From a virus, in IMG/VR virus record IMGVR_UViG_3300045125_000043, positions 1-45,473 of that record: 45,473 bases of DNA, one strand, 5' to 3'. The notes below the pieces were generated by a model. That model was given only the letters and a program-made list of their open reading frames with translations, was not told the DNA's origin and did no database searches. The first letter of the stretch is position 1; every line of letters starts with the position of its first letter. Shown piece by piece: positions 1 through 45,473 of the stretch. A program made the position numbers and the translations under genes.

Positions 1-51
1 GACATTGTACTTCGTTCAGTTACTCGTTTGGGTGTTTAACCGTTTTCGCAT

Positions 52-456
52 TTATCGTGAAACGCTTTCGCGTTTTTCGTGCGCCACTAATTCGTCATAA
101 TCTTCATCATTGACAATGGCATCAAGTTTATCAAGAAAGTCCCTTCTGTTTTCCAGAATCAATATAATTTACTGTATCCAGGCTTCATTTTCATCAATGC
201 CTCTCTTTAGCTTCCAACTCATACACTTTTTATAGTCTGGATGAATCAAACGATATGCCCGTTGGTTCTTATAATCACAGACTGTTGCTTCATACACAGT
301 TTGATCAACTGTATCAAACACAACAAGAGCATGATACTCTTTGAGTTCAACTACAATCTAAAATGCGGGCATTTTTTCCATAACAGTCCCATCAAACTTT
401 GAACCATCAGTGATCTTGTATTGAGTGGCTTCAAGGAACTTTTCAAGTGTGATCAT
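52..456 (-). CDS. Conserved T4-like phage protein of unknown function (interrupted)
   Basis: The frame opens MITLEKFLEATQYKITDGS and continues with YKNQRAYRLIHPDYKK and DKLDAIVNDEDYDE, all in one frame. Two in-frame stops (TAG after MPAF, TAA after AWIQ) break it. From memory this opening resembles a small conserved protein of marine T4-like phages with no known function. The stops look like base-call errors because coding signal continues unchanged after each. The protein is about 134 residues, acidic, with no membrane segment. The C-terminus may also be shifted, since the last residues (AHEKRESVSR) are unlike the rest. Confidence 0.6.
60..75 (-). other. Short perfect hairpin with GAAA tetraloop
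   Basis: Six-base arms AAACGC and GCGTTT enclose GAAA on the minus strand, at the 3' end of the preceding coding frame. There is no T-run after it, so a terminator role is not shown. It may stabilise the mRNA end or be chance. Confidence 0.35.
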
Positions 457-477
457 AACTACGCTGTCCTCTTTGTT

Positions 478-1146
478 TTATATGTCTAGATTTTCTGCTT
501 CGGCAGGATGATCGTCAACAAATCCCCAAGTTGTAAGCTTACGGGCAAGCCGAATAAACTTTAAATTTAACCAGTTTCTAATGAAACTCATGTCCATAAT
601 CCCCGAATAGTATTTTCAGCTTAACCGATACCCGTTCTGCTTTCTGTTATGATAGTCTTTCCATTCGTTGCTGTCATATCCTTTTTTATAAGGGGTTGTT
701 CTGGGTCTTCATTATAACGAGCAGTCATTTCATCTTGTTCAAACCCAAATCATTTCATCAAGTATATAATCCCAACTTAAATGATTGTCGTCTGGAACAC
801 CCATATCAACATCTTCCTGTGAAAGGACAGGAACGTAACAGACCAGTTCTAATGGGACATCTTCATCATCAACAAATGGAGCACCATGCTTTTGATCTGA
901 GTTTGTCAGCATTGGAGCAGCAACCATAGACGAGGTGCTATGTACTCCATGTGTCATATGAATGAATCTCAATTTTGATCTTACGACTTCTTTTGAATTC
1001 TACCCATTCACCAAAATCCAGAAGACGAGTATCAACAAACCCAATCACCAATCTTATCACAACGATCTTTGCTCACCTACCTTTTGTAGTGAGTCAACAG
1101 CGATCTGGTACCCGGACCCTGAATTTTATGGCCAATACTCTTTCAT
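478..1146 (-). CDS. Conserved T4-like phage protein with a DTWS motif (multiple frameshifts)
   Basis: Joined fragments read GEWVEFKRSRKIKIEIHSY, then DTWS, then KHGAPFVDDEDVP, then LSWDYILDEMIW followed by FEQDEMTARYNEDPE, and finally NGYRL with KYYS after one stop. From memory the order DTWS, KHG.P.VDDEDVP, RWDWVLDEMI.AFE and GKYY matches a conserved but uncharacterised protein of T4-like cyanophages. At least three indels and one stop (probably GGA read as TGA before KYYS) are needed to rebuild it. The start at 1146 follows an AAGGA ribosome binding site and a consensus promoter. The last 39 codons from ATG at 597 read cleanly and could instead be a separate small gene. The region upstream of about 1000 may hold another short gene. 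Confidence 0.55.
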
Positions 1147-1174
1147 AACACTCATTCCTTCATTCTATACAAGT

Positions 1175-1203
1175 ATTATAGCATATGATTTGTGGCTTGT
1201 CAA
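1175..1203 (-). promoter_or_regulatory. Sigma-70-type early promoter
   Basis: TTGACA (1198-1203) and TATAAT (1175-1180) on the minus strand are separated by exactly 17 bases, a perfect host housekeeping promoter. It lies about 30 bases upstream of the ATG at 1146. Confidence 0.9.
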
Positions 1204-1219
1204 GTGGGGTGAGTTGTGG

Positions 1220-1436
1220 CTACTTTGCTTCCCAGAGTTTGCCATCAGGACCACAGTCATACTTGGGCAAGTCTCGCCTCTGTTGCCAATGTGTCTTGAT
1301 TGTATGTACTTCACCTGTAGACAGGATCAATTTTCGTTTCCTGTGATGCTCAGCAATACCAACGATCACCTTCATATCAGCGATATCCATAATCATCCCG
1401 AACCCGAATGCTTGCAATCTTCACAAACCTTGTCAT
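1220..1436 (-). CDS. Small hypothetical protein
   Basis: The start ATG at 1436 (MTRFVKIASIRVRDDYGY) has a clear AGGAAAA ribosome binding site. The frame then shifts once, around 1385-1395, into the frame ending RRDLPKYDCGPDGKLWEAK. The result is about 72 residues, basic, with no recognised motif. It follows a promoter-like sequence and sits among short early-type genes. Confidence 0.5.
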
Positions 1437-1536
1437 GAATTTTCCTTTTTTAAATTTTTGGATCGGGGAAGTTAGTTCAGACCAACATAGAGAACCAAAA
1501 TCTCTTGTCCTATAGTTAGACAAATTCCCGAACAAT

Positions 1537-1571
1537 ATTATAAGTACTATACAGTTTAGTATGGTTGTCAA
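1537..1571 (-). promoter_or_regulatory. Promoter-like sequence with abnormal spacing
   Basis: TTGACA (1566-1571) and TATAAT (1537-1542) are both perfect but 23 bases apart. A TATAGT lies 14 bases from the TTGACA. Given the indel rate in this window, the true spacing may be normal. Confidence 0.4.
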
Positions 1572-1600
1572 TTGAGGGTGAGTTGTAGGTAAAACAGTGT

Positions 1601-1969
1601 TTATTTATTTCTGTGGATCAAACCAGCAATTCTGCCGGGTGTCACATTCAGGTCTTTGGCAATTTGCCTATGAGGAATGACCTTGGGCTTTTCTAGCCGC
1701 CAAATATCATCAATCATAGATTGACTTGCTAGTTTCACTAATTTTTGGTTTATTTCTGGCAGCATAATCTGGGTGATCTTTATATTTGTTTCAATGTATG
1801 AACAGTCTTTTTCACGCTCCTTCTTTCTTGACCCCGAAAAATGGGCATCACCAGCACCAATATGTCTGCTTTCCTTGATCTTATCAATTCCACCAGCCTT
1901 TTTTATCGCGGTCTCATAACCATGATCATAAGTACCGATGTTCTCTCTGTGGAACCTGTAAAGGACCAT
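1601..1969 (-). CDS. Hypothetical protein with C-terminal helix-turn-helix-like segment
   Basis: An uninterrupted 122-codon frame. The N-terminal half is basic and rich in K, R and E. The C-terminal segment IAKDLNVTPGRIAGLIHR has the spacing of a helix-turn-helix, as in small DNA-binding or terminase-small-subunit-like proteins. I do not recognise the family. It may regulate phage or host genes, but that is inference. Confidence 0.5.
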   Translation of the reverse strand: MVLYRFHRENIGTYDHGYETAIKKAGGIDKIKESRHIGAGDAHFSGSRKKEREKDCSYIETNIKITQIMLPEINQKLVKLASQSMIDDIWRLEKPKVIPHRQIAKDLNVTPGRIAGLIHRNK

Positions 1970-1990
1970 GAATCAATCTTCTAACAGATT

Positions 1991-2239
1991 TTAGATCAGT
2001 GTCATATCACCATGGATAATGGAAAATGCGGATGCAGTATCTGTGATCTTGCGATATGCATGTTGAACAGGCTTTGTGGAACTGTCACGCCAGCCTTCAG
2101 CAATATCATATGCTTTTGTTATTGGGTGCCCGAGTGCCCATCGCATGGATAAGTCTTACTGTTCCGGGGTTTTCATTATTCAGTCTCTCATGGAAGAGAT
2201 TGCAGTTGCTTCAGTGATAAACTCCTGAAAGGATTTCAT
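1991..2239 (-). CDS. Small conserved-type phage protein beginning MKSFQEF (two in-frame stops)
   Basis: One reading frame runs from MKSFQEFITEATAISS to SAFSIIHGDMTLI, broken only by a TGA and a TAA near codons 20 and 28. Starts of the type MK(S/T)FQ.F are common among T4-like phage proteins. The part KAYDIAEGWRDSSTKP and what follows is coherent coding sequence. About 82 residues, function unknown. A T4-type late promoter lies directly upstream. Confidence 0.45.
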
Positions 2240-2265
2240 TGATTATGTCCTCTACGATTTTCATA

Positions 2266-2273
2266 TATTTATA
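2266..2273 (-). promoter_or_regulatory. T4-type late promoter (TATAAATA)
   Basis: An exact TATAAATA, the T4 late consensus read by the gp55 sigma-like factor, lies 26 bases upstream of the ATG at 2239. No -35 element is expected for this class. Confidence 0.65.
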
Positions 2274-2294
2274 TGAATAGGACATAAAAGAAAA

Positions 2295-2361
2295 TGGCTC
2301 TCGCTGGATTCGGACGGACAAGTGATTAACAGTCACCTACTCTACCGTTGAGCTATTGAGA
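2295..2361 (-). tRNA. tRNA-Asn (GTT)
   Basis: The D arm (AGCTCAACGGTAGAG), an anticodon arm with GTT in the loop CTGTTAATC, a T loop ending CGAATCC and an encoded CCA are all visible. The gene is about eight bases too short, with the missing bases in the T stem. Only TCTC/GAGA of the acceptor stem pairs cleanly. Deletions from sequencing explain both better than a functional oddity. Confidence 0.75.
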
Positions 2362-2399
2362 CAAAACATTGGGTCTATATTGGCATTTCATTCCAAATT

Positions 2400-2525
2400 C
2401 TATGACGCAACTTCCGCTCTACTCATAAGACCCAGCAGAGTGACAACCGATATAAACATTTCTGCGGAATCAATATCTAAATCACCTACATATTTCATAA
2501 ATTCTTGATTTAGATAAGTTGTCAT
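2400..2525 (-). CDS. Small hypothetical protein between two tRNA genes
   Basis: An intact 41-codon frame starts MTTYLNQEFMKYVGDLDI and ends SRAEVAS. Its middle is hydrophobic (MFISVVTLLGLM) and could be a short membrane-associated helix. An overlapping frame from ATG near 2563 is a less convincing alternative. Function unknown. Confidence 0.4.
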   Translation of the reverse strand: MTTYLNQEFMKYVGDLDIDSAEMFISVVTLLGLMSRAEVAS

Positions 2526-2609
2526 TCAAACATACTCGTGCAGAATCAAAAATAACTTGCATTGTTCATTATTAAATCTTTGTAATATCATCCTAGTTAT
2601 CAATATAAT

Positions 2610-2684
2610 TGGAGCGGGCAGACGGATTTGAACCGACAACATCTGACTTGGGAGGACAGTGCTCTACCGTTGAGCTATACCTTG
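2610..2684 (-). tRNA. tRNA-Gly (anticodon CCC or TCC)
   Basis: A 75-base cloverleaf with a perfect D stem (GCTC/GAGC), T loop TTCAAAT and encoded CCA. The anticodon loop reads CTCCCAA, giving CCC, but the anticodon stem has a T-T mismatch, so the true anticodon could be TCC. The 3' acceptor strand TGCCCGC expects GCGGGCA, whereas the 5' strand reads CAAGGTA and mispairs at its first three positions. Read errors in the 5' strand are likely. Confidence 0.75.
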
Positions 2685-2794
2685 GAAACATCTTCTATAT
2701 TATATAGCATAATAATTTTTAAGAGTCAGTATCTTTTAGTTCATCCACAATCACATAAACTATATACGTATATATATTAAAGATCGAAACAATA

Positions 2795-3420
2795 ATGTTA
2801 TACCCAATATACAGAATAACAAATAAAATAAACAATAAGTTTTATATTGGAAAACACCAAACCAAAAATATAGATGATGATTATATGGGTTCATAGTAAG
2901 CTGATAAAAAGAGCAATAAAAAAATATGGAGCCGAAAACTTTATCAAAGAAATTTTGTTTGTTTATGATAATGAAAATGATATGAATCAAAAGAAGGAGG
3001 TTAGTACAAACTGGACCTAATAGTTATAATATATGTCTGGTGGTAAAGATTGGGTGGGGGTATATAAATGACAATAAACTAACAGACCCTAAAATAGCCA
3101 GAAAAAAGCAGATGAATCAATATTTAAAAAATATGGTGTTACTAACCCTTCAAAAATACCAACAGTAAAAGAAAGTTTCTAAAATCATGAAAGGGCAATA
3201 TGAAAAAGGACTTAGAAAAGGTAATGGTTTCGCTGGTAAAAACATAAGAAAAAAACTGTTGATAGTATGAAAAATGATCCTCGTCGGTCCAGAAAAGGTT
3301 AAAAAGTAAAAAAGTATGTTTGATAAGATATGGGTGAATAATGATGTAGAAAATAAGGTGGTCTTTAAAAATGAAATATCTTATTATGAGGAAATGGGGT
3401 ATAAGCCAGGAGACTTATAA
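2795..3420 (+). CDS. GIY-YIG homing endonuclease (frameshifted)
   Basis: On the plus strand, opposite to its neighbours. The N-terminus reads PIYRITNKINNKFYIGKHQT, the GIY-YIG core, followed by KRAIKKYGAENFIKEIL. The middle has short basic NUMOD3-like stretches such as KGNGFAGK. The C-terminus KIWVNNDVENKVVFKNE then GYKPGDL is the usual tail of Seg-type phage endonucleases. Such enzymes cleave DNA at a target in related phages and promote copying of their own gene. Several indels break the frame (after MGS, at NQKKEVS and later). It ends 6 bases inside the convergent lysin gene. Confidence 0.85.
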
Positions 3421-3965
3421 TCCCAAGAAACGATAAACGTTTCTAAAAGCAATAGCACCTGAGACAGAACGGGATTGCGTAGCAATCTTTCCGCCTGAAG
3501 CATTACCACTATGTACTAACCACCTACCATTAGATGACCGTCCAACAATTACTCCAACGTGGTGAGGCCACACTACAATGGCACCAACCCGAGGACCACC
3601 AGCATTAGTTCCTCGCTTGTAGCCCGATTACGAGCCAGTTATATTCAGGTCCACCACCATAAATATGGTTCTCATATACCATCCACAATACTTTCTCGGC
3701 TTTGCACCTGCATTAAAACGTGATGCTGTGTTAACGACGACCCTACCAACATCATTTGCCAGCATACTTGATGCTGTGAAAATATTTGTTGGTGTCTTTG
3801 CTTCTTCTTTGAAATCTTAACCTTACCGTTCTTAGATTTCACTGGAGCATTATCATCATAACCAGCACCCATAGCACCGTAAAGGGTTGTTGCTGATGCT
3901 GTGTTTACCATGCTCGCAGTACAAAAAAGCATACCTAGAGCAAGGGTTGTGATAAGTTCTTCCAT
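3415..3965 (-). CDS. Exported NlpC/P60- or CHAP-like cell-wall hydrolase (frameshifted)
   Basis: The N-terminus MEELITTLALGMLFCTASMV then NTASA looks like a cleavable signal peptide. After at least two frame changes the C-terminal half reads YCGWYMR, then GPRVGAIVVWPHHVGVIVG and WLVHSGNASGGK. A Cys followed by a His in a G-x-I-V-V-W-x-HHVG context is the pattern of NlpC/P60 and CHAP amidases that cut peptidoglycan peptides or amide bonds. About 183 residues. It could be a second lysis enzyme or an early envelope-modifying enzyme. It converges on the plus-strand endonuclease gene. Confidence 0.6.
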
Positions 3966-3992
3966 TACTTTTCTCCTTGTTTTGAGGGGGTA

Positions 3993-4566
3993 TTACATAT
4001 CAACCCCGTTGATCCTGCCACCACCAGAAGGTTTGTTTAGGTTGGCAGGTACTTCTTCGCAAACACTGTCCCATTAGGGCAACGGCATTACGAGAATTCT
4101 TTAGAAAGACCTGCTGGAATTTTCAACGGTTCCTGGCATAACCATTACCATCTTCCATCGTAAGACCGTGAATGCCTTGAGGAAGTTCTCATGGTCCAAG
4201 CCGCGGATTTGGACTGTGTTCTTGTCTACACGAGTGAACGTGGCCTGCCATGACTGTACGCTATTACCGCTATACATGTTCAGCGTCATCTGGTGACGTA
4301 TCGCCATATGGTCGCTTCAACATTCCATATATTGTTGTTTAGCATCGAGCAGAAGTTCACCATCCGCTAAATCCTGAATCAATAGGAACGATGAACCATC
4401 ATCCCATGAGGCAGGAAGCAATACAAGCTGGATTTGTTTCGTTATCGCCAGGAAAACCAAACACACGCCAGTAGCCAACACTCTTATCAAAGAAGTTATC
4501 CCAGCGAATCGTAGGTGTCACAAGAGCCAAACTCAAGGCCGTGGTCATAAGCATTTTCTTAAACAT
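3993..4566 (-). CDS. Exported hypothetical protein (frameshifted)
   Basis: The start MFKKMLMTTALSLALVTPTI is a signal peptide. The mature part contains RWDNFFDKSVGYWRVFGFPG, then SWDDGSSFLLIQDLADGELL, then NSVQSWQATFTRVDKNTVQI, and ends NLNKPSGGGRINGVDM. At least three frame changes are needed. About 190 residues, secreted or periplasmic, family not recognised. It lies in a run of exported early-type genes. Confidence 0.45.
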
Positions 4567-4606
4567 TGTCTATATCCTTCAATCAGTATCTCTAACAGGA
4601 ACAGTA

Positions 4607-4783
4607 TCACTGCTCAATCGTCAACCACAACTTTAGAAATGGGTGTGGATATGACTGAATAAACTTCTCTGCTTCTTCTTTGAGTGTACGCCACCTTCCA
4701 GAATGACGTGTCTGTTTGTGGGCATGCATAGTAAGATGGTAGACAGACTTTGTAGATTGTAACACTTGGACCATCCATAACAT
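4607..4783 (-). CDS. Small basic hypothetical protein
   Basis: An intact 58-codon frame starting MLWMVQVLQSTKSVYHLTMH and ending LKLWLTIEQ. It is basic and rich in His and Arg in the middle (HAHKQTRHSGRWRTLKEEAE). The stop lies about 40 bases before the next gene. No known domain seen. Confidence 0.5.
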   Translation of the reverse strand: MLWMVQVLQSTKSVYHLTMHAHKQTRHSGRWRTLKEEAEKFIQSYPHPFLKLWLTIEQ

Positions 4784-4793
4784 TTCACCGCTA

Positions 4794-5048
4794 TCAATTC
4801 ATTTTCTTGATCTTATCAAGCCGTTCTGTTTCTTCAATCATAAGAGCGATGGTTTTGCTAAATGTATTGTTAGTCAGAACATCAATATCCTTAATGACGA
4901 GCATTATACTGGCAGCAATCATTGCTACTCGTTCTTTATCTGACGTACCTACATCCTCAAATTTATTAGCAAACAAACTAACAATACCATCAGCAGCATC
5001 ATTGATTCGTACTGCTTTTTCTTCAATATCCATAATGTTCATCCTCAC
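4794..5048 (-). CDS. Small acidic hypothetical protein
   Basis: An intact 84-codon frame from MRMNIMDIEEKAVRINDAAD to RLDKIKKMN, mostly alpha-helical in composition with heptad-like hydrophobics, so a coiled coil or helical bundle is plausible. It is the first gene after a consensus promoter and is probably expressed early. Function unknown. Confidence 0.55.
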   Translation of the reverse strand: MRMNIMDIEEKAVRINDAADGIVSLFANKFEDVGTSDKERVAMIAASIMLVIKDIDVLTNNTFSKTIALMIEETERLDKIKKMN

Positions 5049-5067
5049 AGTTTTTCATCATATAAAC

Positions 5068-5096
5068 ATAATAGCATAGTCCTAGGTGCCTGTCAA
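5068..5096 (-). promoter_or_regulatory. Sigma-70-type early promoter
   Basis: TTGACA (5091-5096) and TATTAT (5068-5073) with a 17-base spacer, about 20 bases upstream of the ATG at 5048. It overlaps the junction with the end of the RlpA-like gene. Confidence 0.85.
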
Positions 5097-5428
5097 CTAC
5101 ATTTTTGAGATTGTAACATTTGCTAGACCGCCCATACCAATGGCCTTTGCGGCAGCCCGTGATAGGTCAATAATACGACCCTTGACGAAAGGACCACGAT
5201 CGTTGATCGTAACCACAACAGAACGACCATTGCTCTTGTTTGTCACACGAACCTTTGTACCACAAGGCAAGGTCTTGTGTGCGGCTGTCATCGCATTTGG
5301 ATTGAAACGACCTCCACAAGCAACAGCCTGTGGTTGCCAGTAATAGAAGGATGCAATCCCTGACTGTGCATATGCGGAACTGGTTGGCACAATCAGGGCC
5401 TCGCAACAACTAACAAAAACTTTTTCAT
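5097..5428 (-). CDS. rlpA: RlpA-like double-psi beta-barrel exported protein
   Basis: The signal peptide starts MKKFLLVVA at 5428 and, after one frameshift, continues PTSSAYAQ. The mature domain has [59 protein letters not shown] and [13 protein letters not shown], which is the complete RlpA/DPBB signature including the catalytic-type Asp of NDRGP. Bacterial RlpA is a septal lytic transglycosylase acting on stripped peptidoglycan. At about 110 residues this is a minimal single-domain form without a SPOR domain. In a phage it may remodel the host wall or help lysis. Confidence 0.85.
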
Positions 5429-5442
5429 AATATATTCCTTAT

Positions 5443-5613
5443 TCAACAAGTAACTTCTTTTCTGACTTCTGGATTGATATAAAGCTTTTCTGGATTCTGA
5501 GTCTTTAGATTTTCGTAAATATCCAGAGCTTCATCATAGGATGAAAACTTACTTTTCTTTACGTTTCCATCCTTACCTACTTCTTCCACAACCCATTCAA
5601 CAATAGTTTTCAT
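5443..5613 (-). CDS. Small hypothetical protein
   Basis: An intact 56-codon frame beginning MKTIVEWVVEEVGKDGNVKK and ending LYINPEVRKEVTC, immediately upstream of the RlpA-like gene. It resembles short single-domain phage proteins with a beta-beta-alpha pattern (YDEALDIYENLK). No function can be given. Confidence 0.55.
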   Translation of the reverse strand: MKTIVEWVVEEVGKDGNVKKSKFSSYDEALDIYENLKTQNPEKLYINPEVRKEVTC

Positions 5614-5629
5614 GTTTCATCTCCATAAT

Positions 5630-5934
5630 TTATCGGGGAATGCGTTCCCAATGACCCATCTCATAACCATCAGCATCATAACCATCAAAGACCAAACATC
5701 ATTCACCATATCGTCTGGCAGATTCAGCAGCAATGCCTAGACCAATAATAGCACCAGCAATGCCCAAACCAATAACAGCACCATCTGCTCTACGATATCG
5801 TCTGGGTTCGTTGTAGAAATGATTATGTGTATGATAGTGATTGTGGTAGTTGTTGTGTCTTCTATCATGAGCCTGTGTTACTGTAGGTAACGTGGCAAAC
5901 ACTGTGCAAGAGTCAAGGTTGAAATTTTCTTCAT
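5630..5934 (-). CDS. Exported His/Asn-rich glycine-zipper protein (frameshift and one stop)
   Basis: The signal peptide MKKISTLTLA is followed, after a frameshift, by FATLPTVTQA. Next comes a His/Asn-rich segment (RRHNNYHNHYHTHNHFYN), then a glycine zipper GAVIGLGIAGAIIGLGIAA that could span or dimerise in a membrane. After an in-frame TGA the same frame reads GYDADGYEMGHWERIPR. Small glycine-zipper envelope proteins are common in bacterial periplasms. The His-rich part might bind metal. About 100 residues. Confidence 0.5.
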
Positions 5935-5964
5935 GTCAGTCTCCAATAAAAATCCTATGAGTAT

Positions 5965-5993
5965 ATAGTACACCAGATGTAGGTTAGTGTCAA
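5965..5993 (-). promoter_or_regulatory. Sigma-70-type early promoter
   Basis: TTGACA (5988-5993) and TACTAT (5965-5970), 17 bases apart, about 30 bases upstream of the glycine-zipper gene start at 5934. Confidence 0.85.
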
Positions 5994-6021
5994 TAGCCTA
6001 TAAAATAGAATATCCTGGTTG

Positions 6022-6494
6022 TCATTGGGTGTAGAACACATTCTTAATTTCAAATGTATTGATACACCTGTAGCAACCTGGACTTGCGGCTTTGATAAAC
6101 CAAATATCCAATTTCTTTTTATTCTGATCATAAGAACTTTACACGACCACACTATACAGACTTGAGGTCTGCTAATTCAATCAACGCTAAAGATACTTCA
6201 AAGCATTCTTTAATGGCTGATGTTTCCGCATGTAGATAAACTGCATCGAAAAGAGTTCTTACCATACTTTGCCTGGAATGGATGCGAACTTCTTTTTTCA
6301 TTTAGTCCAAATGGGAACATATGTCATTTTATAAACAACACAAGCGGCGAAGTCTTGCGTTTACCACCAACTGGTGATACGATATCCGCAGCCATACGAG
6401 ACAAAACATTTACATAACGAGTGTCTGCCAGAATTGCAAATTATTCCCTGGCGATCTCGAGGCGGAAGTATCGCATTTTTCCATCACAAACCTT
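6022..6494 (-). CDS. Degraded coding region, probably one or two small phage genes
   Basis: Coherent protein-like segments occur in changing frames: MRYFRLEIARE, FAILADTRYVNVLSRMAADI followed by VSPVGGKRKTSPLV (6330-6480), then FDAVYLHAETSAIKECFEVS (about 6180-6245), then KLDIWFIKAASPGCYRCINT ending FYTQ at 6022. The C-terminal part has a CYRC pair. I cannot decide whether this is one protein of about 155 residues or two (a start at 6265 is possible). The frame breaks match the error pattern of the window. Confidence 0.35.
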
Positions 6495-6934
6495 TTATTT
6501 CCTTATAGGGAAATCTAGCAAGTAGTTTTCGCACATATGTGCTTCTTTTTCCCCACTGAGACGCTTTAGATAGTTACTATCGGTCAATCGGAACACTCTA
6601 CTTTTCCACTTGGACTTGCCATTGTCGAGACACTCTAAGTCTATTTCTGGCAAACTGTTCTACATGAACCATTTCATATTATATGGTTCTAAGTTGACTG
6701 TTCTTAGATATTAGGCTATTCAACACAATATGGAACTCTCTCGGATTCGCTTTCATCTAGAAACAAGGACTACAGAGATCCCCATAAATGTTCTATTCAT
6801 CTTCTTACTTTCAACGATAACAGAAACATTTTTGGCAAGTCTTTTACCCAAAGTTATTTCGCCAAAAATATTGACAGCCTCTCTAATTTGAGATTTAGTT
6901 AGGCGATCATTCTTTCAGTGATTCCTACGTACAT
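6495..6934 (-). CDS. Putative zincin-like metallopeptidase-type protein (frameshifted)
   Basis: The ATG at 6934 has a GGAGG site at good distance. After frame changes the sequence reads KSQIREAVNIFGEITLGKRL, then VIVESKKMNRTFMGI, then LRTI, a TAA codon, and YEMVHVEQFARN. Phage zincins carry (I/A)HE(M/L)VHVxQxxRN, so the codons here read as TAA TAT were probably an intact x-His, giving HEMVH. About 145 residues. Peptidase activity is inferred from this single motif. The gene is first after a consensus promoter. Confidence 0.45.
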
Positions 6935-6955
6935 TCATTCCTCCATTGTGTTGTT

Positions 6956-6984
6956 ATAATAGCACACAATGGCAACATTGTCAA
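6956..6984 (-). promoter_or_regulatory. Sigma-70-type early promoter
   Basis: TTGACA (6979-6984) and TATTAT (6956-6961) with a 17-base spacer. The ribosome binding site and ATG at 6934 follow directly. Confidence 0.9.
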
Positions 6985-7050
6985 GGAAAAATACCACAGC
7001 AAAATCAATGGGTTAGAAAAATGTTTCATTAGAGTGTATTTACATCTTGT

Positions 7051-7247
7051 TTAATCTCCACTTTTTTCAACATAAAGTTGGGATAAATCCATCAAAGCAC
7101 CACCATTTTTTCCATAAATTCACGAGACAATCCTCAGCATCATCTAAAAAGTAGAAAAAGTCAATGACCTGTTCGGTTGCTTCTTCAAAGACACAGTGAT
7201 AAAAATTTTCTTCATCATCTTGGCAGAGTATGAATAGAATACTTCAT
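7051..7247 (-). CDS. Small acidic hypothetical protein (two frameshifts)
   Basis: Starts MKYSIHTL at 7247 after an AAAGGAG site, then reads CQDDEENFYHCVFEEATEQV and IDFFYFLDDAED. After an A-run indel it reads SREFMEKNGGALMDLSQLY and ends VEKSGD. About 65 residues, strongly acidic with aromatic residues. It follows the helicase gene and is probably co-transcribed with it. Function unknown. Confidence 0.5.
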
Positions 7248-7268
7248 TTAGAGTCTCCTTTTATACTT

Positions 7269-8663
7269 TTAGATTTTTTGGAACTTACTTTTATTTTTAA
7301 ATGGTACTGAAACTTTTGTTGATGTATTTGCCTGTCCACTATCTGTGATAGGAGACTGTGCTGATGACTCCACATCATAGAGTTTCATCTTTACTCCTGT
7401 CAATACCCAAGACAAATCTCTATGTTTGTTGGAAAGGATCGTTATACCTGTTCTTTAGCTGCTTGACCATAATTTGACCTAACTGTTCTAGCTCCTCTGT
7501 AGAAATCAAGGCAAACATAAAGTCAGCAGTCGCAGGTAGTCCGAAACTTTCTGATGTGTTTTCAAGTCCAACATCGCTAGAAACAGAGCCGGTACGATTA
7601 ACCTGGGTTGCTGAAAATATTGGAACTCCAAATTCAACAGCCAAACCTCTAAGTTCTTCTGCGATTGATTTGACATATACATAGGAATTTACATTACCCC
7701 CAGCTTTTATTCTTGAAGACATACAAATATTTAGATAGTCAATGAATATAATGTCTGGCTTGAAGTTTTTCTTGAGGTTGAGTTCATTCAAAGAGCCTTG
7801 AAGTGAATGGCAGATGCTGCTGCTGTGGGATACTCCTTGATAATTAGCTTACCCTTGATGTTCTTCTTTTAGGTTATTGATCCTTCTCTTATACATATCC
7901 TGAGATAGATTTTGTAGGTCTTCAAAAGTAACATTCAATAGGTTAGCATCAATTCTCTTGGCAGCTTCTGGTTCGGCAAGTTCTAGTGTAATGTAGAGGA
8001 CATTCTTACCTAGGTTTAGACAAGATGATGCTACGTGACACATAAACAATGACTTACCAACACCAGTACCAGCCAAGACGATATTGAGAGTTTTCTTGGG
8101 AACACCACCCTTGGTAATCTTGTTAAAGAACTCCAAGTCAAAAGGAATCTTTTCCTGAACCTTATGATAGTAATCATACCGTTCATCATACTGTTCTAGG
8201 TAATCGTGGCCTACGTTTGGATCAAACGATACAGACAAGGCATCAGATAACAACTTGGGAATAATCCCTTTGTTCTTACCCGAATTCTTATCATTCATAA
8301 TATCAATTGACTCCATCATTGCGTTATAGATGGCAGACTCTTGACAGAAAGATTCTGTTGAGTCTACCAACCAGTCAATGGAAGTTTGTTCATTGTCAGA
8401 TACAATCTGTAGTCAATGTTTCATTAATAGATCGTATTGTATCTTCACGCTCTGATAATGAGTCAATTGAAATTCTCAAAGAGTCTATGCTTGGAGAAAG
8501 AATTATACTTGACAATAAAAGAATGAATCAGAGAGAATAGTTCTCTCTCTGATTCTACTTTGAAGTACTCACTTTTTAAAAACGGCAAAACCTTTCTGGT
8601 GTATTCATCATTCCTCAACAGGTTCTTCAGAATGATCTTCTCCACGTTCAGTTTGGTCTGCAT
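7269..8663 (-). CDS. 41: Replicative DNA helicase, T4 gp41 type (frameshifted)
   Basis: DnaB-family 5'-3' helicase, the hexameric motor of the T4 replisome. N-terminal part: NVEKIILKNLLRNDEYTRKV. Middle: SVSFDPNVGHDYLEQYDERY and FFNKITKGGVPKKTLNIV. Walker A: LAGTGVGKS. Then LYITLELAEPEAAKRIDANL, Walker B region KPDIIFIDYLNIC, SATQVNRTG and GLPATADFMFALISTEELEQ. The C-terminus continues across an indel as KMKLYDVES to position 7269, so that 39-codon frame is not a separate gene. About 465 residues against 475 for T4. At least three frame breaks. The start ATG at 8663 overlaps the upstream gene by 56 bases. Confidence 0.95.
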
Positions 8664-8931
8664 CAACGTACTCCAAGATTAATGAGTTTAAAATTAAGCC
8701 AGCGTGTTCATTGAACTTCACATCGTTTCTAAGAGAAACTTCACTTGTTCCTTCAGGAATGTTTAACAGATCATACTCAAATTTAAGAGTTGCGGTTTCC
8801 TGTTCACTCTCAACAATAGCTACAGTCGTGTATCTTACAACTGTGCCTTTGTATGGACCCACTAGCATTTCTACAGGGACAGTATCTGCTTTAATATCAT
8901 CCCTGAACTTATAATCTTCATTTAGTATCAT
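8608..8931 (-). CDS. Conserved T4-like phage protein between uvsX and 41
   Basis: An intact 107-codon frame. The core VPVEMLVGPYKGTVVRYTTV and EYDLLNIPEGTSEVSLRND resembles, from memory, an uncharacterised protein found next to uvsX/41 in marine T4-like phages. The sequence alternates hydrophobic residues as beta strands do and ends in an acidic tail (GEDHSEEPVEE), a feature seen in phage ssDNA-associated proteins. A role with the replisome is inferred from position only. Confidence 0.6.
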   Translation of the reverse strand: MILNEDYKFRDDIKADTVPVEMLVGPYKGTVVRYTTVAIVESEQETATLKFEYDLLNIPEGTSEVSLRNDVKFNEHAGLILNSLILEYVDADQTERGEDHSEEPVEE

Positions 8932-8941
8932 GATGTTTTTC

Positions 8942-9124
8942 CTAGGTTTTCCTTATATGATTGAAGTATCTTTTTGGAAGGTGTAGAAATTGGGATAATG
9001 TTGCACCTTTATCCCACATATTTTCAGCCTTTTCTATCATTTTTATAACATCACCATCACAATCAGCAAAAAATTCTTCTGGTGACGGAGGTTTTACATA
9101 GTTACTTTTTTTCCAAAACATCAT
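8942..9124 (-). CDS. Small conserved T4-like protein with helix-turn-helix-like end
   Basis: [20 protein letters not shown] is followed by CDGDVIKMIEKAENMWDKG and SQFLHLPKRYFNHIRKT. The pattern KPP.P.EF..DCD.D...MIE.AE.MWD is familiar from small proteins near uvsX in marine T4-like phages. The C-terminus could bind DNA. Its start overlaps the uvsX stop (ATGA), so the two are translationally coupled. Confidence 0.6.
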   Translation of the reverse strand: MMFWKKSNYVKPPSPEEFFADCDGDVIKMIEKAENMWDKGATLSQFLHLPKRYFNHIRKT

Positions 9125-10164
9125 TCATTCTCCTTCACATTTGTAACATTTGTCTTTCCATAAAGGAATTCGTTTGCACATCCTTCATTTATAGCAGATA
9201 AAATGTCCTCTGTAAAGAACTTTTCAGGCTGCTTAAGAATCTGCGACTCAAATGCTTTTGTGCCATCAGGAAACTCAAACTTGTTTGATACCTTCTTAAC
9301 AACACCAAACTTTTCAGCAAGGTCAAGTAGACCATAATAAGGATCAAGGCCATCTGTATAGTCTAGTAGAGTTTCAACTTCCTTGTTCTCAATTGTTAGT
9401 CGCCCCTTTTTAAGAACAACCTTAACAATAGCACCAGTGACTTCATTATCCTTATCTTTATTCTTCTTCTTGGAAGAAGATAATAGTAGATGCGGCATAA
9501 TCTAGACCAGAACCACCACCCATCTTCTTCATTGGAACATAAGAGCCAACCACATCATATACGTGATTTGTTACAATGAGAGGAACTTTAGCTTTACCTA
9601 GTTTCAGTGTAAGCACACGGAAAGCACCACGAATTAGCTGTGCTCTTGTCATATCACGAGTATCTTTACCATCAGCCATATCTTGAACTTCTTTATCTGT
9701 AGACAGATTGCCCATAGAATCAAGAACAAACAACATTGGTGGTGGGTCTTTCTTTTCCATATACCCATCAAGAATCTTGATAGCCTGTGTTCTAAACTCT
9801 TGAACTGTAGCAACAGGAACAATAGCAATTCGCTTTGTATCTACACCACGATCTTCAAGCATTTGCTTAGAGATAGCAGATTCAGATTCAAAATAGAATA
9901 CAAACCCTTTTTGATTGTCTTTTAGAAATTGTCTGACAATATTGATTGCGTAGAATGTTTTGCCAGTTGGAGAGGTTCACCAGCAAGAGCAGTCACCTTG
10001 TTGTTTGGTAGACCACCATAGATTGAACCGGAAAGAAGGGCATTTAGGCTGTATGAGCCTGTACCAATATATCCTGTAACATCACCAGCATCAATGCCTT
10101 CATCGGCAATACCAGCGTATTCGTTGCCTGTTTCTTTCAACAGGTCAGAAAAAATATCCGACAT
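9121..10164 (-). CDS. uvsX: UvsX RecA-like recombinase (frameshifted)
   Basis: Strand-exchange recombinase that drives recombination-dependent replication and repair in T4-like phages. Visible in order: [28 protein letters not shown] at the start of the Walker A loop with FYAINI-type sequence after the break, [38 protein letters not shown] (Walker B), [20 protein letters not shown] then [30 protein letters not shown] (L2 region). Two indels, near 9475-9490 and 9925-9980. About 347 residues, the usual UvsX length. Confidence 0.95.
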
Positions 10165-10187
10165 AAGTTTCTCCTTTTATGTATTAA

Positions 10188-10211
10188 CTGAATAGCAATC
10201 TCACTATTCAG
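10188..10211 (-). promoter_or_regulatory. Inverted repeat upstream of uvsX
   Basis: CTGAATAG and CTATTCAG form a perfect 8-bp stem with an 8-base loop, ending about 24 bases before the uvsX ATG and just ahead of its AAAGGAG site. No T-run follows, so it is more likely an RNA structure or protein site than a terminator. Confidence 0.45.
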
Positions 10212-10217
10212 GTCTAT

Positions 10218-10563
10218 TTATAATCTTACAATATCATCTTCACTGCATGTAGCTCCTTGTTGTAATTCTAGGATTACCAAAGGAAATTCATCAGATAGAT
10301 TTGTGACCTTGTGTATATCACGAACATGTATTTTATACATATCCCCAGGATCAACATCATAACCAAGTTGATTAATTTTTAGATGTCCTTTCCCTGAAAT
10401 AATAGTCCAACACTCAGCTCTTAGGTTATGATACTGGAGGCTAATACTTTGTTTTGGGAAGGATGGATAACTTCTTTACTTTATATCCATCCCCTCTTTC
10501 CAAAACATACCATGAGCCCCACGGTCTTTTACAATAATCAACATCATCTAGCTTGTTCGCCAT
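10218..10563 (-). CDS. Mannose-6-phosphate isomerase-type cupin (one frameshift)
   Basis: Single-domain cupin of the type II phosphomannose isomerase family. It opens RPWGSWYVLERGDGYKVKKL, and after one indel in an A-run continues SISLQYHNLRAECWTIISGK, LKINQLGYDVDPGDMYKIHV and HKVTNLSDEFPLVILELQQG. The metal-binding pattern QYHxxRxExW and the later His are present. Such enzymes interconvert sugar phosphates for GDP-mannose-type nucleotide sugars, which fits the glycan cassette downstream. About 114 residues. Confidence 0.8.
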
Positions 10564-10581
10564 TAAAATTCACCACCATCA

Positions 10582-11430
10582 TTATGTGCTGTTTTCTATT
10601 TTCTTTTTCTTTCTTGGTTCTCTGAGAGACTTGGGAGTCTTCATTTCCAAGAACTCCATTTTTTCATAGTCATCCCTACGAGATATTGTAATATTGAAGG
10701 CCAGTAGCAACATAACTGCCAATGGATCAAATACAAATATCACCAACAGTATCACAAATCTTACTGCTTTGTCAATGACTTCGTTAGACGAATCCTCATA
10801 GATAACCTCTGCAACATACTTGGAGGCCCAACCTCTGCTTCTAGTTTTTGATTTCGGCATCACCCTTGATCTTTTCTATACGCATTGGTTTTAGTTCTTC
10901 AAGCAATTTATTCTTTTGCTTTACAAGTTCGTCTCTATTCTTCTTTTGCTCTCTGGGAAGCATTCAGAGCAGTAGTTCCACTTTTCTTTTCAATGATCTT
11001 ATTGATTGAATCGTCAATCACCTTGATCTGTTTATCAATATCCAGAAATCTCCTCTTGCTTGAACTTTATCTGTTCATCAAGAATAGTTTGTCCGCTGGC
11101 AGCACCAGTCTCAATTGAGCTCTGATGCTCAATATGGGCACGAGATAGAACACCAGAAGATTCCCATTAGAAGTAATGCCCATAAGAACGACTATTGCTA
11201 ATAGAAAATATGTCTTCACCCTCCATTTGATATACGCCCAGTTGTGGTATAGCCAAGACATCCGCAGCAAGTTTTCCTATTTCAAGAATTGAACCCATAA
11301 TAACAACTGGCCAAAACGCACTGCAGCAAAGATTGCTGTTAATCCAATGTTGCTGTAATAGAGCAGCAACACCAGATAGAGCCAACCCTGTGACAAGCAC
11401 AAAGAGAGAGGCTGAGATATTGTGTTTCAT
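10582..11430 (-). CDS. Multi-pass membrane protein with central coiled coil (frameshifted)
   Basis: Three frames join into one protein of about 282 residues. N-terminus MKHNISASLFVLVTGLALSG then FWPVVIMGSILEIGKL (two membrane helices). Next WLYHNWAYIKWRVKTYFLLA then IVVLMGITS (third helix). A long charged region follows (REQKKNRDELVKQKNKLLEE then LKPMRIEKIKGDAEIK, coiled coil). Then KYVAEVIYEDSSNEVIDKAV and FVILLVIFVFDPLAVMLLLA (last helix) and a basic tail. This TM-TM-TM-coil-TM layout matches, from memory, an uncharacterised membrane protein of marine T4-like phages. Function unknown. Confidence 0.65.
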
Positions 11431-11465
11431 GACTTGCCACTTTTGTTGTATATGTTAAGTTTTAT

Positions 11466-12798
11466 TTATGTGAAAAAGTCATCTAGTGATTGTGATTTTG
11501 AACCGGCAACATGTTGAATACGAGTTTTGTGCTTTCTCTATAGATATTCTTTTTTTCTACGTTCAATACCAATAAAGTTAAAACCCTCAAGTAGTGCTGC
11601 TTTACCAGTTGATCCTGATCCCATGAAAGAGGTCCAGAACAACACCATTCTTTGGTGTAACCAGATCGGCAAAGATATTTCATTAGATTCTGTTGGCTTA
11701 ACTGTTGGATGGCTGTTTCTATATTCTGTGTTTCGTCCAGCAGACAAAGATGACGGTTTACCTGATGTGCCGTTTTTCTGTTGCGAACGTAACGACCTTC
11801 TTTGCAGACAGTTGATCAGACCTTCATCCCGATCAGACTTTGATGCCTTGGCACAATAGACGAGCAGCAGAACCAAGATCACCATATTGGTCCACAAAAA
11901 AAGAGACACCTGATGATTTATTCCAGATTCCACCTGTTCCTCTAAGCCCTTTGTCCACACCAGATTTGCTTTCAGGAGAGCTTCACCCAAAACCTCATCA
12001 GACCCATCGTGAATAACATTTGCTGTAGCCAACGACCAAGTTCTTCTGCTATGGCAACTTTTTCTGCTGATTCTTTTTTCTTTTTTTCTGGTACTTCTGG
12101 GTCATGCATCCAGGTCTATCCCAACCTTCTGATGCTTTTGGTCTGCCCATACTAACCATTCCGCCACCAAGTTTATCATTAGTTGGAACTCCTGCATCCA
12201 TCAATATTCAAAGCACCTGTACCATACTCTAATACATTCTACGGCTGCCGGTTCGTGTGATTGGCTTTACGGGCAACAGCGATAGGTTCATGTGCTGGCT
12301 TCAGTTGCGGTTCCCCAACCTTCCCATTGTTTTGCTGCATCAGTGGCGGGTTCAGTAAGTTCCCATTCACCTTTATAATCGCCATAACTTCTTCTTACCT
12401 TCTTGTTTTTGAGTCACACCAAGAATTTTTATTATTACCGACAACTTGTCTTTGAGCACCACTTTCTCTATCAATTGCTTTGCCAATGTCGTGTGACTTT
12501 GGGAAAGCCAGAACCATACAACCACATAATCTGATCCCGAATTTCAAAACCAGCATCCTCAATCTGAACCACGCCACGATGGTATGTGCGAGAGCCAAAG
12601 AATGCCAGTAGATGACCACCAGGCTTCAGAACACGAAAACCTCTTTCCAAATCTCGGCCTTTGGTACATCATAGTCCCAAGACTTACCCATAAATGAAAG
12701 TCCATATGGTGGGTCCGTCACACATGAATCAATAGAATTATCTTCCATTGACTTGAGTGCGTTTAAGCAATCGTTATTGTATAATGTGTGTATTTCAC
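11466..12798 (-). CDS. DNA methyltransferase, N4/N6 beta class (frameshifted)
   Basis: SAM-dependent base methyltransferase. HTLYNNDCLNALKSMEDNSI and CVTDPPYGLSFMGKSWDYDV show the catalytic DPPY (motif IV). Then LAFFGSRTYHR, FEIRDQIMWLYGSGFPKSHD and VVGNNKNSWCDSKTRR. The C-terminal end has TVKPTE, FMGSGSTGKAALLEGFNFIG (SAM-binding FxGxG, motif I) and QSLDDFFT. Motif order IV before I indicates the beta class, as in many phage and type II enzymes. Several indels. The start is probably the GTG at 12798, overlapping the stop of 43, behind a GGAGG. It could protect phage DNA from restriction. Confidence 0.85.
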
Positions 12799-15365
12799 GA
12801 AAGAAAATCCTCCAAGCTTGATACTTTCTCAGTTTTTCCACCCAATACAATCAAGGATGATTTTCAATGGTTCAAGAAAACTCTTTTCAAATTGTGTATT
12901 GTAGTCAATATACTTCTTAATGTCAAGGTCTTCTGGTATTGCCTGTGGGAATGATATGACTTATTACTTCTAATGGTATTTGGTTCTTTCAAATAGATGA
13001 ACTTGATCTTATCGGCATCACTTGATAAATGGATATTTCTTGGTTAGTTTCTTTGACTTGATAAGATTGTTATATACAATTGAACCACGAAGGCGTGGAT
13101 TGGTGTTCCCTTTGCATATGAACCAGTTGCCTTATCAGTATAAGTTTCAATACCATTCACACCACGAGGAAAAGCAATTTGATCCTCTGGTAATGTAGTG
13201 AACTCTTTTCTAAAGAACTCAATGAACTGAACTCACATTTTCATCGTCTATTTTGGATAGCATATAATCAACCGAGGCAAGCAACTTTTCGCGGGCCAGG
13301 CCAGGTGTGGAACTTTTAATCATTTCAAGTCCCATGAATCTTTACTTGAGGCTTTGCATATTTCACACCTTCGTTATCGTATACATTCAAAATGTAACGT
13401 TTCTTTGCCGTCCAAATTCCTTTGTCCGCCAAGACTTCCCGCTTCATAAACATCTTCTGTGCTAACGCATTAGTATACTGAGCAAGCTCATTATAAGACT
13501 TGTCAATAAACGGCTGAATTTTATCTTCACATACCTTATCCAAGAATGCGATTGTTTGTTTTGTTCCAAGAAGATGGATTTGAAGTAAGTATAGTTTTGC
13601 ACACCAAGTCATTAAGAGATAGGTAAATCGAGTCGGTATCAGATGCAATTACGTAGTCCTTGTTAGAAAGAACCTAACACCTTATTTAGATAACCATTGA
13701 GTTTCTTTTGAATCCAACGAATAGCCAACTGACCTGACGTAGTAATTGCTGATGCCTGACGAATGTCAAAGAATCTGAAGTACTGATTACCCAATGCACC
13801 ATAGGCTGAGTTTAGACAAACTTTCTTAGCCAATTGGAGATTGTTGAACCGAGCAATTCTCTTTTCAATCTCATTTCTTTTTTCTTTATCAGTTTCTTTC
13901 TCAAGTTCCTTCTTCGCTTCAATCGCTTCTTTTTTATATCGTGATCTATCATTATACATATTCTCCATAATGTGGGCCAGGAATCCCTGACTATCCACCT
14001 TGAACAACTGTCCATTTGGTGTAAGAGTTACGCCAAAGTTCTTTCAGTTGTGATGTGTCCAATCTCTTTGTTTAGCATAGAGTCAACACTAATACTTTGT
14101 GAAATGATCTTTCGCATTTCATCAGTATAGTCCTCAGGCTCAATAAACTTGTCTGGGCTAATATTGAACTGCATAATCAAATGTGGGTAAAGTGAGATCA
14201 AGTCAAAGCTAGCAATCCAGTTATGCAATCCAACGATAGGGTCTTTGACATATGCACCAACATATGCCTCATCCTTATCATGTGATGTGATAGGAGGAAG
14301 AACCTTATGATCTTTTCTTAGCTCATTGAATATGATGTTATCCCACATACGAACCTGTGCGAAAACATCGTCATAGTTTGACTTGCTGTCATAGGCAAGA
14401 GTGAGAGCAAGATCAATAAGCTTCAGCTTATCATCAAGCATTTCAACAAGCTCAACGTCTCTAATGTTATATTCAATGAACTTTTGAAAGTCGTGTTTGT
14501 ATAGGCTGTGAAGAGTTACCATATTCTTCATATGATAGCTTTCGTTCGCCTAGTTCTTCATGGCAGATATGGTTTAGTGAATATGACTCTTGTGGCTTGA
14601 GCACAAACTTCTTGTAAAGTTCAATATAGTCCAGAGTAGCAACACCCAAAAGAGAGTATGCAATCTGCTCTTTACCCATAATATAGGTTGTACGAGTTGT
14701 AATCTTATGCCAAGGAGAAATTCTGCTTGCCTGTGTCTCACCCAGGACTTTTGTAATACGATTGACTAGATATGGAATATCAAAGAACTTAATATTCCAT
14801 CCAGTAATGATGTCTGGGTAATTTAGTGTCCAACGATCTAGGAATTTTTTGATGAGATCAATTTCATCGCTACATCTAATATATAGAACATCACTACGAG
14901 TATTAGTATACTCACCGCAGCCATATACAAAAATACCATTGTGCATCCAGCAATGTAATAGCAGTAATAGATTCATTAGCCATTCCCGGATCAGGAACCG
15001 TTTCACACTACCCACTTCGATATCGATGTTAGCAACATGTATTAAACTCTTGTCCCAATCCACATACGCATCTGCGTATAAATCTGAAATATACGCATAC
15101 TCGTATTTTTGATTTCCATAGACCTTGAAATTATCTATGTCCTTGTATTTATTGATAAAATCACGACAATCCCTGATTGTCCCAGGCTTGATGCTGGACA
15201 TATATTCACCAGAGAGTTGTCGTGTACTTTGTTGGTGTTTTGGACTGTAGAAAAAGAGTTGGATGATAGTCCAACTTCTTCATTACTTTTCTACCGTCGC
15301 TTTCAACCCCTCTATACAATATCTTAGAACCGTAGACTTGTACGTTAGTATAGAAAGGACTGCAT
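12795..15365 (-). CDS. 43: Family B DNA polymerase, T4 gp43 type (frameshifted)
   Basis: Replicative polymerase with proofreading. N-terminus after MQS: FYTNVQVYGSKILYRGVESD. Exo I: HVANIDIEVGS. Exo II: IITGWNIKFFDIPYLV. Motif A: SFDLISLYPHLIMQFNISPD. Motif B: KKVCLNSAYGALGNQYF. Motif C: VIASDTDSIYLSL. The C-terminus has KKYIDYNTQFEKSFLEPLKI and SSLEDFLS, the clamp-binding type of end. About 857 residues against 898 in T4. At least six frame breaks. In T4 this gene follows regA directly, here it is far away. Confidence 0.96.
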
Positions 15366-15386
15366 TTTTTCACCTTTTTGTTGAAT

Positions 15387-15699
15387 TTAGTCGGGCATCA
15401 TAATCTTTGATGGAGGCATTACAATACCACCAAAGATTGAGTTATACTGATTGACGAATTCTTGAATAGGCTTCATTATAAGCAAAACATGATCTTTGTC
15501 AAGTGTAAACTCTTTATCATCAGAAAACTCTGTCCAAGGAGCAAGACCAACACTAGGTATTTTAGGATCAGCCCTGCTTGCAACGATAGCAATCTTAAGT
15601 GGATTCTTAATCTTTAGAAAATTCCCACCGTCTTGAACGACTTCAGTAAGAATCTCCTCACCATTAAAGTAACTTCAATAGTCTAATATCTAGTGCCAT
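15387..15699 (-). CDS. LSm-like conserved phage protein upstream of 43 (one frameshift)
   Basis: MALDIRLLK, then after one indel YFNGEEILTEVVQDGGNFLK, KNPLKIAIVASRADPK, VGLAPWTEFSDDKEFTLDKD, FVNQYNSIFGGIVMPPS. From memory this is a widespread protein in marine T4-like phages with an Sm/Hfq-like beta-barrel pattern (NGEEI...V...F...NP). It might bind RNA, which is inference. About 103 residues, 21 bases ahead of the polymerase start. Confidence 0.6.
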
Positions 15700-15700
15700 T

Positions 15701-15892
15701 TTATACCTCTTCCATAATAAATGGATAAACAGATACAGTAACCCACTTTTCAGGGATTAATGTAACACTCATACCAGTTTCACTCTGATATGTATATGCA
15801 TTGTCATTATCCATCACCTTGATAATACGTTCCCAACAGCCATCATAGTCACGCTGCACTAGTTGTGTTTCAAGCACATTACTTACATGCAT
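15701..15892 (-). CDS. Small hypothetical protein
   Basis: An intact 63-codon frame, MHVSNVLETQLVQRDYDGCW to EKWVTVSVYPFIMEEV, beta-strand-like. It has a GGAGG site inside the end of the upstream gene and overlaps that gene by 10 bases. Function unknown. Confidence 0.6.
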   Translation of the reverse strand: MHVSNVLETQLVQRDYDGCWERIIKVMDNDNAYTYQSETGMSVTLIPEKWVTVSVYPFIMEEV

Positions 15893-16080
15893 CTAATTTT
15901 CCTCCAATAAGAAGCTTTCACTTCTTCATATTCATTACTAACATCTTGCACAGAACCATTATTAAATCTTATGGTAAGAGATTCAGGGTTATGCACAGAT
16001 TGTGATACGGTAGTAATATGGTACTTGTTGATAAGTATATACGTTCCATCCACTCTTGTCAACTCAATAAAGGTACTCAT
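15883..16080 (-). CDS. FlbD-like small protein
   Basis: An intact 65-codon frame. FIELTRVDGTYILINKYHIT and LTIRFNNGSVQDVSNEYEEV match the layout of FlbD-like proteins (I.LTR.DG..I.LN...I and ..L.NG....V..S.EEV). Bacterial FlbD relates to flagellar genes, but in phages this fold is of unknown role. It is translationally coupled to the next gene. Confidence 0.55.
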   Translation of the reverse strand: MSTFIELTRVDGTYILINKYHITTVSQSVHNPESLTIRFNNGSVQDVSNEYEEVKASYWRKIRCM

Positions 16081-16082
16081 GT

Positions 16083-16250
16083 TTACTTCTTTTTCCTTGG
16101 TGTTGACTTCTTAGCAGTTGAAGTCTTCTTGACAAACTCAGGAACAATTGTCTGTTCTTCAGTTGGCTTGGCTTCAATATTCTCTACTGCTTCCTTAGCC
16201 TTTGTTAGACCAATTCCAACATAGTCTTTTACTTTATCCCAAAACGACAT
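16083..16250 (-). CDS. Small lysine-rich hypothetical protein
   Basis: An intact 55-codon frame, MSFWDKVKDYVGIGLTKAKE to STAKKSTPRKKK. An amphipathic N-terminal helix is followed by a Lys-rich tail that could bind nucleic acid. The stop lies a few bases before the FlbD-like start. Function unknown. Confidence 0.55.
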   Translation of the reverse strand: MSFWDKVKDYVGIGLTKAKEAVENIEAKPTEEQTIVPEFVKKTSTAKKSTPRKKK

Positions 16251-16268
16251 TCGTTTTCTCCTTTATGT

Positions 16269-17261
16269 CTAAGATTTTGTGGTATTTATTGCATTCTCTA
16301 CACAAATTTTAATGCTATCTTTAACTTTCTTTTCTGCTCTCCAGCCAAACTTTAGTAATGCCTTGGTGCTAGAAGGTATTCTGACAATAACATCATTTTT
16401 ATATGACTTCACACCTTTAATCAGAAGTTGCTTATCTGGCAAGACCGACATTTCTACACCAGCATCATGGATTAGCTGTGCCAATTGCTTCATTGTAATT
16501 GGTTCCATGTTACCCAGATTGAATGATTCATTCTTGATATCACCAAAGGAATAATCAGCAATAGCCTGTGAGATTTCATCAATCCAAGTGAAACACCTGA
16601 TCTGTTCACCATCACCAATGATTTCTAATTGTTCTGTTTTGTCAATAATAATCTTTTTGATGTAATCAGCAAATACGTGTGAAGTTCCTTGATCGCCTTC
16701 TGCTGTCTCATATGGAGTAATAATGTTGAAAGGTCTTCCAAATAATATATTCCAAGCCATACTGCTTATGAAATGCTTCTACACAGCCTTTCACCAACAA
16801 ACTTACTTAGACCATAATCTGTCTTTGGTGCTACTGCATGATCTGGCATATCTTCTGTAACAGGAACATTGACATCTTGGATACATGTCTCATAGACCAT
16901 ACTTGAGCTAATATAAACAACTCGTTTAACATTTGTTCTAACACATGCTCGTAGAACATTGTTATGTAAAGTTAGGTCTTCGCCAAGAATATCCGCAACA
17001 ATACTTATTGAAACCACCAACACCATAAATTCTTGCTGCTGCCTGAATTACATAGTCTGGTTGATACTTATCAAAAAGATAATCAACACCCAATCTATCT
17101 GTTAGGTCAATTTGTTCAAATGCATATCTATTATCAGTCGTTCTTCTTTCACCATAACGACAAAGGTTATCAACACCAATCACTTCATGTCCTTGTTCAA
17201 TCAGCCTAGGAATAACCGATTGCATTAGACTGCCTTCTGAACCAGTAACTAAAATTTTCAT
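16269..17261 (-). CDS. NAD-dependent sugar epimerase/dehydratase (frameshifted)
   Basis: Extended SDR enzyme acting on nucleotide sugars. MKILVTGSEGSLMQSVIPRL carries the TGxxG NAD-binding loop (normally TGxxGxxG). DNLCRYGERRTTDNRYAFEQ then IDLTDR, ISSSMVYE (catalytic Ser), DYGLSKFVGERLC (YxxxK) and LFGRPFNIITPYE follow. The C-terminal half binds sugar (FTWIDEISQAIADY, SFNLGNMEPITMKQLAQLI). Two indels. Last gene of the glycan cassette. Its ATG overlaps the stop of the dehydrogenase, so the two probably act in sequence. It could be a 4- or 2-epimerase or a dehydratase. Confidence 0.88.
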
Positions 17262-18562
17262 AGATAACCCCATTTCATATACATATTCTTTTCTTGTGTG
17301 CTAAGTGAAGAACCATCTGATTCTTTAACTGTATAGATACCATTTCTAAACAACTTGCTGTTATCAAATAACTTCCATACATCAGCAATTACAGTATCTT
17401 CTTCTTGAATATATTCTTCTAAATCACTAAATTTTTTCTTTAAACTTCTTGTGTGGTGTCATTACAATAACCGCATCAAATGATTTGTAGTTGATATATT
17501 CATCGTCTGTATTATATATGAATGGATCAATGGATACAGTCTCAACACCATTCTTTCTACAAACCTTCTTCATCTTAAATGAAAGAGAGTTACGGGTATC
17601 ATCACATTCTGCCTTGAATGTTAGACCAAGAATCAAAACTTTCTTTACAGTTGGTTTGACTTCCTTGACTCTATTGAATACATAATCAGGCATACCTTCA
17701 TTGATGATAAAGCTTGTATTGATAAGTTCTGGGAATGGTACATCAGACAATAGGAACTTTCCGTCCTTGAAAAAGACAAGGACCACCAACATTAGGTCCT
17801 GGTTTTGGTAATGCCATTCTATTATAGTCTTTATTTACTGCATCTGTAATGCGATGAATATCAACCTTTTGCTTATCAGCAATCATATAGAATTCATTGG
17901 CAAGAGCAAATGTCACATAACGATACATATTTGTAATCAGTTTACCAACTTCTGCTCCTCTTGGAAATAACCAGAAACATTCTTTTTCAAGGAATGCTTT
18001 GAAAGAAGTTCTCTGCAATCTTATATGATGTTTCAGAGAAAGCACCAATCAACTGAGGTAGATTCTTTGTTTCCTCAATACCATATGCTTGTGCTACTCG
18101 CTCAGGGCAGAAGGTAAGATAATAATCCTTACCTTCAATAAAGCCCTTAGTTCCAAATAGATCACGGATTAGTTCGGTTGTCCCAGGTGCTACTGTTGAC
18201 CTTAGAATAATAAGGGTTCCTGGCTCTATCCATTCAAATAATTCCAGTTCCACAAAGTCTAGAATATCGTCTAGTCTTGGATTACCTTCACTATCAACAG
18301 GTGTTCCAATCATAATTGCAACTACATCGCTTTCCTGAATTTTACTATAGTCTACAGTAAACTCAAGAGTTTTATTGTTGATTGCATTTGTATATGGTTT
18401 GTCTACCCCATGCTCAATGTATGGAATAAAACCTACATTCATTCTATCGCACAGTGGTAAATTAAGATCAATACCATATACTTTGTATCCAGAATTTGCA
18501 AGAATGACACTGAAGGGAAACCCAACATGTCCGCAAGCACCTATAACTGATACTGTTTTCAT
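17258..18562 (-). CDS. UDP-glucose/UDP-ManNAc dehydrogenase family enzyme (frameshifted)
   Basis: NAD-dependent oxidation of a UDP-sugar to the uronic acid. MKTVSVIGACGHVGFPFSVI has GxGxxG-like binding, followed by YGIDLN and VAIMIGTPVDSEGNPRLDDI. STVAPGTTELIRDLF precedes YYLTFCPERVAQ. Then AEVGKLITNMYRYVTFALAN, NVGGPCL (catalytic Cys region), KVLILGLTFKAECDDTRNS and FDAVIVMTP. The end after two indels is DNSKLFRNGIY with a tail to 17258. About 434 residues, complete for WecC/Ugd. Stop-start overlaps (ATGA) on both sides couple it to its neighbours. Confidence 0.92.
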
Positions 18563-19037
18563 AACATAGATTCCTTTACTTTTATAGGATAATCTGTACA
18601 AACACCAAAACTATTGATATATTTGCCTGCCTCAGTTAAATTTGGTAAGACAAATATAGAAAAGTATGGATTTGAGTATGCACTTTCTTTACTGTTGGGG
18701 TGGACCCAAATAGTACCATCCAACAATAAAATACAATCATCCTTATCATGATAAAAAGGTATTATATTACTCTTTGGAGAGATTGTCAGTACACTTTTGT
18801 AGTGTAGGAATAGTTTTACAATGAAGATATATTGTTCTTTTTTTCTGACCAATTATTGATTTTTTCAAAGTCAATAAGATAAGTCCCTTCATCATGGCCC
18901 AAATAAAACTTTTCAAACTCGTATCTAAGATCAATTTCAACATCAAATTTCTCTAAGGCCTTTTCAATTTGAATAATATCATTCTCATAAAATGTAGAAG
19001 GACCGTAAAGCAATCCTCTATGTGCGATTATTTTCAT
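18559..19037 (-). CDS. Glycerophosphodiester phosphodiesterase-like protein (frameshifted)
   Basis: MKIIAHRGLLYGPSTFYEND and VEIDLRYEFEKFYLGHDEG show the GDPD signature IAHRG...ENT...EIDl...lGHD. The second half, after a frame change, has CILLLDGTIWVHPNSKESAY and AGKYINSFGVCTDYP. GDPDs hydrolyse glycerophosphodiesters. In sugar loci such proteins may act on glycerol-phosphate decorations of polysaccharides. Only about 159 residues, shorter than typical enzymes. It overlaps the dehydrogenase start. Confidence 0.7.
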
Positions 19038-19058
19038 AATATGTTATTCCAAACTTTT

Positions 19059-19831
19059 TCAAGTTGCCCAAGGATACCAATTAATTTCTGGCATAGCTCT
19101 ATTCAGATTTTCAATAACAGGCTTACCATTATCTAATTCAACTCCCATTTATTTTTAAAATGATTCTGACTATGCTTTAGAGTTGGATTATTAGCATCTG
19201 TTGTTTGACCATTACATAACTTTCTTTCAAGTTCCCAATGTTGATTGTCATAGTTAGGATCAATAGTCTTTGATTGATATGTTGTAACTATATTATCCAT
19301 AACACCGCATGGGTTGTGATGAAATCCCCAATTATGTGTATCTTGTACACTAATCCTATCTCTATCATATTCCATGTATACACGCTTCACATACTCAGCA
19401 TCACCACAGTAACAACCGATATATCGCTCATCCCACCAACCAACTTTCTGTAGAACTTTCTTACGAATAAAATGGAATTGATCACCTGCTGGACCCCAAA
19501 TGAAATCATAATTTTCTTTTTCTTTTTGTGATCCATTCACCAAATGGAAAGGAGTGATATCTGTATCATCTTGAATTAAGATTGCTTCATCATCATCTGA
19601 ATTGAAAGCCTTCAATAAGATTGAATTCCAAGACTGAGCACACCAACTATTGCTTTCTTCACAGTTCAATGAATTAATTATAACATTATCAACATGTTCA
19701 GAATTTTCGTTGGAGAGTATGACCTCAGGGTGGTTACTAAAAATATTACATTTATAACCAAGATATCCAAAATGATGTACAAGCCTATTGAGGGCCTCTT
19801 TACGATTAAATGTTAAAATCCATATTTGCAT
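19059..19831 (-). CDS. Glycosyltransferase-like protein (GT-A fold)
   Basis: MQIWILTFNRKEALNRLVHH is a GT2-like N-terminus. EAILIQDDTDITPF contains an acidic DDTD cluster at the place of the DxD metal site. WWDERYIGCYCGDAEYVKRV resembles the acceptor-side motif (ED-like GDAEY). One indel near 19140 extends the C-terminus to EINWYPWAT. About 257 residues. It probably transfers one sugar in the cassette pathway. Donor and acceptor unknown. Confidence 0.75.
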
Positions 19832-19834
19832 TTA

Positions 19835-20440
19835 TCACCTATAAAATCTCAAATCTATTTCTGTATGATGTTCATGTTCGTAAGCAACTTCAACCTTAAA
19901 ATTACCAACTTCTTCTAAATATTTCTTCACATCTTCATAATAGTTGTCAACTTTATCATATATTGATATCTTGTATACACATTCACACACGCCTTCTCTT
20001 CACATCTGATATTCTATTACCCAAAGATTTAATACAATTAAAATCGCTCCCTTGTGCATCTATATGCAGATAATCTATATGAGATATATTCCAATTTTCC
20101 ATGAACGTGTCTAATCTTATAAAGTTAGGACATTATGGCTATAATCAAATTTCTTAAATTCAGTATACCTTGATAATACAGTATTTTGAAGTTCTGGATG
20201 GAAGTTATATAGACTTCCTACGCCTCTATCATTAACAAGGGACACATTAAAATTTTTGATTGAGTTTTCAACATCAACAGTGAATGGTAGGACCAATAAA
20301 TTATTTTGGTCCTTAAACTTTTCAGATAATTCGCAATAAAGAGGATATGATGGTTCAAATGCATACACAAAATTATCAGGGGAGAGAAAACTTTGTGTAT
20401 GTGTACCTCTGTTTGCACCAATTTCAAATATAATTGACAT
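19835..20440 (-). CDS. FkbM-family methyltransferase (frameshifted)
   Basis: MSIIFEIGANRGTHTQSFLS and YAFEPSYPLYCELSEKF give the SAM-binding FxIGAN.G and AFEP motifs. LVNDRGVGSLYNFHPELQ follows. After an indel it continues RLDTFMENWNISHIDYLHID then AQGSDFNCIKSLG (Dxx.G.E-type motif) and ends EIDLRFYR. FkbM enzymes O-methylate sugars or lipid-linked glycans. About 201 residues. The stop is followed within a few bases by the next start. Confidence 0.85.
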
Positions 20441-20443
20441 ATA

Positions 20444-21258
20444 TTACCTTTCTGCTTGAATGAATAACCAATCTTGTGCCCAATAAGGAGCGTGATAATG
20501 TCCGTTCAAGTTTGCATATAACTTATCTACGTTTGCAAATTGAAAATTGACGTTCTTGAAAATTGTTTCAAGGTCTGCTTTTAGTGTTGGCAAATCATTC
20601 TCATTAATTACCATGTCGGCATGACCATTTGTAGCTTTGGCATTCCAGAAATCAGAATCATATGATGCATGTTCAGTATCATGACTCCAAACACCTGCTT
20701 GTTGTGTTGGATGATATGCAACCTGAATTGACATAATACCACCCTTCTTTAGAATATTATGAATTCTCTAAAGATATTCATACGAATTGTCTTACATGGA
20801 ATATGCTGGATTGCAATTGTTGAATATGCATGTCATATGTTTCTTCGGTGCCGACCCAACATCAATATCCAGATGAAACATAGAAATCACTACCCGGAAA
20901 AAGTATCACGGGAGTAAGCAATTGCATATTCTGAGATATCAATACCATCAACTTTCTTAAACAACTTTCTTGCCCTGTTGACCATTCTACCAGGACCACA
21001 GCCAAAGTCAACTACAGTTGACTCATCAAAATTCTTTAATGGCTTTCCATCATTATAAAATAGATATTGTTCATATGGAAAGGCTCTATGCCATTCGTAG
21101 TTACCAACAATAGCTAAAGGGTGAATTAAATGGTTTATTCATAAACCTCTTTGCCATCTGAGCATAGGCAACCATTTCCTTTTTATAGTCTGGTGCACCA
21201 TCGTTATGGTATAAACATATCCATCAGCAACTTTGGCTGTTTTATTAAAATTCTTCAT
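20444..21258 (-). CDS. Class I SAM-dependent methyltransferase (frameshifted)
   Basis: Start MKNFNKTAKVADGY at 21258. After indels: PLAIVGNYEWHRAFPYEQYL, KPLKNFDESTVVDFGCGPGR (motif I), FKKVDGIDISEYAIAYS (motif II). After further breaks the frame 20444-20734 is intact: MSIQVAYHPTQQAGVWSHDT to HAPYWAQDWLFIQAER. FNNILKKGG-type sequence precedes it. About 271 residues. It probably methylates a sugar intermediate of the cassette. Confidence 0.75.
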
Positions 21259-21260
21259 TA

Positions 21261-22649
21261 TCAAAATTCTCCGTCATAGTTGTTTAAGAAATAGTTTAGG
21301 TCTTCAGGTGTACCAATACCCCACATTTTATTAATTTGTTTTACACTTAATCTTTCTTCCATCTTCAATTGCTTCATTAAAGACTGGACATACATAGAAT
21401 TCATTATTAACACGAATGTTCTTTTGAATCATTTGTTCTGCATACTTAACAAAATCTGATCCCTTCTTTCCAATAATAAATTCCAACAGTTGCATTATCT
21501 GAAATCAATCCTTTCTCTGCAACTTCCTCGAGACAAATCCATTATCATCTAATCTGGCATATGACCATTTTGGATGTGCAGATTTGAATGTCAAAATACC
21601 ACCATCAATAGAGTTCGGCACTAAATGCGTACATAACTTCATTTGAGTTCCATTCAACAAACTGGTCACTGTTTGCCATCACAAGGGGATTATCATTGTC
21701 AATATGTTCTTTAGCAGCCAATACCGTACATGCTGCACCTTCAGTCAATCCATCAACCTGAACAATTTTACATCCTGGGCAAATTAAATTTAACATGTGT
21801 TGTAGACTGTAACTTTTCATAGTGTGACTTCTGCACAATGAAGATATAGTTGGCCTCAATATTCAAGTTTTCAATAACCACCTGAATCATTGGTTTACCT
21901 TTAACATCAATCAAAGGTTTTGGAAATGTATATCCAGCAGATTCAAATCTTGATCCAGCACCAGCCATTGGAATGATTACATTCAATTTACTATCACGCC
22001 AAGGAACAGCCTTCTTTGCCTCTTTATTTTGATCAATCATCATCTCAATCTTACTCCAGGTTAAGTCATCAGGATTTTCTACAGGCAAAAGTCTAGCACC
22101 ACTATCAATGGCCCCTTGTCTTCTCAATGTGACTATCTTCAACAATAATGGTAGTTGACGGAATTGCATTCATTGTATTCATACAATTCCAATACATCTC
22201 AGGATATGGTTTGTTACGTTTCACGTCTTCATTACTCTGGTAGTAATCAATATAATCCATAATACCTAAACGTAGTAGAGTTGTCTTGACAGTATCTCTA
22301 ATACTATTAGATGCCAATTGCAATCTTAAAGTTTCTTGCTTTAAGGCTTGTGCACATTGAAATTAATTTTGGTGATTTTCTTAATATCGTTGATCAGAAT
22401 AATTGTTTTTTCTTTTCTTTACTCCAAACCTTATCATAAAGAGAAGCAGGTAATCCTTTTTGTTCCGATAATAATTTCATCTTAGCTTTTGTGGGTAGAC
22501 CATCGTATGTGCTAAGATGTTCTTCTACTGATAACATATTTTGGATCAATATCATTTAATGCATCATTTAATGCATGGTAGTGGAGTTCTCTGCTATCAA
22601 TTAAAACTCCATCTAGATCAAAAATAATTAACTTATTATATTCGCTCAT
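21261..22649 (-). CDS. HAD phosphatase - nucleotidyltransferase fusion (frameshifted)
   Basis: N-terminal HAD domain: LIIFDLDGVLIDSRELHYHA (motif I DxD), NSIRDTVKTTLLRLGIMDYI (motif II region), NKPYPEMYW (motif III Lys) and STTIIVEDSHIG (motif IV). After an indel a sugar-nucleotidyltransferase domain begins: KLNVIIPMAGAGSRFESAGY, FPKPLIDVKGKPMIQVVIEN, LVMANSDQFVEWN, ending with a WKKGSDFVKYAEQMIQKNIR-type tail and MWGIGTPEDLNYFLNNYDGE. About 462 residues. One chain would dephosphorylate a sugar phosphate and activate another with NTP, as in heptose or Kdo-type pathways. Substrates unknown. Confidence 0.85.
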
Positions 22650-23419
22650 TTACAAATAGTTCCTTCCAATTTCAAAACACAATCATCAGTCATTTGATAG
22701 ACTTTCCACTTTTTTGGCTTTTGTAAAGCAACCCAGCTATACGGATTAAATAAGAATCTTATATTATTGTCAATAAGATTCTCACCCAGATAATATCTTC
22801 GCCGTTTCACCCCCAACAATAACGCTCGTCAAACCTAAACTTTCTTAGTATGCCTGTTCTCACTAATATATAGCCACCACTAATATACTGGATGTGGGTT
22901 AACCCTTGTTCATCGTATGGTAAACCACATACCCATCTTGGTCCGTTTTCTCAGTAGGTGCAACAGACATAAGAGATTTAGCTAACTCAGGATATTTTTT
23001 GAGCACAATATCCATATACTTTTGATTTACTAGCCAATCACTATGTCGGTCCTTCCATATCTAGTTATTCTATTACATAATACTGACCAATCTGATTTTC
23101 TAATGTGTATCTTGAAGACCATCAAACCAACCCGGAGCCAACATATAATAATCATGCATTAGACAAAGTATATCATATGTTGCCTTATCTGCAAGAATAT
23201 TTTTCTTCTTTTGTTATCCATCCTTTTTCTGTGTTTCATCAAAAGGAATGTAAACCAGTTTACCATGACTAATCAAATCATTCTTATACTCACCAATAAT
23301 TAATATCTCATATGTGTACCAAAATGGTCTTGTATGTTGATACTATCAATTAATCTTTGTACAGTTTGAGTATCATAATTCTGACTAAGACAAATGCCAT
23401 ATGATATACCATTAATCAT
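22646..23419 (-). CDS. Family 2-like glycosyltransferase (frameshifted)
   Basis: MINGISYGICLSQNYDTQTV then QRLIDSINIQDHFG is a GT-A start. ADKATYDILCLMHDYYMLAP includes the acidic MHDYY site. KSDWSVLCNRITRYGRT and YISGGYILVRTGILRKFRFD then ERYCWG with a GEDIIW follow, the last being the GT2 ED motif. The end is CVLKLEGTICK. At least six frame breaks, so length (about 257) is approximate. Stop and start overlap the neighbours. Confidence 0.72.
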
Positions 23420-24361
23420 AGTAACTCCAAAAGTATTCTTCAATATCGTCTACAGTATCTTTAATTGTGTGGTTTGTCATAGCATAGTTATATGCATCAT
23501 TTACTCTTTTGTCAAATCTTTTATATGACTTGAGCATTTTCATTAACTCAGTCTCGTCTTTATAGATATTACCATAATATGACATATCATGAGCACCAGC
23601 AATATCTCTGGCAAACCAAGGCGTCTTATTCATCATGGTTTCAAGCAATACCAACCCAAACCCTTCTTCATACGAGTTCATGATATATGCATCAGCGTTT
23701 GCTATTGCAGACATCACATCATCTTTACTTGACCCGAAGAATGTTTTAACTCTATCAGAGTTCTTAGAATCTCACCTTCTCCATATCCATATAGATGAAG
23801 TTCGCCATCAATAGTTGAATTTTCAAATGCAGTCGCAAGAGGAACCATTGTCTTATGTGGATAGAATCCACCTGCTGATACAAAGATTGGTTTTCCGTTA
23901 CTTTTATTTTTAGGGAAGATTGTATTTTCTGAACTATACCATGTCTAATTCTTCTTGCCTTGTTCAGAAGATTTTTATTTTTAAGGAAGTCAATGTCGGC
24001 TGATGTAGAATATGTTATGAACCTATGATGTTTCAATCCATTCTTACACACATCACTATTGCTTGGCTTTATGATCATATACGCAACTGGCGAATGTTTA
24101 TTGATAGCAAAAGCATTGGCATGAATTATATTCTGAGAAATAACATCACCACCATGAACAACAATCAAATCCCATTTTTGATTTAGTATTGAGTTATAGT
24201 CGTTTGATACCTTGACACCATTTTGATCACCTTTATGTTCATGGGCCAAGACAGTAACATCGTGATTTCTTTTCAATGCTCTTCTGCCATATCTCTTACA
24301 TAATACTCAGACCCACCAGGAAAGGGAACATACCTGTGAACAACAAACAAAATTTTGACAT
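23412..24361 (-). CDS. Family 4-like glycosyltransferase, GT-B (frameshifted)
   Basis: MSKFCLLFTGMFPF then, after an indel, PGGSEYYVRDMAEEALKRNH and DVTVLAHEHKGDQNG form the N-terminal GT-B domain (GGSE for acceptor). WDLIVVHGGDVISQNIIHAN and VSAGGFYPHKTMVPLATAF follow. The donor domain has GELHLYGYGEGE, SAIANADAYIMNSYEEGFGL and VLLETMMNKTPWFARDIAGA, the classic E(x7)E retaining motif. About 316 residues. Its stop overlaps the start of the next gene. Confidence 0.85.
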
Positions 24362-24363
24362 AA

Positions 24364-25239
24364 TTATCCTTTATATACGAAAGTATCAAACCAATCAATG
24401 AGAGACTTTAGATTACAGTATTTGTTCGGAATATCATTTTCAAATGCTGGTTGAGATAACATATCAAGATACTTATTTTTATTACTATCTAGTTCTCTAA
24501 TCCTATCCCAAATCTCTGCAAAGTTTTTATGCTCAGTGACAATTGATGAATGCCTTTGTGTTGAAATCAACTTTCACTGTTGGGTTTCCCAATAGATAGG
24601 TATTGTATTAGCATAGAACGCATTCAATATTTTCTCAGTCACATAACCAGGATATGATCCATTCTCAAAAGCAATATTAAACTTCCTAGTCTTTAGGAAA
24701 TCAATTTTATGTTCTACACCTTGCCTTGGTAGTACATATCCTACATTGTTTAGATGTGGACCAGCAGAGTCAACTCTTTTTCTCTCATTAAGAAAATGGA
24801 AAAATTCGATTACGCATTTTGATTTGGATTTGATTGAACGAAAGAACAGAAGTCTTCTTCATATCATACTTTTTCCAAATCAATTTTTTTATTAATTAGA
24901 TGTAGCCAATTGTTAGTCCACTTTCATATGTGTACATCTTCATTTCTGGTACATATAGAGGTAGTCTATAGTGTTTTGGGCTATTCTCATGATCAAATGT
25001 AATCGCATGATCATATGTGAAATAATTTGGTCTAACATTCTTCCTGTATAGAATATCTTTTACACATCTTCCCAGTAAACTTATAATGACTCTCACCAAA
25101 GTTTGGATCACCAAAGATAAGATACTCCAGGATTTTGATCGTCCCGAATTACTTCATAGTACTGACCTAATACATCTGTAAAGAATTTTACTGCTGTACC
25201 AAAAGTATCTGAAAAACCAAGTATAAGTTTTTTTCTCAT
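24364..25239 (-). CDS. Fucosyltransferase-like glycosyltransferase, GT10 type (frameshifted)
   Basis: MRKKLILGFSDTFGTAVKFF and FGDPNFGESHYK begin the protein. NYFTYDHAITFDHENSPKHY then RLPLYVP is the GT10 N-terminal region. FNIAFENGSYPGYVTEKILN then AFYANTIPIYWGNP matches the strong alpha-1,3-fucosyltransferase motif (FENs..dYvTEK...a...vPIy.G). The last 68 codons are intact (HKNFAEIWDRIRELDSNKNK). About 292 residues. It predicts GDP-fucose or a related donor. Confidence 0.88.
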
Positions 25240-25832
25240 TTATAGAAAAACCAAGTTGAATTTGTTGACTTTAGAATAGGCCTTCTTGCTTTAGTCTCAT
25301 TCTGAAATTTGAGAATAGCCTTTCTAACTGATTCAAGGTTATAACAATTACCAGAGAAAATTCCGCTTGGCTTTACCTTTTCATAATACTTAACATATCC
25401 TTTAGAACAGAATCTTCTTGAATGATCGCCATCAATAAAGACAAAATCAAGGCTTTCTTTTGAAATTTATAAGAAGCCTTTTTAGGACTTCTTTCAATCA
25501 TTTCTATTCTACTTTCCCATTGGGATAGATTTTCTTGGCAATTTCTTCTTGTCTGTCTAAAATATCTTGTCGGATTACTCCTACCCAATCTGTATACTTT
25601 ATATGGATCAATTGTATAGAGCTCTTTACATTTGAACATTTTTCTAAAATGTAGTATGCACACTCTCACCACGGGCAGTTCCGATTTCGGCACCTACAAT
25701 ATTTTCACCAAGCCTTGAGATATATGGAGTGATGCCAAGAGTTGATGTGTATTCTAATGGCCAAGACAATTTACTTTTTAGTTCTTCAATTGTCATAAAA
25801 TCTGTATCATCAATAAAAATGTCTTCAATCAT
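25236..25832 (-). CDS. Class I methyltransferase (Methyltransf_24-like, frameshifted)
   Basis: LGENIVGAEIGTARGES is motif I (AEIGTxxG). NVKELYTIDPYKVY supplies the acidic ribose-binding Asp. After indels LDFVFIDGDHSRRF has the FIDGDH motif, followed by KVKPSGIF-type sequence and a C-terminus ending STNSTWFFYK. This layout fits the Methyltransf_24 family found in sugar and rhamnosyl O-methylation loci. About 198 residues. The TGA stop overlaps the fucosyltransferase ATG. Confidence 0.8.
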
Positions 25833-26738
25833 TATTCTTCCACTTACTCATAATATCTTTCCATTCTGAAACTCTATCGTATTGATGTACAATACAATAT
25901 GGCTCTCCGCTTTCTGTGCATACCAAACCGTCCTTCATAATACAGTCAGGACCAAGCATTTTCCCTTATATGTATCAATCAACTCCAGCGTTCTTTCATA
26001 AACTCTTGGCCGATACCACCACTACCTGATCTAATTGCATGTAAAGATGTTCCGGCATGACACACAAAAGAGTTCTGTTGTCTTTAACAGTGCAGCATCA
26101 CTCTTATATGCATCAAGTGACAAAAGAACATTCAATGCTGCTTGATCTGGACCACCACCACCAGGGATTACGTCTGATGTTCCACGGCATAGTAAAAAGA
26201 TATTGAGGAAAAGGTCAATAACAGATTGTGCCTTTCCTGCAATAACCCCAGCACAGTAAATAGGATTTTCTTTAAAATTTTCATAAATGGTTGGACCAAA
26301 ACTCATCTTAAGATTGTTTCTACCCCAAGGCTCATCTTCATACCTAAGATTTTCTGTACCAAGAATTAACTTTGAGTTTGGTACATTTTCACGAATCCAA
26401 TCTGAGGGATTCTTTTGAAAGATAACATCCTTAACATCTGTTGCTATGATATAGTCAACATTAGGAACATTCTTTAGGAAGAAATGTAAGTGAGCAAACC
26501 TTTCAACACAGATATTAAAGTTTGGTCTGTCATAAACGATGTTGCCATCATCATCTGTCTTCATACCAAAAATATATGTCAGCCCTTCTTCTTTAAGTGT
26601 GTTCAAAGTTTCAATTGACATATTATATGCTAATAGACCAATATCACCTTGGTATCCACTCTTTTTGATGGAGTTAAACCAAGGTTTGATTTGATCATAG
26701 TTGTAATCTGTTACTGCACCAATAATTAAGTCTTTCAT
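25825..26738 (-). CDS. Glycosyltransferase-like protein, DUF616-type
   Basis: MKDLIIGAVTDYNYDQIKPW, IYDRPNFN-type loop VYDRPNFNICVERFAHLHFF, VDYIIATDVKDVIFQKNPSD (acidic TDVKD as metal site), GTENLRYEDEPWG and IYCAGVIAGKAQSVIDLFLN. The C-terminal part GGGGPDQAALNVLLSLDAY is intact to about 26050. After one indel the tail reads IRSGSGGIGQEFMKERW and ends at 25825. The D(V/x)xD plus PDQ pattern is that of GT-A-like proteins. About 304 residues. Specificity unknown. Confidence 0.7.
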
Positions 26739-26740
26739 AT

Positions 26741-27471
26741 TTAATCCTTTACGTAAAAATCATCCCATTTAGAAAATTCTGTGAACTTTCTTTCATATCC
26801 ATTTTTTTGTTAATAAGTCAAATAGTTTTTGTCTGTTTTCAATATTGAAATTATGTTCAACAGTAATACATCTGATCTTATAATATGTATTGTCGGAGAA
26901 AAATGATTCTAGAATATCATACTCGCTGCCCTCTGTATCAATAGACAGATAGTCTACAATCTGTGGTGCATACTTCTCATTCAACATATCCAATAGTGAT
27001 ATTGTAGGAACCTTTACAATCTTGCCATTCCTTCTCTTTAGGGAATGCTCGTCGTCCTGACCATATCCAACTATTGTGGATAGATCGCTTTCATCGGTTA
27101 TGTTGAATTCAACATATTCATGTGACTTTTGTATATACACATTTATCAACAATCTGTGTATAATGCTGTCTATTCTTTACAAGTTCATCCAAAACATTTG
27201 GATTTGGTTCTGCTAAAATTCCAGTCCAGTAGTAATCTTTCTCTAGAAAATATGTATTGCTACCATCTATACCATTCGTCGCTCCAAACTCAACAAAGAA
27301 GCCATCATACTTAAATCCATTTTCATATAGAGCCCATATGTCTTGAAAATTCTGAGAGTTAGTATTATGGATATTACGAACACATTCACTAAAGAATTTG
27401 ATAACATCTGAGCTATCTTCTTTAGTGTTATGTTTAATATATGCTAGAATTTGGGCTAGTTCTTTTTCCAA
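26741..27471 (-). CDS. FkbM-family methyltransferase (second copy, frameshifted)
   Basis: Opens MEKELAQILAYIKHN from a TTG start nested inside the preceding gene. QNFQDIWALYENGFKYDGFF then VEFGATNGIDGSNTYFLEK is motif I, and GILAEPNPN gives the EPNP motif. After an indel VPTISLLDMLNEKYAPQIVD then YLSIDTEGSEYDILESFF is the DxEGxE motif of FkbM. End KWDDFYVKD. About 243 residues. It differs strongly from the other FkbM gene at 19835, so it likely acts on a different hydroxyl. Confidence 0.85.
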
Positions 27472-28195
27472 GGATATTCTCCACCATTTGCTTCTTTCAT
27501 AATATTATTATACCTATTAAAGATTTCTGTCATCACCTCCATATGCAGTATTCATATCAGGTAGACTATAATTGAGTGTGTGTAGACCAGTCGTATCATA
27601 GTTTGATTGATCCTTTACAATCATAAAGAACCTGCGATCACCACCCCAACCCCAATGCCATAGCTGGCTAACATGTATTAACCATTCTCTTTTAAAGCAA
27701 TATGATGATGTGTCAACAAGATATTGAGTATTTTGAGACCATGCAATTGGCCATCTACCAATAGCTTCACAACAATCATCAGCTAGATACTCATTATTAA
27801 TATAAACTTTTCTTAATGAGTGTGCAAAGTCCAAGTTCTTTTTTCGCACAAACTCACAAGACTTTCTACATGATTTTCATCCCACCAATTATCATCATCA
27901 AGGAATAGAATGTAATCATGATTCACAAGGTGTGGGTATGCAGCAAGGATTCTATGACCATAGAATCCATTACCACCTGTATTAAACGGTGTGATAGAAG
28001 TAACAAGATTTGATTTATTGGATAAAGAAAGTTTTGGTATTGCTTTTCCAAAGTAGTCATTACCATCAATAACAACAAGATGGGTTATATTTTTATAGGG
28101 TTTGACTAAGGACAGATTCACATGCCTTTAGTCAAACCATCTTTACCAATAGTAGGTGTGATAACACACACTGGCTTTTCAATTCGCAGTTTCAT
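27456..28195 (-). CDS. Family 2 glycosyltransferase (frameshifted)
   Basis: KPVCVITPTIGKDGLTKAC is the GT2 start. THLVVIDGNDYFGKAIPKL, then DYILFLDDDNWWDENHVESL (DDD metal site). After an indel NLDFAHSLRKVYINNEYLAD and LVDTSSYCFKREWLIHVSQL then WHWGWGGDRRFF (GGD acceptor motif) follow. End GGEYPWKKN. About 245 residues. First gene of the glycan cassette in transcription order. Its end overlaps the start of the FkbM gene. Confidence 0.88.
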
Positions 28196-28210
28196 AATAA
28201 ATCCTTTAGT

Positions 28211-29106
28211 TTATAGTCTGGCGAACTGGAAATGCATCCAGTCATAATTCCTTTCAATGCCTAGCAAGTGAGATAGCACCTTCCATCATATACAAATTCC
28301 CAGAACTTCTTATATACGGGTCTTGCTAGTGTAGCATTGTTTCTACCCCATTTCAACTGGTTATTATCAGGATCAATATCAACTGCAACACCCCAGGAAT
28401 GCATAGACCAAAGAAGAACCACCACGCATCTTACGAACATTCAATGTGCCGCCCCTTCATATCAAGGCAGAGAGCTCACTTGAATCCTTTCCATACCGTA
28501 GAAAATCAAGGGTACGCTGGAAAATTCGTTCCATATTATCATGCACTTTTCTATGGCAAGACCATGAACGCATAACCTGTTTTGGTTCCCATGCAATACG
28601 CATTGGATATGGTAGATTTAGGGTTACCTGATTTGATCCAGGCTTACCATAAAATGATGTACAATCACTTTGTGTCTAGGCCGGTTTGATGCTGGTGTTT
28701 CCTTTCCACTGGTTTAGAAACAGCAGGTGCTGGCTTAGGTGCAGGCTTTGCCCTTACCTCATCAAGTTCTTCTAGTCCGATCACGCCAAGTTGTGGCCAA
28801 CTTTGCTGTGTACGCTTCTCTAACATAATTTGTTTGTGTACCAACTAATCCATCAATTTCAATCCCAGATGCACCCCTCAATTTTTCATTGAACGATATA
28901 CTGCCTGTTCAGCAGCAACAGTAAGCCTTTTACTATTCCAACCCTTTGTGTCAATCTTATATGATTTCAAACAGGCTTTGAATAGCAGTAATCGTAGCAG
29001 CATCGATCTTACCGTTAATATCACCAGTATAATGATTGTATCAGCCTTTAATAAAATTTGAATGGCAAACTAATATTCTCAACATCTTTTATCGTTGTAA
29101 TCGCCA
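28211..29106 (-). CDS. Endolysin: peptidoglycan-binding repeats plus M15 peptidase (frameshifted)
   Basis: N-terminal third contains two peptidoglycan-binding-like units (YTGDINGKIDAATITAIQSL and KRLTVAAEQAVYRSM with IEIDGLVGTQTNY). A Pro/Ala-rich linker follows (near 28700-28760). The catalytic part has SFYGKPGSNQVTLNLPYPMR, RKVHDNMERIFQRTLDF, then MRGGSS, SMHSWGVAVDIDPDNN and NYDWMHFQFARL. The His/Asp of HSWGVAVDID and the final His of WMHFQ are the zinc ligands of M15 (VanY/L-Ala-D-Glu-type) peptidases. About 298 residues, many indels. It cuts peptide cross-links at lysis. Confidence 0.88.
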
Positions 29107-29199
29107 TTTGATTTTCTTTTTCACTCCGTGTATGTTATAAATTCCCATTCCTCTACCGTGTATGGTAACATTTTTAGTTCTCCTGATATATATGATACG

Positions 29200-29223
29200 A
29201 AAAAGGCGGGGTTTTACCCCCGC
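29200..29223 (-). terminator. Rho-independent terminator
   Basis: GGCGGGG and CCCCGCC pair perfectly (7 bp) around a loop GTAAA, followed on the minus strand by TTTTTCG. It lies 13 bases after the lipoprotein stop and separates the Hsp20 unit from the endolysin and glycan genes. Confidence 0.93.
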
Positions 29224-29235
29224 CTAGTCTTCTTA

Positions 29236-29358
29236 CTACTTTGCTGGCTCAGTTGTTGCTGGAGCAGCAGGTGCAGCAGGTTCGGCTGGCTTTTGTTCGT
29301 TGCACGCAGCAACAGTCACAGCAGATAGTGCAGCCATTGTGATAACAAATAGACGCAT
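29236..29358 (-). CDS. Tiny Ala/Pro-rich lipoprotein
   Basis: An intact 40-codon gene: MRLFVITMAALSAVTVAAC, then NEQKPAEPAAPAAPATTEP. VAAC is a lipobox, so the mature protein would be a lipid-anchored peptide of about 22 residues. It has a GGAAAGGA site and sits between Hsp20 and the terminator. Such peptides act in some phages in superinfection exclusion or lysis, but here that is only a guess. Confidence 0.8.
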   Translation of the reverse strand: MRLFVITMAALSAVTVAACNEQKPAEPAAPAAPATTEPAK

Positions 29359-29377
29359 GATATAGTCCTTTCCATGA

Positions 29378-29880
29378 TTATAGATGTAGATTTTCTAGTC
29401 GGTCTTTCTCTAGTGCATCCCGGTCAAGCGAACCAAGTTTTGAATCGGTATTGACTTTCAATCTTCTTGGCCTTCTTTGACTCAGGAATAAATCGCTCAA
29501 GCCAAATCTTGAGCATTCCGTTGATAAGATCAGCATTCTTTACTTCAATTGTGTCAGCAAGAGTAAAATTGCGAGTGAACGCACGATCTGAATACCTTTG
29601 AAAATATAATCCTGTGCATCGTCTGTAGTGACAGAGCCTTTGATTGTAAGCACCCCATCTTCAAGCACAAGTTCAATGTCCTGTTTGCCAAATCCGGCAA
29701 CAGCCATTTCAATCACATAAGTGTTTTCTCCGGTCTTTTTAATATTGTATGGAGGATAGGAAGAAGTTTGGCTAGGTTGCTGTGAAAATCGGTCATCTTT
29801 TTGAAAACATTATCAAAGCCGACAGCACCCTTAGAAAAATCATTTAGAAGTGATGTATTGAAAATATCTAGTTTAGTCAT
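29378..29880 (-). CDS. hsp20: Small heat-shock protein Hsp20 (frameshifted)
   Basis: MTKLDIFNTSLLNDFSKGAV then GFDNVFKKMTDFHSNLAKL is the start. After an indel: PPYNIKKTGENTYVIEMAVA, GFGKQDIELVLEDGVLTIKG, DYIFKGI. After more breaks: FTLADTIEVKNADLINGMLK-like sequence and SKLGSLDRDALEKDRLENLH at the end. The alpha-crystallin domain pattern is complete. Hsp20 genes are typical of marine T4-like phages, where they may help fold capsid or host proteins. About 167 residues. Confidence 0.88.
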
Positions 29881-29902
29881 TGTTTCTACTCCTTATTAAG
29901 CG

Positions 29903-29980
29903 AGTTGTTTTAAATTAGTCCATTCTCCCTTCTGGCAAGAATGGTGTTGGGTACGCAAAACCTTTAACCCCAACACTACT
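29903..29980 (-). promoter_or_regulatory. Structured 5' leader of the Hsp20 mRNA
   Basis: Two hairpins follow the promoter: GTGTTGGG/CCCAACAC (8-bp stem) and CCATTCT/AGAATGG (7-bp stem, loop TGCCAGAAGGG). Heat-shock leaders of alphaproteobacterial small chaperones often fold as RNA thermometers. The ribosome binding site AAGGAG lies further downstream and is not clearly paired, so a thermometer is not proven. Confidence 0.45.
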
Positions 29981-29981
29981 A

Positions 29982-30010
29982 TATATAACACTTTTTTAGT
30001 GGTATGTCAA
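29982..30010 (-). promoter_or_regulatory. Sigma-70-type promoter for Hsp20
   Basis: TTGACA (30005-30010) and TATATA (29982-29987) with a 17-base spacer, just after the PAAR gene stop and about 100 bases ahead of the Hsp20 ATG. Confidence 0.85.
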
Positions 30011-30014
30011 GTGG

Positions 30015-30302
30015 TTAGTAACAAACAGTATCTGGACTACCCCCATCAGTAGCGGGCACACAATGAGGGTCTAGCGGACATTTATTATCTGCTTTGGATG
30101 AATCTGGGGTATGACAAATAACTAGTTTATTTTCTACAAAGATAGTCTGTCCTGTAGGAATTAACTGACCATTGCCATCACTATTAGTAGAATCTTTTAC
30201 TGCCCAAAGTTTATTATTTACAAAAACTGTGGTTTGATTTTCAACTGTGGTTTTAGCTCCACATACCCTAGGATCATCATGTCTATGTGCTTTAAAAGGC
30301 AT
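30015..30302 (-). CDS. PAAR-domain spike tip protein
   Basis: An intact 95-codon gene. MPFKAHRHDDPRVCGAKTTV, QTTVFVNNKLWAVKD, GTGQTIFVENKL-like repeats (PTGQTIFVENKLVICHTPDS) and PATDGGSPDTVCY match the PAAR pattern of repeated G..V.VN turns with terminal C and H ligands. T4 gp5.4 is the equivalent. PAAR proteins cap the central spike and bind a metal ion. The start overlaps the stop of the spike-like gene. Confidence 0.82.
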   Translation of the reverse strand: MPFKAHRHDDPRVCGAKTTVENQTTVFVNNKLWAVKDSTNSDGNGQLIPTGQTIFVENKLVICHTPDSSKADNKCPLDPHCVPATDGGSPDTVCY

Positions 30303-30595
30303 TATGATTCACACCCACAATTACCACAACCACAGTCACTCTTTTCATAGTCATCATCAATTTCTACTGGTGTTCCTTTATGTGGATTTAAATGAATAGA
30401 GTTGTCACCTTTGAGTACTAACTTCTCTTTGGCATGAATCTCAATATTATCAGCATTGAAATTCATTTTCTCTGATTCAAATCTCATTTCCTTGGCACCA
30501 GAAACATCCACTGTGCCATCTGGATTAATACCTGCTGTAACACCATATGCACTAAAGACTTCTTTTGAAGGTACCAAATAGTGTAACTTACCCAT
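30302..30595 (-). CDS. Beta-rich baseplate/spike-like protein
   Basis: Intact from MGKLHYLVPSKEVFSAYGVT at 30595. GINPDGTVDVSGAKEMRFES then EKMNFNADNIEIHAKEKLVL then KGDNSIHLN has the regular I.I.A...L.L.G....L repeat of spike beta-helices such as the gp5/VgrG C-terminus. End KSDCGCGNCGCES, Cys-rich and perhaps metal-binding. Position directly before the PAAR gene supports a central spike role. About 97 residues. Confidence 0.6.
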   Translation of the reverse strand: MGKLHYLVPSKEVFSAYGVTAGINPDGTVDVSGAKEMRFESEKMNFNADNIEIHAKEKLVLKGDNSIHLNPHKGTPVEIDDDYEKSDCGCGNCGCES

Positions 30596-31109
30596 TCGTA
30601 TTAACTCCTGTTGAACCCATACCACCTTTACGTTCTGTCCTTTGAACTGGTTTTGTTGTGGTTTCTTTAATTATATACTGTTCTTGTTTGACTAGTTCTG
30701 CCTGAGCAATTCTATCACCATTTGTGATACGAATTTTATTTGCTGATGTATTTGTCAAAATAACCATTGTTTCATCAAAATAATCAGAGTCGATAACAGC
30801 CTCAAGATTTGCCAAGACAAGACCTTGCTTAAAAGATAGGCCAGAACGAGGATGAATACGAATTGAATAACCCTCTGGAATATCAAAGATAAGTCCTGTG
30901 GGAACAAAAAGGATTCTATCTCCTGGCATAATTGTCAATTGATCATTTGAGAATTCATTATCAAATGGACGATTATTTGCATCATATCCAGAATATTTTA
31001 TTTTACCTGCAAACTGAGCAGCAACATCAAAACAAGCAGATTCCTTTGTTGCAAACTTAGGAAGAGAAACGTCAGGGTGTGTCTTAAAAATTTTTAGTGT
31101 AGTTGTCAT
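30588..31109 (-). CDS. dut: dUTPase
   Basis: An intact 173-codon gene, one of the few long undamaged ones. Motifs in order: ACFDVAA (I), PRSGLSFKQGLVLAN (II), EAVIDSDYFDE (III), GDRIAQAELV (IV), KGGMGSTG (V). Hydrolyses dUTP to dUMP and PPi, protecting phage DNA from uracil and supplying dUMP. Homotrimer family. It carries an insertion after motif I (SGYDANNRPFDNEFSNDQLT), as in other phage versions. Confidence 0.95.
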   Translation of the reverse strand: MTTTLKIFKTHPDVSLPKFATKESACFDVAAQFAGKIKYSGYDANNRPFDNEFSNDQLTIMPGDRILFVPTGLIFDIPEGYSIRIHPRSGLSFKQGLVLANLEAVIDSDYFDETMVILTNTSANKIRITNGDRIAQAELVKQEQYIIKETTTKPVQRTERKGGMGSTGVNTNG

Positions 31110-31126
31110 AATATAACCTCATAATG

Positions 31127-32495
31127 TTAAGTTATTTCTTCCCAATCAATAGTAGCATAAACATCATCACCAGCCTTTGATGTTTGGGCAGCAATCATAA
31201 AGACTGTATTGGTTCCTGCGAAAGAGTTTCGTTCAAGCTGGTATTTAAAGATTGAATCTCCAAGTTTTACTGGTGTTGATGCTTGATTTGTTACAGTCAC
31301 GAATCCAGAAACAAAGTCTGTGCCGCCAGAGAACGAGGCAGCATTGATATTGTACTGGACTGATGAATCGGTTCCAGCATCTACCCAAAGACCTCCAGAA
31401 ACAGCAGAACCAACAACAACCTTATACTTTACAACTAGAACCAGATGCAGATGGAAGCCGCAATAGTTACATCCTTGGAAACGACAATAGCATCTTCTCT
31501 TTCAGACTTCAAGCGAATACATGCGACAGGATACCAAGTATCTGCTGATGCCAAGTCATATCCGGTATTTGCACTATGTCCTACTGATCTTGGACGACCT
31601 CTTAAATCATAGCCACGCTTCTGAAATGACTGGAGAGCACAAACAATACGAAGATTGCTGGCATTACCTGTTACTGGCTGTGTTTTGAATCTCGGCAACG
31701 AATCAGTGCGAGCATGCCGTGCCCATATATGGAGCATCAAGAATATTGGCATGGTGGAATGAATGACAATGAACGAATCTACCATTGATCACAAATCCAA
31801 CACCGAACAGAACCCATACCAAGCCATTCAATATCAATGAACATAATCTGGGCTTTTGCCATATCCAAAGTTTTAGGCCAGATGGATTGCTGATTCTGTG
31901 ACTAGGCTGTCCTTCTGTCCATGCACCAGTATTTGTGCCATCAAGAGTATCAACATTCCAATCGGCCTGTGCCACACGAATTTCTTGAACTGTGCTTGAT
32001 GAGTTTGTTCTCTTTACAAAATAAAGATTGTGACCATCCTGCTCTATGGAGAATACCATTCTAGTGCACCAAAGTATCCATATCTTTGTCTCAATCCAGT
32101 CTGGGCAGGGGCCATAACATACGTCTGTAGAATCTGCAGAGACTTACCGGGCTGATAGTGCAAACACACGAGAAGATTCACGATAGACATAGGCACCGTT
32201 TGATGTTCCAACATGACAAATGATTAGATAGATGAGTTAGCATCATGGGTTACGTAGGTATCTGATAGCAGAGTTGGCTGTATCCAATCTTGCCGTTGTC
32301 TTGGATATCGGTGGAAACGAATCAAACAGGGTTAGAGGCTGTGACATTCTGGCACGACCAGAAGGCATCAACCGCCATACCTGATGGGTTGGCACCGCCA
32401 ATAATATTACCGTACTGATCTGCCAACATGACAGCCTCAAATAGGGTCTTTTCTTGTGGTAAGAACTGGTTGGTGTCTTTACGATACTGTGCCAT
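31127..32495 (-). CDS. Virion structural protein (frameshifted)
   Basis: Starts MAQYRKDTNQFLPQEKTLFE at 32495. Further parts: YGNIIGGANPSGMAVDAFGR, VGTSNGAYVYRESSRVFA, VINGRFVHCHSFHHANILDA then PYMGTA, NTGYDLASADTWYPVACIRL, SGGLWVDAGTDSSVQYNINA, KYQLERNSFAGTNTVFMIAA and DDVYATIDWEEIT. The beta-rich layout with HxFHHAN and R-E-IxN core resembles, from memory, a structural protein of marine T4-like phages annotated as virion protein. About 456 residues with many frame changes. It overlaps neither neighbour by more than a few bases. Confidence 0.72.
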
Positions 32496-32496
32496 T

Positions 32497-33244
32497 TTAT
32501 TCAGCTACCTTTTTGAGTTTTGGCTCTTTGTTTTCCTGTGTAACATGTACGCCACTGAAATTCTATATCGTGGGATGTGCCTGTCTTCAGCGTTTGTACC
32601 TGCATGGATTGGCCGGAACATCGTGTATAGCTGTTACGTTTGCGAGGGTGATCATCATAGCCAATGATCTCTTGTCTGATATCGTGTCCCATGTGATTTC
32701 AGTCTGTCGTAGGACCCTGGCAAGCAGCTCGAGCCTTATTGACGTGGGTTGGATTCTTGCCTTCATTACCGGCTCCGATGAAGATGGATTCGGTCCATGT
32801 CATAGACCCATTTGCCTCAGAGCACCCAAGCAGAATATGTGGTTGATTCCATATCCGCTCTGGCTGTGATAATATGAACGTGGTGGCCTGCATCAAGCAA
32901 GTCTTTGAGCATGTCGTACCATCTTATGAATTGGGTGAGGCCGACTCGGCAGAACTTATGTGAGCTGGCAAACTCACTGAATAGTCATATGATTGACCGG
33001 GTTCAAGTTTGCGACTATTGTATTCAGATGTGGTAAGAGTCTTGACTCTGTTTGCTCATCTTTATCATTCACATGACCTTGGCACCTTTTTCTGGATCAT
33101 GATGCAACCACCAGTATCATCCATATCAAACCAGTGAAGATGTTCTTCTGGTTCAACATTATCACTTCAGGCCCGTAACATGGCCTGAGTTAAGCTATTG
33201 TGTAAGAGTCGTTCTCTTCTAGTAAATTCTTTGAATGCTAGCAT
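32497..33244 (-). CDS. HAD-superfamily hydrolase-like phage protein (frameshifted)
   Basis: MLAFKEFTRRERLLHNSLTQ is followed by EEHLHWFDMDDT (HAD motif I DxD), HHDPEK, then TTSEYNSRKLEPGQSYDYSE, YDMLKDLLDAGHHVHIITAR (motif II, T/S in ITAR), HVNKARA and MDRIHLHRAGN-like sequence. From memory this protein (FDMDDTL...SYDFSEF...ILTARSD) is widespread in marine T4-like phages, annotated as phosphatase or nuclease-like HAD. About 248 residues. Its ATG overlaps the regA stop. Substrate unknown. Confidence 0.7.
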
Positions 33245-33664
33245 TAGCCTTCCCTGACTTTATCTTTTCCTATGGTATATTTAGTTACTAGATTCCATTT
33301 GGCTCTTTTCTTTATGAGAAAGAATCTTAATATTACTGACTGGTAATGTTGGATTCTCGCTCTTAGTTGTATCTACGAGATCAACCAACTCCCACTCATG
33401 AAGAGATTGGCAATGGTGTTCAGGCGAGCTTTATCTTCATCAGAGAAATTGGAGTTCTTTCCATCCAAGCAAGAATAGCTGCTTAAAATGCACGATATAG
33501 AATTTACCTTTTTTATGTAAGATGTGGCAAGACTGATACAGAGTTCTTTCTTTTTTAGAGGCAATTCCTATTCTTGATAGGGTTTCTCTGACTTTAAGAA
33601 AATCATCAGGCTCTCTCAATTTCACTTCCACAAATTCTTTTATTAGCTCTTCTGTCTCTATCAT
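33244..33664 (-). CDS. regA: RegA translational repressor (frameshifted)
   Basis: VKLREPDDFLKVRETLSRIG then IASKKERTLYQSCHILHKKG then KFYIVHFKQLF is nearly the T4 RegA sequence. After indels: LDGKNSNFSDEDKARLNTIA, LSHKEKS and, in the last frame, KWNLVTKYTIGKDKVREG. RegA binds ribosome binding sites of early phage mRNAs and represses their translation. About 140 residues against 122 in T4. It follows 62 as in T4, with start and stop codons nearly touching neighbours. Confidence 0.93.
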
Positions 33665-34038
33665 TCAAACCACCTTTATCTATTTCTTTTCTTATTTTCA
33701 TTATTTGTTCATCAGTCAAAACAGAAAGGGCCATTTTCGCTTTTTCGTTTGAATACCCATAGTATTCTTTTATAGCATCAAGGTTTTCTATTTTTTTCCT
33801 TCTTCAACCATTTCTTGAAATGTCTTTTATATGGTCTGATGGTATTTATGTAATATTGATATTGGACAGATTTTGGTATACTCGGAAACATATTTATTTG
33901 ATTGGCATACAGGATACAGTCCTGATGAAAGGATAATGCCTTATTTACAACAAAAGGAACATAGTCACTTTCATTATTCAGAACGTCTTTCTTGGTCTGT
34001 AATATTGAGGGTATAATTTCTTTAAATAGATCAGACAT
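33665..34038 (-). CDS. 62: Clamp loader small subunit, T4 gp62 type (frameshifted)
   Basis: MSDLFKEIIPSILQTKKDVL, YVPFVVNKALSFHQDCILYA, NQINMFPSIPKSVQYQYYIN and RPYKRHFKKWLKKEK. After an indel: IKEYYGYSNEKAKMALSVLT, DEQIMKIRKEIDKGG. The YxPFxVNRxLSxxxDxIxxANxMN pattern and the C-terminal SNEKAKxAL are those of T4-like gp62. It joins gp44 to load the gp45 clamp. About 124 residues. Confidence 0.88.
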
Positions 34039-34611
34039 TGATTATTTGTTCCTCTATTATCAATCTCACCATTGATCAATGGTTTTAACATACTTTGATT
34101 TAGATAGCTCTATCAATTTTTTAGATGCTGACATAAAGTCATCATTTACTGTTCCCTTACCACCCTGTTGATATGAAAAGTATTTGGTTTGATCTATCAT
34201 TTCTTTAAAGTCTTCTTTTGAGAACCAAAAAACATATGGGGGTTTTGATTATCATTATATCCAAAAAACACAAGACGTTCCCAATCTTTATTTTGACTAA
34301 TATGATTCAATATAAAACAGTTTGACTTTAGTCTATTTGTTGTCTTATCCAAATGACAAACAGAAAATTTGATTTCTGTTTTAATATCATTGATGATAAT
34401 ATCATGACCACTATTAGTTCTTGGTTTTACAGAAAAGTTATTTTTGATAAAGATGTTTGATACTAAACTTTCCCCTATTTTGCCCTTTGCTTTGTTGTTA
34501 AGCCACACATACCCCTGTAAAGGAGTATTTTTCCAGGGGTCAACAATATTATCCAATATGAAATTTTGGATATTTGACTTCTGTAAATATCTCTTCACAT
34601 AGGGTTTTCAT
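34031..34611 (-). CDS. PD-(D/E)XK-type nuclease inserted in the clamp-loader operon (frameshifted)
   Basis: Start ATG 34611 (MKTLCEEIFTEVKYPKFHIG). After an indel: DPWKNTPLQGYVWLNNKAKG, KIGESLVSNIFIKNNF, then TNSGHDIIINDIKTEIKFSV. A helix with conserved E (GKIGE), then GHD(I)...TEIK is the D-x(n)-ExK active site of restriction-type nucleases. HISQNKDWERLVFFGYNDNQ and MFFGSQK follow, as in the beta-sheet end of such folds. About 193 residues. Position between 44 and 62, adjacent in T4, suggests a mobile free-standing endonuclease, or a restriction-like enzyme. Its end overlaps the start of 62. Confidence 0.6.
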
Positions 34612-34616
34612 TTATA

Positions 34617-35555
34617 TTACCTCATCTCACAATCTACCATAATTTCTGTAAGGCACGCAACCAAATTGATCTCTTGATCAGCAACAAATGCTGACTGATA
34701 CTGATACTTGGCAAGGATAACAACTGCCTGGGGAATAAACTCAGGCTTAAAAAACTGATTAAGACTGTCATAGATTTTACGAAACACAACTGCACAATCC
34801 ACATCAGAATTAGATTACAACCCATTTCCTCATCGCAGAAAAGTCTTTATCTTTAATCGTCTTGATCAAATCGTTGAGGTTTCTTACATCAGAATACCTG
34901 CTCAATGATTGAGTTATCAAGAACACCTAGACCCGAATACCTTTGAATTTCATTTAGAGTTCTTCTGTAGTCTGGAAAGAACTTTTCAATGATCTTGATA
35001 ACCACAGGCTTATCATACTTGATGTTCTCTGTGTTTAGGATTTCTACAAGCCTCTTAAAGAACAGAAGAGCCATCTTTGGTTTTCTGATGCAGTCAGATT
35101 GAGAGTCAATAACAGAGCACCGAGAATGAATGGCATCAATAAGACGAGACTTGGAGTTGCACGTCAGAATAAACGTGCAGTTGGCTGAAAATTCTTCTAT
35201 TGCTCCTCTCAAAGCTGCTTGTGCTTCTGGTGTGATATAATCTGCCTCATCAAGAATGATAACCTTACGAGTACCATCCAAGGATATTGTTGGAAGCATA
35301 GCTCTTAACCTTAGTTCTTAGAGTATCAATACCCCTTTCATCAGAGGAGTTGATAAAGATATGATCAAGACCAATTTCTTCACACAAGGCAAGAGCTACT
35401 GTTGTTTTACCAACACCAGCACCGCCTGTCAAAAGCAAATTAGGAATCTCTTTCTTCTCTACAAAATCCAGAAAGACCTTTTTTAATCTATCCGGCAAAA
35501 TGCAATCGGCCACTTTATGTGGCCGATACTTTTCTACAAATAAGAATTCATTCAT
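34617..35555 (-). CDS. 44: Clamp loader large subunit, T4 gp44 type (frameshifted)
   Basis: AAA+ ATPase of the clamp loader. EKYRPHKVADCILPDRLKKV, Walker A TGGAGVGKTTVALALC, FINSSDERGIDTLRTKVKSY, Walker B KVIILDEADYITPEAQAALR, sensor 1 TCNS, arginine finger IHSRC, then KIIEKFFPDYRRTLNEIQRY and VLDNSIIEQVF. After an indel the C-terminal collar domain is FRKIYDSLNQFFKPEFIPQA then YQYQSAFVADQEINLVACLT. About 313 residues, close to T4 gp44 (319). Confidence 0.95.
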
Positions 35556-35556
35556 C

Positions 35557-35811
35557 TTACTTTAAGACTCCTTCATAGAATTCTTCAAACATATTGTTTT
35601 CTTCTACTTCTGTAGTGGAGTTTGACTTGAAATATACCTTGGCCATACGACGAATTAGTTTCTTATCTAGGGACAATTCTTCGGCAAGCTTATTGGTAAT
35701 TTCTTTTTGTAGGTCTCGTTCAGCAGCTACTCGTGTCATACTATTATTAATTTCTTGAATTGCATTCCTGAGCTTCTGCTTATCAGTTGTTGATAATGAA
35801 TTTACGTCCAT
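35557..35811 (-). CDS. dsbA: DsbA-like double-stranded DNA-binding protein
   Basis: An intact 84-codon frame: MDVNSLSTTDKQKLRNAIQE, SMTRVAAERDLQKEITNKLA, DKKLIRRMAKVYFKSN and EENNMFEEFYEGVLK. The layout (helical, E..A.....D......R.A...Y.K.N......E...Y) is that of the T4 DsbA family, which binds DNA near late promoters. It sits between 45 and 44 where other T4-like phages have comparable small genes. Assignment by pattern only. Confidence 0.6.
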   Translation of the reverse strand: MDVNSLSTTDKQKLRNAIQEINNSMTRVAAERDLQKEITNKLAEELSLDKKLIRRMAKVYFKSNSTTEVEENNMFEEFYEGVLK

Positions 35812-35812
35812 C

Positions 35813-36475
35813 TTACTTCTCCACGTCCATTGCTACATAATAAACTAGCTTACGAGTCTTGCTTGTAAACTTTGAGAACCCATTGAACTTAATTTCTACA
35901 TGATAGTCATCAGGGATCATCTTAAGGTTAGCTGCCTTAAATGTGCTGATGAACTCCTTACCAGAGTATTCTCCAACAGCAGTCTTAACATAGTTGGGAA
36001 GAATTGTTTGTTGAGTCGTGACACTGGGCAAACATACTACCGCCTTCACCAATAACAGAAATGTTTGGTAGACCGTTCATATTGGCCAGTCGTAGAATTT
36101 TAGATAGCGTTGTGTTGCTCATATCAAATGTAACATCTGGATTGTTCAATGTCAATGTCTTATCCAGGGGCATTGATACAATCAGGTTTGTAGCACAAGA
36201 ATAATACTTCAAACTAAATGTTCCATCAGACATAACAACACTGGAATATCATCAAACTCAAGGTCAGGATTATTCAAAGCACTGACGTTGCCTAGAAACT
36301 GGTTTAGGTCATAAATGCCAAACTCAGTTGTAAAGTCATCATCAAATTCAACCTCAGCCATAATTGACTTATCGGTTGATAATGTTTTCTGAAGTTTTCC
36401 TGGTCTAATAATAAATCCAGAATTGATTGTAGAAAAGTTCTTTAGAATAGATAGTGTAGATTCGCTTAGTTTCAT
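35813..36475 (-). CDS. 45: Sliding clamp, T4 gp45 type (frameshifted)
   Basis: MKLSESTLSILKNFSTINSG then FIIRPGKLQKTLSTDKSIMA is very close to the T4 gp45 start. Then FGIYDLNQFLGNVSALNNPD, TFDMSNTTLSKILRLANMNG, YSGKEFISTFKAANLKMIPD and VYYVAMDVEK. Ring-shaped trimer that tethers the polymerase and activates late transcription. Two frame breaks near 36010 and 36230. About 220 residues. Confidence 0.95.
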
Positions 36476-36493
36476 ATCAAAATTCTCCTTGAC

Positions 36494-37130
36494 TTATTTG
36501 TCTACCTTACCACATCCACGGAATACAGTCAACATATATTCTAGGTTGGTTTCAAGCTGCTCTTTTGAGCCATCATTGTATAAATGATAATGGAAGTGTT
36601 GTCCAATCCAAGCCCATTCAGAAATATGGATGTCTGGATATCTCTTATACATTTCATACTTTTCATTTATGTTGTGATCATATGCTGTTTCATACCATTC
36701 TGGATCAGGCCCACGAATAACACGAACAACAAAGCCGCCCTTTCTTTTGATAGAAGTCAATCTCATTTGGAAATCTTACATCGGTAATCACAACATCCTT
36801 CATACCATGAATCTTGCGTTCCAGAGAATCAATCCAGATATTGTTTCCCAAAACATCACGACAGGCCTCTGTTCCAAATACCTGTAATGCCCATCGTGGA
36901 GTTACTTCATGACCGAATCTGGTACTCCGAAATCATCTGCCTTTTCTCTGAATGTTCTACTTTCATCGGTATCACCTTCCAAAAGATGCCGTGGCCAACC
37001 AAAGATTGGAAACCACAGCGTCTTTTAGATTGTCAACAAATGCTACCCTTTGAAAGTTGAACTTTGATACGAGAACATCACCTACAGTTCCTTTACCGGA
37101 ACCGATAAAACCAACAATACCTAATATCAT
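36494..37130 (-). CDS. Deoxynucleoside monophosphate kinase, T4 gp1-like (frameshifted)
   Basis: MILGIVGFIGSGKGTVGDVL has the P-loop GSGKGT. FVDNLKDAVVSIFGWPRHLL then EGDTDESRTFREKADD is a known signature of phage dNMP kinases. After indels: KGGFVVRVIRGPDPEWYETA, SEWAWIG and LEYMLTVFRGCGKVDK. It phosphorylates dNMPs to dNDPs for phage DNA synthesis. About 211 residues. Confidence 0.88.
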
Positions 37131-37543
37131 TTTATATGTCCCCAACTTTTGCCAGATATAACATGGTATACATATTTTTCATGTATATTAAATTTTTTAG
37201 CTATGTTTTTTCTTGGTTCACCTGATTCAAAAAGTTTTTTTATTTCAAAGAACATCATCAAGTTTGAGTTTGAATCCTGCTCTATTTTTTGAACCTTATC
37301 CATTACATTGTCATAATTGGTTCCAAGAAAAAGATGATCTGGATTTACACATGCTCGGTTATCACATTTATGTAGGACATGAATAGATTGGTCTGGCCAT
37401 TCACCATATGTCAAAAACCAGACCAATCTATTTGCTTTCACTTTTTTGCCTTTGTAAGTGAGTCTTCCATATCCACTATCTTTTCTTCCAGTCCATATCC
37501 AACAGGATTCGGTCTTGTTTACTTTGTTCCAAAACCGATCCAT
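37127..37543 (-). CDS. HNH homing endonuclease
   Basis: An intact 138-codon gene. MDRFWNKVNKTESCWIWTGR and LVWFLTYGEWPDQSIHVLHK then CDNRACVNPDHLFLGTNYDN form the HNH_3 domain with H and N catalytic residues and the zinc-like C..C pair. The C-terminus has a helix-turn-helix (NIAKKFNIHEKYVYHVISGK). Free-standing enzymes of this type cut a cognate phage site and spread their gene. It lies between a glycosyltransferase gene and the dNMP kinase gene, overlapping the latter start by 4 bases. Confidence 0.92.
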   Translation of the reverse strand: MDRFWNKVNKTESCWIWTGRKDSGYGRLTYKGKKVKANRLVWFLTYGEWPDQSIHVLHKCDNRACVNPDHLFLGTNYDNVMDKVQKIEQDSNSNLMMFFEIKKLFESGEPRKNIAKKFNIHEKYVYHVISGKSWGHIK

Positions 37544-37545
37544 GT

Positions 37546-38367
37546 TTATAGAGCACCAGTTATATTAGCAATCTTTGGAAGGTCACCTTGGAACCATATG
37601 TTCCGATGTGTGTTGTTTTCATCCAAGGACATAACCAAATCTTACCTCCGATTGCTCTCCAATACTGGCAGAACATATAATCTTCGGAAAGATAGCGGTG
37701 TGAGTCTGGATCAATCACAGTATCAAAATATGCATGAATATATCTTGTGCCATCAAAGTTGGCTTGACCAACATGATCTGGCTTATAGTTTAGATGTGGA
37801 TATTCTTCCTTGAATTTATCAAAGACTTCAACGCTTCACCATCATAAAGCCTGTGCCAATTTCCATAACTTCAAGAGGCTCTGTTACCTTGAATTGCTTG
37901 GTGCCGGGAACAGGATTGAAAACATAGTCACCAGTTACACCCTCAAGTTCTGAGGGATTAAACTTGCTCTCGTCAAAGCCTGAATCAGACAATAGTTTCT
38001 TAGATGAATTCCAAACTGCTTTCCAATTGATAGACTTCTTAGGATAAGGACCACCAACAATATCTTTATCAAGTGCAATGAGTGCCAGGACATCTTCTGG
38101 ATTGAATTGAATGTCTGAGTCAATGAATAGCAGATGTGTAAAGCCAGAACGTAGAAACTCGTCTACCAGATAGTTTCTTGCTCGGGTGATTAGGCTTTCA
38201 TTGAACAGGAAAGAAAAGCGACATTCAATTCCATATCTCACACATACATTCTGTAAATCCAAACAAGCCTTCATATAAAGGCCATTGGCATTTCCACCAT
38301 ACATAGGAGTACAAATAAATAATCTACACTTCCGACCAAATCCCTCAACTTTAATAGATAGTTCCAT
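37546..38367 (-). CDS. Glycosyltransferase (GT-A, one or more frameshifts near the C-terminus)
   Basis: MELSIKVEGFGRKCRLFICT, YGIECRFSFLFNESLITRAR then NYLVDEFL, THLLFIDSDIQFNPEDVLAL (DSD metal site) and DKDIVGGPYPKKSINWKAV. IGTGFMMVKR is followed after an indel by YKPDHVGQANFDGTRYIHAY and SEDYMFCQYWRAIGGKIWL (ED motif). Ends IANITGAL. About 274 residues. It resembles virus glycosyltransferases of marine T4-like phages. Target (virion, DNA or host glycan) unknown. Confidence 0.82.
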
Positions 38368-38403
38368 ATTATATTCTCCTACATTTATATTTCTTGTGAT
38401 GTT

Positions 38404-38887
38404 TCAATTTACCCGTAAAGCAACTTGTCCCATTGCCTGATATAATAATCCATTTTTTCTACAAAAATCAGCCAAACCTTTTATTATAAATGCATCACCT
38501 GTTGGACTTACAATTTCCCACAATTTTGCCTGCCGGGTTGTTTTTCACCAAAAAGGTTTTTATTATGTGGGGTTTGTCCTTTTTTCTTATTACTTATTTT
38601 TTCTTTGATTCTTCTAAGTGTTTTTTACCATAAAAATGATTGTCTTTTCCGTATCTTTTCTTACGGTTCTTTGCACCAGTAGATTGTGATATCTTTATTG
38701 CCTCTGAGTTTGTTATCTGCCCAGATAACATTTGCCAAGCAATCTTGTCTTGCCATTTTCCATGCTGTTCATAAAGTTTTCTATAGGCTTCAGCATGTTC
38801 TTCAATAGTGAGTTCTACAAGATTTGATGGATCGTCTGTTCCGCCCATATGTTTAGGGATTATGTGATGTTTGTGATAAATAGTCAT
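38404..38887 (-). CDS. HNH homing endonuclease with NUMOD3-type motif
   Basis: Start MTIYHKHHIIPKHMGGTDDP then SNLVELTIEEHAEAYRKLYE then QHGKWQDKIAWQMLSGQI gives the HNH signature (HHI.P...GG.d...N...l...H). Then GKDNHFYGKKHLEESKKK and, after an indel, KGQTPHNKNLFGEKQPGRQN with NUMOD3-type basic repeats. The end reads GQVALRVN. About 161 residues. A late promoter lies upstream. It is common in T4-like phages as a mobile gene. Confidence 0.92.
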
Positions 38888-38946
38888 AGCTGATGCTCCT
38901 TGTAGCATTAGGGTGGTTGGATGCTGATGACATCGTGAACCACAAC

Positions 38947-38954
38947 TATTTATA
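38947..38954 (-). promoter_or_regulatory. T4-type late promoter (TATAAATA)
   Basis: Exact TATAAATA on the minus strand, about 60 bases upstream of the HNH start at 38887. It lies in a gap between the MoxR terminator and the HNH gene and so is a good late promoter candidate. Confidence 0.7.
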
Positions 38955-39020
38955 TTCATACTACATTCTCCATTCTGTATCATTATAACGGGAGTGCCAT
39001 CCGCTAGTATATATGTGCGA

Positions 39021-39051
39021 AAATAGGGCCAGCGATTTGCCAGCCCTATTT
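39021..39051 (-). terminator. Hairpin terminator after the MoxR gene
   Basis: AAATAGGGC and GCCCTATTT form a 9-bp stem (39021-39029 and 39043-39051) around a loop TGGCAAATCGCTG that can itself partly pair. TTTTCG follows on the minus strand. It lies 18 bases past the MoxR stop. Confidence 0.82.
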
Positions 39052-39068
39052 CTTTTATGCTTTATTTC

Positions 39069-40388
39069 TTAGAACGCAATTTCATCTGTTGTCTTCTTCA
39101 CTGGAACCATAACTGAGTATTGACCCAACGCAGCATCAAAGGAAAGGGTATTGAACAGACTTGAATTGACAATACCAGAACCATCACTAAATGTCCATAA
39201 ACCACCTACACTAACCACAGTCTTCTTTTCAGCGGTTGGCTGTGCAGTAGCAGCAGGAGCACCAACTGTTTCGTCAATCTTTTTGTACAAATCCATGAAC
39301 GAGTTCTTAGTATCCATGTCAAAGCGATTGAGACACAACTGAATTGCCTTTTCACGGTTACCCTTGAGAGATTGTAAAGGCTTCGCAGATGTGAACCAGA
39401 CGACGAGTAGAAATGATTTCCGAGATTGCACCTTCGGCAAAAGTCTTACGAACAATCTCGGCCCAAGTCACAAGCTTATCAACAAATTTGTCGTCGGCCA
39501 TACCAGACTTGGCAAGCACTGCGTTGAGAATCTTTGCCTCAGTCTTTGCGTTGGGATATTCCTGCTCCATTGCTTAACAGAGAAACGCTCAAGGAACGCC
39601 TCGTTCATAACGTTGGTACCGATAAAGCGGCCATCGTCAGAACCCTTACCCTTGGTGTTGGCAGTAGCAACGATATTGGAAGCCAACAGCAGGAGCAACT
39701 ATACTCTGTTGATCTTTTTGAGATAGATGCCCTTGCCTTCAAGGATAGGCTGGAACACATCAACTTGTTAGAACCAAGATCAACCTCGTCAAGCAATAAA
39801 AGTGCACCACGCTCCATTGCGACAATGACTGGACGCCATTCTGCCACACGGTCTTACCGTCAATCAAACAGAAACCGCCAATCAAATCGTCTTCATCAGT
39901 TTCAATTGTAATGTTGACACGGATGCACTCACGCTTTTCGGCGGCACAAACCTGTTCAACCATCATTGTCTTACCGTTACCAGATAGGCCGGTAATATAC
40001 AGGGGATAGAACTTACGAGCAATGATAGAACGAACATCCTTGAAATGACCGAACGGAACATAACCAGCAACCTTTTCAGGCACAAGCGACACTTCGGTCG
40101 TTACAGTGGAATCAGACTTTACCAGAGAAAGAGCCATATTTACAGTTGCCTCATTATCCATTGTTACAGGGGCGGGTGTTACTACTGGTGCGGCAGCAAC
40201 AGGGCCAGAGAGAATACACACACCACGAGAAACACGCAATGTGGAATCATTCCAAAAGCCACGTAGGTAAACCAATACCAGATTCACTTACATACTTCGG
40301 TAACCTGCTGCCGAGTAATGCTTGTAATAGCACCATACTTTGCGGCAACAGCATCAGTAAACTTTTGACGGTCAACAGTCTTAGCCAT
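39069..40388 (-). CDS. cobS: AAA+ ATPase, CobS/MoxR type (frameshifted)
   Basis: N-terminus [20 protein letters not shown] then [14 protein letters not shown] is winged-helix-like, followed by a variable region. ATPase core: [20 protein letters not shown] (Walker A), [33 protein letters not shown] (Walker B), and, after breaks, [40 protein letters not shown] (sensor 2 and lid) and [14 protein letters not shown]-type helices. A linker with [12 protein letters not shown] leads to an extra C-terminal domain, [16 protein letters not shown]. About 439 residues. Marine T4-like phages carry such CobS-like genes. MoxR-type ATPases work with vWA partners, here the next gene upstream. Confidence 0.9.
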
Positions 40389-40420
40389 CTTTAGAACCTT
40401 TCTCTCATCATCATAAGAAT

Positions 40421-40449
40421 AATATATCACAGTGAAACAGGAAAGTCAA
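40421..40449 (-). promoter_or_regulatory. Sigma-70-type promoter for MoxR, with -35 in a hairpin arm
   Basis: TTGACT (40444-40449) and TATATT (40421-40426) are 17 bases apart, upstream of the MoxR start at 40388. The -35 lies within the 3' arm of the hairpin that ends the vWA gene. Confidence 0.75.
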
Positions 40450-40483
40450 GGGCTGATTTTATCAAATGTTTTCAGCCCTTGAC
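40445..40483 (-). terminator. Long perfect inverted repeat after the vWA gene
   Basis: GTCAAGGGCTGA and TCAGCCCTTGAC form a 12-bp perfect stem with a 15-base A/T-rich loop, nine bases past the vWA stop. A T-run is weak (TTGACTTTCC), so it may be a partial terminator or regulatory hairpin. Confidence 0.6.
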
Positions 40484-40491
40484 TAGTTGAC

Positions 40492-42704
40492 CTATGCAAC
40501 CCGACAAACCTTATCCATAAACTTGGACAGTAGCACTCGGTTTACAGTTTTCTTTTCGGCAAACTTGATAAAGGCACTTGCGAGTCTCTGCTTAGATATG
40601 CCAGGGGCAATGAACTCAAACTTATCAGCCGATTTAGTTTGAGAGTTGATGATGTAGTAATCATCATAGCCCTTGCTTGAAAATCGCAATGTAACCGTTA
40701 TCATTCCACTGTTTCTTATTCTCAGCATTGTATGGATCAAGCAAGTAACCGGCACCACGCAATGAACCACTATGAAGATAGAAAACCAATAACATTACTT
40801 TGTGTGCGATCCTTGAGAATCTTCAACAAGGTATCAGTCATAACCTGACCGTGCATACTATTGATATTATAGGACTTCTTCATAACGGTATCATTTATAA
40901 TATACATATTACCCTTTGGCTTGTGTGGTAAGTATGTTCTGCTTTGATCGTGGTAACCAGTAATAGAATCCGATCCACCATCAGTCAAGAAAATGGTATT
41001 CACACCCTGCAACTTATTTTTTACGAGAGTCATTGACGATACTTTCGTGCAACAACAATCGCTTGGTTGAGCGGTGTGGATTCCATCTTATCACAAGGAT
41101 AGTAAAGCCTATTCGTTGCGTGAGCAAACAGGATTTCAAATGCCTTGTTTAGAGTAGAAGGTGTTCATCCGTGAAGATGAGAATGTTTCGCAGTTTGGAA
41201 GTTATGAAATGTAATATCGTTTGTCTTATAATCAAACTGTTTACTAAATCTTTCCTGTGAGTCTGCCTCACGGAACAGATACACATCAAAGGAATCTGTA
41301 CTCGCTTACAGAACATCACAAGAGACTATCAACTGCTTCATTGTATATTCAATGTTATAGACCATTGAACCTGACCAATCAAGGAACATACAAGAGCCAT
41401 AGTTTTTACCCTCGGGCACTACCGATGTACGACAGGAAAATATCATCATTGTACTTGTATGTAAAACATTTTGTTTGTGTCAATAACACCAGTCTTAGCA
41501 ATACGAGTGCGAGAGTAAGCATCGGCACGCTTTTTCATTTCAAACTCTTTGACCATGAAAGAGATTGTGTCGTTTTCCTTTTGCTTGAATGTCACAAAGT
41601 TTTTCTGGGCACTCTGTACACTAGTCCAGTTAGACTTGTAACGAGCATACTCCTTTTCCATTTGTGGAATAACAACAGAAAAGTCATCAACAATGTATTT
41701 GACATCATACTTTGGAATTGTCAAATATACATAGTTGACATCATCTATTACGAACAATGGTATCTAAGTTTTTGTTAGCTGCCTTTTCAGTTTCACTATC
41801 TGGGATATCATTTTCTTCTGAGTCAAATGAACCGCCAACCTCACTATTCTTGCTTGGCTTTGACTTTACTTTTGATTCAGTTTCATCGTCATCGAGATTA
41901 CAGGTCTGCGTCACCATCGCCTTCATCACCATCAGCAACATCATCAGATTCATCGTCACCATCAGTGCTAACACTTCCAATACCATCATCAGAGTCATTG
42001 CTATCCTCACCATCACCATCAACATCTTCATAGTCAAAGTCAATGTCATCTTCATCAACTTCATCTAACTCAATATCATCAGATGTGGTTTGACTCTTGA
42101 TCTTATTGGCTTCAAGGCAGAACTTATAAACATCTTCGGTCAATGCAATCACATCTTCAAATGTTTCGGCACTATCAATGCGATTGACGAAAACCATTTC
42201 AGGGGCAGAAAACTTGATACCAAGTAACACGCCACCCTTGGAAGTACATATTGATACGGTCAATAAAATTGAAAGAGTTTACATCTTTGCCAAGCGTACC
42301 AAAGAAGTTGCGTTCAAACAGTTCCTTGTAACCAGCAACATAGTTGCGGCGTGAACCAGGATAACGACGCTTTTGACGCTTGTCAATACGAGCATCTTCA
42401 ATGACATTCATAAAGTTTTTGATAGCACCCCTTGCCTTATCAGGGTTTTCAGGGTGATACTTTTGGCAATAGCATTGATATGCTCAACCCGAGACCCTCA
42501 CCGGAGTATCCAACGCATGGCCCGTTTCGTGAACCACAAGCATATCGTACAAGTCGTCAGAATATTCTGCCACACGGGCAAAATAAGGTTGCGATTCTTC
42601 ACATCAGATGCAGCAGTCTTTGCACCGGGACTATGCATAACGGTAATATTTTCAGTGGCCAATAGTCGGGCCAACTGAGACTTGATTTGATTTGTTGCGG
42701 TCAT
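40492..42704 (-). CDS. Zincin-like plus vWA (MIDAS) protein, putative MoxR partner (frameshifted)
   Basis: N-terminus MTATNQIKSQLARLLATENI and MLVVHETGHALDTP (HExxH, plus 42517-42531). Then NFMNVIEDARIDKRQKRRYP then GSRRNYVAGYKELFERNFFG (E.ARI as third zinc ligand region). A long acidic linker (41880-42090, D/E-rich) follows. Next KNFVTFKQKENDTISFMVKE then FEMKKRADAYSRT (helical), and a vWA domain: FLDWSGSMVYNIEYT (MIDAS DxSxS, 41363-41380), ESTPLNQAI (MIDAS Thr), VNTIFLTDGGSDS (MIDAS Asp). C-terminus RVLLSKFMDKVCRVA. About 737 residues. CobT-like layout, but with an added peptidase-type motif. Many indels. Confidence 0.82.
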
Positions 42705-42729
42705 AATGTCCTCTCACAAGTTATACATA

Positions 42730-42757
42730 ATAATACCATATCCACGACCAAACACAA
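42730..42757 (-). promoter_or_regulatory. Promoter-like sequence upstream of the vWA gene
   Basis: TATTAT (42730-42735) preceded at 16 bases by a weaker TTGTGT (42752-42757). It is positioned about 25 bases ahead of the ATG at 42704, whose ribosome binding site is GAGAGGA. Confidence 0.45.
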
Positions 42758-42807
42758 CAAATAAAATTGCATAGCAGCCATGCTAAAAATGCATAACTAC
42801 ATACAAC

Positions 42808-43174
42808 TCAGGCTTCCCAAGCCCCATGTATTACACACCAGTCAGCAATCACATTTCTCTTTTGTAATAAAAGAACTATGTTCTCAAACTTGCGAATCAT
42901 TCTGTGTCGCCAATGGTGCCAGTACAACTCCAAAATCTCATCCTCGGTTTTATACACAAGTTCTGGGGCACCGGGTTCATTATAGCAATAAGTTTTCATT
43001 TTATCAACCTCTAAACTTTTGTCTAATAATGCTTCTACAAGATTTGAGTATTCTTTTAGAACTTCTGCTTTTGTTGACAACGATCCACACATTTCTATTT
43101 TTTGCGTGGACCAATGCCAAATCTCCTTTTTTACCCAAAAGGAAGCAGTCTTGTGTAAGCATATCAAACTTCAT
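42808..43174 (-). CDS. Conserved phage hypothetical protein (frameshifted)
   Basis: Start MKFDMLTQDCFLLGKKGDL at 43174, then in another frame KAEVLKEYSNLVEALLDKSL, KTYCYNEPGAPELVYKTEDE, ILELYWHHWRHRMIRKF and NVIADWCVIHGAWEA. The end matches, from memory, a small protein of many myoviruses with TYCYN.PG....V..EDE, YW.YW...M and a tail like DWVVVHWAWE. Function unknown. About 122 residues. Confidence 0.6.
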
Positions 43175-43318
43175 TATTGCCAACCTGTATCAAAGTCATC
43201 AACAAACCAAGAGTTATAGAATGTTCTACGCTTTTGAGACATAGGTGGAGTGGAAGTCAATCTTATCAAAAGAAACGGCAGACTTACAACAAGTACAGGT
43301 ACCAATATACATAACCAT
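43174..43318 (-). CDS. Small Cys-containing protein (frameshifted)
   Basis: MVMYIGTCTCCKSAVSFDKI then DFHST, and after one indel KRRTFYNSWFVDDFDTGWQ. The CTCC cluster could bind metal. About 47 residues. Its stop overlaps the start of the next gene (TAATG). Function unknown. Confidence 0.4.
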
Positions 43319-43329
43319 TTCGTTTTTCT

Positions 43330-44406
43330 TTATGGCTGGATAATAACTCCAACTATGATAATTGAGAGAAACACCCAACCCGTCTTAGAAAGTTCATACT
43401 GTAAACTCCCATAGCTAGAGAGCTCAAAATGCATATGATAGTAGAGCAGCACATGGAATAAGTAAGAATCCAAGCCACTACGATCTCTCGTGCATTTCTT
43501 CCACTTTACCTTTGGTTCAGGTTCGCTGGCACCTACACCAAGGATAGCACCTGTGATTGTATGAGTTGTGCTAACAGGAGTACCAACAGCACTGGCAACA
43601 AATAACATACCACTACCACCAGCCTGCCTTCAGCACTGAAACCACTAACACAGTTTAGACTTGTAAGTTTGAAACCAAGTGTTTGAACGATCTTCCATCC
43701 ACCAACTTAGAGTACCAAGACCCATAACAGTAAATGAAACAAACAACCCACATTGGAATGGCATCTTCTTTTGTAAGATAACCACCAGCAATCAAAAATT
43801 AAGAAAGATGATATAGCAGTCTTTTGAGCGTCATTGGCACCGTGGCCCCATTGAATAACATGCCGCTGAGACTATCTGTAATCTTTTGAACCATTTGTTT
43901 GTAGTTGATCTTTTCACATTGGAAACATGTTTTCGCATTGCTGTATGAATACCAGCACCAAGAATAAAACCCAATCATTGGGGCAACGATAATAAATGCT
44001 AGAATGGGATAAAAGCCAGGGAAGAATTGCTCCTGTACCAAAAGAAGGTACCGCTGCACCCATCAAACCACCAATCAAGGCGTGTGATGAACTTGTTGGC
44101 ATTACCAAATACCAAGTAATCATATTCCAGGTAATAGCACCCATCAAACAACCAAACACAACCTGTAGGGTGATTGCTTCAGGGGTGATAATGCCTTTAC
44201 CCATTGTCGCTGCTACTTTGAGAGTAATAAAGAATAACAATAAAATTAAAAAATGCTGCCATACAGACAGCTTGAAATTGTGTTAGTGTTTTTGTTGCCA
44301 CGACTGTTGCGATACTATTAGCAGCATCGTGGAATCCATTTAATGAAGTCAAATATCAAGGGCCGATAATGACCAACGCACAAGTTATATAAAATATTGT
44401 ATCCAT
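43330..44406 (-). CDS. PiT-family inorganic phosphate transporter (frameshifted)
   Basis: Membrane symporter of the PHO4/PiT family. Start MDTIFYITCALVIIGP at 44406, then NGFHDAANSIATVVATKTLT (first PiT GxHDxAN signature). Further: LVMPTSSSHALIGGLMGAAV then PSFGTGAI (S-S-S-H-A repeat motif), APMIGF, and the second signature YSMGHGANDAQKTAI. Near the end PVSTTHTITGAILGVGASEP is the second S/T-x-H repeat. About 359 residues, many indels. It would import phosphate (with H+ or Na+) into the infected cell, as an auxiliary metabolic gene. Confidence 0.88.
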
Positions 44407-44414
44407 AAATTCCT

Positions 44415-44867
44415 CTATTTTTTCTTACACCAATCAGTTGACTTTTTTCTCACCGTGATATTCAACTGCGTGTCCGGTTTCAATCATTAGTTTACTGAGA
44501 TATTTACCATCAATCTCCAAGTCTCCCAAAACTCTACCCCCATACTTGTCCCATCTTTTCAAGTGAATCTCAGACATCCTTGCCTTAGATAATGTTTCTT
44601 CAACAAACTGTTTGGCAGCAATAGACCTTTCAAATCTTCAAGTTTACGCTTTGCCAATATACCCTTTTCTGGTGTGTCAATACCAAGACTCTTAGGTTAA
44701 GTTTTTGATTTTAGTTCTTTTAGTGAAATGGTGCTTCAATTTCAATCGTGTCGCCGTCTATTACGTTTGATAGGATAAGAATATGTTCCTGGTGTTCTAC
44801 CGTGACTTAGAACTGCTAGGGTAGCAGTAGCAGCAACGGCTGTCAATGTGGTTTTCTTTTCTGTCAT
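44415..44867 (-). CDS. Staphylococcal-type (thermonuclease) nuclease, membrane-anchored or exported (frameshifted)
   Basis: MTEKKTTLTAVAATATLAVL is a signal or anchor helix. After indels: VIDGDTIEIEAPFS, LNLRVLGIDTPEKGILAKRK (Arg and Glu of the SNase site, RxLGIDTPE), AKQFVEETLSKARMSEIHLK, RWDKYGGRVLGDLEIDGKYL (second Arg in KYGGR) and MIETGHAVEYHGEKK with a likely end DWCKKK. About 150 residues, the usual size of this OB-fold nuclease, which cuts DNA and RNA with Ca2+. It could act in the periplasm, for example on DNA of competing phages. Confidence 0.88.
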
Positions 44868-44895
44868 TACTATGTAATTATCCTATTCAATTTCA

Positions 44896-44903
44896 TATAA
44901 ATA
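44896..44903 (+). promoter_or_regulatory. T4-type late promoter on the plus strand (TATAAATA)
   Basis: Exact TATAAATA reading rightwards, about 64 bases upstream of the GIY-YIG ATG. Transcription would begin near 44909. The 5' region holds an inverted repeat AAGGTGT/ACACCTT (44904-44946 area) that only longer, read-through transcripts would contain in full. Confidence 0.75.
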
Positions 44904-44966
44904 AGGTGTGGTCCACGAGATTGCAGTCCAACCACTCTAACACCTTACACGGAGGAGTATCAGCAT

Positions 44967-45473
44967 ATGTCTATTTATTGTGTCCTATCTTACTATCTAC
45001 TGAAATAAATTACCACCTTTTTATATAGGCTCTTGTAAGACGAGTCATATTACAGAAAAACTATCACAGCTCTGTTTCTTCCCAAAGGTATAAAAAAGTT
45101 TGGAAGATGAAATCAAAAATAATCCAAATCTTTTCAAAACTGTTATTATATCATACTTTGATAGTGATGAAAAGGCCAGAGAAAATTATTTTTCCAAGAA
45201 AAACTAAATGTTGTGAAATCTCCAATGTATATAAATGAATCAAAGGCCAGAAAAAATGGTTTCTTTGGTAGAGATGTTAGTAGTGAAAAAATCAAGATAT
45301 GGTTTCAAGTGGAAAGATAAACATCCCAAAGGATTTTAGGACATAATCATAGCGATGTTGCTAAAGAAAAATTAGCCAAGCACATAAAGGAAAATTTGCA
45401 CAATTGAAAAAATCCCTATGTTTGAACTAAAAATATAGTGGAAAGAAAGAAAAAAGATGGTTAGTGAAGGTTG
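44967..45473 (+). CDS. GIY-YIG homing endonuclease, 3' end cut by the window (frameshifted)
   Basis: ATG 44967 follows a strong GGAGGAG. MSIYCVLSYYLLK, then, after an indel, LPPFYIGSCKTSHITEKL, is the GIY-YIG core. EDEIKNNPNLFKTVIISYFD and NVVKSPMYINESKARKNGFF then GRDV match free-standing phage endonucleases, with NUMOD3-like repeats after. Many indels near the end. It is on the strand opposite to the flanking phosphate/nuclease genes, like the endonuclease at 2795. Confidence 0.85.

Follow-up and report, generated by a model that had tools for sequence, protein, structure and literature searches.

The gene cobS belongs to the cyanophage core (PMC3037559), and the locus studied here raises the question of what its product does together with that of the adjacent gene. 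The locus lies in IMGVR_UViG_3300045125_000043, a virus contig of 45,473 bases that we refer to as a whole as the window. An earlier note had read there a MoxR/CobS-type ATPase paired with a protein that joins an HETGH zincin motif, an acidic linker and a vWA domain with a full MIDAS, and had favoured a MoxR/vWA-controlled protease over a cobalt chelatase. Such a machine is not a new idea: in 2021 the pairing of MoxR with a metallopeptidase-vWA protein in group 2.2 jumbo phages was proposed to be a virion-assembly co-chaperone system (PMC7824862), and a contrary report called the 'peptidase' label a mistake and proposed CobN hijacking (PMC8651126). Our analysis gives about an even chance to the reading that a CobS-type motor powers a protease or remodeller of the zincin-vWA kind during takeover or replication.

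The CobS-type ATPase and its zincin-vWA partner

Small indels occur throughout the window (1-45473) and break many of its genes; the pattern is typical of an unpolished long-read assembly. Over the pair, alignment with the related contig L023 gave 93% identity across 3,859 bp with 45 gap openings, or about one per 86 bp. All motifs of the architecture described in the note were read on the minus strand at 39069-42704, and they never fall within a single ORF of the window because they lie in different frames. In L023, the partner is one ORF of 734 aa and the ATPase one ORF of 438 aa, with the same motifs and about 100 nt between them. The fragmentation in the window is therefore most simply explained by sequencing error, and the observation is real rather than an artefact of joined unrelated genes; the zincin and vWA domains belong to one protein. 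Domain analyses were run on intact relatives, and the broken genes of the window were left as read. Residue numbers refer to the L023 protein, and invariance was scored in 47 non-redundant full-length homologues of the same family. The T4-type capsid gene gp23 was present in all ten related contigs tested, indicating that the relatives are T4-like; the window itself is assigned to a T4-like aquatic phage.

The ATPase gene (39072-40388, minus strand; intact homologue L023:8068-9384) is split by indels, and its pieces match phrog_249, annotated 'porphyrin biosynthesis', in a profile search (E 3e-33). We located Walker A (GLSGNGKT, 39990-39967), Walker B (LLLLDEVD, 39802-39779), sensor 1 (39668-39642), the Arg finger (AFLERF, 39599-39582) and sensor 2 (STRRLVH, 39411-39391), all on the minus strand and accompanied by an AAA_5 domain. 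These features, together with matches to solved CobS (6.8e-31) and to CbbQ/NorQ, identify an AAA+ ATPase of the CobS/CbbQ/NorQ type.

The partner gene (40495-42704, minus strand; intact homologue L023:5761-7965) is likewise split by indels, and its pieces match phrog_459, 'peptidase', with E-values down to 1.6e-24. Its zinc-binding HExxH motif reads HETGHA (42514-42531; H59, E60 and H63) and is invariant, as are N100, E103, D104 and R106. The helix bearing E103, which is the putative third zinc ligand, reads NVIEDARIDK (42379-42408). An acidic linker follows (41928-42077, about 43% D/E in that piece), and the AlphaFold model gave pLDDT below 50 for residues 208-297, a region thus predicted to be disordered. 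The vWA domain (40977-41380) carries the complete MIDAS in DWSGSM (41380-41363), STPLN (41080-41066) and LTDG (40988-40977), all on the minus strand, and D441, S443, S445, T541 and D573 do not vary in the 47 homologues. Besides the DxSxS...T...D signature, the C-terminal part has the vWA fold, and matches in a fold search with the full-length model include the vWA domain of NorD bound to its MoxR partner NorQ. A PDB sequence search with profiles of the vWA protein returned nothing meaningful. BrxL and Toxin_10 came up among the Pfam matches of the window pieces, but only weakly, and were discarded.

The N-terminal domain and its kinship with CobT

Because vWA domains took up most of the matches when the full-length model was used as the query, the N-terminal domain was modelled alone (pLDDT 86.8, pTM 0.84). 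In this model, HExxH sits on helix 50-66 and E103 on helix 88-114, both after three short strands. The fold matches in the PDB include jannalysin (probability 0.98), abylysin (0.97), selecase and ArdC, and the ten best rows are all zincins, with weak E-values of which the best is only 0.05. The model thus predicts a zincin fold of the minigluzincin-like kind. The downstream glutamate that the note had suggested looking for is present as E103, whose invariance and position on the following helix of the model make it a putative zinc ligand.

When the domain was compared with predicted viral proteins, the significant matches bearing a name were vWA and CobT proteins of phages, with haloarchaeal tailed viruses among the sources. 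Profile comparison with six CobT proteins of phages and phage-plasmids, among them a Klebsiella phage pJN2-26 protein that is a clear member of Pfam CobT and CobT_C, gave 96% (E 2.7e-9) for the N-terminal domain and 97.6% (E 4.7e-12) for the vWA parts. The N-terminal alignment pairs HETGH with HEVGH and NVIEDARIDK with NALEDVYIER. A partner unrelated to CobT, as might be read from the note, is thus not what we found. In a direct profile comparison, the N-terminal domain and cellular CobT did not match significantly (1%, E 0.054), so the link to CobT rests on the phage proteins as a bridge. HExxH was absent at this position from all 30 cellular CobT proteins examined, and those with the region printed read EQARVE in the downstream helix. 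Given the homology of both domains to phage CobT and this pattern of HExxH absence, the partner is, as judged from sequence, a CobT-family protein with a zincin N-domain, and the N-domain of the cobalt chelatase CobT looks like a degenerate form. The pair thereby resembles the cobaltochelatase CobS-CobT in its CobS-type AAA+ ATPase and in both partner domains, which are homologous directly to phage CobT and via phage CobT to cellular CobT.

Three of the six CobT proteins of phages and phage-plasmids lack the histidines yet keep the vWA domain and the CobS partner, so catalysis would not be universal in the wider family. In L111, L112 and L113, both zinc histidines are lost, and the HExxH glutamate and the downstream glutamate are kept. 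CobT-like vWA proteins with HExxH also lie beside DUF3150 genes, as in integrative elements (L151:2022-3683, also with RadC; L152:2055-4280; L157:1634-3463). Some bacterial DUF2201 (PF13203) proteins similarly combine HExxH with a neighbouring MoxR-type ATPase gene (L178, L180, L181 and L182), but their downstream motif is ACDxxVN-like, in place of NVxEDxRIE/D in the window family, and PF13203 (DUF2201_N) matched neither the window nor the intact L023 protein.

The pair also shares a CbbQ/NorQ-type ATPase and a MIDAS vWA partner with the activases NorQ-NorD and CbbQ-CbbO. The clients of NorD and CbbO are metalloenzymes. By this likeness, the zinc of the zincin domain might be only structural or peptide-binding and the pair a chaperone or activase; the retention of the pair with several histidine-less phage CobT homologues would suit such a role, as would the fact that the well-studied MoxR-vWA systems are remodellers (PMC7159879). 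A structural zinc site would have no need of Glu60, however, and the invariance of this residue along with all three presumed ligands in the T4-like family counts against a purely non-proteolytic pair, which we consider unlikely, if the best placed of the alternatives.

Gene neighbourhood and promoters

The note suggested searching other phages for the fusion, and it is not peculiar to this one. A tblastn search with the Sf-CH5 proteins found the partner in 463 phage records, 458 of them covering 80% or more of the protein, and the ATPase, at this same coverage, in 460; the counts for Synechococcus, Prochlorococcus and Pelagibacter phages were equal for the two proteins. The pair, with some 460 cyanophage-type records, was known before, as the usual 'peptidase'-cobS combination in T4-like cyanophages and pelagiphages. 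The window pair belongs to this set, with 'peptidase' corresponding to phrog_459 (T4-GC 146) and CobS to phrog_249 (T4-GC 150), and is alike in family, order, strand and neighbourhood. Nothing essential differs, although the window lineage adds a phosphate permease gene of the PHO4/PiT type (PF01384, 4.1e-87 in L023) between gp46 and the pair (window 43431-44406, minus strand; L023:3781-4776). Of 91 related loci, just 2 were found to have a homologue of this permease. Two HNH endonuclease-like ORFs (38597-38983 and 37130-37543, both minus strand), possibly homing endonucleases, are located close to the 3' end of the ATPase gene.

The ATPase gene is the next gene after the partner on the same strand in all 81 loci where both are readable. 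Among the IMG/VR loci whose length allows a reading, 69 of 70 have gp46 upstream and 64 of 67 a sliding clamp gene downstream, placing the pair between gp46 and gp45 and away from the structural genes. Homologous pairs of several other phage groups also have replication or recombination neighbours (DnaE, ligase, primase); no such neighbourhood was visible around the pair in Roseobacter phage CRP-810 or Tsukamurella phage TIN2. In Staphylococcus phage A5W, which encodes the ATPase, the two neighbours tested carry neither HExxH nor a vWA MIDAS.

A sigma-70-type promoter precedes the ATPase gene (40421-40449, minus strand), with TTGACT (40449-40444) and TATATT (40426-40421) separated by 17 bp. 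Of 39 non-redundant relatives, 30 have the pattern TTGAC-N15-19-TANANT ahead of cobS, against 0.12 expected. Upstream of the partner gene, a weaker promoter-like site (42730-42760, minus strand) consists of TTGTTG, a 19-bp spacer and TATTAT, and the strict pattern was found in 13 of 45 non-redundant relatives, against 0.11 expected. Directly after the partner gene, a terminator-like inverted repeat, AAGGGCTGA ... TCAGCCCTT (40448-40480, minus strand; read by eye and unscored), overlaps the -35 box. The T4-type late motif NATAAATA was absent upstream of both genes in the upstream regions examined and was found at -50 of gp23 in the closest relative, an imperfect control that is limited because the motif precedes no more than 3 of 9 capsid genes. 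From sequence, the promoters, the lack of the late motif and the recombination and clamp neighbours speak for early or middle action rather than virion assembly. The literature searched gave no transcription timing or virion proteomics for the pair, and no other expression or biochemical results on it turned up.

Head maturation in T4-like phages involves proteolysis, which counts for a role in the particle, with the MoxR-vWA pair as chaperone and co-chaperone and the zincin processing structural proteins. This is the proposal of PMC7824862, which has a matching architecture and was argued by analogy with Acidianus two-tailed virus. The domain architecture and pairing described there match those of the window pair; that pair was described for group 2.2, whereas cyanophages are group 2.1. 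Our evidence supports the metallopeptidase identity and extends it to the cyanophage family. The assembly role itself appears improbable, since sigma-70-type promoters without the late motif precede both genes and the pair stands outside the structural genes.

Cobalamin and the proposed mechanism

Least probable among the readings weighed is that of PMC8651126, in which viral CobST hijacks host CobN to make cobalamin for a B12-dependent ribonucleotide reductase and the zincin is misnamed: it accords with the CobS and CobT homology, but HExxH is invariant in the window family and missing from the cellular CobT examined, the equivalog cut-offs are far from reached (82.9 versus 558.6 bits for TIGR01650, CobS; 9.6 versus 759 bits for TIGR01651, CobT), and CobN was found in none of ten related phage contigs. 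E. coli, Klebsiella and Salmonella, moreover, have phages and phage-plasmids with homologous pairs, and no CobN turned up in the E. coli control, which argues against hijacking of CobN. Some relatives of the window encode an RTPR-like class II, adenosylcobalamin-dependent reductase, with scores just below the NCBIfam cut-off (L162:233-2161 in G305; L163:4-1899 in G308), and G305 and others have it without the class I small subunit, which makes a B12 link more plausible; the cyanophage-type contig L015, however, combines the pair with a class I reductase. Part of the literature seems to mistake phage CobS for the cobalamin synthase that shares its name; PMC2984593, for example, gives CobS the final step of cobalamin synthesis. 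Among 299 genomes of one bacterial phylum, of unchecked completeness, 26 of the 93 with a CobT match had no CobN match. Even cellular CobT may therefore not be tied to CobN, a hint that other clients may exist for the CobST of cells.

The preference of the note for a protease over a chelatase thus fits the data better, by the missed cut-offs, the invariant HExxH and the lack of CobN, and the interpretation in the note is partly supported overall; proteolysis is a prediction from motif and model. For a motor-driven zincin-vWA protease count the invariant metal sites, the zincin fold matches, the strict adjacency, the HExxH-less cellular CobT, the absence of CobN, the promoters and the neighbourhood; against it count the weak PDB E-values, the histidine-less phage CobT, the homology to CobT and the adenosylcobalamin-type reductase of the relatives. 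By analogy with its homologues, the CobS/MoxR-type ATPase would form a ring, and, as in other MoxR-vWA systems, the partner would dock on this ring and hold clients via its MIDAS. The gluzincin-type N-domain on its acidic tether, judging from HExxH plus Glu and the predicted fold, would then cut, or at least bind, the client. Both genes are apparently transcribed early or middle from host-type promoters within the replication/recombination block, which would make host or phage proteins encountered in takeover or in DNA replication, rather than components of the virion, the most likely clients. A broader idea, possible but more tentative, is that the 'CobT' proteins of phages and mobile elements are early motor-driven zincin proteases and that the chelatase CobT is a relative whose N-domain degenerated and lost the zinc site; on that view, the long-standing riddle of why phages carry cobS would come down to the misnaming of a protease that remodels proteins.

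New here are the metal-site invariance, the minigluzincin-like model, the homology to phage CobT, the promoter type and location, and the pair in E. coli phages; collectively, the evidence disfavours both published functions, virion assembly and CobN hijacking. The chelatase and the metallopeptidase co-chaperone readings predict opposite outcomes that single point mutants could separate. A core gene in T4-like cyanophages, cobS is routinely listed among the auxiliary metabolic genes for vitamin B12. Should the two proteins form a motor-driven protease, many ecological claims of phage-aided B12 synthesis would be wrong.
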